From Deltaproteobacteria bacterium (GTDB taxonomy: Bacteria; Desulfobacterota; GWC2-55-46), in contig JABTVA010000011.1 of NCBI GenBank assembly GCA_015075075.1, positions 1 through 64,000 on the forward strand: DNA of 64,000 bases, in the 5' to 3' direction. Of the stretch, positions 1 to 64,000 are shown piece after piece. Numbering within the stretch: the stretch's first letter is position 1; every line of letters begins with the position of its first letter. The notes beneath the pieces are model-generated. The model had not been told where the DNA came from. It was given only the letters and a program-made list of their open reading frames with translations, and did no database searches. Position numbers and translations under genes: made by a program.

Positions 1-892
1 AGAGAGCGCCCACCCGGAAGTCCCGCTCCCTGAGGCCTATCCTTACGGACTCGGACGAGACGAGGAGAAAGTAGATGGAAAGAAGCGAGATATAGAGAGC
101 GCCCATCGAGCTTGAGAGAAAGGAAACGGGGCCGCCAGCCGCGAGCCACAGTACAAAGAGGCTTGGCACGAAATACTGCGGCCTCAAAGAGGTGTCCGGC
201 AGGGCCTTCGCGAAGAGCCCCCGGTGGAACGCGTACCTGCCGACCTGCTTCAGGTGGCCGGAAAAAAGAGGCCGCCTGTGGTGGAAGACCAGCGCCTCGG
301 GGTCGTAGATTATCCTCTCTCCGAGCTTTTTCGTAAGGTCGTGGCAGAGTTTCGTGTCCTCGCCCGGCCAGTAGGCGGTATCGAAGCCGCCGGCGCGCTC
401 GAAGGAGCTCCTCCTTATTATCAGGTTGACGGTCGGAAAATCGTCCACCTCTCTAAGCCCGCCCTCGGGCAGGTACCTGTAGCCGTACCTGCCGCTTGCG
501 AGCCATGACGAGAAGACGCTCCCCGAGGCCTTCTGCCATATTGAATCGTGCCTTGGGGTGACGGCCGGCCCGCCGACGGCGGCAACGTCCGGTTGCCTGA
601 AATGCCGCACCGCATTCCTCAGCCAGTCCCGGGCAGGGTACGCGTCGTCGTCCAGGAACGCGAACACCTCGCCCCTGGCGTATTTAAGGGCCAGGTCCCT
701 TTTCTCGGCCGGGCCGGCCGGGCCCGTAGGGATTATCCTCGTCCCGGGGAAGGCGTCGTCCCCCGAAGCCGAATCCGGGAAAATGACGACCTCGAAATCA
801 TCGTAGTCCAGGGCGAGTATGTGGGGTATCGACTCCCTTATGTAATCGTTTATCTCCTTTACCGGTATTATTATGGATACGGTCGGGTTCAT
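1..892 (-). CDS. Family 2 glycosyltransferase, C-terminus beyond window
   Basis: The frame opens at the ATG at 892 and runs off the window without a stop, about 297 codons. The start overlaps the stop of the upstream flippase gene (ATGA), so the two are translationally coupled. The N-terminus VSIIIPVKEINDYIRE is the first GT-A strand. FAFLDDDAYPARDWL near residue 75 carries the acidic DxD-type metal/nucleotide-sugar site, and YWPGEDTKLCHDL near residue 165 resembles the ED acceptor-site motif of GT2 enzymes. A hydrophobic stretch (VPSLFVLWLAAGG) starts near residue 245, suggesting C-terminal membrane anchoring. It probably adds a sugar to a lipid-linked envelope glycan at the inner membrane. 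The sugar and linkage cannot be told from sequence. Confidence 0.8.
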   Translation of the reverse strand, partial: MNPTVSIIIPVKEINDYIRESIPHILALDYDDFEVVIFPDSASGDDAFPGTRIIPTGPAGPAEKRDLALKYARGEVFAFLDDDAYPARDWLRNAVRHFRQPDVAAVGGPAVTPRHDSIWQKASGSVFSSWLASGRYGYRYLPEGGLREVDDFPTVNLIIRRSSFERAGGFDTAYWPGEDTKLCHDLTKKLGERIIYDPEALVFHHRRPLFSGHLKQVGRYAFHRGLFAKALPDTSLRPQYFVPSLFVLWLAAGGPVSFLSSSMGALYISLLSIYFLLVSSESVRIGLRERDFRVGAL

Positions 893-2133
893 CTGCCGTC
901 TACGCCCTCCAGCTTCGGCTGCGCCCCGTTAAGGGAGCGCCTCTCACCTATTGCCGCCGCAAGGCCGGCGAGCGAGAGGACAAACGCGGCCGTTCCGGCT
1001 GCCAGTACGACGGCGGTCAGGGATTGCGGCAGCGCGGCTATCGCAAGCGGCAGGAGCGCGGAGATGGTAACAAGCCTGAAGAGAAAGCCCGCGTCCCGGC
1101 GCGATGCGCCGTAGGCCGTAAAGAGCCCTGCCACCGACATGAATCCTGCCGCAATGGCGTAATGCCTGAGCACAGGAGCGGCTTCGTAAAAGGCCGGGCC
1201 GAAGAGGAGGCCCAGCAGATGACCTGGGAATAATACGAAGACCGGGGCGACAAGGATGAATACCGCGAACGTGCGGAAAAGGCCTCTGTCCAGGGACTTC
1301 AGTGCGTGCTTTCCCTGGCGTAGGCCGCTCCCGAAGAAAGACCCCGTTGAGAACGATGACGCGTAAAGGACGGTTTTGCCCAAAACCGAGGCCGCGGCAT
1401 AGAGCCCTGCCTCCCTTGCCGGGAAATAAAGCTTTACCATCACGAGGTCGATGTTCGTAATGAACGCGAAAGCGGCCGCGTATGCGAGCTGATGGACGCT
1501 GAACCACCGGCCCTTTCGTCCAATGCCGCTACGGGAAGAAAGGAGCCGCAGGACCGGTACTGTGGTGATAAAAAAAATCGCCATGACGGCGCATGAAAAG
1601 CCGGCGACAGCCCCTCCGATGCCGAAACCGGCGGCAGCGAGGGCCCCGCCGAAGAGGAGCTTAAGGGGGCTTAAGAGGCCGATTCCGGCCCCGAAAAAGC
1701 GGTATCTCCTGAGGCCCTGCAATACCCCGAGGTTGGCGGCAAGGATAAAGGCGAATAAGAGCCCGGCTCCAGCGATGACCGGGACCCATTCGCTCCCGAG
1801 CCCGAACGCCCGGGTGAGGGGACTTCTCAGGAGCGCAGAAACGCACAGGACTACGCCGCCGTACACGGCCATCCTGATGAACGAGGCCCTGTAAAGGCGC
1901 CCTGCCTCCACGGGCCGCCCGCCCGCGTTCAGGGACGAGACCCTCTTTGAGAGCGCCGTGACCATCGCGGCGGCCGGGATTCCAGCCATGAGTATTACCG
2001 AAAAAAGCGCGTTCATCGAGCCGAAGTCCTCTACGGAGAGCGTCCTTCCCATGAAGACCTGAAAGAGAAAATTGAAGGCCCCGCCGGAGAGTGTGGCGAA
2101 AAAGAGCACGGTGCCGCTCTTCAGGGCGTCCAT
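889..2133 (-). CDS. Polysaccharide flippase, Wzx/MATE-like
   Basis: A 414-residue integral membrane protein with roughly a dozen hydrophobic segments. The start MDALKSGTVLFFATLSGGAF is typical of the polysaccharide-synthase/Wzx group (MVF superfamily), as is VFMGRTLSVEDFGSMNAL in the first helices. Such proteins flip undecaprenyl-linked oligosaccharides across the inner membrane. I chose the ATG at 2133 because it shares one base with the stop of the preceding glycosyltransferase (TGATG) and removes an implausible hydrophilic extension. The 3' end overlaps the next glycosyltransferase start. It is paralogous to the flippase at 8554-9813. The substrate is not predictable. Confidence 0.85.
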   Translation of the reverse strand: MDALKSGTVLFFATLSGGAFNFLFQVFMGRTLSVEDFGSMNALFSVILMAGIPAAAMVTALSKRVSSLNAGGRPVEAGRLYRASFIRMAVYGGVVLCVSALLRSPLTRAFGLGSEWVPVIAGAGLLFAFILAANLGVLQGLRRYRFFGAGIGLLSPLKLLFGGALAAAGFGIGGAVAGFSCAVMAIFFITTVPVLRLLSSRSGIGRKGRWFSVHQLAYAAAFAFITNIDLVMVKLYFPAREAGLYAAASVLGKTVLYASSFSTGSFFGSGLRQGKHALKSLDRGLFRTFAVFILVAPVFVLFPGHLLGLLFGPAFYEAAPVLRHYAIAAGFMSVAGLFTAYGASRRDAGFLFRLVTISALLPLAIAALPQSLTAVVLAAGTAAFVLSLAGLAAAIGERRSLNGAQPKLEGVDGR

Positions 2134-2915
2134 CACACGACGCCCTTCATGGCGAAGGTGCCGGATTCGAAAGCGGCCCCGTAGTGCCGTATTATATGGA
2201 GCCGCAGGAATATCGCGAGCGTGTCTATCCCCATCCTTGCGACGTCCGTTGTCCTTATCCTCCCCCACGCCGCCGCCCTTCTGAAAGTCATGATGACAGG
2301 GGCCTCGGTTACCCTGAAGCCCGCCTCGTGCGCGTGAGCAAGGAGCTCGACGTCGAACGCGTACCTCCCGCAGACCACCTTGGGGAACGCCTCCTCGAGC
2401 GAGGCGCGGGTGAAGACCTTAAGCCCCGTCTGCGTGTCCATGAGCGGCATGCCGAAAAGGGCCTTCATGGCCAGGGCGTAAGCCCGGCTGAGGACCTTCC
2501 TCGAAGAGGGGTAGCTTATCTTCGATTCAGGATGGTGCTTGGAGCCGATGACCACGTCTGACCCGGTGTCCAGCATGGCCCTTAAAAGGCTTATTACCTG
2601 TCCTGGATGGAGGTCCAGGTCAGCGTCGAGGAAAATCACCAGGTCGCCCTCGGAGCGCTTGAAGCCCTCGCGTAGGGCGCTGCCCTTTCCGCCGTTCTCG
2701 TTTAATTTTACCGGGATAATACTACCCAGCTCCAGTGCCGCCCTTCGGGCCTGGTCATGGGTCGCATCAGAGCTCCCGTCGTCGACGAGTATTATCTCGA
2801 ACCTCCGTCCCGACCTTTTGAAGACCGAATGGGTCTCCCTGAGGTTTTCGTATATATGGTGCCCCTCGTTGTAAGCAGGCATTATGACGGATATCTTTCC
2901 CTTGAATACCCGCAT
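2133..2915 (-). CDS. Dolichol-phosphate mannosyltransferase-like glycosyltransferase
   Basis: A 260-residue GT2 protein of the DPM1/ALG5 type. ISVIMPAYNEGHHIYENL opens the fold, ILVDDGSSDAT binds nucleotide, and FLDADLDLHPGQ contains the DxD metal site near residue 95. GSKHHPESKISYPSSRKVLS and MPLMDTQTGLKVF are characteristic of polyprenyl-phosphate glycosyltransferases, which charge a lipid carrier on the cytoplasmic face. There are no C-terminal membrane helices, unlike GtrB/DPM3-fused forms. I prefer the ATG at 2915 to an upstream TTG at 2936 because a GGGGG run lies about 3 bases before it. It may supply lipid-linked sugar to the large membrane protein at 6013-8526, an inference from the neighbourhood. 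Confidence 0.85.
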   Translation of the reverse strand: MRVFKGKISVIMPAYNEGHHIYENLRETHSVFKRSGRRFEIILVDDGSSDATHDQARRAALELGSIIPVKLNENGGKGSALREGFKRSEGDLVIFLDADLDLHPGQVISLLRAMLDTGSDVVIGSKHHPESKISYPSSRKVLSRAYALAMKALFGMPLMDTQTGLKVFTRASLEEAFPKVVCGRYAFDVELLAHAHEAGFRVTEAPVIMTFRRAAAWGRIRTTDVARMGIDTLAIFLRLHIIRHYGAAFESGTFAMKGVV

Positions 2916-3210
2916 GTCCCCCCGCGCGAGATCCAAAAAATATAGCTGAAAGCCGCGCCTCCCAAATGGCAGACCGCTGCCGCGAGGCGCGAGTTGCCCC
3001 TGAAAAACCGATAGCCGCCTTTACAGATTCGCCTGCGGCCCCGGAGGGCCGCATGGCCCAGGAAGGAATAGAAGCGATGAAACCAAGCCTTTTTTATGCT
3101 GAAGCGATAGTCATAACTCTAATGCAACTTTCCCTGTTGTCAACCCTGGCGGAAGTATCTTTTTTTGGGCGTCTGCCCGATATAATGGCATGCTTTTAAA
3201 ACTGGAGGTC

Positions 3211-3314
3211 ATGGCGCATGCGTCGGAAGACAGCGCGAAGACTACGAGAAGCGGGCATATCTCTGGAGATACCAGGAGCAAGGACGGGAAGCGGCCCTAA
3301 GGGGAGAGCCTTGA
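3211..3314 (+). CDS. Possible small frameshifted ORF
   Basis: The 380-bp gap between glycosyltransferase and deacetylase holds a TATAAT (3181-3186), a GGAGG at 3204-3208 and an ATG at 3211 on the plus strand. The first frame gives MAHASEDSAK and then reads into nothing convincing. Shifting one base gives REDYEKRAYLWRYQEQGREA and a stop at 3314, which looks like protein. A single lost base would give about 34 codons. The frame switch mirrors indels in neighbouring genes, but with no recognisable family this stays weak. The rest of the gap shows nothing. Confidence 0.25.
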
Positions 3315-4174
3315 GATAAGGCGCCCCAGGAGCCCCCGGCCTTGCGGGACTTCCCGGCTCGGGAGGCCGAGCCCCTCCATCGCCCTCGCGGCAAGGCGGC
3401 ACCATTTCGCACCCTTCAAGCCCCAATCGAAGTTCTGGTAAAAGAGCCTCCCCGGATGGGGCGGGCTCGTGAAGTCATAGCCGGGCGCTGGCCTGAACCT
3501 CTCGGTCCCTATCGGAAAGTGCCTGAGAGCGCCCTTCTGGGTCTCGTAGCAGGCGTACATCCCTGCCTTGAACTCCTTCTCTTCTTCCGTAAGCGCGATG
3601 CCGAGGCCCTGCGGGGTGCCAGGCAGAAAGCGCGAGGCCGCAAGCTTTTTCCCGTCAGCGTGATACGAGGTGAATTCCATGAGGCGCGGCGGCGCCATGC
3701 CGGCGGACTCTATAAGAGAAAGGGCGGCGCGCGCTGAAAAGGCCGCCGAGTCATGGTCCGGGTGGCCGCCTTCATATGGGTGCGTGAAGACGAGCTCCGG
3801 GCTGAGGCGCTTCATTATACCGGCTACGGCAATAGCGGTCGTGACCAGGTTATATGACGATTCGAGGTCCGGCGTGCCGAGGTCTATTAGCTCAAGAGGC
3901 GCGGCCCTCATGCAGGAGAGCGCCTTTTGAAGCTCGCTTCTCCGGACGTCCGCATACCCTTCCTCGTCCGGCCTCGTTCTCGCCGTCCGCATGTCCCTTG
4001 CCGCACGTCGGTTATGTGGACGAAAGCGGCGTCAGGCGTACTTCATTATCTACCCATGCCAATGACTTCGTCATCAGGGTGAGCGGCTATGACGAGCACC
4101 CTTGTGGACGGGGCGCCATTGAGGACCGCCTGCAGGCCCGCCTCATCGTAGCCGTCATGCAATGGCCCGGTCAT
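3297..4174 (-). pseudogene. PIG-L/LmbE-family deacetylase, broken by frameshifts
   Basis: The downstream frame (3297-3992) contains FTHPYEGGHPDHDSAAFSAR, the second metal-binding motif of PIG-L Zn-dependent N-acetylglucosamine deacetylases. The missing first motif is present upstream in another frame: an ATG at 4174, preceded by GGAGGG, reads to VLVIAAHPDDEVIGMG, which holds the HPDD signature, and then stops. A third frame between them reads DAAFVHITD. At least two indels therefore split one ordinary-length gene of about 290 codons. The pattern fits assembly errors as well as decay. Enzymes of this family deacetylate sugar or small-molecule amides; here it sits in the glycan locus. Catalytic residues look intact after correction. 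Confidence 0.8.
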
Positions 4175-4243
4175 GGCATGGCCCTCCGCTCAGGTTGAAT
4201 CGACAAGCCCCGGACGCCCCTGTCCGAGTCCTCATCAGGATGT

Positions 4244-4300
4244 TGAGGCAACCTCTAAAGGATCCTCCCGGACTCTTTTTCCAGGCCGGGAATGAATACG
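4244..4300 (+). repeat. Degenerate 5' part of the dispersed TIR element
   Basis: AGGCAACCTCTAAAGGA matches the left terminus of the complete copies, and CCAGGCCGGGAATGAATA matches their internal arm. The right terminus is not visible. Confidence 0.55.
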
Positions 4301-4338
4301 ATCAGGTCTGCAAATCGTCTGACGTGGATTGAATCTTC

Positions 4339-4395
4339 GAATATGTCAATCCATCCGTGGATTGCCTGGCAGCGTATTTTTCAACACCCTGCTAT
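4339..4395. repeat. REP-like palindrome block, copy 1
   Basis: CAATCCATCCGTGGATTG (4347-4364) is an inverted repeat, followed by TTTTTCAACACCCTGCTATT. The same two modules recur in the same order at 33279-33328, and the second alone at 60152-60173. Confidence 0.6.
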
Positions 4396-4696
4396 TTCAA
4401 GCTTAAGCGGAATTCGTCCGGTGTCAAACCATGCCCGGTTTCAGGGATGGGAGCAGCCGGCCCATGCGCACCGGGACGGGTTTCGAGCCGTTCGTTTTGC
4501 CCGTTCCCGGGCCTCGTTATACGAAATGAAGGAACCTATGAACTCAAACGCAAGGAGTGAGCGCCGCGCACAAAGGGTCAGTCCTTTGCGCCCTCGAACG
4601 CCCGAAGAGGGCGAAAGTTCACTGCGGCCAGTAATCATGTTGCCAGCATGGTCAGTTCATTTGCGTCTGCGTAGCCCTTGCGTGAAAGGGAACATT

Positions 4697-5295
4697 TTAA
4701 AAAGGAAATATTGGGGATATCCTGCTGCCCGACGATACCATCCGCTCCTCGATATCCATCAACCGCCGATGGCAGGAAAGGCGAGATGAGACGAGCACTA
4801 TGAAGAGCGCGCCGCAAGAAAAGAAGCGCTGTCCGTCTGTCCGTTTTCTGGTCTGTAGCGCACCGTAAAGCGCGTAGCCGGCGTTAGCGCGAGACCGCAG
4901 CTGGCGAAAGCGTGTGTCTGGCGTACCCAGCCCTGGCGGGCTGATGCCCGGTTCAGGCACGAACCTGCTGATGTAAGGCGGACTGATCGGAGAGGTAATC
5001 GAGGGGCTTATGGAAGAGATGAAAGTTGTCGGACAACCTTCTCGGGTCAAGCCCTTCGCCCACTGAATCGGGAAGAGGATGGCGAAGAATGGCCAGGCCA
5101 TAATGACTACGATTACGAGAAAGAGCGACCCGGAGATCGCGAAGGCCTTGACACCATAGGGTAGCGTATGGCCCTGGCCGGAAAAGAAGAGTACGAAGAG
5201 CGGGACGATATACGGAAAACAGGCTGAAGTTTGGTTTTGACCGTATGAGACTTGAGACGAGCCTGAGGATGGCTGGTCTGGTGACCTGGCCCTCT
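4697..5295 (-). pseudogene. Remnant of an unidentified membrane protein
   Basis: One minus-strand frame stays open through ACFPYIVPLFVLFFSGQGHT and ISGSLFLVIVVIMAWPFFAI (5050-5220), two segments that look like real transmembrane or signal sequence. Downstream it becomes Ser/Pro/Arg-rich and loses protein character. There is no start codon with a ribosome site upstream. I cannot assign a family. It is either the edge of a decayed gene or a gene scrambled by indels. Confidence 0.25.
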
Positions 5296-5487
5296 CATGG
5301 TCTTAGAGGAACAGGATGATATGGAAGCTGTGTATATGCTGGCTGAATGGGCTATGAGGTGGTTTGCGGAAAGGCTGAAAGGCTGGCGAGCCTGAAGAGG
5401 GCGTCTGTTCCCCTGTCCCTTGTGATGTGGAAGAGGAGCGAGTGCGGTAAGAACGGATGTTCAGTAGCTGCATTGCATTGAATGCGG

Positions 5488-5979
5488 CTACACCCCTGAC
5501 GTCCGAAGCGCGCGAATAACGTTTGACACGGTCTTGAGTCCTGCCCGGCGCCCGGCGACCATGTCCTTTTCCTCGTCGCCTACAAGAAAGCTCCTTTCAA
5601 GGTCTATGGAGAGCCCTCTTGATTCGAAGTCCCTCAAGGCCTTGAAGACCATGCCGGGCCTGGGCTTCCTGCACGCGCACCCCTCGTCCGCACCGTGGGG
5701 GCAGAAATAGAGGGCGTCTATGCACCCCCCGCCCCGGATGATCTCGCCGGCCATCCTGGCGTGTATCTCCGCGAGCTTATCGAGCGTACCGGACCCTTTC
5801 GAGATGCACCGCTGGTTCGTCAGGACGACTACAAGGAACCCGGACTCCTTAAGAAGTTTTACCCCTTTCCTCGCGCCCCGTATGAACCTGAACTCGCGCC
5901 AGTCCTTGACGAAGTCCTTATTGAGCTTGGTGTTTATCACGCCGTCCCTGTCCAGGAAAACCGCCCTTGCTCTCTTCAT
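5488..5979 (-). CDS. HAD phosphatase, GmhB/HisB-N-like
   Basis: A 163-residue HAD-superfamily phosphatase. The nucleophile motif is VFLDRDGVINTKLNKD near residue 10, motif II is VVVLTNQRCISKG, and motif III/IV is FLVGDEEKDMVAGRRAG near residue 130. CPHGADEGCACRKP is the zinc-binding loop typical of D-glycero-D-manno-heptose 1,7-bisphosphate 7-phosphatase and the HisB N-domain. Length and zinc loop fit GmhB, which makes ADP-heptose for lipopolysaccharide core; its place in a glycan locus agrees. No other heptose gene is visible here, so the exact substrate is inferred. It follows the large membrane protein by 33 bp on the same strand and probably shares its transcript. Confidence 0.8.
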   Translation of the reverse strand: MKRARAVFLDRDGVINTKLNKDFVKDWREFRFIRGARKGVKLLKESGFLVVVLTNQRCISKGSGTLDKLAEIHARMAGEIIRGGGCIDALYFCPHGADEGCACRKPRPGMVFKALRDFESRGLSIDLERSFLVGDEEKDMVAGRRAGLKTVSNVIRALRTSGV

Positions 5980-6012
5980 GCCGCACCTCCGAGTTGCTTT
6001 CAGTATCGAATC

Positions 6013-8526
6013 TTATGCGCCGCCTGTCTCCGGCCCCCTTGAGATCTCTACCTCCCTGAACCGCGCGGTCCCCGCAAGGTCAAGGAGGCCGATGGCGGCC
6101 CCTTTCAATCCGTCGCTTTCGAGCACGAACTCGCCGTCTACAAAGAACTGGTAATGCCCGCCCCTGCCGCCGAAAACCTCCATGTCGTGCCAGGAGCCCT
6201 TTCCCTTGCTCTTTTCCCTGAGCCCGGCCATCGAAAGCTCTCTTATGAAGTCCGCGCCCCTGAGCTCGGAAAGCCTTGCCGTCCCGCTTTCGGGGTCTAT
6301 GTAGAATGCGGCGTATCCGCTTTCCGTTTCCCCCACGACCAGGCCCGCGGGCCCGTCGGCCCAGACAAGCGCGCTGAAAACGAACGAGTCCCAGGACGGC
6401 GCGCCAAGCGGCTTCCTTTTTACCCCGGAAGGCCCACCCGGAAGCCAGCCGCCGTCCGGGGCGAGCCTTAGCGACTCGGCGGGGGGGGAACATATGATGC
6501 AATCCGTTATATCCGCCGCGCCCTCTCTCGAGAAGACGGATATCACCCCATGCCGCTCGCTTATGCGGAAGCCGGCATCAAGGAGTTCCCTTTTCATCCT
6601 CCTCAAGAGCCCTGGAAAATAGCGCCCCTCCGCGAGCCTTTCATCGATGACCACTCTCCGGGATTTCTTCATCTCGCCCAAGTACCCGGCGAGAAGGGTA
6701 TTGTCATCAGCACCCGGCAGAGCAGGGAACCTGTGCGGCTGAGGGCATTTGTTTTGGGCCGAAATCGCCCCGGCCATGTCCGAGACGACAGGCACGCCCT
6801 TTTGGCAGGCCCTTGCCAGAAAGAAGTTCGGGGGATGATAGCTGAACCCTGCGGGCCCGTACGCCCCGAGGCCGAGCCCCGTCTCTTGCGCGGCCTTCAT
6901 ATGAAACGAAAGCCCGGGCCTCTTCTCAGGGCCGCACCAGCCGCCGCGCTTCGTCCCGTCCGCGCATGAGGCCTGCCATCGGGCGCGCTCGTCCTCGTAT
7001 TTGACGAGATAAACCTTTAAGTCCTCCCCGATGGGGCGGGCCAGGTCCACTGTAAGGAGCGGAGCGGCGGTGATAACGGCCGCCGCGTACAGCCTCGGCC
7101 TGCTTCTGCCCCTGGCCGCTATCCTGTACGCGGTGTGGAATATGAGCGCAAGAGCTGGCGCAAGGACCCATGCTATGGGGTTTAACTCCAGGGGCACGGG
7201 ACTCCCGAGCCTGTATGCAAGCCAGGGCGGGAGCATGAGGGCCGTCCCGAAGAGGAAGAGATGCCTTCTGGTAAAACTCCTCCCCGAGGAGACCTGCCTG
7301 TACGCGGTCATGAGGAGCCCGGCAAAAAAGAAGAGGATGAAGGCCTCCCAGATGAAAAAACCACGCGGGGCCGCGCCCTGTCCCTGTGTGAATACCTGCT
7401 GGATTGAGAGGAAGACGCCTATCGCAGTCCCGGAAAAGATATTGACCTCCGGGGGCCTCAGGGCCGCCAGGGCCGCAACAGGGAGGAGGACGCCGGCTAT
7501 GAGCGCGGCAACGGGGTAGAATAGCCTCTGGTCTTTCCTCGATACGCCCCTGTAGACCGCGACCGAGAGAAACGACAGCGCCATGAAAAAGCCGAATACC
7601 GGCTCCCATAATGCGACCGCCCCGAAGAGAAAGGCATGGAAGCATCCCCTGGCAGAGGCGCCTGCCTCGAGCGCCGCCCACAAGAGGTAGAGCCCGGAAA
7701 TGATCTGTAACTGGCTCAGAAGGGCCCCGAGCCCCTCGGCCCCGGATGCCGCCTCAATGGCATGGAAATTTGTCGCAAGGGCGAGGGCTGTTATGAGCGC
7801 CGCCCCGCGCGAGTTCGTAAGCCTCTTTACAAGCAGGAACGCGACGGCCCCGGAGAGCGCGGTCAACGCGGAGACGAACGACGCGAGTCCTATCGGGGTG
7901 GGCCCGAAGGCCTTGAGCCAGAGCGTAAGCGCGCCCGCGTAGAGAAACCCGTGCTGCACCGAGTAGTGGTGGAGGTACGGCCATCTGCCTTCGGCAGCGG
8001 CCGAAGCCGATGCCAGAAAAGCGCCCCACTCTTTTATATCGAGCTCGTATGGCGGAAGCTTCACCACGGCAAAGTAAAGCACGAATACGATTACCGCCGT
8101 GGCAGGGCTGAGGCTTCCAAGGCCGGCATGCGCCCCGGAGGCCCTGGCCCATTCGAGGACAATTACCGAATAGAGGACGAAAAAAAGCGCGAACTCCCCT
8201 GCCATGAGCCTCATTTCATTCCCGGCGATTGCTGTGCTTCCGGGAAGGGCTGGCGGCGTATTGAGGCCCATGGCCTCCCTCACCGTAACCGTTGCCACGG
8301 CCAGGAGCGCCGAGTAGATTATGAACGAAAGCGTCGTGCCCGGCCCGGGCCGGACGCCTGCCCTGCATGCGAAGCGCAGAAGCGCCACGGTCCCGATGGC
8401 TCCCGCGGCAAAGGCGGCGAGCCCTGGACGGAACGACAGCCAGCCCAGCACGAGCGCGGCCGGGATGAGGGCCGCGGAGACCGCCGCGTCCTTCCTGAGC
8501 CTCAATGTCAGAGCCTGAGCGTTCAA
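6013..8526 (-). CDS. Large GT-C-like membrane protein with C-terminal jelly-roll domain
   Basis: About 837 residues. The first 480 or so hold a dozen hydrophobic segments. YELDIKEWGAFLASASAAAE after the fourth or fifth helix has the acidic loop pattern of GT-C polyprenyl-phosphate-dependent glycosyltransferases. Residues 490-640 form a soluble part (SYHPPNFFLARACQ, RRVVIDERLAEGRYFPG). The last 180 or so (SWDSFVFSALVWADGPAGLV, WHDMEVFGGRGGHYQFFVDG) resemble a laminin-G/DUF1080-type carbohydrate-binding sandwich. This suggests a periplasm-facing sugar transferase with its own glycan-binding domain, an inference. A TTG at 8526 has AGGTGA at good spacing; a GTG at 8535 is the alternative. It lies in tandem with flippase and HAD genes. 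Confidence 0.7.
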   Translation of the reverse strand: MNAQALTLRLRKDAAVSAALIPAALVLGWLSFRPGLAAFAAGAIGTVALLRFACRAGVRPGPGTTLSFIIYSALLAVATVTVREAMGLNTPPALPGSTAIAGNEMRLMAGEFALFFVLYSVIVLEWARASGAHAGLGSLSPATAVIVFVLYFAVVKLPPYELDIKEWGAFLASASAAAEGRWPYLHHYSVQHGFLYAGALTLWLKAFGPTPIGLASFVSALTALSGAVAFLLVKRLTNSRGAALITALALATNFHAIEAASGAEGLGALLSQLQIISGLYLLWAALEAGASARGCFHAFLFGAVALWEPVFGFFMALSFLSVAVYRGVSRKDQRLFYPVAALIAGVLLPVAALAALRPPEVNIFSGTAIGVFLSIQQVFTQGQGAAPRGFFIWEAFILFFFAGLLMTAYRQVSSGRSFTRRHLFLFGTALMLPPWLAYRLGSPVPLELNPIAWVLAPALALIFHTAYRIAARGRSRPRLYAAAVITAAPLLTVDLARPIGEDLKVYLVKYEDERARWQASCADGTKRGGWCGPEKRPGLSFHMKAAQETGLGLGAYGPAGFSYHPPNFFLARACQKGVPVVSDMAGAISAQNKCPQPHRFPALPGADDNTLLAGYLGEMKKSRRVVIDERLAEGRYFPGLLRRMKRELLDAGFRISERHGVISVFSREGAADITDCIICSPPAESLRLAPDGGWLPGGPSGVKRKPLGAPSWDSFVFSALVWADGPAGLVVGETESGYAAFYIDPESGTARLSELRGADFIRELSMAGLREKSKGKGSWHDMEVFGGRGGHYQFFVDGEFVLESDGLKGAAIGLLDLAGTARFREVEISRGPETGGA

Positions 8527-8553
8527 TGCGATCACCTGATTAAAACGACCACC

Positions 8554-9813
8554 TCACGGAACAGCGCCCTCGGCAGTCGGCCTTAGGCCGGATTCGACCC
8601 GCCTCTCCCTGAGGACCATTATCAGGTTGTATGCGGCCACAAGCATATTCACGGCCGCAAGGATTATTACGGTGACGATGAGGCTACCCTGAAATACATT
8701 CAAAAGGAGGGCGTGCGCGGCGCCGCCCGCAAGCAGGGAATAGATGAAAGAGCTTTTCCCTCTCGCGAGGTTGTAGCTTACGAGGACGCTTACTATGGCG
8801 AGCGACATCATGGCTATCCCGTAATATTTAAGGAGCGGGGCGGCCTCGGAGAATTTGGCCCCGAAAAGAACCGTAATCGAGAGCTCCGGGAAGACGGCGA
8901 GCACGAGCACCCCGGCAAGCGATATTGCGAAGGTCACGAGGAGCCCCCTGTCGAGCACCTTGCGCATGTCTCTTTTCCGGGCGTGCGAGTCCGTAAGCAT
9001 GGGGAAGAGCGCCATGACGAACGCTGCCGGGAGATAGAGTATGGTCTTCCCGAGCACCGCGACCGCCGAGTAGAGCCCGGCCTCCTCAGGGCTTGCCCAG
9101 TGCTTGACCGTGAGGAGGTCGATATTGAGCATTGCGGTGAAGGCCAGCGAGGATATTAGGACCGGGACGCTGTATGAGGCGATATCGAGCGTCACCCGCT
9201 TCCCCCCGGGCCTCCGGCGGATGATGGAGGCAAGCGGCAGGAAGGTCATGGCGATTACGAAAAGTCCGGGGAGGGCCGCAGCGGCGACCGCGCCGTTAAG
9301 GCCGAAGCCGAGTAAGACGAAGGCGACCCCCATCGCGAGCTTGGATGCCGCGCCGACCCATATGCCGGCCCCGAAATGCCAGAACTTCTGAAGCCCCTGG
9401 AGCATGCCCATGTTGACCGTCATGGCGAAGGAGAGGAGGAGCCCGAAGCCCGTTATGACAATGGGAACCCCGCTATGGAGCTGGAGATAGGCCGCGAGCG
9501 GCCCGGAAGCGGCTGAGAGCAGAAGGAAAACGAGGAGGCCCGCGCCGAGCGTAAAGAGAAGCGAGTTCCTGTACAGGCGCGTAACCCTCGCCCCCTCGCC
9601 AAGGGCGTTGAACGTGGATGCGTACCTTGCGACCACTACCATGACGGTCCCCGCGGGTATTCCGAGTATGGAGGTGATGGAGAGCGCGGCATTGAGCGCG
9701 CCGTAGTCAGTCAGCTCAAGGTTCCTGCTCATGAAGAACTGGAAGAGGTAGTTGCAGAAGTTCCCGGACATGGAGGTTACGAAGAGGACGCTCCCGTTTT
9801 TCAATAAGCTCAT
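8554..9813 (-). CDS. Polysaccharide flippase, Wzx/MATE-like (second copy)
   Basis: A 419-residue polytopic protein clearly related to the flippase at 889-2133: the openings MSLLKNGSVLFVTSMSGNFC and MDALKSGTVLFFATLSGG share the same pattern, as do the following LFQFFMSRNLELTDYGALNA and LGKTILYLPAAFVMALFP segments. It would export lipid-linked oligosaccharides. I chose the ATG at 9813, preceded by AGGGG six bases upstream, over a TTG at 9837. It is the first gene of the minus-strand run 8554-5488, ending 27 bp before the membrane glycosyltransferase. Two flippases in one locus imply two export steps or two glycans. Confidence 0.85.
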   Translation of the reverse strand: MSLLKNGSVLFVTSMSGNFCNYLFQFFMSRNLELTDYGALNAALSITSILGIPAGTVMVVVARYASTFNALGEGARVTRLYRNSLLFTLGAGLLVFLLLSAASGPLAAYLQLHSGVPIVITGFGLLLSFAMTVNMGMLQGLQKFWHFGAGIWVGAASKLAMGVAFVLLGFGLNGAVAAAALPGLFVIAMTFLPLASIIRRRPGGKRVTLDIASYSVPVLISSLAFTAMLNIDLLTVKHWASPEEAGLYSAVAVLGKTILYLPAAFVMALFPMLTDSHARKRDMRKVLDRGLLVTFAISLAGVLVLAVFPELSITVLFGAKFSEAAPLLKYYGIAMMSLAIVSVLVSYNLARGKSSFIYSLLAGGAAHALLLNVFQGSLIVTVIILAAVNMLVAAYNLIMVLRERRVESGLRPTAEGAVP

Positions 9814-9995
9814 CCATAGACCCCTGGCCGTTCTCAATGTACATCGGTATTAATCCGTTCGATGCCGTTAAGGAGTAACTATAATCGGGTTTCAGGGGCT
9901 GTCAACCCGGCTCCGGGCCGGATGGCATGCGCTTCAGGGGCGGATTTCAGGCGTCTTTGATGAAGGGCCGGGCCGCGGCTGCTATAATTGGATTA

Positions 9996-10574
9996 ATGGA
10001 CAAAAACATCGTTTCCTACAGGATAGACGCATCGGACAGGATAGTGGAGGCAAGCGACTCTTGGGACGTCTTCGCGGCGGAGAACAAGGCGCCGCGGCTC
10101 ACGAGAAAGGAGGTCGTCGGCAGGTTTCTCTGGGACTTCATCGAGGGTAGCGACACCCGGCACCTCTTCAGGCTCATGCTCTCGAAGGCAAGGGCCTCCC
10201 TCTCTTCCATGAGGATACCATTCAGGTGCGACTCCCCGGAGGCCAGGCGCTTCATGGAGATGGAGATACGCCCGCGCCCTGACTGCTCGATTGATTTCGT
10301 GTGCGCTACGCTCAAGACCGAGGCCCGCACGCCAGTCGCCTTCATCGACCCGGACGTGGACCGCTCAAACGAGTGGCGGACAATTTGCAGCTGGTGCAAA
10401 AGGATAAAGATGCCCGGCGGCGAATGGGCGGAGCTTGAGGAGGGCATAAGGAGGCTCGACCTTTTCGGCACAAAAAGGCCCCCCAGGATGAGCCACGGCA
10501 TATGCCCTGAAGACCAGGAAATGGCCTACAGGGAGATGGAGTCCGCGGAAAAGGCGAAAAGAAAGGCGGCGTAA
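9996..10574 (+). CDS. PAS-domain protein with C-terminal Cys motif
   Basis: 192 residues. The N-terminal half (VSYRIDASDRIVEASDSWDV, GRFLWDFIEGSDTRHLFRLM) is a PAS fold. The C-terminal ICSWCKRIKMPGGEWAELEE followed by MSHGICPED is the short WCxxI/SHGICP module often found at the ends of bacterial PAS and GAF sensor proteins. No kinase or cyclase domain is attached, so this may be a stand-alone sensor. I chose the ATG at 9996. A TATAAT at 9981-9986 lies only about 10 bp upstream and there is no clear Shine-Dalgarno, so the mRNA could be nearly leaderless. It is divergent from the flippase at 9813. Confidence 0.65.
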   Translation: MDKNIVSYRIDASDRIVEASDSWDVFAAENKAPRLTRKEVVGRFLWDFIEGSDTRHLFRLMLSKARASLSSMRIPFRCDSPEARRFMEMEIRPRPDCSIDFVCATLKTEARTPVAFIDPDVDRSNEWRTICSWCKRIKMPGGEWAELEEGIRRLDLFGTKRPPRMSHGICPEDQEMAYREMESAEKAKRKAA

Positions 10575-10586
10575 GCCCGCCCCTTG

Positions 10587-10835
10587 TCAGTGGAGCCTTT
10601 CCTGGTGCTCCTTTATTATGTCCAGGAGCTCGTCGCTTTCAGGATACGCAAGGTCGAAGTCCCTCACGAAATCGGCCACCACTTCAAGCTCGTCGGGATC
10701 TATCGTTTCGTCATGCGTTATAGCGTTTAATAGGTTCTCAAGCACGCTTTCGACTTCGTCCGGATGGTCGATATCTTCAAGGCGGTCCTTGTACTCCGTA
10801 AGCGCGTCGAAGAGCTCCACATTGTCTTCGTTCAT
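10587..10835 (-). CDS. Small acidic protein, function unknown
   Basis: 82 residues, very rich in Asp and Glu (VELFDALTEYKDRLEDIDHP, DLAYPESDELLDIIKEHQER), predicted to be all-helical and soluble. The ATG at 10835 is preceded by GGGGTGGGG, a good ribosome site. It converges on the PAS gene with a 12-bp gap. I do not recognise the family. Composition, start signal and lack of overlap argue for a real gene. Confidence 0.6.
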   Translation of the reverse strand: MNEDNVELFDALTEYKDRLEDIDHPDEVESVLENLLNAITHDETIDPDELEVVADFVRDFDLAYPESDELLDIIKEHQERLH

Positions 10836-11827
10836 TTACCCCACCCCTGGTTATTTTTTTTACTCCTGCCCCGGGCGCACCCCCCAAGGCATCTTATCGA
10901 GACAGCGGATTCACCCCTGATTTCCTTAAGTTCTTTCAAAGGCCATGTGCGTCCAGACGCCTGGCGTCGGCTAACAGCTTGCTAAATCCCCAACTTCATT
11001 CAGGCTGCTCAAAAAGCTCACGCGCCCGCGATACGCTGAGCCCGAAAATATGAACGAGGGCGCAATTTCCGCACCGGACGCCACCCTGAAGATCGATTCC
11101 AGCAGATCACTTCCTGCTCGTCATCAGTTAACATATTACTGCTGTCACCGCGTGTATCCCTATATTTACAGCCCGCCAATACCGGATAGAACATACACGG
11201 TGCCGGCGTTGATATCTACATATACAGGCTCGACCTGGTTTGACAGGATAGGTCCATGAACCGGGCATTACCTTGTCGTCTGAACGAACCGAGGTCTCCG
11301 ACCCCGAGGCAATAACCTCAGCTACCGCTTCTTGGACTCATAGTCAGATATGGAAACGCCAGGTCCACCGGACGATACCGGCGAGGGTAAGGTCGTCCGA
11401 TGAGGTCCGCACCTTTCAGGTGCGATCCGTCAGCTTATGATGTCCATGGAGATGGAGATGTCCGTCGATACCGTCGAGTCCAGGCGCTCCATACCGAGAG
11501 AGGTCTGTCGTCTCCCTTGACCCCTGCGGTTGACCGTCTACCGACCCCCGCAGATACATTATGCCGGATTAGTCTGACGGCGATTGGTCGAGACCGAGGA
11601 GGCCGTAAAGAGGTTCGGATCTTCGGGGCGGAAGCCCGTCTGACTCCACGGCATATATGCCCTGGCCGCCACGTCCTCATGATGAGGAGATCGGTTATCG
11701 TGCGAAGGACGGCCCTACGACGGCCATGATCTAAAACGCCGGATCCAGCCCGTTAGCGCGTTATTTTCCTACGTCAGCGTCCGAGGGCTCTATGCGTTTG
11801 CCGCTGTTTGTTCCCGAGAAGATTAAT
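10836..11827. other. 1-kb stretch without an intact gene
   Basis: No intact coding frame or recognisable RNA. Minus-strand frames contain short protein-like pieces such as VYVDINAGTVYVLSGIGGL (around 11166-11222) and a stretch near 11365-11420, separated by stops. This suggests a decayed or indel-scrambled gene. The plus-strand frame at 11400-11729 is Arg-rich and unconvincing. A short match to the second hairpin repeat (GGCTGCTCAAAAAGCTC) lies near 11002. Confidence 0.45.
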
Positions 11828-11952
11828 AGCAACCCTGTACCAGAGATTCCCCGCAATCAAGGTCAGAATGTGCTGGATATTGGCGTTAATACGTGAAGAT
11901 TTTATCCGGCCCGACAAAATATCCGGGAAAAGATCAATTTGTGTGGTTGCCT
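11828..11952 (+). repeat. Dispersed TIR element, degenerate full copy
   Basis: Left end AGCAACCCTGTACCAGAG and right end GAAAAGATCAATTTGTGTGG then TTGCCT match the termini of the better copies, with CCCCGCAATCAAGG and TTATCCGGCCCGACAAA inside. It ends four bases before the tRNA gene, the most diverged complete copy here. Confidence 0.65.
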
Positions 11953-11955
11953 TAA

Positions 11956-12031
11956 CCGGGCGTGGTCACCTGATAGAGCAATCGCGTTCGGGACGCGGGG
12001 GCCGGAGGTTCGAATCCTCTCGCCCCGACCA
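11956..12031 (+). tRNA. tRNA-Pro (CGG)
   Basis: The anticodon arm is TCGCG-TTCGGGA-CGCGG with anticodon CGG (11989-11991). The T arm is GGAGG-TTCGAAT-CCTCT. The 3' acceptor strand CGCCCCG is followed by discriminator A and an encoded CCA (12029-12031). The C1-G72 pair and A73 fit bacterial tRNA-Pro. There is one C-C mismatch at acceptor pair 2. The D stem reads G-TC against GAGC, which would pair perfectly (GCTC/GAGC) if one C were restored, so one base has probably been lost from the consensus. A strong terminator follows. Confidence 0.8.
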
Positions 12032-12072
12032 TCATCAAGGGACCAGCCGGAAACGGCTGGTCCTTTTTTTTG
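11987..12072. repeat. Left direct repeat of island (attL-like, tRNA 3' half)
   Basis: From the anticodon loop through CCA and the terminator, this stretch is repeated imperfectly at 14672-14751. The two copies bracket the AT-rich three-gene cassette, the usual signature of tRNA-targeted site-specific integration. The left copy keeps the tRNA functional. Confidence 0.75.
12040..12071 (+). terminator. Rho-independent terminator of tRNA-Pro
   Basis: GGACCAGCCG (12040-12049), loop GAAA, CGGCTGGTCC (12054-12063), followed by a run of eight T. Confidence 0.9.
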
Positions 12073-12111
12073 TGGTGGGCGGTGCCCCCTACTAAACTTT
12101 TTATAAAGAGT

Positions 12112-12141
12112 TTGAACCAACAATATATTGTATGTTATAAG
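12112..12141 (+). promoter_or_regulatory. Predicted promoter of MBL cassette with internal palindrome
   Basis: TTGAAC at 12112-12117 and TATAAG at 12136-12141 are spaced by 18 bp (17 bp if TTATAA is used). The perfect 12-bp palindrome ACAATATATTGT (12120-12131) lies in the spacer, a position where a bound repressor would block RNA polymerase. Transcription would start about 30 bp before the ribosome site. Confidence 0.5.
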
Positions 12142-12181
12142 ATTTCAACTACCTATATACAGTGGCCTTGAAGGAGGGACT

Positions 12182-12946
12182 ATGGTTTTGCACAACTTAG
12201 ATGTCGGTTGCGGAGACGCCAGCATAATAATAAGTGGCGCCTCGACCTTTCTAATTGATTGTCATAAAATTGAAGATCATCAGAATTTATTACCAAAACA
12301 TAAATTTTTGCGAGGTGTTTTCATAACGCACCAGCATAGAGACCATTTCTCTGGCCTACATTTTCTAAAGGACAATGACTATCGAATCGAAAACCTAATC
12401 TTTAGTCCTTATAAACGAAGGCATGCTGATAGCAGTGTAGAATATGATGAATGGATAGAATTCGAATCACTGAAAAAGCACTTCCAAAATAGAGGGACCA
12501 CCATTCACCAGCCCTATCGTCAGGAGAATCTAAGTCTCGCTTGGTGGCCAATTAATAATATTGAGTTCAGAGTGGTAGGACCTAATTCCAGAATTGCCAA
12601 TGAGGAAACAAGAGAATTACATGATGCATGCCTTGTTGTGCATGTCCGCATGGGAGGAAGAAAAATTCTTTTTACTGGTGACGCATCTGATAAAAGCCTT
12701 GAATTTATATCAAATAATACATCGAATTTTTGTGATGATATTTTGCATGCAAGCCATCATGGCAGCATAAATGGAGCGTTCGCACCCTTTATCAAAGCTT
12801 GCAATGCACAATATACAGTTATTTCGACAAAAGAAGGAGTTTATGAGAATGTTCCGCACCCTGATGCTTTAATTGAATACCAAAAGCATACTAGTCAAAA
12901 AGTATATCGGACTGATCGTGACGGCGCACTCAAATGGAGTTTTTAA
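12182..12946 (+). CDS. Stand-alone ComEC-type MBL-fold hydrolase
   Basis: 254 residues. MVLHNLDVGCGDASIIISG is the first strand pair of the ComEC/Rec2 metallo-beta-lactamase subfamily. THQHRDHFSG (H50, H52, D54, H55) is the HxHxDH metal site, KILFTGDASD supplies D167, and LHASHHGSINGAF (H192, H193) is the conserved SHHGS block. The C-terminus ends in YRTDRDGALKW as in ComEC. No signal peptide and no channel domain are present, so it acts alone, probably in the cytosol, perhaps on nucleic acid or nucleotides. AAGGAGGG at 12171-12178 sets the ATG at 12182; a TTG at 12128 would lack a site. AT-rich, unlike its surroundings. It abuts the next gene with no gap. Confidence 0.85.
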   Translation: MVLHNLDVGCGDASIIISGASTFLIDCHKIEDHQNLLPKHKFLRGVFITHQHRDHFSGLHFLKDNDYRIENLIFSPYKRRHADSSVEYDEWIEFESLKKHFQNRGTTIHQPYRQENLSLAWWPINNIEFRVVGPNSRIANEETRELHDACLVVHVRMGGRKILFTGDASDKSLEFISNNTSNFCDDILHASHHGSINGAFAPFIKACNAQYTVISTKEGVYENVPHPDALIEYQKHTSQKVYRTDRDGALKWSF

Positions 12947-13552
12947 ATGGAAATAAGTGAAAAGGAAAAAGAAGCGCTGAAATTTCTTAGCAGTGATTTT
13001 AATCAATGTTTCCAGCAAATGCGTCATTATGATTCTCAAATAACACTGATTTTGAAATTTATGTTTACAGCTTACACAGCATTAATAGGAATAGCATTAG
13101 GATTATACCAATTCGGCCTTAAGGAACAGAAAGATTTCTCAACACCTGCTTCTTTTGCGCTCACAATCGGATTGATCATTGGATTATTTATGTTTTCTTT
13201 AACCGTGCGCAATAGAGTCTACTTTGTCCAAGTTGCAAGATATATAAATGAACAACGAGGATTTTTTCTCAAATTCTCTCCAATAGGTTTCGGAAATTTT
13301 TCAAAAATGTATACCAATCTGCAACAACCACCTTATTTCAATTGGAGAAGCTCACACACTTGGCTATATGGGATTATAGCAACATTAAATTCGACACTGC
13401 TAATTGTGCTTTTATATATACTTGAATATGATTGGATAATTTTAGCATTTTGTTCAAGCCTTCTGGTTTTAATTCAGATGAGCTGTGGAATTTTATATTT
13501 GAGATCTAGAGAGAGCAAATCAGCTTCTAAGGCAGTTTTTGGAAGAGAATAA
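12947..13552 (+). CDS. Four-helix membrane protein of MBL cassette
   Basis: 201 residues of no family I can name. An N-terminal amphipathic/coiled region (SEKEKEALKFLSSDFNQCFQ, residues 4-23) precedes helix 1 (about 33-54), helix 2 (68-87), a roughly 50-residue loop with several Tyr/Phe, helix 3 (138-159) and helix 4 (162-184), then a basic tail. The two-hairpin layout with a long middle loop recalls SLATT-type membrane effectors of prokaryotic conflict systems, but no motif proves this. Its ATG follows the previous stop directly and its TAA touches the next ATG, so the three genes must be translated together. Confidence 0.75.
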   Translation: MEISEKEKEALKFLSSDFNQCFQQMRHYDSQITLILKFMFTAYTALIGIALGLYQFGLKEQKDFSTPASFALTIGLIIGLFMFSLTVRNRVYFVQVARYINEQRGFFLKFSPIGFGNFSKMYTNLQQPPYFNWRSSHTWLYGIIATLNSTLLIVLLYILEYDWIILAFCSSLLVLIQMSCGILYLRSRESKSASKAVFGRE

Positions 13553-14485
13553 ATGAGCGAGTTAAATTTTTTATTTCTTAATGTAGGACATGGTGATTGT
13601 TCATTTATCATATTTCCAAATGATGCTAGACTGATGATAGATTGCGGCGGCAATGATTGCTGGCCATCACTGCTATTAACACATTTAGGATTTACAAAGA
13701 AGCGAAATCCAATACCTGGCAATAGATATGCTTTGGATAAATTAATAATAAGCCATCCACATGGGGATCACATTACTGATTTAAAAAATATTTATGAAAA
13801 AATTGGTTTTCGTACGCTTTTAGGTGGTTGCAGTGAATTTATTGACAGACTTTCCGCAGATCAGGTAGATTTTAAAAAGCGAGGAAGGGATTCTGCAGAG
13901 TTTTTTTTCAGTTTATCTAAGGAAAAATATATTTATACTTACAATAAAACCCTTGATAGACTGACTCAAGGTGACGAATTCATAGTAAAAAGCACGAGAT
14001 TTATCCAATACGAAAACGGGATGGATCTAAACGAATTAAGTTATTTTGTCTCTCTAGAATATGGTGGGCATAAAATATTATTCACCGGAGACATAACATC
14101 AGCAGGTATCAATAAAATTCTAAAATCACCTAATGCACAGAAATTTGAAAAATTTGTTCGCGGAACCACTATTTTAAAAATTCCGCACCATGGCAGAGAG
14201 AACGGATGTTCTCTAGAATTATTCAGGAGTATCGGAAGAAAGCCTTTAATAGGTCTGGTATCTGATGAGGTTTTAAACGATAGAAATGAAGGCACTTCTA
14301 GCATAGGATGGTATTCAGACAAAATACAAGATCAAGCAGTAGAAATTAACGGTTCTTTTGAGAATAGAAAAGTATTAACTACTAGGTCCGATAAAAACAT
14401 TTTGATTAAAATTAAATCAGATGGAAAATTACAAATTTTTACAAATGTATTTAGTGAATTAGAACGCCAAAGAAGTAAAATGTAA
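13553..14485 (+). CDS. Second stand-alone MBL-fold hydrolase
   Basis: 310 residues. NFLFLNVGHGDCSFIIF opens a ComEC-like MBL fold. LIISHPHGDHITDL (H68, H70, D72, H73) is the metal site, GGHKILFTGDITS gives D180, and ILKIPHHGRENGCS (H212, H213) is the second histidine pair. It is only distantly similar to the first hydrolase and carries an extra region (residues 81-160, Lys-rich) between metal motifs and a longer C-terminus, so the pair is not a recent duplication. It begins immediately after the membrane-protein stop. Possible roles are a nuclease, phosphodiesterase or nucleotide hydrolase; the substrate is unknown. Low G+C and AT-ending codons mark transfer. Confidence 0.85.
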   Translation: MSELNFLFLNVGHGDCSFIIFPNDARLMIDCGGNDCWPSLLLTHLGFTKKRNPIPGNRYALDKLIISHPHGDHITDLKNIYEKIGFRTLLGGCSEFIDRLSADQVDFKKRGRDSAEFFFSLSKEKYIYTYNKTLDRLTQGDEFIVKSTRFIQYENGMDLNELSYFVSLEYGGHKILFTGDITSAGINKILKSPNAQKFEKFVRGTTILKIPHHGRENGCSLELFRSIGRKPLIGLVSDEVLNDRNEGTSSIGWYSDKIQDQAVEINGSFENRKVLTTRSDKNILIKIKSDGKLQIFTNVFSELERQRSKM

Positions 14486-14493
14486 AAGCGTGT

Positions 14494-14514
14494 CCCCGCG
14501 TATGCAACGCGGGG
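14494..14514 (+). terminator. Hairpin after MBL cassette
   Basis: CCCCGCG (14494-14500), loop TATGCAA, CGCGGGG (14508-14514), 8 bases after the last stop. There is no T-run, so termination is uncertain. Confidence 0.4.
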
Positions 14515-14671
14515 CGCGGCTATGCTAAAATTGTGCTAATTTCCTTCCAAACAGGCAAAAAATCACAAAACAGACAATTTCTTTAGAAGCTTTTAACCTC
14601 TTGATTGATAAGACAAAACTGGAAACTCAGCCACGCATCAAGGAGGGGTTATGTTTTAGTGTCTTTTGTCT

Positions 14672-14751
14672 TTCGGGACGCGGGGGCTGGAGGTTCGAAC
14701 TCTCCTCGCCCGATTCATCATCAAGGACCAGCCGGAAACGCTGTCCTTTTG
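14672..14751. repeat. Right direct repeat of island (attR-like)
   Basis: TTCGGGACGCGGGGGCTGG, AGGTTCGAAC and ACCAGCCGGAAACG correspond in order to the tRNA-Pro anticodon loop, T arm and terminator at 11987-12072, with several substitutions and indels. It does not encode a complete tRNA. Confidence 0.7.
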
Positions 14752-15219
14752 TTTATCAGCTTATGGCACAGCCCATCCTGATCACGCCCACCCCGAAAGA
14801 AAGCCGCAACCGAACTAGGCTCGCGTCATCGCCCTTTGGGCCGAAGTCCCTTCCGATGATGATAAAGACCGCAATTCTATGACTACCCGAAGGCCGCCCT
14901 TGGCACAAGGAGGACTATTGTCACGCCCAGTCCCCTGAGCCAGGATTGAAGGCCGTATCAGAGTCACGGCGTTAATGAGCAATACACCCAAAGATGCCTT
15001 TATCCGGCCCACCGCCCATAAATGCCAAAGCTGAATTCTGTCGCTCGCGCCTCCTGATTGGGAGAGCTGGAAGGCGAAGAGTTCACCCTCCTTTTCATCC
15101 TCCCGCCTGATTAAAGCTGGGAGGGAGGTTCGAATTGCGGCGCGCCCTTAACGCGGCCCGGCCCTCCGGTTTTTCTACATTTTCTCATCTGAGCCGCTAC
15201 CGGGTGCCCGATCCTATCT
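14752..15219. other. Stretch to the right of the island without a gene
   Basis: G+C returns to the chromosomal level. I see no intact frame, terminator or RNA in either strand. Short open frames on both strands lack ribosome sites and family features. Confidence 0.4.
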
Positions 15220-15806
15220 ACGGCGCGCCAGCGTTCAAGCGCCCGTCGTATTTTCTCCCAGCGCCTGGGCGCCTGGCTGGGCCTTTGTCCATCTCCCAGC
15301 CGTAAACCTTCCAGCTTCTCGCGGACGAGAAAAAGACAGGTCTCGCCTCTGGTACGCTCCTTGGAGATAGCGGGGTCAAGGCCCTACAACTGCCGTGGTT
15401 CCATGCCGCTTCGTTGCTGGCGCTGAAGGCGAAGTTGAGCATAACGTCTACGACGATATCGAGCCTGGCATGATCACTGAGGCCGCTGCCAACGGCCCCT
15501 CATGCCCTCTGCCTGGCGCTCACTATCGATGTACCTCGCCTGCTTATGAGCTTTGCTGCGATAGTGTCAGATTCCACCTCGTGAATCATATCAAGACTTA
15601 CGCCTTGACTGCCCTTGTCGCGCCTAGAGGCGCAGTTCCAGGTGGTGTCGAGGTCGTTCTCAAAAAAGGCTTTCAAGTAGTTTTCCGCAGCCTTTTCCGG
15701 CGTAGACCCGCATGAGCGCGTGCACCCCGAGGCCGCGATTAGAAAGGCGGCAAGGAACGGTGTGCTACATGACGGAAACAGTCTTCAAAGCCCGTCTTAA
15801 ACTCAT
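15220..15806 (-). pseudogene. Frame-broken lipoprotein
   Basis: The ATG at 15806 overlaps the corrected stop of the preceding lipoprotein (TTATGA). It reads MSLRRALKTVSVM, then after a frame change TPFLAAFLIAASGCTRSC, a signal peptide with lipobox, and then PEKAAENYLKAFFENDLDTT, typical of small NTF2/DUF4878-like lipoproteins. Further pieces (MIHEVESDTIAAKLISRR, LDIVVDVMLNFAFSA, WKVYGWEMD) follow in different frames down to about 15220. At least three indels are needed. It could be a true pseudogene or heavy consensus error. The neighbouring lipoprotein on the same strand makes a two-gene operon likely. Confidence 0.5.
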
Positions 15807-15854
15807 AAGACTCCCTCTTCAGACCTGTACTGCTTAAGCCCAGGCACCTCAAGC

Positions 15855-16568
15855 TTAACGAGCCCACCCGGAGCCCTTGAGAAATCCATCGCACCTGTGG
15901 TTAGCTGGAAACGTTGATGGAGAACGAGCCTTCGGCTTGGTACCTGCCACCGGATATTCTTTTACCGAGCTGGCTCCACTGAATGATTCAATATGGCCGT
16001 CCTCCTCAAGCTCGGCCCGCACGAACCCCTCGCACTCCTCTCTTGCCGTGTATCTTATGGCCTCGGGACTCCCGGGCTCGACAACGCGCTTGAATGTCAT
16101 GGATACCTCGGCCTTGTCTACAGGCTCGTAGAGCTCGTAATGCCGCTCGTCGGGCTCGAACTCAGAAGCGGCCTCGACGACGAATCCGTAGGCGCAGGCG
16201 TAGTCCGAGGCGAAGAGCACCGTGCCTTCCGCCTCGGCGCTGCCCGCGCTATCGAACTCGACGTACATTGGCAGGCTCTTTATGAGGTCGCAGCCGTCGA
16301 CCAGCGGCGGATGGACCGTGGAAATGCGCGCAGCGCCGCCCGGAGGGCCGTTTATCCTGAGCCTTATCGGGAACTGCATGCCCTCCGGCTGCTTTATATC
16401 GCCTTCGAGCCGGGCGGGGCCGGCAAGGTAAATCGAGAGCCCGTCGCTTCCGTAGCCGTTCGAAGTCTGGCTGCCTACAGCTTTCGGGGTATTGTCGCAT
16501 CCCGTTAGAATGATGAGCAGAAAAAAGATAAGCGCGCTGCCGGCGGCTCTGTAGAATCTTTCAGGCAA
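15855..16568 (-). CDS. Lipoprotein, function unknown
   Basis: 237 residues as read. ALIFFLLIILTGCDNTPKAV is a signal peptide with a lipobox ending at Cys24, so the protein should be lipid-anchored. Following are SDGLSIYLAGPARLEGDIKQ and a beta-rich body with RLRINGPPGGAARISTVHPP, resembling an Ig-like or beta-sandwich periplasmic domain. The last residues (DGFLKGSGWAR) look shifted: another frame continues LVKLEVPGLKQYRSEEGVL to a stop at 15803, which would overlap the next lipoprotein start. I do not recognise a family. Confidence 0.7.
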   Translation of the reverse strand: MPERFYRAAGSALIFFLLIILTGCDNTPKAVGSQTSNGYGSDGLSIYLAGPARLEGDIKQPEGMQFPIRLRINGPPGGAARISTVHPPLVDGCDLIKSLPMYVEFDSAGSAEAEGTVLFASDYACAYGFVVEAASEFEPDERHYELYEPVDKAEVSMTFKRVVEPGSPEAIRYTAREECEGFVRAELEEDGHIESFSGASSVKEYPVAGTKPKARSPSTFPANHRCDGFLKGSGWAR

Positions 16569-16727
16569 GAGAGGCCTCCATAAGGTCTGTATTCCTTAAT
16601 TAATCGGAACATTCCGGAAAATCTTTAAGTAAATCAGGCCTTAAGGAAGGTCAAGGTGAGGCGATTCGGGTCGACCGGAAATGGACGCGGCACGCGGGTG
16701 ATGCGGACATTATATCCGATTTAGCCC

Positions 16728-16771
16728 AAAAAAACTTTAGGGGCGGCGACTCGAGGTCGCCGCCCCTAAAG
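16728..16771 (-). terminator. Rho-independent terminator
   Basis: A long stem (16735-16750 with 16755-16770, loop TCGA) is followed on the minus strand by seven T. It is placed to end transcription of the sigma-factor gene. Confidence 0.8.
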
Positions 16772-16864
16772 GGCACTGCGGTCATTGGGCGGGGGGCAAA
16801 GCGGCTGTGTGCTGCGGCATTACAACAGGAGGGATAACTTCTACTCTCTCGCAATCGCGTATTA

Positions 16865-17008
16865 AGGCAACCTCTAAAAATTTGAGATTTTTCCCGCAAT
16901 CAAGAAAGGGCGGGAATAAAAAAGCGGAGCATATATGTGAATATGTGAGCATTTTTATTCACGCCCTGACGCAGAGTCCGGGGAAAAGATCACTTTTTAG
17001 AGTTGCCT
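16865..17008 (+). repeat. Dispersed TIR element, full copy
   Basis: AGGCAACCTCTAAAAATTTG at the left and TTTTTAGAGTTGCCT at the right form the terminal inverted repeat. The interior GCGGAGCATATATGTGAATA and GAGCATTTTTATTC arms pair in a hairpin. It is flanked by TA on both sides and ends seven bases from the sigma-factor stop. Confidence 0.85.
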
Positions 17009-17014
17009 TATTCT

Positions 17015-17911
17015 CTATGCAACGTCCCTGTATTCCGTATGGGTCTCTTCCGCCATCCGCTTAAGCTTCCCGATGGCCTTTGCCTCTATCTGCCTTACCC
17101 TCTCCCTCGTGAGCCCGAACTCCCTGCCCACTGTCTCGAGCGTCTTCGGCTCCTCGCCGTCAAGGCCGAAGCGCTCCCTTATGACCACTTTCTCGTTCTC
17201 GTCCAGGCATTCGAGCCACTTCCTGACCTTCTCCGCCCTGTCAGCCATGTCGATAGCCTCCATTGGCGGCGGGAAGGTCTCGTCAACCAGCTTTTCCATC
17301 AGCGACTGGTCCGCGTCCTCCGCGACCGGGCTCTCAAGTGAGTAGCTTTTCCGGGTTATCCCGTTGAGCTTCTTTACATACCTTCCTGAAAGGCCGGTCC
17401 TCTCCGAAAGCTCCCTTATATCGGGCTCGCGGCCCAACTCGCCCGTCAAGTCCCTCTCGGCCCTCGAAACCCTGGCGAGGTCGGTTGAGACGTGTATCGG
17501 GAGCCTCACTGTATCCGCCTGGTTTGCTATGGCCCTGTCTATCGACTGCTTTATCCAGTAGGTCGCATATGTCGAGAACTTGCAGCCCTTTGAGGCGTTG
17601 AAGCGCTCCGCCGATTTTATGAGCCCTATATTCCCCTCCTCGATGAGGTCCTGGAGAGGAAGGCCCCTGTTGAGGTGCCTCTTGGCTATGTTCACGACGA
17701 GCCTCAGGTTCGCCTCTATAAGCGACCTCCGGGCCTCGCCGTCGCCCCTGGCTATCCTCCTTGCGAGCGCCTTTTCCTCGGCTGCCGTAAGGAGCCGTAT
17801 CTTACTTATCTCCCTGAAGTACGTCGTTACCGAATCCGAGGTCTTTTTCTCTCCGGCCTCGCCGGACGGCGGCCTGCCCCTCCGGGCCGGCCGCGATGTT
17901 TCGTCTTTCAT
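17015..17911 (-). CDS. RNA polymerase sigma-70 family factor (group 1/2)
   Basis: 298 residues. [20 protein letters not shown] is region 1.2, [20 protein letters not shown] region 2.1/2.2, [20 protein letters not shown] regions 2.3/2.4, and [20 protein letters not shown] region 4.2. The very basic N-terminus ([17 protein letters not shown]) and lack of the long region 1.1 make it smaller than a primary RpoD and closer to RpoS or cyanobacterial group 2 sigmas. It probably directs an alternative housekeeping or stress regulon. The ATG at 17911 follows GGGAGG. A TIR element and a terminator lie directly downstream. Confidence 0.9.
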
Positions 17912-17993
17912 GGCCTCCCCCTGTTTCCAGGCGGGGCCTGCCGTTACGGCGGATTGCCAACTTATCCGGGGTAGAGGGCGTCAATCCATATCA

Positions 17994-18028
17994 GAAAACG
18001 AGGACCGGGAGCCTTGGCCCCCGGTCCT
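17994..18028 (-). terminator. Terminator after peroxiredoxin gene
   Basis: AGGACCGGG and the later CCCGGTCCT form a stem with a GCCAAGGC-containing loop, followed on the minus strand by CGTTTTC. Confidence 0.6.
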
Positions 18029-18034
18029 TCAGCG

Positions 18035-18634
18035 TCAGAAGTTAGCTTCGGCGTATTTCTCCAGCCCCGCCTGATCGGGCTTCATCCCCTTCTCTCCCTG
18101 TTTCCAGTTGGCCGGGCAGACCTCGCCGTATTTTTCGTTGAACTGGATAGCGTCCAGCACCCTCAAGACCTCGTCCACGTTCCTTCCGAGCGGGAGGTCG
18201 TTTATGGTTATGTGGCGTATCTTGCCGAGCTTGTCTATTATGAACAGGCCCCTCAGGGCTATGCCCGGCTTCTCCACAAGCACGCCGTAGCTCCTGCTTA
18301 TGGATTTGTCGAGGTCGGAGACGAGCGGGTATTCTATCTCGCCTATGCCGCCCTTTTTCCTGGGGGTGTGCCTCCAGGCGATGTGCGAGAACTGGCTGTC
18401 TACCGAAACCCCCAGCACCTGCGAGTTCCGAGCGTGGAACTCGTCTATCCTGTCGCTCATCGATATTATTTCGGTCGGGCATACGAAAGTGAAGTCGAGC
18501 GGGTAGAAAAAGAGCACCACGTACTTCCCTTTGTAATCCGAAAGTTTGATTTCCTTTACCGAGCCGTCCTCCATTACCGAAGTTGCCTTGAAGTCCGGGG
18601 CCTCGTTCTGGACTACTGCCATTGTCTCCGCCAT
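18035..18634 (-). CDS. 2-Cys peroxiredoxin (AhpC/TSA)
   Basis: 199 residues. [19 protein letters not shown] holds the peroxidatic Cys, and [16 protein letters not shown] the resolving Cys, as in typical 2-Cys Prx1/AhpC proteins. [20 protein letters not shown] contains the conserved Arg region. It reduces hydrogen peroxide, organic peroxides and possibly peroxynitrite, using thioredoxin or a reductase that is not encoded nearby. AAGGAG precedes the ATG. It lies 22 bp downstream of a PerR-like gene, so peroxide derepression of both is likely. Confidence 0.95.
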
Positions 18635-18655
18635 TTCCTTTTTCTCCTTATCTGG

Positions 18656-19078
18656 TTAGTTTGTGGTCTTTATGCGGCACCTGTTGCACAGGCCGTAAAA
18701 GTCTATATGGTTGCCGGTAGTTGTGAACTCCATTGTCACATCATCCGGCAGCTTTAATGACGCTGAATAGTCCACGAAGACGTCTCCTATCCTGCCGCAC
18801 CCGGTGCACATGATGTGGTGGTGCGGGGCCGGGTTGGGGTCGAAATGCTTCCTCTCCGGGTCTATGGTGACCTCCATTATCTCGCCCCTCTCCCTGAGGG
18901 CCTGGATGGTGTTGTAGACCGTGGCAAAGGATACCGTCGGATACCGCTTCTTTATCTCGGTATAGATATCCTCGGCCGTGGGGTGGCTGGTGTTCCCCTC
19001 GAGGAACTTGAGGATCGCGAGCCTCTGCGGCGTGAGCTTGAAACCCATGCCCCGGTATTTCCTTACTATCCTCTCCAT
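18656..19078 (-). CDS. perR: Fur-family peroxide-type regulator
   Basis: 140 residues. GFKLTPQRLAILKFLEGN and PTVSFATVYNTIQALRERGE form the winged helix. APHHHIMCTGCGRIGDVF gives the His/Cys metal site and a CxxC, and LCNRCR at the C-terminus completes the structural zinc. The CxxC pair and the downstream peroxiredoxin favour PerR over Fur. The ATG at 19078 has AAGGAG at the right distance; a TTG at 19102 does not. A palindromic box lies about 40 bp upstream, pointing to autoregulation. Confidence 0.85.
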   Translation of the reverse strand: MERIVRKYRGMGFKLTPQRLAILKFLEGNTSHPTAEDIYTEIKKRYPTVSFATVYNTIQALRERGEIMEVTIDPERKHFDPNPAPHHHIMCTGCGRIGDVFVDYSASLKLPDDVTMEFTTTGNHIDFYGLCNRCRIKTTN

Positions 19079-19112
19079 TGCGGCTCCTTCTTGTACTAAC
19101 AATTACTACTTA

Positions 19113-19128
19113 AGAATAATTCTATTAT
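19113..19128 (-). promoter_or_regulatory. Candidate PerR/Fur box
   Basis: Two overlapping palindromes, AGAATAATTCT (19113-19123) and ATAATTCTATTAT (19116-19128), resemble the TTATAATNATTATAA consensus of PerR. They lie 35-50 bp before the perR start. Confidence 0.6.
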
Positions 19129-19191
19129 AGAACAAAATAAATATATGTCAAGGCCTTCATCCTGAATTCTACAACAAATTGATTTTATTGA

Positions 19192-19689
19192 TTAATCTTG
19201 CCGGAAAGGACTGCCTGCCCCTGACTTTTGAAGTGTCTCCTCAAGGAAATCCGTCGTGGGTACGCTCCAAATTATGAGGCCGAACGAGATGGAGGCCAGT
19301 ATCAGAAAATCCAGGTACATGGCCTTAAGGAAGAAAAGGCAGAAGCCGAAGATGAGGACCGCCTCGGCGAAAAGCATCGATATCACTGGCGTCAGCACAA
19401 GGTGCCTCATGAGCGCGTCCGCGTCGTTGGCCAAGGCCCTTAGCGACTCCTTCGAATAGCGCCTGTTCGATATGGCGGCGGAGGCCCCTATGGCAGCGGC
19501 GCTCAAGCCGTAGAAGATGCCCCTCAGGAGGTGCTCGCTTATCTCTGGGCTGAAGCCCCTGAAATAGATATACAGATACTTAAGGAGCAGCACGACCCCG
19601 GCGTACATGAACACGAACAGAGCCGCGAAGACCGCGACCATCACGCTCGAACGCCGGAGATCTGAAAGGAATTCCCTGTCTATCGCCAT
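19192..19689 (-). CDS. Four-helix membrane protein, function unknown
   Basis: 165 residues with four hydrophobic segments (VMVAVFAALFVFMYAGVVLL, IFYGLSAAAIGASAAI, PVISMLFAEAVLIFGFCLFF, FLILASISFGLIIWSVP). The basic SNRRYSKESLRALANDADAL lies between the pairs. The start is the ATG at 19689. It may be cotranscribed into the perR region but is 113 bp away with the operator between them. No family recognised. Confidence 0.7.
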   Translation of the reverse strand: MAIDREFLSDLRRSSVMVAVFAALFVFMYAGVVLLLKYLYIYFRGFSPEISEHLLRGIFYGLSAAAIGASAAISNRRYSKESLRALANDADALMRHLVLTPVISMLFAEAVLIFGFCLFFLKAMYLDFLILASISFGLIIWSVPTTDFLEETLQKSGAGSPFRQD

Positions 19690-19790
19690 ATGATGATTTC
19701 CGTCATGTTCCGCGCCGGGCCGGACGTGCTATCAATGGAATGCTTGGGATTGCTGGCCTAACGTCTTTTTTTGGGTTAAGATTCCATATT

Positions 19791-19855
19791 GGCACCTCTA
19801 AAAAATCGCTCTTTTCCCCGGACTTGCGGGTAAATCTCTAATTTTTAGAGTTGCC
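19791..19855 (-). repeat. Dispersed TIR element, short internally deleted copy
   Basis: Both terminal repeats are present (GGCACCTCTAAAAAATCG and CTCTAATTTTTAGAGTTGCC) with only TTTTCCCCGGACTTGCGGG between. The orientation is opposite to the other copies. Confidence 0.8.
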
Positions 19856-19902
19856 ATGAATAAGCTAAAACAAATAGGGCCCCGAATCAAGGAGGTTTTT
19901 AA

Positions 19903-20376
19903 ATGCTCTTCCTAACCATGCACATGGTCCACGTGCTTACGGTCATACTGTGGATAGGCGGGCTCGCCTTCGTCACCGGCATAGTCCTCCCCATGGCGAT
20001 AAAGACGCCCGACCCGCTCCAGAAGGTGCTTACCTTCCAGCGGATAGAGCACAGGTTCGCGCCCCTTGCGAAGGCCTACAACATAATAGTCGGCATAACC
20101 GGCTTCGTCATGGTCTGGCAGACGGGCTGGTACGAGCTTTACTTCCGGCCGGGCGGCTGGGCGCTCACCTTCATGACGGCCGTATGGGTATTCTGGTTCG
20201 TGATGCTCGTAGGGCTCGAGCCCACCGTGATACGGAAGATGCTGGACAGGATGGCCCGGGAAGGCGCGACAATGGACATTGACGGTATATTCAGGAAGGT
20301 AAAGACGCTCCACTGGGTGATGGTCGCGATTTCATTGGCGGCGTCGGCGGCGGGAGTTCTCGTCGCGCACGGTTAG
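19903..20376 (+). CDS. CopD-like small membrane protein
   Basis: 157 residues. MHMVHVLTVILWIGGLAFVT opens a four-helix integral membrane protein. The His-containing first helix with WIGG, the EHRFAPLAKAYNIIVGITGF segment and the last helix TLHWVMVAISLAASAAGVLV match the general CopD/YhaI-like pattern, where His may bind haem or copper. The ribosome site AAGGAGG is excellent. It converges on the MGMT gene with a 4-bp overlap of stops. A related protein is at 37464-37910. Function unknown. Confidence 0.7.
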   Translation: MLFLTMHMVHVLTVILWIGGLAFVTGIVLPMAIKTPDPLQKVLTFQRIEHRFAPLAKAYNIIVGITGFVMVWQTGWYELYFRPGGWALTFMTAVWVFWFVMLVGLEPTVIRKMLDRMAREGATMDIDGIFRKVKTLHWVMVAISLAASAAGVLVAHG

Positions 20377-20900
20377 AGGCTTATAGTCCTTCCGCGTATC
20401 CCGAGGCCCTCGGTCCCCAGGAGGGACTTTTTGATTTCTATTCCGCCGGAGAACCCTCCAAGCCTCAGGCCGGCAGCCACCACCCTGTGGCAGGGGACGA
20501 CGATCGGGACCGGGTTCCTTCCGCACGCGCCTCCCACGGCCCTCGCGGCCCCGGGTTTCCCGATAGACCTTGCGACCTCGCCGTAGGTCTCAACACTTCC
20601 CTGCGGAATACGCCTGAGCTCCTCCCATACGGCCCTGTCGAATTCAGAGCCCGAGAGGCTTAACGGTACCCTGAACTCGACGACTTTACCCCGGAAGTAC
20701 TCATCGAGCATCCTGAAAAGGGCCGCAAATGACGAGGGTCTCTCTATTGGCTCGGCCCCGTCCACGCGCAAGGAAGAGACGAACTCCCTTCTTCTGCCGC
20801 GTATGCAAAGGTGAGCGAGCCCCCGGGCGTCGGAGGCCGCGAGTATTACGCCGAGCGGCGACTCAAAGGCCGCCCAATCCATCCTCTTTAACTTATTCAT
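20373..20900 (-). CDS. ogt: Methylated-DNA-protein cysteine methyltransferase
   Basis: 175 residues. VPIVVPCHRVVAAG carries the alkyl-acceptor Cys of MGMT/Ogt. FDRAVWEELRRIPQGSVETY and GGACGRNP are the DNA-binding helix region. It removes O6-alkyl groups from guanine in a suicide reaction. An ATG at 20882 preceded by AAAGAGG is the alternative start; the ATG at 20900 keeps MNKLKRMDWAAF. The N-terminal domain is short but present (ESPLGVILAASDARGLAHLC). Confidence 0.9.
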   Translation of the reverse strand: MNKLKRMDWAAFESPLGVILAASDARGLAHLCIRGRRREFVSSLRVDGAEPIERPSSFAALFRMLDEYFRGKVVEFRVPLSLSGSEFDRAVWEELRRIPQGSVETYGEVARSIGKPGAARAVGGACGRNPVPIVVPCHRVVAAGLRLGGFSGGIEIKKSLLGTEGLGIRGRTISL

Positions 20901-21065
20901 GCAAAAAGGATAAAACAGATGCCATGGTAAAGGCAACCGTTTTCAGGCTTTTGACTTGGCGCCCCTCTTCTGCTATTTTAAGACCCATGCGCGCTTTGCG
21001 CGCGCAACCCAAAGAGAAAGGAAGTCCCGCGGGCCCGTCAGGGCCGTAACGGTCCGGGCATAAAG

Positions 21066-21461
21066 ATGAGCTTCAAGGCCGCATTCGCGTTCTGGTTCGT
21101 GATGGTGCTCTTGGCAATAGGGAACGGCTTTTTCGCTGAAAAGGTCCTCGTCCGCCACATGGGGGACTACGGCTCGCATCTCTACAAGACCATCCTCATA
21201 ATCGCGGTCATTTTCATAGGCTCGTACGTCTACATGGCCTGGTTCGCGGGGCCCCCGCTCGTCTCGACGGCTTTAAAGACCGGCTTTTTCTGGCTCTCGT
21301 GCAGCGTCGTTTTCGAGTTCCTCTTCGGCCATTACGTCTTCGGCTTTCCCTGGGAGCGTCTCTTCGCGGACTACAGGATCTGGGAGGGGAGGCTCTGGTC
21401 GCTTGTGCTCGCCTCCGAGATAGCCGGCCCGCTCCTTGCCGCATGGATTGTAAAAAGCTGA
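21066..21461 (+). CDS. Four-helix membrane protein, function unknown
   Basis: 131 residues with hydrophobic segments AFAFWFVMVLLAIGNGFF, TILIIAVIFIGSYVYMAWFA, TGFFWLSCSVVFEFLFGHYV and LWSLVLASEIAGPLLAAWIV. The FGHYVFGFPWERLFADY segment before the last helix recurs in small uncharacterised bacterial membrane proteins. It ends 25 bp before the acetate kinase start on the same strand and is probably cotranscribed. No function can be assigned. Confidence 0.7.
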   Translation: MSFKAAFAFWFVMVLLAIGNGFFAEKVLVRHMGDYGSHLYKTILIIAVIFIGSYVYMAWFAGPPLVSTALKTGFFWLSCSVVFEFLFGHYVFGFPWERLFADYRIWEGRLWSLVLASEIAGPLLAAWIVKS

Positions 21462-21486
21462 AAGCCAATTCCGCCGGAGGATGCCG

Positions 21487-22650
21487 ATGCGAAATGTGCT
21501 AACAATCAACAGCGGCTCATCGAGCATCAAATTCTCCGTATACGCGCCCGGGAACTCCCGCCTCCTCTTTGGAAGGATCGAGAGGATAGGCCTGCCTGAT
21601 GGGGCGTTCCTTGCCTTTGACGGCAATGGGACAGCTCTCCTCAAAGAGGGAATGAGCTTCCCGGACCATGTCCCGGCATTAAAGGCCCTCTTCGACTGGC
21701 TCAGGAAAAGGCCCGAGGGTGAGGACATAAGTGCGGTCGGGCACAGGGTCGTGCACGGCGGCAGGATTACCTCGCCCCGGGTGATCGACCAGGAGCTCAT
21801 GGATACCCTGAGGACGCTCCTGCCTTTTGCGGCGGAGCACCTCCCACATGAGATAAAGGCCATCGAGGCGGTGGGGAGCTTCCTTCCGGGGCTGCCCCAG
21901 GCTGCCTGCTTCGATACCTCTTTCCACGCATCCATGCCCCCTGCCTCCCGGACCCTCTCCATACCTCGCGAAATAAGGGCTGAAGGGGTGGAGAGGTACG
22001 GCTTTCACGGGCTTTCATATGAATACATAATGGAGGAGCTTAAGCGGCTCGACCCGGAGAGGGCTTCCGGCAGGGTCGTGATAGCGCACCTCGGGAACGG
22101 CGCCTCCATGAGCGCGATAAAGGGCGGGAGATGCGTAGACACCACCATGGGATTTACGCCGCTCGGGGGGCTCGTAATGAGCACGCGGACCGGCGACCTC
22201 GACCCGGGCGTCATAGTCTACATATTGAAGAAGAAGGGCCTCGGGGCTGACGAGCTTAACGAGATGCTTAACCGCAGATCCGGCCTCCTCGGCATCTCGG
22301 GGATCAGTTCGGACATGGCCGACCTCCTTGGGAAAGAGGGCTCATCAAAAGAGGCCGCCCTTGCAGTGGAGGTCTTCTGCAGGCAGGCTAAAAAATTCCT
22401 GGGCGCATTCGCAGCCGTGCTCGGCGGCCTCGACACGCTCGTCTTTACGGCCGGAATGGGCGAGAACTCGCCGGTCATAAGGGAGCGCATACTCGACGGG
22501 CTGGGTTTTCTGGGCATTGAAATAGACCCGGTGGAGAATGGGCGAAATGGCCCCATAATCTCAAGAGGGCCGGTAAGGGTGCGTGTCATGAAGACCAACG
22601 AGGAGCTTATGATAGCGCGGCACACCAGAAGGGTAGTGGGCCTGGGCTGA
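21487..22650 (+). CDS. ackA: Acetate kinase
   Basis: 387 residues. LTINSGSSSIKFSVY is the N-terminal phosphate-binding motif of the acetate/sugar kinase/Hsp70 fold. GHRVVHGGRI, FDTSFHASMP, YGFHGLSYEY, AHLGNGASMSAIKGGRCVDT and FTAGMGENSP are the family signatures, with active-site Arg, His and Asp in place. It interconverts acetate plus ATP with acetyl phosphate. No phosphotransacetylase gene is beside it. I chose the ATG at 21487, six bases after GGAGG; an ATG at 21481 overlaps the ribosome site. Confidence 0.95.
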   Translation: MRNVLTINSGSSSIKFSVYAPGNSRLLFGRIERIGLPDGAFLAFDGNGTALLKEGMSFPDHVPALKALFDWLRKRPEGEDISAVGHRVVHGGRITSPRVIDQELMDTLRTLLPFAAEHLPHEIKAIEAVGSFLPGLPQAACFDTSFHASMPPASRTLSIPREIRAEGVERYGFHGLSYEYIMEELKRLDPERASGRVVIAHLGNGASMSAIKGGRCVDTTMGFTPLGGLVMSTRTGDLDPGVIVYILKKKGLGADELNEMLNRRSGLLGISGISSDMADLLGKEGSSKEAALAVEVFCRQAKKFLGAFAAVLGGLDTLVFTAGMGENSPVIRERILDGLGFLGIEIDPVENGRNGPIISRGPVRVRVMKTNEELMIARHTRRVVGLG

Positions 22651-22712
22651 ACCGGCTGCGACCAAGGGCGAGACAGCCCGGTTAGGATTATCAGGGAAAA
22701 AGACGGACGGGA

Positions 22713-24098
22713 TTAAAAGGGGCTATTGCCAATTTCCGCGTTCATGGCAACGGCCGTTCCGTCGGACAGGAGCTTCGCGCTTATCTCGTCCCTTACGGCG
22801 GCAAATGCCTGCCATTCCTTCTTTGGTATGGATTTATCCGGCACAGGTTTTATGCTCAGGGGGTTTATGAGCCTGCCGTTTACGCGCACCTCGTAATGGA
22901 GGTGCGGCCCGGAGCAGAGGCCTGTGCAGCCTACATAGCCGATCATGTCTCCCTGGCTCACCTTAACGCCGGTCCTTATGCCCTTCCCTATCTTCGAGAG
23001 GTGCCCATATAATGTGGAGTAGCCGTTATTGTGCCGTATCTCCACGTAGTTTCCGTATCCCTTGTTCCTGCCGGCGAACTTGACTATGCCGCTACCGGCG
23101 GCCTCGACTGGCGTGCCTACCGGCGCCGCGTAATCGACCCCGTGGTGCGGCCTGTACTTCTTCAGTATGGGATGATACCGCTTCGTGGTAAAGTGGCTCG
23201 ATATCCTTCTGTACCTGAGGGGTGTTTTGAGGAGCGACCTCCTAAGCGACCTGCCTTCGCCGTCATAGTAGCCGGTACCGCCGTTCCCCTCGTAATATAC
23301 GGCCGTGTACTTCTTCCCGCCGTTCACCATCTCGGCGCCGATGATCTTCCCGCTCCTTACCGGCGCGCCCTCGACGTAAAGGACCTCCTTCAGTATCCTG
23401 AAGGAATCGCCTTTCCTTATGTCGGATGTGAAGTCTATGTCCCATGCGAATATGTCCGTGAGGGCCATCACGGCCTGCGGGTCGGCCCCGGCCTTCATGG
23501 CGTCCTCGTAAAGCGAGTTCTCGATCGTCCCAGATACGACCACCTCGCGTATTTCATTGGGGAGCTCGGCCTTGCTCGCGAAGATGCCGCCATCGGGTGT
23601 CTTCTCTATGAGGAGGTACTCGTAGTCGCTGAACTTGTACTCGATCCTCCGGACCGCGTCCTCGAGGGTGTAGACGGTCAGGACCGAGTCCTTCCTGCGC
23701 TGCCTCATACTGAAGATCGGACGGGCCTTTTCGGCGATCTCGAGTATCTCGGGGCCGGGGACGTTAAGGCCGGACATTATCTGATAGAAGGTGTTGTTGC
23801 CGGCGAGCTTGAAGTCATGCCTTATAAGCTCCGGGCCTTTGGGGGCGTCCTCGGCCACGTTTTCCTGCTCGGGGGCGGCTTGGCGCTTGAGCGATGCTTC
23901 CGGGCTTACTATGAATAGTAATGAAAGTAGGAATGAAAGTCCTGCGAGCGAAACTATAAGAATGGTCCTCAGGTGGAGCTTCTTCTCATTCCTGTTTGAG
24001 AATTCCGTCAATATTCCGTCCTCTCCCAATGCAGGTAATGCTGTTTGGACGCGTTCCGACGTGCGCCGAGCCCGCGTTTCCGAGCGGGTTCCGGACAT
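22713..24098 (-). CDS. M23-family murein endopeptidase (MepM-like)
   Basis: About 461 residues. One N-terminal membrane segment (TILIVSLAGLSFLLSLLFIV, near residue 45) precedes a long periplasmic region with a LysM/OapA-like part (NNTFYQIMSGLNVPGPEILE). The peptidase domain shows KYRPHHGVDYAAPVGTPVEA (HxxxD zinc site) and LCSGPHLHYEVRVNGRLINP (HxH zinc site). It cleaves peptidoglycan cross-links during wall growth, like MepM. The ATG at 24098 lacks a strong ribosome site; an upstream TTG at 24125 is no better. The gene stands alone. Confidence 0.9.
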   Translation of the reverse strand: MSGTRSETRARRTSERVQTALPALGEDGILTEFSNRNEKKLHLRTILIVSLAGLSFLLSLLFIVSPEASLKRQAAPEQENVAEDAPKGPELIRHDFKLAGNNTFYQIMSGLNVPGPEILEIAEKARPIFSMRQRRKDSVLTVYTLEDAVRRIEYKFSDYEYLLIEKTPDGGIFASKAELPNEIREVVVSGTIENSLYEDAMKAGADPQAVMALTDIFAWDIDFTSDIRKGDSFRILKEVLYVEGAPVRSGKIIGAEMVNGGKKYTAVYYEGNGGTGYYDGEGRSLRRSLLKTPLRYRRISSHFTTKRYHPILKKYRPHHGVDYAAPVGTPVEAAGSGIVKFAGRNKGYGNYVEIRHNNGYSTLYGHLSKIGKGIRTGVKVSQGDMIGYVGCTGLCSGPHLHYEVRVNGRLINPLSIKPVPDKSIPKKEWQAFAAVRDEISAKLLSDGTAVAMNAEIGNSPF

Positions 24099-24300
24099 AA
24101 TAATGAAGAGGCGAAAGAATGTCAAGGCTTTGTTGAACCTTTTTCAACAAGTAGTGGGAAACAAAAAGTTTTTTTCTTCGCGCGTAAGAATGGGGGCTAT
24201 GCGGAACGAGAGACAGAACGGCGGATGCGGGCCGTCCTAATCGCAGAGCGGCTCAATGAGCGCTTGAAAACAGGGCGCGTAAAGATGTAACATACGCCCC

Positions 24301-25416
24301 ATGAGGGTGGATTTGGACAAGGCAGGGGCCCGGCCCGGCAAGGCCCGCATACTCGTGGCCGACGACGACCGCTTCTACTTACAGGTATACTCGGACCTCA
24401 TCACCGAGCTCGGGCACGAGTGCATACAAGCCCAGAACGGCCTCGAAGCGCTTGAGAAGGCGCGCACCCACGTGCCGGACATCCTCATAATAGACGTCGT
24501 GATGCCGGGGATGGACGGGTTCGAGGTCACCCGCAGGCTCAAGGAAGACCCCCTCACCACCCACCTGCCGGTCGTCATAATGACGTCCCTATCCGACAGG
24601 GACTCGCGGATGAAGGGGCTTCTCGGCGGCGCTGACGAGTTCCTCTCGAAGCCCGTGGACGAATCGGAGTTCAAGGCCAGGCTGAGGAACCTTCTGAAGG
24701 TAAAAAGGTACGAGGACTACCTGGTAGAGCACGGCAGGAGGCTCGAATACGAGGTGGAGGACAAGTCGGTCCAGCTCGAGAAGGCCTTCGCCAAGATACG
24801 GACCGGCTACATAGAGACGGTATACAGGCTCACGCTCGCGGCGGAGCTCCGGGACAAGGAGACAGGCTGGCACATAAGGCGGATAAGCCTTTATTCGCAG
24901 CTACTTGCCAGGTACCTGCGCCTGCCGGAGGAGACGGTCGAGGCCGTCTTCTTCGGAAGCCCCATGCACGACGTGGGAAAAATCGGCATCCCGGACTCCA
25001 TACTCCTCAAGCCCGGCCCGCTCACCGAAGAGGAGTTCAAGGTGATGAAGACGCATTCGGCCATAGGGGCCGACCTCCTCAAGGACTCGGATTCGGAATT
25101 GCTGGCGACGGCGAGGGAGATAGCCCTTACGCACCACGAGAGGTGGAACGGCGAAGGCTACCCGAGGGGATTGAAGGGCGAGGAGATACCGATTTCAGGG
25201 AGGATAGTAAATATAGTCGACATATACGACGCCCTCCGGAGCGTGCGCCCCTACAAGGAGTCCTTTGACCACGAGAGCTCCTGCGGCATAATCCTCCGTT
25301 ACCCGGAGCGCTTTGACCCGCGAATCCTCTCGGCATTCAGGGACTGCTCGGAGGAGTTCCGGAGGCTCTACGACGAGAACCGGGACGACCTTCAGAACCG
25401 CCCGGTTATGATATAG
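24301..25416 (+). CDS. Response regulator with HD-GYP domain (RpfG-like)
   Basis: 371 residues. The receiver domain (17-135) has RILVADDDRF, phosphoacceptor Asp in LIIDVVMPGMDGFEVTRR, and LSKPVDESEFKAR. A coiled linker (150-180) leads to the HD-GYP domain: MHDVGKIGIPDSILLKPGPL, KTHSAIGADLL, ALTHHERWNGEGYPRGLKGE and VDIYDALRSVRPYK, with all metal-binding His/Asp present. It should hydrolyse cyclic di-GMP in response to a sensor kinase not encoded here. The ribosome site is poor. Its 3' end overlaps the convergent ChaN-like gene by 25 bp. Confidence 0.93.
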   Translation: MRVDLDKAGARPGKARILVADDDRFYLQVYSDLITELGHECIQAQNGLEALEKARTHVPDILIIDVVMPGMDGFEVTRRLKEDPLTTHLPVVIMTSLSDRDSRMKGLLGGADEFLSKPVDESEFKARLRNLLKVKRYEDYLVEHGRRLEYEVEDKSVQLEKAFAKIRTGYIETVYRLTLAAELRDKETGWHIRRISLYSQLLARYLRLPEETVEAVFFGSPMHDVGKIGIPDSILLKPGPLTEEEFKVMKTHSAIGADLLKDSDSELLATAREIALTHHERWNGEGYPRGLKGEEIPISGRIVNIVDIYDALRSVRPYKESFDHESSCGIILRYPERFDPRILSAFRDCSEEFRRLYDENRDDLQNRPVMI

Positions 25417-26252
25417 TCGGCGTCCTCGGGACCCACGCGGTCCACTGCCAGGGTCTCGGAGTCGGGGAGCAGGACGACGCTCGAATATCCGGAAAGCCTG
25501 CCTACCTGGGCCGGTATGCCCCTCTTCCACGAGTGCCCACCGCCAGCCATCACCACCATCTTCATCCCGGGGTTCCTCTCCATGTACTCTATGGCGTTGT
25601 GGGCCATCGCGTTGTCCCAGACAAGCTGGGCCTCGCAGAAGTTCTTGAAATCCACCCCGTGCTTGCCGTGGGAGTCGAGGGCCTCGCGCATGAAGTTCTC
25701 GTAGGTCTCGTCCACCTTGCACTCGATGCCCGGCGGGAGCTTCTCAAGGTCCTCGGGCGCAAGCGACTCGAAGCCCTCCTTGAGCACCTGGTTCACTATC
25801 TTCTTCGGGATGTTGAGGGCAACGAGCGGGATACCCTCCTCCCTTGAGTAGAGGAAGATGTCCTTGTAGAGGTTCCACGGGATGTTCCAGTTGGTCCTGT
25901 AGACGGCCCTGAAGTCCTCTTCGGACATCTCGCCCCGCACCCACTTGTCGAGCGCGTCCTGGCTTTCGGTCTTGAACATCTCCATGCCTATGGAGACGTC
26001 GGCGCCCTGGTCCTTGAGGGCCTTTATGACCTGGAGCTGCGCCTTGTGGTGGAGCCTCATGCTGTGCGCCTCGCCGATGAAGATGAAGTCGGCTTCCAAG
26101 GCCTCCTTCACGAGGTCCGCCGGCTTTACGGCCTGCTGGTCGGCGACCCTGATTATCTTAGGTTCGCGGCAGCCTGTCGATAGCAACAGGACGGCGGCGA
26201 GGAAACAGGCCGCCCTGAGCCATCCCGGAACGGCTCTCCTGGTCTTTTCCAT
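25392..26252 (-). CDS. ChaN-like lipoprotein
   Basis: 286 residues. The lipobox LLLSTGCREP at the end of a signal peptide predicts lipid anchoring. ADFIFIGEAHSMRLHHKAQL and SIGMEMFKTESQDALDKWVR are the core of the ChaN/haem-binding-uptake family in the EreA/ChaN-TIKI fold. MKMVVMAGGGHSWKRGIPAQ holds the later conserved His. ChaN of Campylobacter binds haem; this homolog may do so or act as a hydrolase. The ATG shares one base with the stop of citrate synthase upstream (TAATG), so the two are coupled. Confidence 0.85.
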   Translation of the reverse strand: MEKTRRAVPGWLRAACFLAAVLLLSTGCREPKIIRVADQQAVKPADLVKEALEADFIFIGEAHSMRLHHKAQLQVIKALKDQGADVSIGMEMFKTESQDALDKWVRGEMSEEDFRAVYRTNWNIPWNLYKDIFLYSREEGIPLVALNIPKKIVNQVLKEGFESLAPEDLEKLPPGIECKVDETYENFMREALDSHGKHGVDFKNFCEAQLVWDNAMAHNAIEYMERNPGMKMVVMAGGGHSWKRGIPAQVGRLSGYSSVVLLPDSETLAVDRVGPEDADYIITGRF

Positions 26253-27384
26253 TATTCTCTCTCTTCCATCGGGACGTAGGGACGGGAGCGGACGCCCGTG
26301 TAATTCTGCTCGGGCCGGTATAAGCGCTTGTAGTAGAGCTGCTCCATCCAGTGGGCGAGCCATCCGGCGACCCTGCCCATCGCGAAGATGGGTGTAAAGG
26401 CTCCGTGGGTATGCCTGCTCCGGAAGATGATGCGGGTAAGTCTATGTTCGGATAGAGGGCCCTTCGGCGCAAGCTCCTCCATGACCACCGCCTCTATCGC
26501 AGGGCCCTCTATCGTGTTTTTGTCTATCGTCGATGTCCGCAAGCGGGCGATGTAGCGCTGGTGGCCCGCGGGTCGTAGGACTTGTAGACCCGGTGGCCGA
26601 AGCCCATGATCTTGTCCTTCCTGGCGAGTTTGTCGAGGACGTACGCCTCCGCCGCGGCGACGGAGGGGATCTCGTTGAGCATGACCATCACGCCCTCGTT
26701 GGCCCCGCCGTGGAGCGGGCCCGAGAGCGTGCCTATGGCGGAGGATACGACCGTATAGGGGTCGGCGAGCGTCGAGCCGACGACCCTGGCGCTGAAGGTC
26801 GACGCGTTCATGGTGTGGTCCGCGTGGAGCACCAGCATGGAGTCGAGTATCTTTTCGATAATCGGGGTGGGCTCCTTTTCAAGGAGCATGTAATAGAAGC
26901 TCGCGGCGAGCGAGAGGTCGTTCCTCGGCTGTATGGGCGCGTCCCCGTGCCTCAACCTGTGGACGGCAGCGACTATCGTGGGGAGCTTGGCAATGAGCCT
27001 CACGCACGACCAGTAACGGGTCTCCGGGTTCAGGGTGTCCCTTGCCGGATAGTACATGCCCATCGCGGAAGTGACGGCCTGGAGGTAGTGCATGGGGTGG
27101 CCGTTCTCCGGGAGGTACTCCATCATCCTGAGTATCTTGAGCTTCAAGCGGGTGTGGAAGGTGATGTCGGCCCTGAACTTCTCCAGTTCGGCCCTCTTCG
27201 GCAGGCGGCCGAAGAGGAGGAGGTAAGCGACCTCGACGAAATTGCTTTTCTCGGCGAGCGCCTCGACCGGTATGCCCCGGTACTCGAGTATGCCCTTTTC
27301 CCCGTCTATGAAGCTTATTGCCGACTCAGCGGCTGGAATGCCTTCGAGCCCGGGGACCACGTCCATTGTAAGTCTCTCGTCCAT
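26252..27384 (-). CDS. gltA: Citrate synthase, split by frameshifts
   Basis: Two frames together cover a type II-like short (about 375-residue) citrate synthase. The first (27384 to about 26530) has GILEYRGIPVEALAEKSNFV, LHADHTMNASTFSARVVGST, LSGPLHGGANEGV and KIMGFGHRVYKSYDPRA, with catalytic His residues in place. The second has FTPIFAMGRVAGWLAHWMEQ (26330-26400) and RPYVPMEERE to the stop at 26252. A third frame between them reads LYPNIDL. Two or three single-base indels are needed, and all active-site parts survive, so the real gene is probably intact. It condenses acetyl-CoA with oxaloacetate, entry to the TCA genes at 44-56 kb. Confidence 0.85.
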
Positions 27385-27488
27385 TCCAGTTACCCGGTTT
27401 TGGCAGTTGCGCCCGCGCATGGGTCCGAGGAGGTTCCCCCGGCTTCCCTACAAGCCAGATTCTATAACACTATCGCCGGGTTGTACAT

Positions 27489-27520
27489 AAAAAAAGCCCC
27501 CATCCTGCCGGATGAGGGCT
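27489..27520 (-). terminator. Rho-independent terminator of cold-shock gene
   Basis: AGCCCTCATCC and GGATGGGGGCT (minus strand) form an 11-bp stem followed by seven T, 20 bp after the csp stop. Confidence 0.85.
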
Positions 27521-27539
27521 CCTGTAATCCCTTGGGTTA

Positions 27540-27749
27540 TTATAGCATGGGATTGGGGTTGACGTTTTCAGCCTTGAGCCCCTTGGGGCCCTTGGTGATC
27601 TCGAAATCAACCCTCTGCCCCTCTTTCAGGGTCCTGAACCCGGAACCCTGTATGGACGTATAATGTACAAAGACGTCCTCGCCGGTATCCTGTTCGATAA
27701 ACCCGAAACCCTTGGATTCGTTGAACCACTTCACCTTTCCTGAAGGCAT
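27540..27749 (-). CDS. Cold-shock domain protein
   Basis: 69 residues. [20 protein letters not shown] contains RNP1, and [20 protein letters not shown] contains RNP2, of the single OB-fold CspA family, which melts RNA structure. AAGGAGGG sits 10 bases before the ATG at 27749. The upstream frame that would extend it by 18 residues is leader. The roughly 130-bp region up to 27880 may be a structured 5' leader as in other csp genes. Confidence 0.95.
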
Positions 27750-27916
27750 AAAGAAAAACCCTCCTTTCTCTTGGGATTCATAAGTAATAGGGGTTTTTCG
27801 CACTTCAGGTCCTTTTGCAATTACCTCGCGCTTCCAAACCCTGCTACTAACTTACTTACTGAGTAAGTCTAATTGAGGGTCTGCGGCTTGTCAAGGAAGG
27901 GGGGCGGGATTTTTCG

Positions 27917-28521
27917 TTACGCTCCTTTCCTCCTCAATCGTCTTTCGGACAGGAACTCCCGGAACGCGCTGAGCGCCCTTGCCCTGTGGCTTATCTTGTC
28001 TTTTTCCCCGGGCGGTAGCTCCGCGACCGTAAGCCCGGTTCCCGGCACGATGAAGACCGGGTCATAGCCGAAACCGCCGCTGCCTCTCGGCTCCGCGGCT
28101 ATCGCGCCTTCGAACTCGCCCTCAAAGACCTCTTCGCCAATGCCGGGCTCGGCGAAGGCGACCGCGCACCTGAAGCGCGCGGTCCTTTGCCCTTCTGGCA
28201 CGCCTTTGAGCGCCGAGAGGAGCTTCCGGTAATTTTCTTCATCCGTTGCGCCTTCGCCGGCGTACCTTGCGGAAAAGATGCCGGGCGCGCCGGGCGCGTC
28301 CACCTCGAGCGGAATCGTCGGCAAGCGCTGGAAGGCCCGCTGCCTCAGAAACGAAACGGGCCTTCATGAGGCGCGTTCTCCCTGAAGCTACGGCCCGTTT
28401 CCGGTGGAAGGACGAGAAAGGGGTACTCGTTGAGAGTGACAGCCTCCGCTCCAGTTCCTTCGAGCAAGGCTGCTATTTCACGGACCTTGCCCCTGTTCCT
28501 GGTGGCGATGACGAGCTTCAT
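27917..28521 (-). CDS. rdgB: XTP/dITP diphosphatase, split by frameshifts
   Basis: MKLVIATRNRGKVREIAALL (28521 onward) is the HAM1/RdgB N-terminus. FRENA, then MKARFVSEAAGLPALADDS in a second frame, then LEVDAPGAPGIFSARYAGEG in a third complete the active site. The C-terminal part has GFGYDPVFIVPG and EKDKISHRARALSAFREFL. Two indels near 28320 and 28375 break an otherwise normal gene of about 200 codons. It hydrolyses non-canonical purine triphosphates. It is downstream of amidase and rph, a common gene order, but separated from rph by a TIR element. Confidence 0.88.
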
Positions 28522-28543
28522 TGTTGTTCCGATTGGTTTTATG

Positions 28544-28680
28544 AGCAAACTCTAAAAAGGTGGAGATTTTCCCGCACCGGAAGGCCGGGAATAAAAGCGG
28601 AGCATATGACAATATGTGAGCATTTTTATTTCCGGCCTGACAAAGAGTCCGGGGAAAAGATCAATTTTTAGAGATTGCCT
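28544..28680 (+). repeat. Dispersed TIR element, full copy
   Basis: The left end is degenerate (AGCAAACTCTAAAAAGGTGG); the right end is GATCAATTTTTAGAGATTGCCT. The interior GGAAGGCCGGGAATAAAAGC and GAGCATTTTTATTTCCGGCC arms pair. The right TIR supplies the last codons and stop of rph. Confidence 0.85.
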
Positions 28681-29398
28681 TCTTCTGGAAGGCGGTGAGT
28701 TCCCTTATGCCCTTCGAGGCGAGCGAGATGAGCTCCGCCATCTCATCCGATGAGAAAGGCGAAAGCTCAGCCGTGCCCTGGACCTCTATGAACCTGCCGT
28801 CGCCGGTCATTATGACGTTCATGTCGACCTCGGCCTTCGAAGTCCTCCTCGTAGTTAGAGGTCGAGGACAGCACGCCGCCCCACGATGCCGACGCTTGCG
28901 GCGGCGACAGATCCTTGAGCGGTATGGGTCAGGGGCCCTGCTTGACAAGCTCGCGGAGGGTGTCATGTACGGCGATGTAGGCGCCCGTGACCGAGGCGGT
29001 CCGGTGCCTCCGTCCGCCTGTATTACGTCGCAGTCTATGTAGACGGTCCGCTCTCCGAGGGCCTGCATGTCCGCGATGGCCCGTAGCGACCTCCCGATAA
29101 GCCTCTGAATCTCGTGCGTCCTGCCGCCGACCTTCCCGGAGACGGCCTCCCTCTGTATCCGTTTCTTCGAAGACCTCGGGAGCATCGCATACTCGGCGGT
29201 GAGCCAGCCCCTCCCAGTGCCGGCGAGAAATGGCGGGACCCTCTCCTCGACGGTCGCGGCGCATATTACCTTCGTATCTCCCATCTCGAAGAGGACCGAG
29301 CCCTCCGCGAACTTGAGATACCGGCGCTCTGCCGCTATCTTCCTGAGCTCGTCGGGCTTTCGCCCGTCCGCCCTGTCAGTCCCTGCCGCTGACTTCAA
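28661..29398 (-). CDS. rph: Ribonuclease PH, with compensating frameshifts
   Basis: GRKPDELRKIAAERRYLKFA, VICAATVEERVPPFL, GWLTAEYAMLPRSSKKRIQR, TYIDCDVIQADGGT-like and KAEVDMNVIMTGDGRFIEVQ are RNase PH signatures, with phosphate-binding Arg residues present. Between ADGGT and SKAEVD the reading frame is wrong (Arg/Pro-rich), while other frames read TASVTGAYIAVHDTLRELV and GSVAAASVGIV, so indels partly cancel. The enzyme trims tRNA 3' ends phosphorolytically. A TTG start at 29398 follows GGGGG and overlaps the amidase gene by 23 bp. The last residues AISKN come from the inserted TIR element. Confidence 0.88.
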   Translation of the reverse strand: MKSAAGTDRADGRKPDELRKIAAERRYLKFAEGSVLFEMGDTKVICAATVEERVPPFLAGTGRGWLTAEYAMLPRSSKKRIQREAVSGKVGGRTHEIQRLIGRSLRAIADMQALGERTVYIDCDVIQADGGTGPPRSRAPTSPYMTPSASLSSRAPDPYRSRICRRRKRRHRGAACCPRPLTTRRTSKAEVDMNVIMTGDGRFIEVQGTAELSPFSSDEMAELISLASKGIRELTAFQKKAISKN

Positions 29399-30182
29399 TG
29401 TGCCCCCTTTTCCTTGCGAGCGCGTCCTTGAAGCTCAATATGCCTTCGGCTATCGATTCTGCCAGCCTTGCCTGGCCGTCCGTCTTTGAAAGCCACTTCT
29501 CCTCGGACGGGTTTGAGATGAAGCCGACCTCTATGAGGACCGCGGGCATGGTCGCGCCCACGAGCACCGTGAACGGGGCCTGCTTTACGCCGCGGTTCTC
29601 CCTTCCGGTGCCGCCGACCATCGTAGTGTGGACGGCCTCGGCAAATGCCGAGCTCTCGTGGTGCGACATGGTGTTCGCGAGGTCGAGGAGTATGCTCTTA
29701 AGGTCGTCCTCCGCGCCCGCCGCCTGCCTGGCGCCGCCAGGCTGCCCTGCGCTGTTCTCAAAGGCCGCAAGCCTCCTTGCGTCCTCGTCCGTGGCCTCGA
29801 AGCTCAGGAAAAAGGTCTCTATGCCGACCGCGTCCTTGTTCGATGCGGCGTTGGCGTGTATGCTTATAAAGAGGTCCGCGCCGTTCCTGTTCGCGAAGGC
29901 CGTCCTCTCCTCCAGCGGGATAAAGACGTCCGCGGTCCTGGTAAGGAGCACCCTTATGTCGTCCCTTTTCTTAAGTTTCTCCGCGAGCCCCAGGGCGAGC
30001 CTGAGGGTCACGTGCTTTTCCTCAAGCCCGGACGGCCCTTTCGCGCCGGTGTCCTCTCCTCCGTGGCCGGGGTCGATGACGACCACCATGGGGCCGGACG
30101 CCCGCAGCCCCGCGCCGTTTACGGGTGCGGAAAACGAAATGGATATGAGCAGGATGCAGACGCTGAGGAGGTACTTTCCCAT
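29376..30182 (-). CDS. N-acetylmuramoyl-L-alanine amidase (Amidase_3)
   Basis: 268 residues with a signal peptide (LLSVCILLISISFSAPVNGA). VVVIDPGHGGEDTGAKGPSG has the first zinc His, LEEKHVTLRLALGLAEKL the Glu, ADLFISIHANAASNK the second His, and VLIEVGFISNPSEE the catalytic Glu. It is a periplasmic Zn amidase that cuts stem peptides from glycan strands for cell separation. There is no AMIN domain, so it is a compact form. It is first in the amidase-rph-rdgB run. Confidence 0.92.
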   Translation of the reverse strand: MGKYLLSVCILLISISFSAPVNGAGLRASGPMVVVIDPGHGGEDTGAKGPSGLEEKHVTLRLALGLAEKLKKRDDIRVLLTRTADVFIPLEERTAFANRNGADLFISIHANAASNKDAVGIETFFLSFEATDEDARRLAAFENSAGQPGGARQAAGAEDDLKSILLDLANTMSHHESSAFAEAVHTTMVGGTGRENRGVKQAPFTVLVGATMPAVLIEVGFISNPSEEKWLSKTDGQARLAESIAEGILSFKDALARKRGHIEVSGRD

Positions 30183-30333
30183 TGGGCTATTGTAAATTCA
30201 AAGGCGGCCCAAGTCAATGGGTCAGGCCAGTTTCGCCGGGGCCCGCATCTCCCGGCATATTGGAAACCATATTTGACTGACCGCCGGGATTTGATATGAT
30301 TTAGGGGTCCATCCACCTTCCCCCGGAGCCATT

Positions 30334-31155
30334 ATGAAACCTGTGATCTTTACCGACCTCGATGGCACGCTCCTTGATTCCGCCTACTCCTTTGAGCCCG
30401 CTACCGCGGTCCTCAAGAGGATTTCGAAAGAGGCGATCCCGCTGGTTCTCGTTACGAGCAAGACCCGGAGCGAGGTCGAGAGGATACGGGAAAGGCTCGG
30501 CAACCGCCACCCGTTCATAACCGAGAACGGCGGCGCGCTATATATACCGCGCTCTTATTTCCCGTTCCCGGTAAACGGGGAGGAAATGGACGGGTTCGTG
30601 CAAATGAAGCTCGGAACGGATTACGGGGAACTCCGCCGCGCCCTCGATTCCATAAGGGGCGTGTCCGGGAAGGCAGTAAAGGGCTTCGGGGACATGACCG
30701 TCGAGGAGGTCGGGGTCCTCACCGGCCTCGCCCCGGAGGAGGCCGCGCTCTCGAAGGAGAGGGAGTTTGACGAGCCCTTCCTCATGGAGGGCGCTTCCCC
30801 GGAGGAGGCGAGAAAGCTCGTCGAGGCCGCCGGGTATTCGTTCACGATGGGACGGCTCTTCCACATAACCGGGCCGAACGACAAGGGCAGGGCAGTCGGG
30901 ATGCTCATCCCCATGTACAGGGCCCTTTACGGCAGGATAGCGACCATCGGGCTGGGAGACGGCCCGAACGACGCGCCGTTCCTTAAAAAAGTCGACTACC
31001 CTGTGCTGGTAATGAACGAGGACGGCGGCTATTGCGACGTCGGGGAGATACCGGAGGTCGTGAGGGCCGAGGGCATAGGCCCGTCCGGCTGGGCCAGGGC
31101 GGTGACCGGCATACTCGACTCCATCAGGTCCTCTTCCGAAGGGTATACCTGCTGA
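30334..31155 (+). CDS. HAD phosphatase, mannosyl/glucosyl-3-phosphoglycerate type
   Basis: 273 residues. VIFTDLDGTLLDSAYSFEPA is HAD motif I. PLVLVTSKTRSEVE is motif II and FITENGGALYIP the Cof/MPGP-specific cap entry. GLGDGPNDAPFLKKVDYPVL is motif IV. ITGPNDKGRAVGMLIPMYRA fits the MPGP subfamily, which dephosphorylates mannosyl- or glucosyl-3-phosphoglycerate to the solute. Three bases separate it from a GT2 gene downstream, and a GpgS-like synthase lies at 33608, so the substrate is probably glucosyl-3-phosphoglycerate. The start has GGAG nearby. Confidence 0.87.
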   Translation: MKPVIFTDLDGTLLDSAYSFEPATAVLKRISKEAIPLVLVTSKTRSEVERIRERLGNRHPFITENGGALYIPRSYFPFPVNGEEMDGFVQMKLGTDYGELRRALDSIRGVSGKAVKGFGDMTVEEVGVLTGLAPEEAALSKEREFDEPFLMEGASPEEARKLVEAAGYSFTMGRLFHITGPNDKGRAVGMLIPMYRALYGRIATIGLGDGPNDAPFLKKVDYPVLVMNEDGGYCDVGEIPEVVRAEGIGPSGWARAVTGILDSIRSSSEGYTC

Positions 31156-31157
31156 CC

Positions 31158-32432
31158 ATGACAACCCGGACACAGATACCCGAAGGGGAGATTGAGGCCA
31201 GCAGCCTCCCGGACCGCGCCGACATAGTCGTGGGGATAGCGAGCTACAACAACTCGCGCACCATCGGCCACGTGGTCCGGGCCGTGGATGCGGGGCTCGC
31301 GAAATACTTCCCCTCCGAAAGGGCGGTCATAATAAACTCGGACGGCGGCTCGAGCGACAAAACGCCCGAGATCGTCATAAACGCGAGCGTTGACCACAAG
31401 GCCGTGTTCCTCTCGCACAGGATACACCCGGTGAACAGGATAACCACCCCTTACCACGGCATACCGGGAAAGGGGAGCGCCTTCAGGACCATATTCAAGA
31501 TGGCCTCGGCGCTCGGCGCCAAGGCCTGCTGCGTCGTTGACGCCGACCTCCGCTCGATAACGCCCGAGTGGATAGAGCTCCTCCTCTCCCCGGTCTACAA
31601 GGAGGGCTTCGACTTCGTCGCCCCACTGTACGCCAGGCACAAGTACGACGGCACCATAACGAACTCGATAATATACCCGCTCACGCGGTCGCTCTATTGC
31701 AGGAAAATACGCCAGCCCATCGGCGGGGAGTTCGGCTTCTCCGGCGAGATGGCGCGGTTCTACGTCGGCCAGGACGTCTGGAACACCGACATAGCACGTT
31801 TCGGCATAGATATATGGATGACGACCGAGGCCCTCGCAGGCCGCTTCAAGGTCTGCCAGGCGTACCTTGGCGCGAAGATACACGACCCGAAGGACCCGGG
31901 CGCCGACCTCCGGGACATGTTCGTGCAGGTGGTAGGGTCGCTGATGTCGCTCACCGAGAAGCACAGCGCCCAGTGGCGCTCGGCTGAGAATTCAATCGAG
32001 GTCCCCACCTTCGGGTTCAAATACCAGGTCGGCGTGGTACCCATAAAGGCGAGCGTGGAGGGGATGCTCCGGCACTTCAGGCTCGGGGCCGAAAACCTCG
32101 GCGAGATATGGGCCGGGTTCATGGACAGGGAGACGGTGGACGCGCTTGCACGGATGGCCAGGGCCGAGGCGGCCTCGTTCCGTTTCCCAAAGGAAATGTG
32201 GGTCAGGATGGTCTATGATTACATACTGGCCTACCACGAGAGGAAGCTCCAGCCCGAGCAGCTTCTAAAGACGCTCATACCTCTCTACTACGGCAGGACC
32301 GCGTCTTTTTTCCTCGAGACCGTCGACATGAACGACGAGGAGGCCGAGGCGGTGGTCGAAGAGGTCTCAGCCGAATACGAGCGGCAGAAAGAGTACCTGG
32401 TCAGTAACTGGCGAGAGGGGGTCAAACAATGA
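31158..32432 (+). CDS. GpgS-related GT2/GT81-like glycosyltransferase
   Basis: 424 residues. IVVGIASYNNSRTIGHVVRA, NSDGGSSDKTPEIVI and CCVVDADLRSITPEWIELL (DxD) form a GT-A fold. TNSIIYPLTRSLYCRKIRQP followed by IGGEFGFSGEMARFY resembles the acceptor-side region of glucosyl-3-phosphoglycerate and mannosylglycerate synthases. The C-terminal 150 residues are helical. It starts two bases after the phosphatase stop and overlaps the next gene by four (ATGA). Sugar and acceptor are not certain; a role in glycerate glycosides is inferred from neighbours. The frame is intact. Confidence 0.75.
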   Translation: MTTRTQIPEGEIEASSLPDRADIVVGIASYNNSRTIGHVVRAVDAGLAKYFPSERAVIINSDGGSSDKTPEIVINASVDHKAVFLSHRIHPVNRITTPYHGIPGKGSAFRTIFKMASALGAKACCVVDADLRSITPEWIELLLSPVYKEGFDFVAPLYARHKYDGTITNSIIYPLTRSLYCRKIRQPIGGEFGFSGEMARFYVGQDVWNTDIARFGIDIWMTTEALAGRFKVCQAYLGAKIHDPKDPGADLRDMFVQVVGSLMSLTEKHSAQWRSAENSIEVPTFGFKYQVGVVPIKASVEGMLRHFRLGAENLGEIWAGFMDRETVDALARMARAEAASFRFPKEMWVRMVYDYILAYHERKLQPEQLLKTLIPLYYGRTASFFLETVDMNDEEAEAVVEEVSAEYERQKEYLVSNWREGVKQ

Positions 32433-33121
32433 GGACGATGATAGAGCGGATTTCGGAACACCTTGAACATTTCGGGGAGCAGCTCTTGAGGTTCATTCCC
32501 GACCTCCTCGTCATAATCATCATAGTGCTGTCGGGCTTCATAGCCGCCGCCCTGGTGAACCGCCTTATCCAGAAGGGCTTCCGGGCGATAAGGTTCGACG
32601 CCTGGAGCGACCAGATAGGGCTTACCACCGCGTTCAGGAAGGCCGGGATAACGAGCCCTCCGTCGCGCTTCATAGGCTCTTTCATATACTGGTTCATCGT
32701 GGTCCTCTTCTTCGTCGCGGGGTTCGCCACCCTCGGGTTCAGGGTGACCGACGCGCTTGTCTCAGTCTTCTTCCTGTATCTCCCGCGCTTCTTCTCGGCG
32801 GTCATAATAGTGCTCCTGGGGTACTTCATCGCGAACTTCCTCGCAAGGGCCGTGCTGATCGCGGGCGTAAACTCGGGCATCGAATACTCGAAGGCCTTGA
32901 GCGAGCTCGTCCGCATACTCCTTCTCGTCCTGGCGTTCGCCATGGCCCTTGAGCAGCTCGCGATAGCGCCCCGCATAGTGCTCGCGGCCTTTATCATATT
33001 CTTCGGCTCCATAGGGCTCGCCGTGGCAATAGCCTTCGGCATGGCCGGCACGGCGTACGCGAAGAAGGCGCTGGATTTCCTCCTCTCCAGGCGCGAGGGG
33101 AACAACCTCGACCAGCTTTAA
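32429..33121 (+). CDS. Membrane protein with MscS-type TM-helix repeats
   Basis: 230 residues. FIPDLLVIIIIVLSGFIAAA, RFIGSFIYWFIVVLFFVAGF, LPRFFSAVIIVLLGYFIANF and IVLAAFIIFFGSIGLAVAIA are membrane segments of the conserved TM-helix repeat found in MscS-like channel relatives. The last, with FGMAGTAYAKKAL, resembles the pore helix. It lacks the large MscS cytoplasmic beta domain. It is translationally coupled to the solute glycosyltransferase, so it may release or sense solute or turgor, an inference from position. A strong hairpin terminator follows. Confidence 0.75.
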   Translation: MRTMIERISEHLEHFGEQLLRFIPDLLVIIIIVLSGFIAAALVNRLIQKGFRAIRFDAWSDQIGLTTAFRKAGITSPPSRFIGSFIYWFIVVLFFVAGFATLGFRVTDALVSVFFLYLPRFFSAVIIVLLGYFIANFLARAVLIAGVNSGIEYSKALSELVRILLLVLAFAMALEQLAIAPRIVLAAFIIFFGSIGLAVAIAFGMAGTAYAKKALDFLLSRREGNNLDQL

Positions 33122-33187
33122 GCCGAACCGCATTGCATGGGCCTCGTGGTGCTACAATAGCCATGACTTTTCAATAGCAGGATGTTG

Positions 33188-33212
33188 AAAAAGTCCTTCC
33201 TGGACTTTTTAA
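33188..33212 (+). terminator. Hairpin terminator after solute operon
   Basis: AAAAAGTCC (33188-33196), loop TTCCT, GGACTTTTT (33202-33210). It would act in both directions. Confidence 0.75.
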
Positions 33213-33278
33213 CCGGCTTTCGCCGGAATGAATCCGTCAAGCCTCACAAATTCTGCCCGACTGGATAGTCTTCGCAAT

Positions 33279-33328
33279 TTGGCAATCCATCCGTGGATTG
33301 CTTATCAGGTGTTTTCAACACCCTGACA
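33279..33328. repeat. REP-like palindrome block, copy 2
   Basis: CAATCCATCCGTGGATTG (33283-33300) followed by AGGTGTTTTCAACACCCTGA repeats the order seen at 4339-4395. The remaining gap between 33213 and 33512 shows no gene. Confidence 0.65.
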
Positions 33329-33512
33329 GGACTTTCAACAGCTGCACCGTTTTCCTCTATAGTCGTCCAGGACCCGGCCCGCAAATGAGGCCGGGCTCCG
33401 ACAAAAAGCCTGACCCGCGATTCTCTATAACTGCCCTCCGTCCGGGGCGGCATACGCCCTGTTTTGACGGGGACTGATTCGGGGTTCATCCTGTCACGGG
33501 CCGCTTGACATA

Positions 33513-33594
33513 AGGCAACCTCTGAATAGAGATTTTCCACGCAAGCAAGACCTGACGAGAGTCCAGGGAAGAGACTCAATTTTCAGAGGCCGCC
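33513..33594 (+). repeat. Dispersed TIR element, short internally deleted copy
   Basis: AGGCAACCTCTGAATAGAGA at the left and CTCAATTTTCAGAGGCCGCC at the right, with the central hairpin missing. It ends 13 bases before the start codon of the next gene, so it occupies the promoter or leader. Confidence 0.8.
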
Positions 33595-33607
33595 ATAAGG
33601 AGGCACA

Positions 33608-34867
33608 ATGGCTGACTTTTACCACGCCGGCACCATCACGACCCTCCACAGGCTGGGGAAACCGAAGACCGAGCGCCTGCTCGCCGAGCTCGAGCTATAC
33701 AGCCTCGTGCGCCCGATAGCTCTGGTCCTGCCCGCGCTCTATTCGGACGTCATGAGCGAGGCCATGAAGGGAATAAGGGAGGAGCTCAAGGGGGCCCGGT
33801 TCATAAGGGAAATCGTCCTGGTGCTCGGCCCGGCTACCGACGACGAGTACAGGAACGTGAAGGAGTTCATGTCTGTCCTCCCGCACGAGGTAACGATAAT
33901 ACACACGAGCGGGAAGAGGATGAAGGAGCTCTACTCGACGCTCGAGGAAAAAGGCGTAAGCCCCGGAAAGGACGGCAAGGGCAGGTCCGCATGGACCGCA
34001 TACGGCTACGTCATAGCGAGCGGCAAATCGAGCATAATCGCGCTCCACGACTGCGACATACAGAACTACAGCCTCGACCTCCTGGGAAGGCTCTGCTACC
34101 CGGTCGTGAGCCCGACCCTCGACTACGTCTTCTGCAAGGGCTACTACGCCCGTATAACCGACAGGATGCACGGCCGGGTCACGAGGCTCTTCCTAACGCC
34201 CCTCGTGAGGGCCCTCCAGAAGATGGTAGTGAACCAGCCGTTCATCGACTTCCTCGACGGCTTCAGGTACCCGCTCGCCGGGGAGTTCTCGATGACCGTG
34301 GACGTGGCCAGGATAAACAGGATACCCTGGGACTGGGGCCTCGAGGTGGGGATGTTAGCGGAGGTCTACAGGAACTACACGACCAAGCGGGTCTGCCAGG
34401 TGGACATAGCCGAGAACTACGAGCACAAGCACCAGATACTCTCGGCGGAAGACCCCTCGACCGGGCTCATGAAGATGAGCATAGACATAGCGAAGTCGAT
34501 ATTCAGGACGGTCGCGTCGGAGGGGGTCGTCTTCTCGGACGGATTCTTCAAGTCGCTCATGGCCGCCTACTTGAAGATGGCCGAGGACAGCATAGTGAAG
34601 TACGAGAGCGACGCGGCGATAAACGGCCTCTTCTACGACAGGCACGAGGAGGCGGCGATGGTCGACGCCTTCACGAGGTCGATAATGGAGGCGGCGAAGA
34701 CGATAAGCGAAAGCCCGCTCGGGGCCCCTATGATACCGAACTGGAACAGGGTAATCTCGGCCACCCCCGGGATACTCGAACGCCTCAAGGCCGTAATAGA
34801 GGAGGACAACAAGCTCGCCTTCAGTGCGGCCTCTCGTCCCCCGCAAGGAAACCCTCAAGAACAGTGA
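33608..34867 (+). CDS. Glucosyl-3-phosphoglycerate synthase-like glycosyltransferase (GT81)
   Basis: 419 residues. [17 protein letters not shown] matches the characteristic N-terminus of GpgS-type GT81 enzymes (FYxxGxITTLH). [20 protein letters not shown] has the DxD-like metal site. [20 protein letters not shown] and [20 protein letters not shown] are further family features. GpgS joins NDP-glucose and 3-phosphoglycerate; the HAD phosphatase at 30334 would complete glucosylglycerate, an osmolyte made under salt or nitrogen stress. AAGGAGG precedes the ATG, just after a TIR element. The 3' end overlaps the convergent DUF255 gene by about 47 bp. Confidence 0.85.
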
Positions 34868-36613
34868 GGAACTTCCCGTAGGAGATCGGCTCCTCCGTGA
34901 GCCGCTCCATCGATTGCAGGATCCTTTCGGAGAGCTCCATGTATCTCCTCGTGCCGGTCCCGCGGTAAAGGCGGAGAAGGAGCGACGCCGCCGCCGAATT
35001 CCCCGACGGGATGTCGTTATCATAGAGGTCGCGCTCGCGGACGAAGAGGCGCTCCTGGTCGAAGCCGTATCATAGAAGAGCCCGCTCGATTCATCGTAGA
35101 ACTTCCCTATCATCCTCTCGGCAAGCCTCTCCCCCTCCGAGAGCCATTCCTCCTCGCCGGTCTCGTCGTGGATGGAGAGGAGCCCCTCCGCAAGGAGGGC
35201 GTAGTCCTCGAGCATGCCCTTCACCTCGCCGCTCCCGTCGAGGAAGTAGCGGAGCATCCGCCCGTCGCGGTCGCGTAGCGACGACAGGAGGAACCGGGCT
35301 GTGCGCTTCGCCTCGTCCTCGAAATCGCGCCTCCTGAACGCGCCAGACGCGCTGGAAAGCGCGGAGATGGCGAGCCCGTTCCATGCCGTTATTATCTTCC
35401 TGTCGAGCTGCGGCGGCTTCCTCCGCGCCCTCGCTTCGAGCATACGCGCCTTCATCTTCCGTATGTCCTCCGGGACCGGCCCGTCCGTCTCCCTCTCGCG
35501 CCTGTTTACCCGGAGCGTGTTCCTCCCCTCGTAGTTCCCCTCGTCCGTTACGGAGAAGAATTCCATGAACCTACCGGCCTCGTCCCCGAGGGCCTCGCGT
35601 ATATCTTCGGCCCCCCAGACGTAGTATGCCCCTTCCACGCCCTCCACGTCCGCGTCCACAGAGGAGTAAAAGCCGCCCATCTCGCCCCTCATCTCGCGGA
35701 CGAGCCAGGATAGCGTCTCAATCGCGACTTCACGGTAAAGCCCGAGGCCGGTCTCCTTGTAGGCCGCGGTGTAAAGGGACGAGAGGAGGGCGTTATCATA
35801 GAGCATCTTCTCGAAATGAGGTATGTCCCAGTTCTCGGCAACCGAGTACCTGTGAAAGCCGCCGCCCAGGTGGTCGTATATCCCTCCCCTCGCCATCGAG
35901 GAGAGGGTCTTCTTCACCATTGAGAGCGCCTCTTCCTTCCCCGTCCTTTTATGGTACCGGAGGAGGAAATCGAGGAACATCGCATGGGGGAACTTGGTCC
36001 CCCTGCCGAAGCCGCCGTTGATCGGGTCGAAGTAGAGGCGCGCGGCGTCATAGGCGATGTCCGCTACTTCGCTACGGAGCTCTATGGGAGCTATCTCGGC
36101 CCTGCCTCCGAGGGTCCTTTCGACGTCGGCCGTAACGGTCTCGATCTTGTCGCGGTTCTTCCTGTATGCGAGGCTCACGGCCATGAGCACCTTCCTGAAC
36201 GAAGGCATGCCCCCTGTCCTCGGGCGGGAAATACGAACCGCCGTAAAGGGCACGCCGTCCGGGGTGGCGAAGACCGTAAGCGGCCAGCCCGCGTGCCCTG
36301 TCATGGCCTGCACAGCCTTGATATAGAGGCTGTCGAGGTCAGGCCTTTCCTCCCTGTCCACCTTTATATTGACGAAGTTCTCGTTCATTATACCGGCCGT
36401 CTCCTCGTCCTCGAAGGACTCGCGCTCCATCACGTGGCACCAGTGGCACGAGGCGTAGCCGATGCTTATGATAAGGGGCTTATCCTCCCTCTTCGCCTTC
36501 TGAAGGGCCTCGCTGCCCCAGGGGTACCAGTCCACCGGGTTCAGCTCATGCTGCTTGAGATACGGGCTCCTCTGGTCTTTCAGGTGGTTGGCCTGGCGGT
36601 GTGCGTTTGCCAT
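34821..36613 (-). CDS. Thioredoxin-domain/DUF255 protein (YyaL, Spata20-like), frameshifted
   Basis: The N-terminus [20 protein letters not shown] and [20 protein letters not shown] (CxxC redox motif near residue 55) define the thioredoxin-like domain. The rest is an (alpha/alpha)6 six-hairpin domain with [20 protein letters not shown] and [17 protein letters not shown]. Near 36220 a compensated indel garbles YFPPEDRG. Near 35075 a second shift occurs: the correct frame continues through [20 protein letters not shown] to a stop at 34821, giving about 597 residues, the usual family size. The open frame that continues to 34355 is only antisense to the GT81 gene. Function poorly defined, possibly carbohydrate-related. 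Confidence 0.82.
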
Positions 36614-36657
36614 TAAGCGCTCCTTTTGCGGCTGAATGCTGACTGATGCTGCAAATT

Positions 36658-36791
36658 CAGGCTCCTCAAAAAGCTCCAGATGCGAGGCCCCCGTCGAAAC
36701 AGGGGGAGCGAGGAATGAGGCGTACTTTTCTTGTACGCCGGAGTGTCAAACGACGTAGCCTTCGATGCAGATGGATTTTTTGAGGAGCCTG
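36658..36791. repeat. Long hairpin repeat, class 2, copy 1
   Basis: CAGGCTCCTCAAAAA (36658-36672) pairs with TTTTTTGAGGAGCCTG at the far end, with an inner hairpin GGCGTACTTTTCTTGTACGCC. The layout (TGCGAGG, GCGAGGAATGAGGCGTAC, GATGCAGATGG) matches the copy at 60676-60797. Confidence 0.7.
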
Positions 36792-36919
36792 CTAATCAAA
36801 GCTTATCCCAATTAAATTATACCGCAAGCCGCCGGGCTTTGACACGGGACTGAACGGTTGTATAATCCCTGGAGCTCAGGTTAATGATGCCAACTTACCG
36901 TTTAGGAAGGAGGGGAACT

Positions 36920-37471
36920 ATGCCAGAGGTGCTCGTCCCCATAGCTCCGGGATTCGAGGAGATAGAGGCGCTGACGGTCGTCGACATACTGAGGAGGGCC
37001 GGCGCCCGGGTGGTAATGGCCGGGACCGTCCCTGGCCCGATAGAGGGAAGGAGCGGGATACGGGTCCTTGCCGACGCCTCGATGGACGACGTCGGAGCCG
37101 ATTTCGAGATGATAGTCCTTCCGGGCGGCGCCCTGGGAGCCGAAAACCTTAAAAAAGATGCGCGCGTAGGCGGATTAATAAGCGCTCTGATGGACAGGGG
37201 CGGAAAGGTCGCGGCCATATGCGCCGCGCCTGCCGTGCTATCGGCAATCGGCGTAACCGCCGGCAAAAGGATTACGAGCCACCCTTCGGTGCGCCAAGAG
37301 CTCCTCTCAAGGAATGAGGCCGTTTCGGATGAGCGGGTCGTGGCCGACGGGAACATCATAACCAGCCAGGGCCCGGGCACGGCGATGGAGTTCGCGTTCA
37401 GGCTGGTGGAAACGCTATTCGGGAAGGCGAAGGCCGATGAGGTGAATAAGGGTGTGCTGGCTATTATTTAA
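36920..37471 (+). CDS. DJ-1/PfpI family protein (YajL-like)
   Basis: 183 residues. VLVPIAPGFEEIEALTVVDI is the DJ-1 N-terminus. GGKVAAICAAPAVLSAIGVT contains the nucleophile-elbow Cys, and ITSQGPGTAMEFAFRLVETL is the DJ-1/YajL C-terminal motif. Relatives protect against carbonyl and oxidative stress. The ATG at 36920 follows AAGGAGGGG; the upstream ATG at 36884 has no site. It converges with the membrane-protein gene by an 8-bp overlap. Confidence 0.9.
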   Translation: MPEVLVPIAPGFEEIEALTVVDILRRAGARVVMAGTVPGPIEGRSGIRVLADASMDDVGADFEMIVLPGGALGAENLKKDARVGGLISALMDRGGKVAAICAAPAVLSAIGVTAGKRITSHPSVRQELLSRNEAVSDERVVADGNIITSQGPGTAMEFAFRLVETLFGKAKADEVNKGVLAII

Positions 37472-37910
37472 CCAGCACACCGCTTACGAGGATTATTATG
37501 AACCCAAGCCCGAGGTTGAGCCTTGCCAGGTTTGCCGATAGCCTTTGTAACCGCTCTTTTGCTGCGCCCTCAGCCCTTGCCGCCTGCAGGGGAATGCCCT
37601 TCCCCCTGTAATAATGCACGGCTATCATGGACGAGGCCGCTGCTATCTTCAATAACTGAAAGGCCGAGGGCGCGCGTAGCCCCGTCCCTGAAATGAACAT
37701 CAATGCCCCGGTAAAGACCAGCAGGACTATGGATGCGTCCGCAGCCGGGCTGAACCTTCTGCCCATCGCTCCGAGAGCCTTAGGGCCGCCCTCGCCGGAC
37801 CCAAATGCGGCGGGCATGGCAATCACGACCATAAAGAATATGCCGCCTATCCAGACCACTGCAGATGCGGCATGGGCCCACCAGAGCGTCAGTGCGACAG
37901 CCGTGCTCAT
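37464..37910 (-). CDS. CopD-like small membrane protein
   Basis: 148 residues. LTLWWAHAASAVVWIGGIFF has the His and WIGG of CopD-like proteins; three more hydrophobic segments follow (ADASIVLLVFTGALMFI, SAFQLLKIAAASSMIAVHYY, LNLGLGFIIILVSGVLV). GGAGGAAGG precedes the ATG at 37910, which overlaps the stop of the small Cys-rich gene (ATGA). It is therefore part of the ArsR-controlled operon. It may handle a metal or haem, suggested by family and operon but not shown. Confidence 0.75.
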   Translation of the reverse strand: MSTAVALTLWWAHAASAVVWIGGIFFMVVIAMPAAFGSGEGGPKALGAMGRRFSPAADASIVLLVFTGALMFISGTGLRAPSAFQLLKIAAASSMIAVHYYRGKGIPLQAARAEGAAKERLQRLSANLARLNLGLGFIIILVSGVLVK

Positions 37911-38035
37911 TCGCCTTCCTCCTGTCCCATCACTTCTTCCGTCTTGAGCGGCAGGCATCCGCAGCGGCATTTGACCGCCGGACCGCCTTTGTTGTCCTTG
38001 CCCGCGCCCCTCTCAGCCTCTTTTTCGTTCGGCAT
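37907..38035 (-). CDS. 42-residue peptide with CRCGC motif
   Basis: The ATG at 38035 follows an excellent AAGGAGGAAGGGG. The product is very charged: MPNEKEAERGAGKDNKGGPA, then VKCRCGCLPLKTEEVM and an acidic tail. Three Cys in five residues suggest metal binding, or a maturation target. It is sandwiched between arsR and the CopD-like gene, with its stop overlapping the latter's start, so translation coupling is near certain. Too short for automatic callers. I know no named family. Confidence 0.6.
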   Translation of the reverse strand: MPNEKEAERGAGKDNKGGPAVKCRCGCLPLKTEEVMGQEEGE

Positions 38036-38050
38036 AACCCCTTCCTCCTT

Positions 38051-38074
38051 ATAAGTATTTGCTTGAATGCTTAT
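38051..38074 (-). promoter_or_regulatory. Palindrome before the Cys-rich peptide gene
   Basis: ATAAGTATT and AATGCTTAT arms (8 of 9 positions complementary) around TGCTTG. The spacing and sequence resemble ArsR/SmtB operators, 16 bp before the peptide start. Confidence 0.5.
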
Positions 38075-38091
38075 ATAATTTCCAAAAAAAC

Positions 38092-38403
38092 TCAGCCGCA
38101 CCTCGATTTTGCGGTCTTCCCTCCCCCTTCCAGGCAGCCGCACGCGCATATCCTGTTGAGCCTTTGCCTGCAGGCCTCAAGAGCGTCCTTGTCCAGGGAA
38201 TAATAAACGTAATACCCGTCCTTCCTGTCGTTCACGAGACCGGCTGACTTGAGTATCCTCAAGTGCTGGGAGATCGCGGACTGTGTGACACCGAGCGCGC
38301 CGGCGATGCCGTTCACGCACATCTCCTTTTTCTTCAGGAGCTCGATTATCTCAATCCTCTTGTCTACGGACAGGAGCTTAAAAAGCTCCGATGCCTTCTT
38401 CAA
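38092..38403 (-). CDS. ArsR/SmtB-family metal-responsive repressor
   Basis: 103 residues. FKLLSVDKRIEIIELLKKKE and LGVTQSAISQHLRILKSAGL (recognition helix) with KDGYYVYYSLDKDALEACRQ as wing define the ArsR fold. MCVNGI contributes a Cys at the start of helix alpha-3, and the tail RICACGCLEGG has three more, likely the inducer site. It probably represses itself and the peptide/membrane-protein genes that follow. Palindromes lie upstream (38422-38441) and between it and the peptide gene. Confidence 0.88.
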   Translation of the reverse strand: MKKASELFKLLSVDKRIEIIELLKKKEMCVNGIAGALGVTQSAISQHLRILKSAGLVNDRKDGYYVYYSLDKDALEACRQRLNRICACGCLEGGGKTAKSRCG

Positions 38404-38421
38404 TGTCCTGCTCCCTCATTT

Positions 38422-38441
38422 AAGTAAATACGTATATACTT
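38422..38441 (-). promoter_or_regulatory. Candidate ArsR operator
   Basis: AAGTAAATACGTATATACTT is a 20-bp near-perfect palindrome 19 bp before the arsR start, so binding would cover the transcription or translation start. Confidence 0.6.
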
Positions 38442-38487
38442 CATAACCGGCCTGGTGTCAAGCTGTTTTTCCGGGAAGTTCCGGCCG

Positions 38488-40098
38488 TCATTCGAAAAGC
38501 TCCTTCTGCACGGGTTTCTTTTTAATACTCCTGGAGGCCGTCCTTTTTATGGCGACGAGGTAAGCAGGCAGCTCCTCAAGGAAAGGCGACCTCCTGCATT
38601 CTTTCGCTTCGCCCCAGGTCCTTCTCTTCCGGGCGCGAAGGAGGAAAAGCCTGTCCATGGCCCTTGTCATCCCCACGTAAAAGAGCCTCCTCTCCTCTTC
38701 GATGTCGCACTCGCCTTTTATCCGCATGGGCATAAGGCCGTCTTCAACCCCGGCCAGGAAAACGCATCTCCATTCAAGCCCCTTGGCTGAATGGAGAGTC
38801 ATTATGTTCACCCTGTCCGCGCATATGTCGAGGTTGTCGGAAGGCGTATCGAGCACGAGCTCGTCAATGAAGTGCGTAAGCCCCTCTTTGCCTTCATGGA
38901 TTGCCGCGGAATTCTGGGCGGTCCCGACAAGGCCGAGCGCGTCGCTATCAAGGCATGCCTTCTGGGCCTCCCTCATGATGAATTCCCGTAGGACCATATC
39001 CTCCGGGGCTTCGAGGCCGCGGAGGATTTTTACAAACCCGGCCAGACCCGGCCCGGGCGGCTTTACGACATGGAAGGGTATCGGAGAGCGGGCGAACTCA
39101 TCGGCGATAAGCTCGGCCTGCCGGTTCGTCCGGACCAATACCCCGAAATCCGAGAACCTGAGCCCGGTGTCGTCTGATACGGAAAGGCTCGTGAGCCCGC
39201 CCATGAGCCTCTCTATCTCTCCTATGATATGCCTGGCCTCATCCCTTTCGTCGCCGCACTCGACCTCCTCGACGCTCCCGCCTTCCCTTGCTGGAGCTGC
39301 ATCGTTAGAGAGCCTTTCTGTATTTTTCGAGATTAGCGACTTCGAGGCCAGGGCTATGGCCCTTCCTGAACGGTAGTTAGTCCCGAGGCGCACTACTTCG
39401 GCGCCTCCGACCCGCTCGAAATCGAGAAAGCACCTGAGGCTCGACCCTCTGAACGAATAGATGGCCTGGTCAGGATCCCCTATGGCAAGGAGGCTTTCCG
39501 CGCCTTCCGCGAGGGCCTGCACGAAATCGGCCTGCACGGGGTTTATGTCCTGGTACTCGTCTATCATGATGTGGTCAAAGGGCCTCCCGGCCCCTGAGAG
39601 GACGAGCCTGAGCGAGGCGGGCACGATATCCTCGAAGTCGATAGCATTAAGGGAGGCAAGCCTGTCGGCATAAGCGGAGATAAGCCCGTCATCGGCGCCG
39701 TCCGGCGCCATGCCGTTTTTGAGGGCGGAGATGCGTTCAAGGGCCCTATCCGGGTCATGCGCGCCAAGCTCCTTTAAAATGGCCCTGGATTCGTCCCTTG
39801 CAAGAAGCCTCAGGGACGGCGTCTCTTCCCTGAGGAGCTTAAGGCCGAGCGAATGGAAGGTTGAGATGTTTTCAGGCCTCGCGCCCGGGAGCGTTGATAA
39901 GACCCGCGCCCTCATCTCGCGGGCGGCCCTGTTCGTGAAGGTGACGGCCAGCACCCTTTCGGGCCTTGCCCCCTCTTGGACGAGGTGCGAAAACCTTGCC
40001 GCCAGAACGCGGGTCTTTCCGCTCCCCGGCCCGGCGACAACGAGTATCCGCCTCGCCGTGGAAGTGGCCGCCTTCTCTTGCGAGATGTCGAGCTTCAT
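38488..40098 (-). CDS. UvrD/Rep-family superfamily 1 helicase
   Basis: 536 residues. RILVVAGPGSGKTRVLAARF is Walker A, FDHIMIDEYQDINPVQ Walker B, AIGDPDQAIYSFRG motif III, LGTNYRSG motif IV, MTLHSAKGLEWRCVFLAGVE motif V, and EEERRLFYVGMTRAMDRLFL motif VI. It is shorter than UvrD/PcrA (about 720), with reduced 2B insertions and the tail KKKPVQKELFE. It would unwind DNA 3'-5' in repair or replication restart. It stands alone between ArsR and CDF genes. Confidence 0.9.
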   Translation of the reverse strand: MKLDISQEKAATSTARRILVVAGPGSGKTRVLAARFSHLVQEGARPERVLAVTFTNRAAREMRARVLSTLPGARPENISTFHSLGLKLLREETPSLRLLARDESRAILKELGAHDPDRALERISALKNGMAPDGADDGLISAYADRLASLNAIDFEDIVPASLRLVLSGAGRPFDHIMIDEYQDINPVQADFVQALAEGAESLLAIGDPDQAIYSFRGSSLRCFLDFERVGGAEVVRLGTNYRSGRAIALASKSLISKNTERLSNDAAPAREGGSVEEVECGDERDEARHIIGEIERLMGGLTSLSVSDDTGLRFSDFGVLVRTNRQAELIADEFARSPIPFHVVKPPGPGLAGFVKILRGLEAPEDMVLREFIMREAQKACLDSDALGLVGTAQNSAAIHEGKEGLTHFIDELVLDTPSDNLDICADRVNIMTLHSAKGLEWRCVFLAGVEDGLMPMRIKGECDIEEERRLFYVGMTRAMDRLFLLRARKRRTWGEAKECRRSPFLEELPAYLVAIKRTASRSIKKKPVQKELFE

Positions 40099-40128
40099 CG
40101 GGGTGCGAGCCCTCCCATAGCTGCCTTC

Positions 40129-40989
40129 TCAGACCGGGTCTATGTGGACAAAAGACTTCTCTATGGTGCTTATGCTCTCGACCCTGTTCGAGACCTCCTC
40201 GCCTATGGCGTGGGATTCCTCGGTCGGCAGGCTCTTGTCCACACGTATCTGTATCTCGACATGTATGAAGGGGCAGACAGAGTGGGCCTTCACGCTGCCG
40301 AGGCCCTCGACCCCAGGCACGTCGAGCGCGGCCTCCTTTATCTGCTTAAGGAGCCAGGGGTCGGGAGAGCGCCCCATGAGATAATCTATGTTGTCCATCC
40401 CTATCCTGTAGCCCGTGTACATGATCCATACGCTTATGAGGAGGCCCGCCGCCGGGTCGAGCCAGGCATACCCGAAAAACGTCCCGGCAAGGCCGATGAG
40501 GGCGGCAAACGCGACGGCCACGTCCATGAGCGAATCGAAGGCCGTGGCGTTTATGGCGGGGCTCCTGAACATGCGCCCGACCCTCCTGAAATACAGGAAC
40601 ATGCCGCCCTTCGCGGCCATTGTCGCTATCGGGACAAGCAGGACATAGGGTCCGACCTCCGGGCTCGTCCCCTCGATTATGCGCGAGACCGCCTCCCTTA
40701 TGACCTCGAAGCCCAGTATCCCGGCCAGCACCGCTATTATGAGGCCCGCAATGGGCTCGGCCCTGCTGTGCCCGAAAGGATGCCCTTCGTCAGCCTGCTT
40801 GTCGGAAATATAGACGCATATGAAGGTAGCTATGGACGCGGCGACGTCGTTGAAGGAGTTTATGGCGTCGGAGATGAGGGCGATGCTCCCGGTCAATATG
40901 CCGGCCGCGAGCTTCAATGCCAGGAGGCCAGCATTGCCGAGGATGTTCAGCATCGTAGCCCTGAAGGCTATGGGGTTCATCTCGAACAT
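40129..40989 (-). CDS. Cation diffusion facilitator (CDF) transporter
   Basis: 286 residues with six membrane helices. ALISDAINSFNDVAASIATF (helix 2) and INATAFDSLMDVAVAFAALI (helix 5) carry the metal-site Asp residues, giving an N/D..D..D site more like Mn/Fe than the HD-HD Zn site. EGHPFGHSRAEPIAGLIIAV is the conserved HP-GH loop. The C-terminal domain has VKAHSVCPFIHVEIQIRVDK. It exports divalent metal by proton antiport. It ends 30 bp before the helicase gene upstream start. Confidence 0.9.
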   Translation of the reverse strand: MFEMNPIAFRATMLNILGNAGLLALKLAAGILTGSIALISDAINSFNDVAASIATFICVYISDKQADEGHPFGHSRAEPIAGLIIAVLAGILGFEVIREAVSRIIEGTSPEVGPYVLLVPIATMAAKGGMFLYFRRVGRMFRSPAINATAFDSLMDVAVAFAALIGLAGTFFGYAWLDPAAGLLISVWIMYTGYRIGMDNIDYLMGRSPDPWLLKQIKEAALDVPGVEGLGSVKAHSVCPFIHVEIQIRVDKSLPTEESHAIGEEVSNRVESISTIEKSFVHIDPV

Positions 40990-41021
40990 CGGGAAATTGA
41001 GGGCAAGTTGGAAAGGGCCCT

Positions 41022-42282
41022 TTAGCGAAGGTTAAGCTTCTCGTGCAGCCTGTTAAGGTTCTGGCGCGCCACCACGTAGAAGCTCTGCGCCCAGGCGAGC
41101 GGCACGTTGTAGTTGGGCCTTCCGTCTGTATAGAGCTCCGGGACCTGGCCCTCGGGGGTCATTACCGATTCGAGCCTCCTGAGGTAATGCTCGGACTTCT
41201 CGATATACTCCACCGGCGGGGAGAATATCTCGCCGAGCCGGAGCGCCTTTATCGCGAGCTGCGACCAGGCTATGGAAAGCCATGCGAACCCGAGCGGCCA
41301 CTCGGCCTCGTTCCCGGCTGGGCTGGTCCTGTCGGCATTGTAATAGAGGTCCTCGGATACCTTATCACCCCGTGCCTCGGACGAGCCTTTTCTCCACGTT
41401 GGAGATTATCTGGAGGGCCTGGCTGTCATTAATTATATAATAAGGCCACACAAGGCTGAGCTCGGCAAGGTCCACGGGCCTCGACGCGGATTCCGAGGGA
41501 AGGAGCCTCTCAAGGGCGCTCCGCCCCCGCTCTATGAACTCCTGGGGAACGGGCATGTACTGGTGTATTGGGATGCGGGCCTTGTACTTGTAGTGGTAAT
41601 AGCCGTCGTCGTGCCACATGGTAAGCCCGGCAAGGACCGCGCCTATGCTCGATGAATGCAGCTCAGGCCCCTCTTCCCAGACCCCGAAGTCCGGGTCCGA
41701 ATGCCACCTTACGGTGGTAAGATATAGGACGATGTCCCTGAGGAGTATCTGAGTCTCTGCCTGGTCGGTGGATATTACGTTGTGCCCCTTTTTTATGAGG
41801 TCGCCGGTCTTGTAAAGGAAGAGGCCGAAGATATCGAGCTGGTGGTGCCCCCACTCGTTCGTTATCTCCTCTAAGGTCACCGGGTGCACCCTGGCGTGAA
41901 TGACCTCGTCCGCGCAGCTCCCGAGATAGGTGCGCTTCCGAGCGCCGTTCGTTATCTTCTGCCTGTACTTCTGGAATATCCTGATTATGAGCCTGTAGCT
42001 CTCTATCAGCTTGTCGTACGCGCCGACGTATTCGTTCGCGTACGTCGCGAACATTATGTCCCTGAGCCAGAAGACGTTATACCTGTCGCCGCCCTTGTCC
42101 CCGCAGTAATCCGAGGCGATATAGCCGCCGTTAAGCTGCCTGAGCTCCTCATGGTGCTTGTAGGCGAGCATGAGTTTTTCGTCGTCCTTGAGCTCGGTGA
42201 CGCTCCGGCCCTTGAGCGCTTCCTTTATGTTTACGGAGATATGGCGATTGGCGCGGGCCCTGTCCATGGGTATCATGGGCAT
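41022..42282 (-). CDS. GH15-like glycoside hydrolase, one frameshift
   Basis: RYNVFWLRDIMFATYANEYV (first catalytic-side region), DFGVWEEGPELHSSSIGAVL (EEG, proposed general acid) and SLVWPYYIINDSQALQII come from the first frame. It ends early at EKRLVRGTG, and the next frame continues EAEWPLGFAWLSIAWSQLAI and MTPEGQVPELYTDGRPNYNV, then PLAWAQSFYVVARQNLNRLH to the stop at 41022. One indel near 41370 is needed. The fold resembles glucoamylase or phosphorylase-kinase alpha. I chose the ATG at 42282 (GGAG seven bases before). Near the glucosylglycerate genes it could break down an alpha-glucoside, an inference. Confidence 0.78.
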
Positions 42283-42415
42283 ATGATACTCCAAAGAGGA
42301 GGGTACTTCAACAACTTTGCTCTGTAAAATCAAAGGCAATTCAGGGGTTTACGGAATGGCGGCGTTCTTTATAGCTGGGGCAATCCGGGATGGCGGCCCT
42401 TTCGGTTTTCCGCCT

Positions 42416-43300
42416 TCAGGGCACGAGCACGTTGAGCTTACGGTACAGCACGGAGATCTCAACCTCCCCCTTCCATTGGAAGGGCTCTCCGTCAACGTGC
42501 GCGTCCTTGAAGTCGCGTCCCATGACGACCGCCTTCCTGCCGCGGGCGGTCTCGTAACTGCCGTGCTTTTCTATGCTGCCGTAGAGGAGTCTCCTGGCGA
42601 GGCCCAGGGCCGAAAAGATGCCGGTCCTGTGGACGAAACAGAAGTCAAGGAGGCCGTCGTCGTTCTCCGCGCCAGGGGCTATCACAGCGCCGCCGCCCAG
42701 GTGGCTCGTGTTGGCGGCGGTCAAAAGGAGCGGCCTGCCGTCGATGTCCTTGCCGTCTATGCTCAGGCGGACCGGCCCTGGCCTGAAGCGGAGGAACTCC
42801 AGGGGCGCCAATGCGAAATAGGGCGAAAGCCCCCTCAATCTCCTGCTCAGCCGGCCTTCGTTATAGCGCCTGCTCAGGCGGGCCTCGAAGGCGAAGCCGG
42901 CTGTCGAGAAGAAATACCGGCCGCACGCGACTCCGACGTCCATCTTGACTACCCTGCCGGTCTTAAGGAGCCTTACAGCCTCCTCCACGTCCTCCGGTAT
43001 CCCGAGCGCGCGCGCAAGCGCATTGCCTGAGCCGGCTGGCAGGATTCCCAGGGCGGTATCCTTGCCCACGAGCTCGGACGCGATGTCGTTTATGGTGCCG
43101 TCCCCGCCGCATGCGAAGACGACCTCGTATCCCTTGGCGGCCGCATCGGCTGCGAGGTCCCTCATGCCGGACCTCCCGGCTGCGGACCGTATCTCGAATA
43201 TGCCCTCGTCCGCGTCAAGCACCTTTTTAACCGCCCCGGAGAGGGGTTTAAGCCTTCCCGAGCGCCCGGCAGAGGGGTTGAGGATGAAACGGACCTTCAA
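42416..43300 (-). CDS. Diacylglycerol/sphingosine kinase-like lipid kinase
   Basis: 294 residues. VRFILNPSAGRSGRLKPLSG and EVVFACGGDGTINDIASELV (GGDGT nucleotide motif), then ALGILPAGSGNALARALGIP define the DAGK catalytic domain. The C-terminal half has DDGLLDFCFVHRTGIFSALG and AHVDGEPFQWKGEVEISV. Family members phosphorylate diacylglycerol, undecaprenol or sphingoid bases. A TTG at 43300 with GGGAGGG upstream is the likely start; the TIR element begins 24 bp upstream of it. Confidence 0.88.
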   Translation of the reverse strand: MKVRFILNPSAGRSGRLKPLSGAVKKVLDADEGIFEIRSAAGRSGMRDLAADAAAKGYEVVFACGGDGTINDIASELVGKDTALGILPAGSGNALARALGIPEDVEEAVRLLKTGRVVKMDVGVACGRYFFSTAGFAFEARLSRRYNEGRLSRRLRGLSPYFALAPLEFLRFRPGPVRLSIDGKDIDGRPLLLTAANTSHLGGGAVIAPGAENDDGLLDFCFVHRTGIFSALGLARRLLYGSIEKHGSYETARGRKAVVMGRDFKDAHVDGEPFQWKGEVEISVLYRKLNVLVP

Positions 43301-43323
43301 GCTGAACCCTCCCGTAAAAGTAA

Positions 43324-43468
43324 AGGCAACCTCCAAAAATTAGAGATTTTTTCCCGAAATCAAGGAAGGCCGGGAATAAAAAGCGGAGCATATATGACAA
43401 TATGTGAGCATTTTTATTCCCGTAAATACGCAGGGTCCGGGGAAAAGATCAATTTTTATAGGTTGCCT
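43324..43468 (+). repeat. Dispersed TIR element, full copy
   Basis: AGGCAACCTCCAAAAATTAG on the left and AATTTTTATAGGTTGCCT on the right, with inner GGCCGGGAATAAAAAGCGGA and GAGCATTTTTATTCCCG arms. AA flanks both ends. It sits directly before the ribosome site of the lipid-kinase gene. Confidence 0.9.
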
Positions 43469-43694
43469 AAAAAGTATAATTTGGAAGCAGGCCTGGTTGC
43501 AAGGACTAAAGAGGGAGCGCCCGGGCCTGTAAAAAGGTACAGTTGCAGATTTTACATATCGCATGTATGATATGTGAAATTGAGGAACAAAAAGGGCTTT
43601 CATTTGGCCTCGCCTTCATGCAGGCCCGTGGTATCCGCTGCATGATTGAGAACTCGTTTCCGAGAGCATCAAGAGCTCCTTATGGAGGTCAGCC

Positions 43695-44162
43695 GTGTTC
43701 AGAATCGAGAGCCCTGATTTCAAGGAAGGCGGGCATATCCCGAGGAAATACACCTGCGAGGGGGAGAACCTCTCGCCGCCGCTCGCCTGGAAAGAGCCCC
43801 CTCCGGGGACGAAAAGCTATGTCCTCGTGCTCGAGGACCCCGACGCCCCCATGGGGACCTTCGTCCACTGGGTCGTCTTCGACCTTCCTCCGGACTTGAC
43901 CGAACTCTACAGGGGCGCTGGCAACAACGGGGCAGGGCTCGAAAACGGCATGAAACACGGCATGACTGACTTCGGCCAGATCGGCTACGGCGGCCCGTGC
44001 CCGCCCAAGGGGCACGGCATGCACAGGTACAGCTTCACGCTCAAGGCGATCGACCTTGCCTCGCTCGGCCTCGACGAGGGCGCGAAGAGAAGCGAGCTCG
44101 AGCGGGCGCTCAAGGGCCATGTGCTCGCGGAGACGCGGATAACGGCGGTATACCAGAGATAG
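43695..44162 (+). CDS. YbhB/PEBP-family protein
   Basis: 155 residues. FKEGGHIPRKYTCEGENLSP and LVLEDPDAPMGTFVHWVVFD are the phosphatidylethanolamine-binding/Raf-kinase-inhibitor-like core, with YGGPCPPKGHGMHRYSFTLK as the second ligand-site motif. The biological role of bacterial members is unclear. A GTG start at 43695 follows GGAGGT. The 287 bp after it hold only a short GCGAGCGAAGCGAAAAATCC repeat-like stretch. Confidence 0.9.
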   Translation: MFRIESPDFKEGGHIPRKYTCEGENLSPPLAWKEPPPGTKSYVLVLEDPDAPMGTFVHWVVFDLPPDLTELYRGAGNNGAGLENGMKHGMTDFGQIGYGGPCPPKGHGMHRYSFTLKAIDLASLGLDEGAKRSELERALKGHVLAETRITAVYQR

Positions 44163-44449
44163 CCGGACAGAAAACCCCTGCCGTATTGAAAAGCCCTGAA
44201 ACTCCGGCCAGCTGATAGACCGGCAATATCAAGTCATTCCGAGCGAAGCGAAAAATCCCTGCATTTGGAATCAAATGCCTCATCTCGCCCCGTCCAGGGG
44301 TCCGACCGTCGGGCTGCCCCGGCCAAAGGGCCCGGCATTTAATTTTCGCTGTCCGCAAAAAATGTCAGCCGCATCGCTTCCTCGGAACGGCCGATTGAGC
44401 GCTGTTCTAATCTATCGGGGTTTCAGGCGGGATTTCAGGCGCCCTTAAA

Positions 44450-45320
44450 TTACTTCAGCACCCTCTCAGGCGAGACCAGGTGCCTGGAAAGGCCAAGCTC
44501 CTTGGGGCTCAGTCCCATCGCGAGCCCCACGAGCTGGGAGAGGTGGAAGACGGGCATGTCGATCCGTTCATCGACCGACTTCTCGGCAAGGCCCTGGTAG
44601 TTGTCGAGGTTTATGTGGCAGAAGGGGCACGGGGTCACGAAGCAGTCGGCCCCGTTCCTCTTTCCGTCGAGTAGGCGGACGCCCGTCATCCTCGTTGCGG
44701 TCTTCTCCGCTACAAGGTCCACCTGGAAGCCGCAGCACTTGGTCTTTCCCCTGTATTCGACCGGCTCCGCGCCGAGCGCCCTTATCGTGGCCTCGAGCGA
44801 CCAGGGCTTTTCAGGGTCGTCGAACCCGAGGGCGTCGGAAGGGCGGAGGCTGTGGCAGCCGTAGAAAGGCGCGACCTTGAGCCGGCTCAAAGGCCTTATG
44901 ACCTGCTCTTTAAGCCTCTCAAGGCCGTAGTCGCCTGCAAGCACCCAGAGGAGCTGCTTCACCTCGACCTTGCCGCTGTAACGGAGCCCGGCGGCTGCGA
45001 GCACCTGGTTCGTCTCCTCAAGGAGGCGCGGGTCCCTCTTGAGGTCCCTGTTCGCCGCGCTCATGACCATGAGGCATGTGGAGCATATGGTCATTATGTC
45101 CATTTCATTGCCTCGGCCTCGGCGAATATGCGGGCATTGAGGGCCAGGTAGAGCTTGTAATCGTAGTCGGTAAGGAGCCCGGCGCCGGCAGTTGGCCTTG
45201 GGCATGCTCAGAGCCCTATGCCGAGCCTGCCGGCGATGAGCCTTGTCGCGTCGTTCGTCTCCCTGGTCATGTGCTGGGAGACGCAACCGGGATAGTAGGC
45301 GTATCTAAGTCTTCGGCCAA
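44450..45320 (-). CDS. Succinate dehydrogenase CCG-domain subunit (SdhE/HdrB-like), frameshifted
   Basis: Two CCG-type domains: YAYYPGCVSQHMTRETNDAT in one frame near 45290, TDYDYKLYLALNARIFAEAE in another near 45130, then MDIMTICSTCLMVMSAANRD, APFYGCHSLRP, GKTKCCGFQVDLVAEK and VTPCPFCHINLDNYQ. HdrB-like subunits bind non-cubane 4Fe-4S centres. In type E succinate:quinone reductases this protein replaces the haem anchor. At least two indels in the first 200 bases; a TTG at 45320 follows AAGGAGGAG. It lies downstream of sdhA and sdhB as one operon. It could pass electrons to quinone or to a thiol pair. Confidence 0.82.
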
Positions 45321-45322
45321 TA

Positions 45323-46291
45323 CTACTCCTCCTTCTTCGGCTTAGTCCCGACTTCTTTTCCGTCTCTGTCGTAGATCGCCCTGACCTCGTCTATCTCCAT
45401 TATCTGAGGAAAGAGGTACGGGCGGGGCATCTTGCCGTGCCTCTCAAGTTTTCAGCCAAGCGGTATCATGCCGAGAGAGCGGAGGAAGCCTGTGTCTTGA
45501 AGGTCATGGCGGCCCTCGTCGAGCCTTCCGAACCTCTCTACCGAGTCGGCCATCGCCTCGACGTGCTTGGCCCCTGGGTTGTCGAGGACGCCGGCTTTCA
45601 TCGCGGCCGAGCGGAGGCTCTCTATCTGCTTAAGCGGCTTTACGTCCTTTGGGCAGTACTGCGTGCAATGCAGGCAGCGGACGCAGTCCCATATCCCGTG
45701 CTCCTCGGATAGCCTCTCAAGCCTTTTGGCCTGGTGCCCTTCCCGGACGTCGCCCGCGAACCTCCACGCCTTTGCTGAGGCCGCAGGAGCGATGAATCGC
45801 TCGTCTATCTCGAGCGAGTTGCACTCGGCGTTGCAGCAGCCGCACATTATGCACCTCTGGCTCTCGTCTATCCGGGCCTGGTCCTCTATGGTGACCTGGT
45901 TTGTCTCGCTGCCTCCGGCGGGCATGAGGAAAGGAGCGACCTTCTCCATCTTCTCCCAGAAAGGGGCCATGTCCACGACGAGGTCCTTTACGGTCCTGTG
46001 GTTCGCGAGTGGCTCTATCTTCATGGCGCCCATCTTCTCGTACTCGGGTATGACCTGCAGGTTGCACGTAAGCCTTGCGAACCCGTTCACCGTCATGGCA
46101 CAGGAGCCGCATATGGCCGAGCGGCACGACCTCCTGAATGCGAGCGTGGGGTCCTCTTCCTCCGATATCTTAAGGAGCGCATCGAGGACTGTCATGCCCT
46201 CTGCGGCCTCGACGACATATTCCCTATAGTACGGCCCAGGGTTCTCCCGGTCCATCGGGTCATGCCGTCTTATGCTGAATTTTATCTCCAT
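45323..46291 (-). CDS. sdhB: Succinate dehydrogenase/fumarate reductase iron-sulfur subunit
   Basis: FRRSCRSAICGSCAMTVNGF is the 2Fe-2S site, CIMCGCCNAECNSLEI the 4Fe-4S site, and CVRCLHCTQYCPKDVKPLKQ the third cluster motif, all in the SdhB pattern. The open frame ends at 45452 (LGMIPLG), but the next frame continues KLERHGKMPRPYLFPQIMEI to a stop at 45323 just before the sdhE start, so one indel is likely. It carries electrons from the flavin of SdhA to SdhE. Confidence 0.92.
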
Positions 46292-46309
46292 GAAGCGGAC
46301 TCTCCTATA

Positions 46310-47980
46310 TTAATACTTTCTCTCTTCCGGCTTGAACCTGGTAATCTTGACGTCCTTGTATCCGATGCTGAAATCATTGCCTCGCTTTGCCACGAGCGTG
46401 TGCTTGAGCCACTCCGCGTCGTTCCTCTTCGGAAAATCCGTCCTGAAATGCGAGCCCCTGGACTCTTCCCTGTGGAGCGCGCTCACCAGTATGGCCTCCG
46501 AGGCGTCGAGCATGCTCCCGAGCTCCAGCATATGGAGGAGCTCGGCGTTGAAGCGGTCGCCCCTGTCGGCGAGGGCCGCTTTCCCGTACCTCTCCTTTAT
46601 CTCCCGTATCCTTTCGAGCCCTTTCCCGAGCCTTTCCCTGCTTCTGAAGATCCCGCAGTGCTCCTCCATGACCCCGGCCATCTCGTCCCTCAGCGCGTAG
46701 ACCCGCTCCCCTTTTTCCCTCTTGAGTATTCCGGCGACCTCGCTTGCCGCGTCGCATAGGGCCGAATCGGGAAAGGGCGTAAGCCCGGCGGATTCCGCAT
46801 ACTCGGAGGCCTTTTTCCCGGCGCGCCTGCCGAAGACCACGGCCTCGAGGAGAGAGTTGCCTCCGAGCCTGTTGGCGCCGTGTACGCTTACGCAGGCGCA
46901 CTCGCCGGCGGCGAAGAGGCCCGGTATGCCGGTCTGGCCGTCCATGTCGGCCTGGATGCCGCCCATCGAGTAATGCGCGCCCGGCTTTACTGGCACTGGC
47001 GCCTCTATCGGGTCCACCCCGGCGAAATCCATCGCGAGCTCCCTTATCTGCGATAGCTTCGATTTTATGGTGTCCGCGCCCAGATGCCTCAAATCAAGGA
47101 GGACGCAGCCGTCTACGCCCCTCCCCTCCTCTATCTCGGTCTGCTCGGCGCGGCTTACGACGTCCCGGCTCGCAAGCTCCTTTACCTTGGGCGCGTACTT
47201 TTCCATGAACCTCTCGCCGAGGGAATTCAAGAGAAAGCCGCCCTCGCCCCTCGCGCCCTCGGTCATGAGAATGCCGGTGCGCTTGAGGACCGTCGGGTGG
47301 AACTGGACGAACTCCATGTCCATGAGCGGGAGCCCGGCATCAAGCGCGAGCCCGAGGCCGTCTCCCGTGGATGAGAGCGCGTTCGTGGTCGTCCTGTAGA
47401 CCCTGCCGTAGCCGCCCGTCGCCATTATGACCGACTTCGAGCGGAGCCTGTGGAGCTTGCCGGTATCGAGCTCCATCGCTATCACCCCGGAGACCTTGCC
47501 GCCCTCGACCACGAGCCTTGTTACGTGCCATTCATCATAGATGAAGACCCCGTGCTTCAAGACCTGCTCGTACATGACATGAAGGAGCGCGTGCCCGGTC
47601 CTGTCCGCGAGGTAGCAGGTCCTCGGGTATCCGGCCCCGCCGAACGGCCTCTGGGCGATATGGCCCTTTATATCGCGGCTGAATATGGCGCCCATGCCTT
47701 CGAGCTCGAGGATGTCCCCGGGCCCTTCCTTGCACATGGCCTCTATCGCGTCCTGGTCGCCGAGCCAGTCGCTCCCCTTGACAGTATCGAAGGCGTGCGC
47801 CTCCCAGGAGTCCGTATCCTTGAGGGCCGAGTTTATGCCGCCCTGGGCCGCGACCGAATGGCTGCGTACCGGGTATATCTTTGTCACGAGGGCAGTGTCG
47901 AGGCCGCACCTCGCCGCCTCTATGGCGGCCCTCATGCCAGCGAGCCCGGCGCCTATTATGACGCAGTCGTGCGATACCAG
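46310..47980 (-). CDS. sdhA: Succinate dehydrogenase/fumarate reductase flavoprotein
   Basis: The FAD-binding [20 protein letters not shown] begins upstream of the first ATG (47935), so the start must be near 47980. There a CTG, possibly a misread ATG, follows [25 protein letters not shown] holds the FAD-linking His. [40 protein letters not shown] and [20 protein letters not shown] complete the active site. About 556 residues. With SdhB and the CCG subunit it interconverts succinate and fumarate. A second, different flavoprotein is at 54464. Confidence 0.92.
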
Positions 47981-48045
47981 TGTCTTGTCCTCCGATTCAG
48001 TTCTTCACGATACCGCGGGCCTTTCCGGACCGGGGCTTCCATTAC

Positions 48046-48189
48046 AGGCAACCTCTAAAAATTAGAAATTTTTCCCGCTTTTCCCGGAAGGCCGGGAATA
48101 AAAAGCGGAGCATATATGTGAATATGTGAGCATTTTTATTTCCGCGCCTTCGCAGAGTCCGGGGAAAATAGCAATTTTAGAGGTTGCCT
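48046..48189 (+). repeat. Dispersed TIR element, full copy
   Basis: AGGCAACCTCTAAAAATTAG and AATTTTAGAGGTTGCCT ends, inner AAGCGGAGCATATATGTGAA and GAGCATTTTTATTTCCGCGC arms. AC flanks both ends. It lies in the promoter region of sdhA. Confidence 0.9.
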
Positions 48190-48955
48190 ACACTCTATAA
48201 GGAACCTGAGTACATAAAAGGATTTTTTCGAGAACGCCGGGACATGAGGAAAAACCGGGACCGGCTTAAGAAAGCTTATCAGCAATACCGGCCCAGGTCA
48301 ATCAGGCAGAAAGAGTATTCTTTATTGCGCTACTGCTGAAAAATTATTCCGCGCTGCCGCGCGGTTTTTGAGGGTAAGGCTCGCTTGCCAGCCCCCTCCC
48401 CCACCCCGTGAACACACAAAAGCGAAGAGAGACCCCGGGGTTTTTTCGGGGTCGAGCGAGCGGATGCCAATCCGAAAATCTTCCTCTTGTGTCGGAGATT
48501 CCCGGCGAAATGCCGGGAATCTTCAACGGGCCCCTAAAGTCGCTTCGCTCCTGCTTCCCCGGCCCGTTCACGCTCTTCCTCCCTTATGCTACGCTCGCCT
48601 TACCCTCCGGGGTTTGTTAAAGACAAAAAAATCTCACAGCACTTTTGTTTTTGCATTTAAAACAACCCGGGGGCATAAGGCTTAAGCGAATAGGGATGGG
48701 GGAGGGGCGGGCGAGGCGGGGCAGCAGGAGCGAGGCCAAAGGCCGAGCGACTTAAGGGCCGAGCCCGGAGGATGGAGGCGGGTAGTGAGGAGCCTTATGC
48801 CCAAAGAGCGCGGCAGCGTTAAAATACTTTACGATTCAGGTGCGAACACATATGTCTTTTTCCATTTTAAATCCAAAATACTACAGTGTAACTGGAAGAT
48901 AAAAAAGGGCGGCCTGAAGCAGGCCGCCCTTTTCACTGGCGTAAAAAACTATTTG
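48190..48955. other. Non-coding stretch between sdhA and korC regions
   Basis: No coding frame is convincing. It contains GGAGATTCCCGGCGAAATGC followed by CGGGAATCTTC (an inverted repeat), a GGGGGAGGGGCGGGCGAGGC run, the words CGCTTCGCTCCTGC and GCAGGAGCGAGGCC, which are roughly complementary, and CATAAGGC/GCCTTATG pairs at about 48675 and 48790. Together these suggest a large imperfect palindrome. The plus-strand frames at 48368 and 48785 cross these repeats and lack ribosome sites. Confidence 0.45.
48901..48933. terminator. Bidirectional hairpin terminator
   Basis: AAGGGCGGCCT, loop GAAGC, AGGCCGCCCTT, with A-run before and T-run after. It probably ends korC-direction transcripts after the TIR element. 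Confidence 0.8.
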
Positions 48956-49097
48956 TGGCAATCTCTAAAAATTAGAGATTTTTCCCGCAATCAAGGAAGG
49001 CCGGGAATAAAAAGCGGAGCATATATGACAATATGTGAGCATTTTATTCACGTCCTGACGCAGAGTCCGGGGAAAGATCAATTTTAGAGATTGTCCT
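48956..49097 (+). repeat. Dispersed TIR element, full copy
   Basis: TGGCAATCTCTAAAAATTAG and AATTTTAGAGATTGTCCT ends; inner GGCCGGGAATAAAAAGCGGA and GAGCATTTTATTCACG arms. The right end overlaps the stop codon of korC. Confidence 0.9.
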
Positions 49098-49639
49098 ATT
49101 TCAAACTTCTTGGTAGCTCATACCCGCGCTGCAGGGCCTTCTTGTTGAGGTCGACGAACGCGGCAGGCACCTTTGCGAGGACCGCCTGCTCGACTGATTC
49201 GTACTTGACTACCCTCGTAAGGCCGGTCATGGCGCCGAGCGAGACGATGTTGGCGACTATGATCTTCCTGAGCTCGTCCCTGGCTATCGAGGTGATGGGA
49301 AGCCGTGCACCTTGAAGCCGCCGCTCGGGAGCGTTTTCACGTTGTCCGAGTCCACGATGAGGATGCCGCCGTCCTTGATGTCGTGGTGGTATTTGGTGCA
49401 TGCCTCCTGGGTCATGGCGAGCATGCAGTCGATTGCGGTCGCCTTCGGGTAGTCTATGGGCCCCTCGGATATGATGACCTCGGCCTTCGAGGCGCCGCCC
49501 TGGACTCGGGGCCGTATGACTGTGACTGGACCGCGTTCTTGATCGCCGATATGGCGGCGGCCTCGGCCATTATTATGCCTGCCAGTATCATGCCCTGGCC
49601 GCCGGAGCCGCTTAGGCGTATCTCGTACCTGTCGCTCAT
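49096..49639 (-). CDS. korC: 2-oxoglutarate:ferredoxin oxidoreductase gamma subunit, frameshifted
   Basis: YEIRLSGSGGQGMILAGIIM is the gamma-domain signature, and KNAVQSQSYGPESR follows, then the frame shifts. GGASKAEVIISEGPIDYPK and AIDCMLAMTQEACTKYHHDI are in a second frame, and TSIARDELRKIIVANIVSLG and SLGAMTGLTRVVKYESVEQA in the last, ending at 49096. Two indels, near 49500 and 49305. The ATG at 49639 follows GGAGG. Order korDABC is standard. The stop codon lies in the TIR element. Confidence 0.87.
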
Positions 49640-49665
49640 TCTCAAGCCTCCAAATGATTGCGGGA

Positions 49666-50526
49666 CTATTTTTTCGACGTAGCCTTCTGCATTATGAGGT
49701 TCTCGTACTGCTCGCAATACTCGGGCCGCTCGACCTTGTGGAGCACCCCGCGGAGCACCTTGCCCTTTAGCTGCTCGGGAGTGAGCTTCTCGGCCTGCTT
49801 GACGTTCACGGTGCCGTCCTTCTCGATGGCCTCCATCATATGGGTCGCGCTCTTGAACTTGTTGGCCCTGCCGAAGTAGGTCGGGCAGGCGTCGATGATG
49901 TCTATGACCGAGGTGCCCTTGTGGACCAGCGCGTCGTGTACCGTTTTTTCGAGCTCTATCGTGTGGTAGGCCGTGCCCCTCGCGACGAATGTCGCGCCAG
50001 AAGCCCTGGCCATCTCGCACGCGTCGAACGGCGGCTCGATGTTGCCGTAGCGGCTGGTCGTGGCGATGGCGTCGAGGGGTGTCGTCGGCGAATACTGCCC
50101 GCCGGTCATGCCGTACGTCGAGTTGGTCATGACCAGCACCGTCATGTCTATGTTGCGCCTGCAGGCGTGTATGAAATGATTACCGCCTATGGCCAGCGCG
50201 TCACCGTCGCCGGTTATGACTATCACCTTCAACTCCGGCTTAGCGAGCTTTACGCCGGTCGCGAAGGCCATCGCCCTCCCGTGGAGCGTGTGGAGGGTGT
50301 TGAAGTCCACGTACCCCGGGGTCCTCGACGAGCAGCCGATCCCCGAGACCATGCAGATATTGTCCTTTTCGAGCCCGGCCCTGTCTATGGCCCTGAGAAG
50401 GGCCTTCAGGACTATCCCGTGGCCGCAGCCCGGGCACCAGATGTGAGGGAGCTTGTTGGGCCTCAGGTATTTATTATAATCGAAGGGGACGCTTACCTTT
50501 TCCTTCTTTTCCGCTATCGTTGACAT
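49666..50526 (-). CDS. korB: 2-oxoglutarate:ferredoxin oxidoreductase beta subunit
   Basis: 286 residues. LPHIWCPGCGHGIVLKALLR has the cluster-proximal CxGCGH. MVSGIGCSSRTPGYVDFNTL adds a conserved Cys, and VIVITGDGDALAIGGNHFIH is the thiamine diphosphate/Mg motif. TNSTYGMTGGQYSPTTP lies at the substrate channel. With KorA it cleaves 2-oxoglutarate plus CoA to succinyl-CoA, reducing ferredoxin, or runs in reverse for reductive carboxylation. 50 bp after korA. Confidence 0.95.
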   Translation of the reverse strand: MSTIAEKKEKVSVPFDYNKYLRPNKLPHIWCPGCGHGIVLKALLRAIDRAGLEKDNICMVSGIGCSSRTPGYVDFNTLHTLHGRAMAFATGVKLAKPELKVIVITGDGDALAIGGNHFIHACRRNIDMTVLVMTNSTYGMTGGQYSPTTPLDAIATTSRYGNIEPPFDACEMARASGATFVARGTAYHTIELEKTVHDALVHKGTSVIDIIDACPTYFGRANKFKSATHMMEAIEKDGTVNVKQAEKLTPEQLKGKVLRGVLHKVERPEYCEQYENLIMQKATSKK

Positions 50527-50575
50527 TCTATTGCCTCCAGGCTCGTTGTGGGCCTCCGGCCCTGCCCTTTCGGGG

Positions 50576-51709
50576 TTAAAGGAATCTCCTCACGGCGTGC
50601 ATTATCTGCGCCGGGGTAATGGGCTCTCCGTCCACCCTGGTTATGCCCTCCACCTCGCAGTTCCCCTTGGCGCACCTCTCGACCTCGTGCACCATCTGGC
50701 CGAGGTTCATCTCCGGGACGATTATGGCGTTCACCCTCTTGGAGAGCTCGGCCACTGCAGCGTCCGGGAAGGGCCATATGGTGAGCGGGCGGAGCAACCC
50801 GACCTTGAGCCCCGATTTCCTGAGCTCGTTCACGGCGAACCGGGCCGAGCGGGCGGTCGAGCCGATGGTGAAGATGGCGACCTCCGCGTCGTCCAGCGCC
50901 GTCTCCTCGTTCTTCCAGATGCGCTCCTTGTTCGTCTCTACCTTTTCGATGATGCGCCTGTTGTTCCGGTCTATCACCTTGGAGTCGTTCGTGGGGAAGC
51001 CGTCCTGCTTGTGGTTCAGGCCCGTCACGTGGAACCTGTACCCCGACCCGAACGGCGCAAGCGGCGCGACAAGATGGCGGTCGTCGTAGGGGAAGTATTC
51101 CTCGGGCTTGCAGGTGGCCTTTTCCCTGTCCACTACCTCGAGCTCGCCCGGCTCCGGTATGGCGATGGGCTCCCTCATGTGCCCGACTATCTCGTCATAG
51201 AGCACCATCACGGGCGTCCTGTACTGCTCGGCGAGGTTGAAGGCCCGGACCGTCTCGGTAAGTATCTCGGGGACCGACGACGGGGTCACCGCGATGACCG
51301 GGTGGTCGCCGTGCGTGCCCCACTTGGCCGCCATTATGTCGGACTGGGACGGGCCGGTGGGATAGCCCGTGGCCGGGCCGCCCCTCATGACGTCCACTAT
51401 TACGAGCGGCACCTCGGCGATGCAGGCGTATCCGATGCACTCCTGCTTGAGCGAAAGGCCCGGGCCCGAGGTCGCGGTCATGGACTTAAGGCCAGCAAGC
51501 GAGCCTCCTATGGCCGCGGCGATCCCGCCTATCTCGTCTTCCATCTGTATGAACTTGCCCCCGACCTTCGGGAGCCTCACGGACATGCCCTCGGCCACCT
51601 CGGTCGAGGGGGTTATGGGATAACCGGCGTAGAACTTGCAGCCGGCGTATATGGCGCCCTCGACGCACGCCTCGTTGCCCTGGAGGAGCCTCTTCTTTTT
51701 CTGAGCCAT
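50576..51709 (-). CDS. korA: 2-oxoglutarate:ferredoxin oxidoreductase alpha subunit
   Basis: 377 residues. LQGNEACVEGAIYAGCKFYA and GYPITPSTEVAEGMSVRL are the KorA/PorA N-terminus; IQMEDEIGGIAAAIGGSLAG and TATSGPGLSLKQECIGYACI are the pyrimidine-binding region. VDVMRGGPATGYPTGPSQSD is a KorA-specific loop. The gamma domain is separate (korC). It forms the alpha partner of korB. The ATG at 51709 is 55 bases after korD. Intact frame. Confidence 0.95.
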   Translation of the reverse strand: MAQKKKRLLQGNEACVEGAIYAGCKFYAGYPITPSTEVAEGMSVRLPKVGGKFIQMEDEIGGIAAAIGGSLAGLKSMTATSGPGLSLKQECIGYACIAEVPLVIVDVMRGGPATGYPTGPSQSDIMAAKWGTHGDHPVIAVTPSSVPEILTETVRAFNLAEQYRTPVMVLYDEIVGHMREPIAIPEPGELEVVDREKATCKPEEYFPYDDRHLVAPLAPFGSGYRFHVTGLNHKQDGFPTNDSKVIDRNNRRIIEKVETNKERIWKNEETALDDAEVAIFTIGSTARSARFAVNELRKSGLKVGLLRPLTIWPFPDAAVAELSKRVNAIIVPEMNLGQMVHEVERCAKGNCEVEGITRVDGEPITPAQIMHAVRRFL

Positions 51710-51764
51710 TTATTCAAACCCCCTGAAAGGCCGCCGCCGGTTTTACCGTGGCGGGCGCGGTTCG

Positions 51765-51962
51765 TTAATCGAAGACCTGTATGGCGAAATCTGGACACCG
51801 TAAGTCGCAGAGCTGGCACCTTGTGCAGGCCTCCAGGTTTTCACGGCCACTACAGCCCTTTGATTTCAGCACGTCCGTCGGACAGAAGTCCACGCAGATG
51901 CTGCACCCTTGAGAACTTCTCGTTTATCTCGATCTTGGCAGCTTTTTGGCCGCCTGAGTCAT
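51765..51962 (-). CDS. korD: 2-oxoglutarate:ferredoxin oxidoreductase delta (ferredoxin) subunit, frameshifted
   Basis: The ATG at 51962 gives MTQAAKK, then AKIEINEKF in the next frame, CSICVDFCPTDVLKSKG in another, and ENLEACTRCQLCDLRCPDFA with IQVFD to the stop at 51765. Together two 4Fe-4S sites and about 66 residues, the size of KorD. Three small indels hide it from simple ORF calling. It accepts electrons from the KorAB active site and passes them to ferredoxin. First gene of korDABC. Confidence 0.75.
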
Positions 51963-52080
51963 GGCACTTCCGCTTCTCTTCGACCCTGCTTTTGCTTAGG
52001 GGATTAACCCGGAACCCCTGAAAGGAAGCCCCTTGTATCACAAGCCCCCTTCCAAGTCAACGACAATACAATTGATATTA

Positions 52081-52956
52081 TCACACTTTCTGCAGCACTT
52101 CCAACATCGACCTGCCTATCTCAGCGGTGCTACGGGTTATCCTTATCCCGGCGCGCTCCATCGCCTCGAACTTCTCCTCCGCGGTGCCCTTGCCGCCCGA
52201 TATTATGGCCCCGGCGTGCCCCATCCTCTTCCCCTTGGGCGCGGTAGCCCCGGCTATGTAGCCGACGACCGGCTTCCTGACGTTCTTCCTTATGAACTCG
52301 GCTGCCTCCTCCTCGGCGGTACCGCCTATCTCGCCTATCATGACGATGGCGTTCGTGCCGGGGTCCTTCTCGAAAAGCTCAAGCACGTCGATGAAGTTCG
52401 TGCCGTTCACCGGGTCGCCGCCTATTCCTACGCAGGTAGACTGCCCCAGTCCGAGCCTCGTCAGCTGGTCCACGGCCTCGTAGGTGAGCGTGCCGCTCCT
52501 TGAGACGACTCCCACGCTCCCGGCCTTGTGTATGTGGCCGGGCATGATGCCTATCTTGCACTCGCCCGGTGTTATGACGCCGGGGCAGTTGGGGCCCACG
52601 AGCCTCGAGGCCTTCCCCTGCATGAACCTTCTCACCTTCACCATGTCGAGGACGGGTATGCCCTCGGTTATGCAGACGACGAGGCCGATGCCTGCGTCCA
52701 CCGCCTCCATCACCGCGTCGGCCGCGAAACCAGCGGGCACGTAGATGACCGAGGCGTTCGCCCCTGTTTTCCTCACAGCCTCGTCCACGGTGTCGAATAC
52801 CGGGATGCCGTCCACGTCCGTGCCGCCCTTCCCGGGCGACACCCCACCGACCATCTTCGTGCCGTAGGCGACCATCTGCCTGGTATGGAAGGTGCCCTGC
52901 TCGCCGGTTATGCCCTGGCAGATTACCTTTGTGTCCTTGTTAACGAGTATGCTCAT
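52081..52956 (-). CDS. sucD: Succinyl-CoA synthetase alpha subunit
   Basis: 291 residues. [20 protein letters not shown] binds Co[21 protein letters not shown] follows, and [20 protein letters not shown] has the phosphorylated His (GHAGA). [20 protein letters not shown] and [20 protein letters not shown] are family blocks. It makes ATP or GTP while converting succinyl-CoA to succinate, or the reverse. It is 22 bp after sucC. Confidence 0.96.
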
Positions 52957-52978
52957 GGAAACGCTCCTTGGGTTATCT

Positions 52979-54151
52979 TCAAGACGCCTTGGCTGCCGCC
53001 ACGGCCTTTTCCGCTGCCTCGTCCATGTTCTCCGCTGTGATTATATTGAGGCCCGACCCTGCGAGGAGCTTCCTCCCCTGCTCTACGTTCGTGCCCTGGA
53101 GCCTCACGACGAGCGGCACCTTGAGGCCCACTTCCTTTGCGGCGGCCATGATGCCCTCGGCGATTATGTCGCACCTCATGATGCCGCCGAAGATGTTCAC
53201 CAGCACGCCCTTTACGTTCGGGTCCGAGGTTATAAGCTTGAAGGCCGCGGTGACCTGGTCCTTGTTGGCCCCGCCGCCCACGTCCAGGAAGTTGGCGGGG
53301 CTTCCGCCCGAGAGCTTTATCATGTCCATCGTGGCCATGGCGAGCCCTGCGCCGTTCACCATGCAGCCGATGTTGCCGTCGAGCGTGACGTAATTGAGGT
53401 TGAACCTCGACGCGGCGACCTCCTTGGGGTCTTCCTCGTCCAGGTCCCTCATGCCCTCTATGTCCTTGTGCCTGAATAGCGCGTTGTCGTCAAAGGACAT
53501 CTTGGCGTCGAGCGCTATTATGTCGCCGTCTTTCGTTATTACAAGCGGGTTTATCTCCGCCATCGAGCAGTCGGAGGCGACGAAGGCGCTATAGAGCCCT
53601 GTCATGAACTTCACGGCCTTCCCGGCAAGGGCCTTGTCTATGCCGAGCCCGAAGGCGAGTTTCCGTCCCTGGAAGGGGATGAGACCCACGGCAGGGTCCA
53701 CGAGCTCCTTCAATATCTTCTCGGGCGTCTTCTCGGCGACCTCTTCTATCTCGACCCCGCCCTCGGTCGAGGCCATTATGACGACCTTCTGGGTGGACCT
53801 GTCCACGACAAGGCCCAGGTAGAGCTCCCGAGCTATCTGGCAGCCTTCCTCCACGTATACCTTCTTCACTTCCTTGCCCGCCGGGCCGGTCTGGTGGGTC
53901 ACGAGGACCTTGCCCAGGAGCCCTTCCGCGATCCTGGCCGCTTCTTCCTTGGACTTTGCGAGCTTGACGCCGCCGGCCTTGCCCCTGCCCCCGGCGTGTA
54001 TCTGGGCCTTCACCACGCATACGCCCTTTTCGGCGATGAACTCGCGGGCGGCCTCCTCTGCCTCGGCCGGCGTGAAGGCTATCTTCCCCTTCGGCACGGC
54101 CACGCCATATCTGGCGAGTATCTGCTTTGCCTGGTACTCGTGAATGTTCAT
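52979..54151 (-). CDS. sucC: Succinyl-CoA synthetase beta subunit
   Basis: 390 residues. [20 protein letters not shown] starts the ATP-grasp domain; [20 protein letters not shown] binds nucleotide. [20 protein letters not shown] and [20 protein letters not shown] are further signatures, and [16 protein letters not shown] is at the subunit interface. Nucleotide preference cannot be read. The 190 bp upstream hold the promoter region and the terminator of the next operon at 54262-54296. Confidence 0.96.
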
Positions 54152-54261
54152 CTGAGCCGACCTCCAGAGATTTCTCGTTCGTTTCCTGTTCAGCTCGTCA
54201 CACCGTCCGCCCTTTCATTTTAGAGGCGGCAGCGTCTATACGCGAAAGAGGTGTTTATACC

Positions 54262-54296
54262 AAAAAAAACTCAAGCGGGCAAGTTTTGCCCGCTTG
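54262..54296 (-). terminator. Rho-independent terminator after the fumarate reductase-like genes
   Basis: CAAGCGGGCAA and TTGCCCGCTTG (loop AAC on the minus strand), followed by eight T on the minus strand. Confidence 0.88.
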
Positions 54297-54344
54297 ATAC
54301 GGGCCGGCTTTGGGACCGGCCTCAGCCATACATGCAATCACCGA

Positions 54345-54476
54345 AGGCAACATCTAAAAATTGGAAATTTTTCCCGCTTTTCCAGAAGGGCGGGAATAAA
54401 AAGCGGAGCATTGAATATGTGAGCATTTTTATTTCCGCGCCTACGCAGAGTCCGGGGAAAAGATCAATTTTTAGAG
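54345..54476 (+). repeat. Dispersed TIR element, right end truncated
   Basis: The left end AGGCAACATCTAAAAATTGG and the interior match. The right end stops after GATCAATTTTTAGAG, without GGTTGCCT, at the junction with the flavoprotein gene, which takes its stop codon from the element. Confidence 0.85.
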
Positions 54477-56117
54477 CCCTGACCTATCTGCCTGGCCCTT
54501 ACATGGTCGGGCGCGTAGTTCGGGAGTATGAGCGGGCTCTGTATGCCGTTGTCTATGCCCGCCTTATCTATCTCCTTGTTGAACTTCTCGACGTGCCCGA
54601 GCGAGAGCTTGCCCGCGGCCTTTGAGGACTTGACGTGCTCTATGGCCCGGAGGCCAGCTCTCCTGCCGAAGACCAGCACGTCCAGGAGCGAGTTCCCCAT
54701 GAGGCGGTTCCTGCCGTGGACGCCCCCGGCGACCTCTCCTGCGCTGAAAAGCCCCTTCACGCTCGTCTCCGCCCACTCGTTTATCCTTATGCCGCCGTTC
54801 TGGTAATGGAGAGTGGGGTATATGAGCATCGGCACCTTGCTTATGTCTATGTCGTACCTCTTGAACTGTATGAACTTGGCCGGGAGCTCCTTCCTCACCG
54901 TCCCCTCGCCGTGGAGCATGTCTATCATGGGGGAATCCAGCCAGACGCCGTGCCTGCCGGTGGGCGTTATTATGCCCTTCCCGATCTCCATGCACTCCCT
55001 TATGACGCATGCGCTCTCCACGTCCCTCGGCTCGAGCGGGAAGCAGAACTGCTCGCCCTCGATATTGAGGAGCTGCGCCCCCAGGCCCCTAACCTTCTCG
55101 GTTATAAGAAGGCCGACGTTCTGCTCCGGGAATATGGCGCCGGTCGGGTGGTACTGGGTGGAATCGAGGTCCTGGAGGGCCACCCCGGCCCTGTAGGCCA
55201 TGACGACCCCGTCGGCTGTGGCGCCGTAGTGGTTTGTCGTGGGGAAGCCCTGTATATGGAGCCTGCCGAAGCCGCCGGTCGCTATGACCACGGCCCTGGC
55301 CCTTGCCACGTAATATTCCTTTGTCTCGAGGTTGTAGAGGACCGCGCCCGCCGCGTTGCCCTTGTCGTCGAGGATAAGCTCGACCGCGGGGGTGAACTCG
55401 AGTATCTTTATCTTCCCGGTCCTGTTCCGGGCCTCGTCCCTCAGGACCCTCATTATCTCGGCCCCGGTCATGTCGCCCGCCGAGTGCATCCTCTTCCTGC
55501 AGGTGCCGCCGCCGTGCCTTACCTTCATCCTGCCGTCCGGGTGCTTGTCGAACATCATGCCAAGGCTCTCCAGCCAGTGTATGATGAGCGGCGCGTCGTT
55601 GGTGAGGGCTGCGATGAGCTCCGGCTGTTGAGAAGTGTCTGCCGCCAATGACGTCGAGGTATGGAAATGGGGAGTCGCCCTCCTGGTCGGCCCCCTGTAT
55701 GCCGCCCTCGGCCATGACGGTGTTGGAGTCTGTGGCGGGAGCTGGTCGACACAGGGACCTTCAGCCCCGCCTCCTCGGCGGCGAGAGCCGCGGCTGTGCC
55801 TGTGCTGCCAGCGCTATGACAAGGAGGTCGGTGTCGAAGTCCACCTCTTGAGGTCCACGGCCTTCGTATCCAGCCTGCTCTTCGATTCGAGGAGGGTGGA
55901 GACCTCTTCCGGGTATACGGTGCCCTTGTTGGGCCCGACCTCGACCGGCCGCCTTCCGTCGTTCTTATAGTCCGGGTGGTATTCCTCGGCCACTCCTGCC
56001 TCTGCTCCATGGTGAGGGGCTGGAAGTGGTCTCCCTTCCGGCCTTCTCGACCCTGGCGGGCCTGGTGGCTTCCACCTTCTTTATGAGTTCGTTGAGAGCT
56101 GTGGTATATCCGCTCAT
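54464..56117 (-). CDS. FrdA/SdhA-family flavoprotein, frameshifted
   Basis: From the ATG at 56117 (GGAGGA before it) the frames give MSGYTTALNELIKKVEATRP, then VDFDTDLLVIGAGSTGTAAA (FAD site, frame restored) and TVMAEGGIQGADQEGDSPFP. From 55648 one frame is open: VLYNLETKEYYVARARAVVI, QYHPTGAIFPEQNVGLLITE, GGVHGRNRLMGNSLLDVLVF. The His/Arg catalytic set is recognisable. About 550 residues with a 70-residue N-terminal extension not seen in the SdhA at 46310, so it is a separate subfamily. Several indels lie between 55650 and 56090. The C-terminus ends in GSKN from the TIR element. Confidence 0.8.
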
Positions 56118-56202
56118 CTTTCCTCCGTAGGGCCCGCGCTCGGCGGCCCGTTTGCCTTTCCGGGAAATATTCGTTATGCGCTCCCGCCCGGGGCTGCGCA
56201 GA

Positions 56203-56973
56203 TTAAAGCTTGCTCGTGTCCTTTGGCATCCACTGCCGGACTCGGCGAGGTCCGGCTTCTCTCGCGCTCGACGTAGAGCTTTTTACGTCTTTCCCTGCTT
56301 CATGCCGGTCAGCTCCTTGAGCGAGTCCTCGTATTTTTCCGGCCTTTACCTCCTCGACCCTCTTCGAGAGGTGCCTGGCGCCGGGGAGCATGTATCTGCT
56401 GAAGACCCTCTTACGAACATGGCCGCGTTGAACTGTGATATCTGGCAGGGCAGCGCGAGGCGCAGAGGCCGCACATCACGCAAGTCGAAGCTTTTGTGCT
56501 GCGCTCTTGAGGTCGCCCTCTTCATGAGGGCTATGGTCCATGACGTCGATGTCCATGGGTAGGTCGCGTGCAGGTGCCGCAGCCCACGCACTTGAAGACC
56601 TCGGTAGAGCGCACGGAGTTCTCGTGCGGGTTGCCGCTCACCCTGTCTATTCATAGCCCGGCCTGTTCGCCGGGAAGAACGGGAGCTGCATTATGACCAT
56701 GTTCGGCTCGGCCACGGTCTGGCAGGTGAGCCCGAGCGAGCCTGTGTCGCCCAGGAACTTGTAGAAGGTGCCGCAGGCGCCGCATATGCCGCCCCTGCAG
56801 CCGCATCCCTTACATAGGAGTACCCGGCGTACTCTACCGCCTTCATTATGGTCAGGGTCTCAGGCACCTGGTATTCCCTGCCCATGATGTATATGGGTAT
56901 CATCTTAGCGTCCTTCGGCGGTATGGTCCTGTCGCCGGTAGCTAAGGTCGCGGTCTTTGGTATCGTCTGCCAT
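56203..56973 (-). CDS. FrdB/SdhB-like iron-sulfur subunit, frameshifted
   Basis: From the ATG at 56973 the frames yield TIPPKDAKMIPIYIMGREYQ, VRGCGCRGGICGACGTFYKF (2Fe-2S site), FKCVGCGTCTR and MDYIALMKRGDLKSAAQKSF with CVMCGLCASRCPAQISQFNA (4Fe-4S sites), then MLPGARHLSKRVEEV and QWMPKDTSKL to a stop at 56203. Five or more indels. Size about 255 residues, like SdhB. It pairs with the flavoprotein at 54464 and follows flxA directly, so electrons may move between the Flx/Hdr complex and fumarate. Confidence 0.72.
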
Positions 56974-57006
56974 GGCTTATTCTCCGGGTTCCTGCATTGA
57001 ATTGAC

Positions 57007-57815
57007 TTAGAAGTCGTTGTACATCCTTCTTTATCTCGGCGGCCGTAGACTGGCCTTCTCAGACGTAGAATTGCCCACGTTGCACCTGCCGCATTTGCCC
57101 ACGCCGCACTTCATCTTGTTCAGGTGTATACGCTTCCCTCGTCGAAGCCGAGCTTTAGAAGCGAATTCAGCACGAACTTACTTATATGCAGGTCACGGCC
57201 ACCGTGTTCTTCGCAGAAGGCGCGGCCTCTTCCAATACGGTCGGCACGAACCCGACCTTGCCCTTCCATTCCGGGGTCTCTCGCCGGGGTCCACGGTCTG
57301 GACGGGGTTATGTCGCTTCTCTCGTCCCAGCCCTTAAGCTCATCCTTATAGACGAGGTCGGCTACCGTCCTGGCCCCGTATACGATTGTTATATTGCCGA
57401 AGTGCTGCCTCCGGTCAAGCACGTTCCATATGACCGAGCGCACGGTCGGAAGACATATGCCTCCGGCTATGAATACTATGTCCTTCCCCTTCCAGTCGTC
57501 GACCGGGAACCAGTTGCCGTAGGGGCCCCTGAAGCCCATCGTGTCGCCGACCGATAGCTGGGCAAGTCCGCCGGTCACGCGCCCTGTGCGCCTGAAGGTG
57601 CACTGGATGTAGCCCTTCCTCGTAGGCGAAGACGCTATGCAAAAGGTCGACTCCCCGAGGCCGAAGGCCGAGTAGAGGCCGAACTGGCCGGTCTTGAACT
57701 CGAACGAGTCGCGGAGAGCGGGGTCCTCGAAGACGAGCTTGAAGCTCCTGACGTCCGGGGCCTCGTCCCTTATTTCCTCTATTTTCGCAAGATATGGAAG
57801 ATAAATATTATCCAT
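57007..57815 (-). CDS. flxA: FlxA-like FAD/NAD(P)-binding oxidoreductase, frameshifted near C-terminus
   Basis: YLAKIEEIRDEAPDVRSFKL, GQFGLYSAFGLGESTFCIAS (FAD-binding RxxS-like) and GGLAQLSVGDTMGFRGPYGN lead to IVFIAGGICLPTVRSVIWNV, the NAD(P) site of the AsrB/HydG ferredoxin-reductase family. After DITPSRPW the frame slips; KFVLNSLLKLGFDEGSVYT and MKCGVGKCGRCNVGN (2Fe-2S Cys cluster) follow. The stop is at about 57007. FlxA accepts NADH electrons in the Flx-Hdr complex of sulfate reducers. The start is the ATG at 57815. Confidence 0.82.
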
Positions 57816-57899
57816 AAGGCAGTGATTCTCGTCCGTTTTTTATATTTTCTCACGTTCCTGTTTGCTCATAAAGCGCCTGGATGCCAGGAAGGACAACGA

Positions 57900-58925
57900 C
57901 TATTTCGAGAACTCCTGCATGACCTCGGTGATATCCAGCCTCACCGGGCACACCCTTATGCACCTGCCGCAGCCCACGCACCCCTTTGACGAGAACTTCT
58001 CGGGGTAGAAGTTGAACTTGCACATGAAACGGTTCCTCCACCTCTGGGGCTGGTGCTCCCTGGGGTTGTGGCCGCTCGCGTGGAGAGTGAAGGCGTCGTA
58101 CTGGCAGGAGTCCCAGTTCTTCCTCCTCTCGCCCTCGAAGGCCGTGCCCTCGTCGGTTATGTCGAAACACCTGCACGTGGGGCATACGAAGGTGCAGGCC
58201 CCGCAGCCGATGCACTTCATGGTGAGCTTCGCCCAGACAGGGTCGTCATAATGGGCCCTGTCCTTGAGCCTCTCGGATACCCTCTTCAAGTCCACGGCAG
58301 GGACCGTCTCCGGCTTGAAAAGGGGCCTCTCTTTTGCCGCGCCGGAGGTGAAAACAGCGTCGTGCGTATCGAGAAACTTCTTCCCCTTCTCCGTAAGCCC
58401 TTTAACGGTATACCCGTTGTCCTCGGTCTCCCTGAGATACACGTCAGCGCCTTCCGTGGATTCCGGAGAGAGATCGACCGTGGTGCAGAAGCACGCCTCG
58501 TCGCCGCTGGTGCAGCCGACGGTTATGACGACGGTCTTGTCCTCCCTCTTGGTATAGAACTCGTCCACGAAATCCCATGTGAATAGCGTCCTCAGGCCCT
58601 TAAGGCTCGCGGCCTCGCACGGCCTCGCGCCGAATACGACCGTCTCAGGCGCGTCGACCTCGACACCCTTAAGCCCCACCGAGTCCTTGTTCATGGAAAA
58701 CTCGGCTATGACCTCGGTCTGCGGGAAGAGGAACTCCTTGAAGGAGTTCCTTGCGAGGATGTAGCCGGTAGCGACCTCTTCGGCGGACTTAACGCTCCTG
58801 AATACCACCTGTCGCGCAAGAAGAGCGGGCGCGACGAACCTCCCGCCCTTTGCCCTTACAGAGTCGATGAGTTTTCCGAGGTCTTCCTTTTTAAGAGTCC
58901 TGTCAGCCATAGATACCGTTTTCAT
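57900..58925 (-). CDS. flxB: FlxB-like 4Fe-4S protein (AsrA/HydB family)
   Basis: About 341 residues. TEVIAEFSMNKDSVGLKGVE and VVFGARPCEAASLKGLRTLF with CTSGDEACFCTTVD form the N-terminal domain. CIGCGACTFVCPTCRCFD and CVGCGRCIRVCPVRLDITEV are two 4Fe-4S sites. This is the AsrA/hydrogenase beta-like subunit that links FlxA to FlxC and Hdr. The start is ambiguous between ATG at 58925 and 58910. The frame is intact. Ordered flxD-flxC-flxB-flxA in the direction of transcription. Confidence 0.82.
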   Translation of the reverse strand: MKTVSMADRTLKKEDLGKLIDSVRAKGGRFVAPALLARQVVFRSVKSAEEVATGYILARNSFKEFLFPQTEVIAEFSMNKDSVGLKGVEVDAPETVVFGARPCEAASLKGLRTLFTWDFVDEFYTKREDKTVVITVGCTSGDEACFCTTVDLSPESTEGADVYLRETEDNGYTVKGLTEKGKKFLDTHDAVFTSGAAKERPLFKPETVPAVDLKRVSERLKDRAHYDDPVWAKLTMKCIGCGACTFVCPTCRCFDITDEGTAFEGERRKNWDSCQYDAFTLHASGHNPREHQPQRWRNRFMCKFNFYPEKFSSKGCVGCGRCIRVCPVRLDITEVMQEFSK

Positions 58926-58948
58926 CCGCCCGCTTAAACGGGCAGGGT

Positions 58949-59842
58949 TCATTTTATGAAGTTTTCCTTGTCGTCCGGGCTGAAGACTATCATCGGCGGA
59001 TGCGCCTTCTCGTCGTAGCCGGACTTGAAGTCGAACGCGTCCTTCACCACCATTATCATCTTCTGGTTCACCAGGTTCAAGGGGATGTTCACCGGGCACG
59101 CCCTCTCGCACTCGCCGCAGAAGGTGCACCTGCCCGTAAGGTGCATGGCCCTTATGAGGTTCCACGAGAGGTTCCCCCTCGGGTGCGCGGAAGTCTCTAT
59201 CCACTGGGGCATGTTCTTCTCGGTTATGCACCTTTCGCAATAGCAGAGCGAGCATACCTGCCTGCACGCGTAGCATTTTATGCACCTGGAGAACTCTTTC
59301 ACCCAGAAGGCCCATCTTTCCGAAGGGGACTTGGAGTCGAGGTCACGTATCTTGTCGAATACCATCCCAACGGGCTCTTCGGGAGGCGTGAAATCGGCCT
59401 TTTCGCCCGCTACGAAGTCCGAAAGGTGCGGGTCCCTTACGTCACAGTTGTGGCACTTGGTCGGCATTATGTTGGGCTTAAGCTCGCCCTGCCAGAGCTC
59501 CTGCTTATATACGACGCCCTGGCACGCCATGCCGATTATATAAACGTCCTCGCGCTTTATCTGCGCCTCCGAGATAAGTACGGCAATGTTCCTTATGTCG
59601 CAGCCCTTGGCAACTATCGCGGGCTTCCCGAGGGCCTGGATGTCCTTGAACTTCCGCGTAAGATAGACTGAAAGGTTGTTTACGCAGAGCGGGTTCCAGA
59701 CGAGCTGGTCCGTATCCGCCGCATCGGTTATGAATACCGGGGTAGTCCTCGTCTTCGCCCTGTTCCAGCCATAGCCGATTACGACCTTCACCTCGCCCGA
59801 GGAAAGGAGCTCTTTAGCCTTTTGCCTTAATATGTTTTCCAT
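58949..59842 (-). CDS. flxC: FlxC-like 4Fe-4S protein (FrhB/FdhB-related)
   Basis: 297 residues. EVKVVIGYGWNRAKTRTTPV and KPAIVAKGCDIRNIAVLISE belong to the coenzyme F420 hydrogenase/dehydrogenase beta-like N-domain. CIKCYACRQVCSLCYCERCI and CTFCGECERACPVNIPLNLV are two cluster-binding sites. The start is the ATG at 59842. It is an electron-transfer subunit of the Flx complex and is intact. The family also occurs with formate dehydrogenases, but the neighbours decide for Flx. Confidence 0.82.
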   Translation of the reverse strand: MENILRQKAKELLSSGEVKVVIGYGWNRAKTRTTPVFITDAADTDQLVWNPLCVNNLSVYLTRKFKDIQALGKPAIVAKGCDIRNIAVLISEAQIKREDVYIIGMACQGVVYKQELWQGELKPNIMPTKCHNCDVRDPHLSDFVAGEKADFTPPEEPVGMVFDKIRDLDSKSPSERWAFWVKEFSRCIKCYACRQVCSLCYCERCITEKNMPQWIETSAHPRGNLSWNLIRAMHLTGRCTFCGECERACPVNIPLNLVNQKMIMVVKDAFDFKSGYDEKAHPPMIVFSPDDKENFIK

Positions 59843-59912
59843 CCGGAACGCCTTTTCTACGCTTTCAACGAGGGGCTTCGTTCCCGCCGCTCTTTTTTTA
59901 TCGAACCAGGCC

Positions 59913-60128
59913 CTATTCGAGGGAGACCTTGAACTTGAAGCATTTTACCTGTTTAAGCCCCTCTGCCCCCGCCTTTTTCACGTGCAACTGGACCGAGGCC
60001 TTGAGGTTCTCGAAGGCCTCCTCCGAGCTTTCGCCCTCGGATTCCACGTCGAGCTCGGGGCAGTTGGCCCTGTAAGTGCCGTCCTCGCGCTCGATGAGCA
60101 CAGCGCTTACAGATATCTCTTTTCCCAT
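59913..60128 (-). CDS. HicB-like small protein
   Basis: 71 residues. ISVSAVLIEREDGTYRANCP and ELDVESEGESSEEAFENLKA are the partial RNase H-like fold of HicB/UPF0150. There is no DNA-binding C-terminal domain and no HicA (a roughly 60-residue dsRBD-like toxin) on either side. Longer HicB proteins are antitoxins; short orphans are common. AAGGGG precedes the ATG. It interrupts the flx operon between flxD and flxC. Confidence 0.75.
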   Translation of the reverse strand: MGKEISVSAVLIEREDGTYRANCPELDVESEGESSEEAFENLKASVQLHVKKAGAEGLKQVKCFKFKVSLE

Positions 60129-60151
60129 TCCCCTTTTACCCTCTATCAGGA

Positions 60152-60173
60152 CAGGGTGTTTTTCAACACCCTG
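60152..60173. repeat. Small REP-like palindrome
   Basis: CAGGGTGTT, loop TTTC, AACACCCTG: a perfect 9-bp stem in the 45-bp gap after flxD, the third copy of the motif at about 4370 and 33305. Confidence 0.65.
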
Positions 60174-60647
60174 CTATTCGAGTTCGTTTTCCTTGAGCCC
60201 CTTGTATTCCATGAAGGGGCCCAGGGCCTTCACCTCGTCGGTAACCTTGTTTATGAGGTCAACCCATTTGATGGCCTCTGAGGCCGATACCCACGAGAAA
60301 TGGAGCCTCCTCATGTCTATCCCGGCGAACTCCATGAGGCTCTTGAAGCCTATCCAGCGCCTCCTGGCGTGGTAGTTGCCGGTCGTGTAGTGGCAGTCGC
60401 CGGGGTGGCAGCCGGAGACCAGCACGCCGTCGGCCCCGTTCTCGAAGGCCTTGAGGATGAAGAGCGGGTCTATCCTCCCGGTGCAGGGGAGCTTTATGAT
60501 CCTCACGTTGGGCCTGTACTCCATCCTGCTCGTGCCCGCGAGGTCGGCCCCGGCGTATGTGCACCAGTTGCAGACAAAGGCCATTATCTTCGGCTCAAAG
60601 GAGCCTGAAGCGACCGGCATTTCGTCTTTATCAATATGTGCGCTCAT
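60174..60647 (-). CDS. flxD: FlxD/MvhD-like 2Fe-2S subunit
   Basis: 157 residues. KIMAFVCNWCTYAGADLAGT, IKLPCTGRIDPLFILKAFEN and LVSGCHPGDCHYTTGN hold the five conserved Cys of MvhD/FlxD, which binds a 2Fe-2S centre and docks on HdrA. WIGFKSLMEFAGIDMRRLHF is typical. It hands electrons from FlxABC or hydrogenase to the bifurcating HdrA flavin. The ATG at 60647 follows AAGGAAG. Confidence 0.92.
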   Translation of the reverse strand: MSAHIDKDEMPVASGSFEPKIMAFVCNWCTYAGADLAGTSRMEYRPNVRIIKLPCTGRIDPLFILKAFENGADGVLVSGCHPGDCHYTTGNYHARRRWIGFKSLMEFAGIDMRRLHFSWVSASEAIKWVDLINKVTDEVKALGPFMEYKGLKENELE

Positions 60648-60675
60648 TACAAACTTCCTTTTATCTGTCTGTCAG

Positions 60676-60797
60676 GTGCCGCTCATAAATGCCCGGATGT
60701 TAGGAAGGGCGAGGGATTGAACCGCAGCATACTTTTTTGTATGTGAGGATTCAAGCCCGAAGCCCTGACAACGCAGACGGGCGTTTAGGGGCGGCAC
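60676..60797. repeat. Long hairpin repeat, class 2, copy 2
   Basis: GTGCCGC (60676 onward) pairs with GCGGCAC at the end, and GCATACTTTTTTGTATG forms the central hairpin. Motif order (GGCGAGGGATTGAACCGCAG, CTGACAACGCAGACGGGCG) matches 36658-36791. It fills the gap between hdrA and flxD. Confidence 0.7.
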
Positions 60798-60799
60798 TC

Positions 60800-62765
60800 T
60801 CAAAAAGCATTGATGGCCGCAAATACCTGCTCGTCCGTATATCCCTTAAGGTCAATGGATTTTGACCGCGACGCATACGCCGCAGCCCTGGCAGACGCCG
60901 TCGTTGACCCTGGCGACCCACTTTACGATGTTGCCCTTCCTGTCCTTTATGGCGTCCCTCTCGATGGCCGTGTAGGGGCAGGCTGTAAGGCAGTCCCAGC
61001 AGGCGTTGCAGGTGACCTTGTTCACTACCGATGTTATGGGCTCCCTTGCCATCTCGTCGGCTGAGAAGAGCGCCAGGACCTTGCTCGCAGCGGCGCTCCC
61101 CTGCGCTACCGAATCCGGTATGTCCATCGGGCCCATGCAGGAGCCGGCGAGATATATACCGGCGGTGACCGTCTCCACGGGCTTCAACTTCGGGTGGTAC
61201 TCGTTATAGAACTTGTGCTTGTCGTAGCCTATGCCGAGCCTCTGGGCGAGAGAATCCGCGCCCTCCCTCGATACGACGGCGGTAGCCAGGACCACCATGT
61301 CGGCCTCTATCTCCACCTGCGAGCCGCTAAGGGTGTCCGCGCCCTGGACGATTATCTTCCCGTTTTTCTCGTAGACCCTGGAAACGCGGCCCCGGAGGTA
61401 CATGGCGCCGTCGTGCTCTATCGCGCCCCGCACGAACTCCTCATACCTCTTTCCGCCCGAGCGTATGTCCATATAGAAGACATAGGCCTGGCCGCCGTGC
61501 ACCTTGTGCGAATAGAGCTTCGTGTGCTTGGCGGTGTACATGCAGCATATCTTCGAGCAGTAGGAAACGCCCTTTTTCTCGTCCCTCGAGCCCACGCACT
61601 GGATGAATACGACGCTCTCGGGGACCTTGCCGTCCGAGGGCCTCCGTATCTCGCCGCCCGTGGGGCCGGAAGATGACGCGAGCCTTTCGAACTGTAGCCC
61701 GCTTATGACGTCCTTGATCCTCCCGTAGCCGTACTCGCCGAAGCGCTCGTTCGGCATGAGCTGGTAGCCCGTGGCAACGACTATGGCCCCGACCTCAACG
61801 GTTTCGAGCTTGTCTTCCATCTTGAAGTCTATGCACTTGGGGCCGCAGACTATTGCGCAGGCGCCGCACTTGTCCTTCTGTATCTTGGGGCAGTTCGGCG
61901 CGTCGATAACGGGTATGTTCGGGACCGACTGCGGGAAGGGCGTGTAGATGACCTTTCTCTTATTAAGGCCCAGCTCAAAGGCGCTCTCCACCTTGAACGG
62001 GCACTTCTCCGTGCACTCGCCGCACCCGGTGCAGCGCTCCTCGTCAACGTACTTGGACTTCCTCCTGACGGTCACCGTGAAGTTGCCGATATAGCCGTCT
62101 ACCTTCTCGACCTCGGAGTAGGTGTAGAGGGTTATGTTCTCGTTAAGCTCGGCCTCGACCATCTTGGGCGTCAGAATGCACTGCGAGCAGTCCATTGTGG
62201 GGAAGGTCTCGGAAAGCCTCGCCATGTTGCCGCCTATCGAGGGCTCCTTCTCTACGAGTATCACTTCCCTGCCGCCCTCGGCTATGTCGAGGGCGGCCTG
62301 TATCCCCGCGATGCCGCCGCCTATGACGAGCGCCTTTTTCTTTACGGGTATCTTTATTTTCTTCAGAGGCTGGTTTTTCTTGAGCCTCTGTATGGTCATC
62401 CTGGTAAGGTCGATGGACTTGACCGTCCCCGTCGCCTTTGTATTGTCGTGGTGGACCCACGAGCACTGCTCGCGGATGTTGGTTATCTCGCACTGGTAGG
62501 GGTTGAGGCCCGCCGCCTCGGAGGCCTTCCTGAAGGTCTTCTCGTGCATGTGCGGAGAGCAGGCAGAGACGATGATGCCGTCGAGGTTATTCTCCTTTAT
62601 GGCCTGCTTCAGGGTCTCCTGGCCGGGAGACGAGCACATGAACTTGTAGTCGCAGGTGTAGACCACACCGGGGATCCTGGCCATCTCCTCGGCGACCTTT
62701 TTGGTGTCGACGGTAGCGGCTATGTTATTCCCGCACTGGCAGACGAAGACTCCGATTCTCGGCAT
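60800..62765 (-). CDS. hdrA: Heterodisulfide reductase subunit A
   Basis: About 655 residues. IGVFVCQCGNNIAATVDTKK and DGIIVSACSPHMHEKTFRKA form the N-domain with Cys ligands. ALVIGGGIAGIQAALDIAEG is the FAD site and TFPTMDCSQCILTPKM the conserved Cys pair. ERCTGCGECTEKCPF, KCGACAIVCGPKC and CNACWDCLTACPYTA are 4Fe-4S sites, and CQGCGVC begins the last. The frame stops at 60852 (VAVKIH); another continues SKSIDLKGYTDEQVFAAINA to 60800, so one indel. HdrA is the electron-bifurcating flavoprotein of the complex. GAGGG precedes the ATG. Confidence 0.95.
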
Positions 62766-62843
62766 ACTAATGACCCTCGATAACGATAACTAAAGATACT
62801 TCGGGTTGAAAGCCACGCTACAGCTTCCGTCTTTGCCTTATCA

Positions 62844-62882
62844 TGAGATTGCTTCGGCTGGCTTCGCCGGCCTCGCAATGAC
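62844..62882. repeat. 39-bp repeat bracketing the GIY-YIG gene, copy 1
   Basis: Begins TGAGATTGCTTCGGCTGGCT and ends CGGCCTCGCAATGAC. Identical to 63225-63263. An inverted partial copy (GTCATTGCGAGCGGAGCGAA onward) lies at 62898-62927, so this side can fold into a hairpin. Confidence 0.85.
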
Positions 62883-62923
62883 CCACCCGTATTTGCCGTC
62901 ATTGCGAGCGGAGCGAAGCAATC

Positions 62924-63214
62924 TCATAACGATTCGTACAAATCCTTCCAGTCCGCGTTCATTCCGTTTATCAGTTTCAACTTCTTGGCCCGTGACCCGG
63001 CCTTTATCTGCTTCTCGCGGAGGATCGCGTTCTCGGCATCTTCCAGTATCTCGAAATAAACCAGCTTATTGATGTTGTATCTGCCTGTAAAACCCTCGAC
63101 CAGCTTTTCCCTGTGTTCAAAAATCCTTTTTCTTAAATCACTCGTAACACCTGTATACAGGACCTGATTCCACTTGTTCGTCATTATGTAGACATAGAAT
63201 TGTCTACCGCTCAT
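62924..63214 (-). CDS. GIY-YIG nuclease domain protein
   Basis: 96 residues. GRQFYVYIMTNKWNQVLYTG (GIY-YIG as YVYI...LYTG), DLRKRIFEHREKLVEGFTGR (catalytic Arg and Tyr region), and YFEILEDAENAILREKQIKA (metal Glu) match the UPF0213/YhbQ-like single-domain group. The ATG at 63214 lies beside AGGATGGA; frames further upstream are read-through of the repeat. The stop lies at the edge of the inverted repeat. It is set within the hdr operon, between hdrA and the gene after hdrB. Confidence 0.88.
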   Translation of the reverse strand: MSGRQFYVYIMTNKWNQVLYTGVTSDLRKRIFEHREKLVEGFTGRYNINKLVYFEILEDAENAILREKQIKAGSRAKKLKLINGMNADWKDLYESL

Positions 63215-63224
63215 TCCATCCTGA

Positions 63225-63263
63225 TGAGATTGCTTCGGCTGGCTTCGCCGGCCTCGCAATGAC
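63225..63263. repeat. 39-bp repeat bracketing the GIY-YIG gene, copy 2
   Basis: Direct repeat of 62844-62882, no mismatch. It lies 11 bp upstream of the GIY-YIG start. Confidence 0.85.
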
Positions 63264-63274
63264 CTTAGTTAGGC

Positions 63275-63712
63275 TTATTCTTTCCGCAAGCGCCTTGCTA
63301 AATCTCTCACAAAATGTTCTATTTTCTCAGTACTATCTTCCTCTTTTCCAGCTGTCCGGAGTTTAACTACCTGCCTTATTAGCTCATCGAATTGGACCTG
63401 AGATTCTTTTACAAACAGTTCATCCATTACTAATTTCAGTTCTTTTTCACTGAAAATCGCAGCGAATTCATTCAATATATTCCAATGCTTTTTATATTGG
63501 TCAACATTGGTTTCCATCTTTAAAATTTCTTTTGCTTTTGATATCTGCTTGTCTTTGTAAACTGTAAACAGCTTCAATGCTTTTTGCGAAAACTCTGCAT
63601 CTTGGCTATCCAATATTTCTTCTACTATCTCAATAGCTTCCCTAAGGCTTTTCAAATCCTCTGTCTTCTCAAATGCCGAAAACAAATCTATGGCCTTGTC
63701 GAATTCACTCAT
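63275..63712 (-). CDS. AT-rich helical protein, function unknown
   Basis: 145 residues, Glu/Lys-rich and predicted all-helical (EFDKAIDLFSAFEKTEDLKS, YKKHWNILNEFAAIFSEKEL). Base composition is about one-third G+C by eye, unlike the neighbouring hdr genes, so it was probably acquired. The ATG at 63712 shares one base with the hdrB stop (TGATG). No domain recognised. The preceding frame supplies no ribosome site beyond the hdrB 3' end. Confidence 0.65.
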   Translation of the reverse strand: MSEFDKAIDLFSAFEKTEDLKSLREAIEIVEEILDSQDAEFSQKALKLFTVYKDKQISKAKEILKMETNVDQYKKHWNILNEFAAIFSEKELKLVMDELFVKESQVQFDELIRQVVKLRTAGKEEDSTEKIEHFVRDLARRLRKE

Positions 63713-64000
63713 CAAACTATGCCCTTCTTCTTGAGAAGCGGCATTACGTCCGTCGAGTTCTTCTCGAACCCGAGGGTCTCTATCTCCTGGCCGAGGGCAA
63801 GGCCCAGGGCCTGGGTGAAGTATATTACGGGCACTCCATTGCTGGCCGCGCCGCGGCTCTTCTCAAGGTTATACTGGCAGAGCGGGCAGCTCGTCACTAT
63901 AAGCTCCGCGCCCATGCCCGCGGCCGAGTCGATTACCGCCCCGGAAAGGCGCGTGACGACCTCTTCGTCGTTCATGGCGAGGTGCGCGCCGCAGCACTCT
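63712..64000 (-). CDS. hdrB: Heterodisulfide reductase subunit B, N-terminus beyond window
   Basis: Only the C-terminal 95 residues are inside. ECCGAHLAMNDEEVVTRLSG and IVTSCPLCQYNLEKSRGA are the CCG-domain motifs whose Cys residues bind the non-cubane 4Fe-4S clusters. FTQALGLALGQEIETLGFEK is the usual C-terminus. HdrB reduces the disulfide, or an equivalent acceptor, in the HdrABC complex. It precedes hdrA on the minus strand, with an inserted ORF and GIY-YIG gene between. Confidence 0.92.
   Translation of the reverse strand, partial: ECCGAHLAMNDEEVVTRLSGAVIDSAAGMGAELIVTSCPLCQYNLEKSRGAASNGVPVIYFTQALGLALGQEIETLGFEKNSTDVMPLLKKKGIV

What the first reader, a model, noticed from the sequence alone, without database searches (positions are those of the whole stretch)
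12032..14671. Unnamed three-gene cassette: MBL hydrolase, four-helix membrane protein, second MBL hydrolase
Seen: three intact AT-rich ORFs joined with zero-base gaps, two divergent ComEC-type metallo-beta-lactamase hydrolases with complete metal motifs flanking a novel four-TM protein. They are the only indel-free genes in an error-rich neighbourhood, are integrated at a tRNA, and have a dedicated promoter. Known: stand-alone ComEC-like MBLs occur as effectors in prokaryotic conflict systems, and SLATT-like membrane proteins accompany nucleotide-signalling systems. Inferred: this may be a compact defence or toxin module in which one MBL processes a nucleic acid or nucleotide and the membrane protein is a pore or sensor. 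I know of no described system with this architecture.
Basis: partly seen in the sequence, partly recalled or inferred. Interest (0 to 1): 0.85.

Follow-up and report, generated by a model that had tools for sequence, protein, structure and literature searches.

The report
Membrane-tethered twin DNase defence cassette
A three-gene cassette sits inside a tRNA gene of one bacterial genome, and its membrane-protein gene recurs across many phyla beside genes for DNA-cutter-like enzymes; it is predicted to be an antiviral system in which the membrane protein likely holds and controls the enzymes, which would be a new design for bacterial immunity.

Summary
The three intact genes are real: MBL1 12182-12946, a four-TM protein 12947-13552 and MBL2 13553-14485, with zero-base gaps and 35% GC in a 59% GC window. 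They lie in a 2685-bp insertion in tRNA-Pro(CGG). A congener (G283) has the empty site with one intact tRNA. Another (G197) carries at the same tRNA a ~25-kb island with an integrase, type I R-M, IetAS and short-pAgo/TIR genes. Both MBLs belong to the ComEC nuclease group with complete metal motifs; the MBL2 model best matches the ComEC DNase domain 9ic4. The TM family has no Pfam, NCBIfam, PADLOC or PHROGs match above a cut-off, yet a genome scan found it in 24 loci across many phyla. In 20 of 24 it lies beside one or two ComEC-like MBLs of at least five exchangeable subfamilies; 10 of 24 loci also carry R-M, DNA-methyltransferase or DISARM genes. This supports a modular defence unit: constant membrane protein, swappable MBL. 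The exact MBL1-TM-MBL2 combination was not seen elsewhere in my lists. Defence, nuclease activity and gating by the TM protein are inferred. The "dedicated promoter" is not above chance; decay is confined to genes near the site.

The parts
11956..12028 (+). degenerate tRNA-Pro(CGG), the insertion target
   Evidence: Infernal 29.1 bits, lowest of 38 tRNA matches; aligned to intact copies in five kin genomes
11987..12075 (+). left direct repeat (att-like): tRNA anticodon loop to 3' end plus terminator
   Evidence: 83-86% direct repeat with 14672-14754, spacing 2685; first 16 bases identical in both copies
12037..12066 (+). tRNA terminator hairpin (13 pairs plus T run)
12182..12946 (+). MBL1, 254 aa, ComEC-type metallo-beta-lactamase-fold hydrolase, HQHRDH/TGDA/SHHG
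12947..13552 (+). TM, 201 aa four-helix membrane protein with conserved, predicted cytosolic face
   Evidence: no family match above a cut-off
13553..14485 (+). MBL2, 310 aa, ComEC-type metallo-beta-lactamase-fold hydrolase, HPHGDH/TGDI/PHHG
14672..14754 (+). right direct repeat (att-like), diverged tRNA 3' half plus terminator

Best explanation
The cassette is a three-gene unit inserted in a tRNA gene, likely an anti-phage or anti-plasmid system in which the four-helix membrane protein is predicted to anchor and restrain two ComEC-type MBL enzymes that would cut DNA at the inner membrane when an invader is sensed. Shown: the genes, the insertion at tRNA-Pro(CGG) that a congener lacks, the ComEC-type sequence and metal motifs of the MBLs (and the predicted fold of MBL2), the recurrent TM-MBL adjacency, repeated exchange of the MBL partner, and the defence-gene neighbourhoods. 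Inferred: that the MBLs are DNases, that they are cytosolic and dock on the conserved cytosolic face of the TM protein, that the TM protein is the sensor or gate because it is the constant part, and that two MBLs give heteromeric or complementary cutting.
For: Across 24 genome loci in many phyla the TM gene has a ComEC-like MBL beside it in 20: 19 by called ORFs (26 MBL ORFs, 25 within two genes of TM) plus L020 by its reading frame. 19 of the 26 gaps are -22 to +12 nt. Six loci (L004, L007, L009, L010, L016, L023) have two MBLs of different subfamilies. TM and MBL2 distances correlate over 16 same-contig-length pairs (r 0.47; 30 of 10000 permutations as high). Partner type changes at least 11 times on the TM tree. 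MBL2 model: pLDDT 88.9; best PDB match the ComEC nuclease domain 9ic4, E 1e-13. That domain is a Mn-dependent DNase (PMC12455585, passages), and ComEC-like MBLs act as proteolytically activated nucleases in HamMAB, AVAST and Canu, shown to cut DNA for HamM (PMC12799240, passages). 19 of 24 invariant TM residues lie in the N-terminal helix and loop 2; the side holding these and the C-terminus has 14 K/R, the other side 2. R-M, DNA-methyltransferase or DISARM genes in 10 of 24 loci. The same tRNA in G197 holds an integrase, type I R-M, IetAS and pAgo/TIR genes. On three plasmids another multi-TM protein plus a ComEC-like MBL stand beside a JAB/E1-type gene; two of these operons reach NCBIfam's 6A-MBL anti-phage cut-off.
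Against: No activity data. 4 of 24 TM loci show no MBL: L018 and L019 (intact TM, shared housekeeping-like context), L021 (TM gene interrupted), L024 (contig end). 14 of 24 loci showed no R-M/DISARM gene among the four ORFs printed on either side, and no background rate was measured. The TM model has no significant PDB match. TM was not found in viral contigs, plasmids or phages; MBL1 not in viral contigs, with only distant matches (all under 60%, those listed at most 32%) in 77 plasmid and 20 phage records, many annotated as competence proteins; MBL2 likewise in 42 plasmid records. MBL folds hydrolyse many substrates; MBL2 also resembles phosphorylcholine esterases.
Confidence: 0.5

Rival explanations
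1. Membrane-killing defence: the TM protein oligomerises into a pore that depolarises the infected cell, and the MBLs are the regulators, removing or making the signal that keeps it shut.
For: Four-helix TM proteins are common pore effectors (recalled); the conserved polar cytosolic face could bind a ligand; TM is the constant part of the module.
Against: No nucleotide cyclase or other signal-making gene is in the cassette; both MBLs are ComEC-nuclease-like by sequence and MBL2 by fold; defence MBLs of this group studied in PMC12799240 (passages) are nucleases.
Confidence: 0.2
2. Defence system whose MBLs hydrolyse another phosphoester, such as a phage-induced nucleotide, a lipid head group or a modified base, rather than DNA.
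For: MBL2 also matches the phosphorylcholine esterase Pce/CbpE, E 1.7e-5 to 1.3e-4 by profile and 5.5e-10 by fold; the fold search also lists a cAMP-bound MBL (7e3w).
Against: A ComEC domain is the best solved match for both MBLs by sequence and for MBL2 by fold.
Confidence: 0.13
3. Not defence: a DNA-uptake or DNA-processing helper at the membrane related to natural transformation.
For: MBLs are nearest to ComEC; the genome has its own ComEC elsewhere.
Against: The cassette is sporadic (TM in 2 of 395 genomes of the phylum sample, the window's own being one of the two; none of three congeners), inserted at a tRNA, and in kin loci beside R-M genes; I noticed no competence genes among the printed neighbours.
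Confidence: 0.07
4. Passive cargo or a toxin-antitoxin-like stabiliser of the tRNA island without antiviral role.
For: Inserted at a tRNA with an att-like repeat; 2685 bp, no integrase of its own.
Against: Intact in a spot where the nearest neighbours decay; conserved partners and swap pattern across phyla.
Confidence: 0.1

Closest known systems
ComEC/Rec2 beta-lactamase-like nuclease domain (e.g. 9ic4, Moorella glycerini)
   Same: Both MBL families match it by profile; MBL2 model matches it by fold (E 1e-13); metal motifs complete.
   Different: Separate proteins of 254 and 310 aa without hydrophobic segments; no competence channel or OB domain attached; the genome keeps its own ComEC.
Gated nuclease-protease pairs (HamM/HamA, Avs1a, LmuA, Canu; PMC12799240, passages read)
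   Same: ComEC-like MBL next to a partner that likely controls it, in defence loci; weak profile matches to LmuA, Avs1a and RTasMBL.
   Different: Partner is a membrane protein, not a trypsin or caspase; no protease in the cassette.
6A-MBL anti-phage system (NCBIfam NF058523/NF058524)
   Same: Two plasmid operons over the 6A-MBL cut-off (L029, L031) also carry a multi-TM protein plus a second, ComEC-like MBL.
   Different: No JAB/E1 (cap2_3) gene in the cassette; its MBLs score 20.9 and 25.4 bits against a cut-off of 220; the multi-TM protein of L031 is unrelated by profile (probability 0.5%; that of L029 not compared).
PADLOC PDC-M48
   Same: MBL2 matches PDC-M48B over its length, E 1.2e-21; of ten kin-locus proteins scanned, the six MBLs all match PDC-M48B models, up to 330 bits.
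   Different: No cassette protein matches a PDC-M48A model. PDLC04672 (PDC-M48A, 125 positions) rang in 0 of 15 kin genomes or plasmids, but also in no control, so that absence is weak.
'MBL fold' and '4 TM domain' genes among CoCoNuT-associated defence superoperons (PMC11090510; passages and section 11 part 1 read, which holds the legend of its Figure 8)
   Same: An MBL-fold gene and a four-TM gene are in the legend's list of abbreviations for such operons.
   Different: Only legend labels were seen; sequences not compared, and in what I read no such system is named or tested.

Membership tests
ComEC-type MBL nuclease group | MBL fold with HxHxDH plus further metal ligands | tested here: met
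   Motifs in both MBLs, their key residues invariant in the family alignments; profile match of both and fold match of MBL2 to 9ic4 (the fold was predicted for MBL2 only)
ComEC-type MBL nuclease group | metal-dependent DNase activity | not testable with these tools
   needs biochemistry
ComEC competence protein | competence channel fused to the MBL domain | tested here: not met
   254- and 310-aa proteins without hydrophobic segments
Gated nuclease-protease pairs | adjacent trypsin- or caspase-family protease | tested here: not met
   No protease family among the three genes
Gated nuclease-protease pairs | two disordered insertions over the active site | tested here: inconclusive
   MBL1 (254 aa) is shorter than the 266-aa ComEC domain; the MBL2 model has low-confidence blocks at residues 211-220 and 241-250, not compared in 3D
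6A-MBL | cap2_3 (JAB/E1) protein and 6A-MBL enzyme above cut-off | tested here: not met
   No cap2_3 match; 20.9 and 25.4 bits against 220
PADLOC PDC-M48 | PDC-M48B (MBL) | tested here: met
   MBL2 E 1.2e-21 over most of the profile, MBL1 E 7e-8; the library gives no cut-off
PADLOC PDC-M48 | PDC-M48A partner | tested here: not met
   No cassette protein matches it at E<=1
SLATT membrane effectors | match to a SLATT profile | tested here: inconclusive
   None among the 25 of 39 Pfam families shown for 31 TM members
Anti-phage defence system | protection against phage or plasmid | not testable with these tools
   needs bench work

The most novel reading that the evidence does not exclude
A previously unnamed class of immune system, spread over bacteria and at least one archaeon, that works like a ComEC run in reverse: one conserved four-helix membrane sensor holds interchangeable ComEC-type DNases, often two different ones, at the inner membrane and releases them on DNA as it enters, so that the membrane itself is the restriction checkpoint.
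Probability: 0.3. Interest if true: 0.82.

Novelty: new variant of a known kind. Interest (0 to 1): 0.6.

Why it matters
In the papers I read, ComEC-like MBL nucleases in defence are protease-activated proenzymes or parts of larger systems. A small unit in which an uncharacterised membrane-protein family pairs with exchangeable ComEC-like MBLs would add a membrane-coupled way of controlling them, and may explain some orphan "ComEC/Rec2 family competence protein" annotations. It is compact (2.3 kb coding) and directly testable in a laboratory host.

Tried and rejected
Rejected: (1) filing it as PDC-M48, 6A-MBL or a nuclease-protease pair; a defining partner is missing. (2) A dedicated promoter; 9 sites against 8.7 expected. 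(3) "Only indel-free genes in an error-rich region"; genes further out align in one frame. (4) MBL1-TM-MBL2 as the conserved unit: among the listed top hits only the window's contig length is shared by all three, and one other length is shared by MBL1 and MBL2.

Led nowhere: fold searches of the TM model (no Foldseek match at E<=0.001; VIA-align rows are mostly generic helical bundles); viral contigs for TM and MBL1 (none); plasmids and phages for TM (none); searches with two distant TM proteins in plasmids found only the Methylocystis record; MBL1 at E<=1e-30 in two phylum samples (0 of 395 and 0 of 392), neither with a known positive, so these say little. Text searches for PDC-M48 and 6A-MBL (no paper) and for related wordings (listings seen) showed no description of this unit; (octameric membrane protein) was uninformative. 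Of PMC13092281 I saw passages only; it has no MBL or ComEC term in its main text.

Limits: homolog tables list 120 of 215, 681 and 240 hits; alignments A1-A3 use 31, 25 and 25 of these. In one search I used 83 of the 120 listed MBL2 rows (rows from P0324 on left out), and contigs are matched by equal length of at least 3000. The genome scan works by exact peptide patterns and is a lower bound. The greedy ORF caller may mis-start or miss genes (it missed the L020 MBL). Only four ORFs on each side of TM were printed and read. R-M genes were chosen by eye, then eight kin-locus proteins were checked with Pfam (the other two of its ten were from the G197 island) and two of L017 with PADLOC (the other eight were from the G197 island); L013 and L014 (identical TM) count by likeness to L010. 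No background rate for R-M neighbours was measured. Left out of the MBL clustering: the truncated L011 MBL, the smaller half of the split L007 MBL and the L020 MBL. Labels for the tree were mine: 36 labelled rows, with the window, L018 and L019 not counted; L020, L021 and L024 left out; quick method, 16 of 35 inner branches open.
Full report
What is there. Gene 1 (MBL1) runs 12182-12946, gene 2 (TM) 12947-13552, gene 3 (MBL2) 13553-14485, all on +, each stop followed directly by the next ATG. A GGAGG lies just before ATG 12182. The three genes have 0.386, 0.332 and 0.328 GC (0.348 together) against 0.587 for the rest of the window.

How it got there. A direct repeat bounds the cassette: 11987-12075 and 14672-14754 (83-86%, spacing 2685; first 16 bases identical). 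It starts at the anticodon loop of a tRNA-Pro(CGG) and runs past the tRNA terminator. In congener G283, window 11909-12070 and window 14672-15016 map onto one overlapping stretch (L057 2766-3232) with one intact tRNA-Pro(cgg) and no cassette. All five kin loci fetched with this tRNA hold one intact copy (L057, L058, L060, L061, L062). In the window the copy is degenerate (29.1 bits, lowest of 38). Congener G197 has about 25 kb at the same tRNA, with a phage-type integrase next to it (PF00589), type I methyltransferase and specificity genes, IetA/IetS, a pAgo-associated TIR protein and a short pAgo (449 and 696 bits). So the site is an integration spot that can receive defence genes. The cassette itself has no integrase. 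The genes nearest the site are decayed or frame-changed in the window, those further out are not.

What the proteins are. Both MBLs belong to the ComEC nuclease group: TIGR00361 at 5e-15 and 6e-9, though far below its full-length cut-off (54.6 and 34.7 bits against 190); ComEC chains are the best solved relatives of both families. Metal motifs are complete and their key residues invariant in the alignments. The MBL2 model (pLDDT 88.9, pTM 0.90) best matches the ComEC beta-lactamase-like domain 9ic4 (E 1e-13, TM-score 0.73 by target). PMC12455585 (passages) reports that domain as a Mn-dependent endo- and 5' exonuclease. The TM protein has a confident model (pLDDT 90.8, pTM 0.84): a long N-terminal helix running into TM1, a long TM2 helix, a loop of about 25 residues, then TM3 and TM4. 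19 of its 24 invariant residues are in the N-terminal part (9) and loop 2 (10), predicted cytosolic because that side, with the C-terminus, holds 14 K/R against 2 on the other. No family match reaches a curated cut-off: the best are Bax1-I (17.7 bits against 34.1) and TIGR00916 (15.4 against 148.6), with nothing in PADLOC or PHROGs. No solved fold stands out.

Where it recurs. Database search found 215 TM, 681 MBL1 and 240 MBL2 relatives at E<=0.001, among them a TM and an MBL2 both named Methanosarcina barkeri on one contig length. A pattern scan of the 84,980-species genome collection with the TM family found 24 loci, their titles naming among others Kuenenia, Aminicenantes, Nitrospirae, Clostridia, Latescibacteria, Elusimicrobia, Peribacteraceae, Dadabacteria, Gammaproteobacteria and Chloroflexi. 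A distant member (profile probability 96%) whose MBL gene overlaps it by 4 nt sits on a Methylocystis plasmid beside an annotated restriction endonuclease. In the window's own phylum sample 2 of 395 genomes have TM, the window's genome being one of them, and none of three congeners.

What goes together. 26 MBL ORFs were called in the 24 loci; 25 lie within two genes of TM, and the 26th is the other half of an MBL that looks split by a transposase in L007. With L020 counted from its reading frame, 20 of 24 loci have an adjacent MBL. The exceptions are L018, L019, L021 and L024. Six loci have two MBLs of different subfamilies. At 35% identity and 60% coverage the flanking MBLs fall into several clusters: MBL1-like, MBL2-like, a ~365-aa type, a ~285-aa PDC-M48B type, and singletons that include a 273-aa type. 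The partner type changes at least 11 times on the TM tree (quick tree, several open forks). In the six of 24 TM-bearing genomes with a close MBL1 (E<1e-70), that match lies beside TM; one of them (L016's genome) also has an MBL1 fragment on another contig. All 24 were chosen by TM, so this is not an unbiased test.

Defence context. R-M or DNA-methyltransferase genes confirmed by Pfam lie in L005, L006, L007, L008, L009, L010 and L022; L013/L014 carry relatives of the L010 genes; L017 has DrmD (1046 bits): 10 of 24. The other 14 showed none among the four ORFs read on each side, some on short contigs. On three plasmids a multi-TM protein of another family and a ComEC-like MBL stand beside a JAB/E1-type gene; two of the three operons pass a 6A-MBL cut-off, and the third was not scanned. 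Those second MBLs lack the HxHxDH motif. MBL1 and MBL2 have only distant relatives on plasmids and phages.

Reading. The constant partner is the membrane protein; the MBLs are exchanged. In modular immune systems this pattern suits a constant sensor or anchor with swappable effectors (my inference). I therefore read TM as anchor and gate and the MBLs as DNases acting at the membrane. PMC12799240 (passages) shows that ComEC-like MBLs serve as nuclease effectors and need a control device; there a protease, here by inference the membrane protein. Pairs of unlike MBL proteins working together, such as RNase J1/J2 or CPSF73/CPSF100, are recalled, not tested. The main rival is a pore-forming TM controlled by the MBLs.

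Novelty. No description of this unit was found in the library (searches; listings seen). PMC11090510 lists an MBL-fold gene and a four-TM gene in the abbreviations of its Figure 8 legend on CoCoNuT-associated operons, so such genes have been drawn in print; in the parts I read they are not named as a system. I rate it a new variant of a known kind: ComEC-like MBL defence with a new membrane partner.

Noticed in passing
MITE-like, unexplained.
   Followed up: partly
window ~10971-11020 and ~11886-11955: Shorter dispersed repeats; the second, just left of the tRNA, coincides with copies of the 150-nt repeat elsewhere.
   Followed up: no
L058 6725-17874 and L059 1-11724 (G197 island): Defence island at the same tRNA-Pro in a congener: integrase, type I R-M genes, IetAS, TIR/short pAgo, and (weak PADLOC matches) a PLD-type protein plus helicase.
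   Followed up: partly
L018 9980-10567 and L019 9974-10564: TM-family proteins without an MBL nearby, in a shared context with a gene that by eye is UppP-like: possibly an MBL-independent role.
   Followed up: no
L022 2803-3852: The TM-family ORF as called carries an N-terminal extension that by eye resembles a HAD phosphatase, a possible fusion.
   Followed up: no
L028, L029, L031: Plasmid JAB/E1-type operons (two over the 6A-MBL cut-off) carry an extra multi-TM protein and a ComEC-like MBL whose HxHxDH motif is altered.
   Followed up: partly
L007 8253-9948: An upstream MBL gene that looks split by a transposase insertion beside the TM gene (by eye).
   Followed up: no
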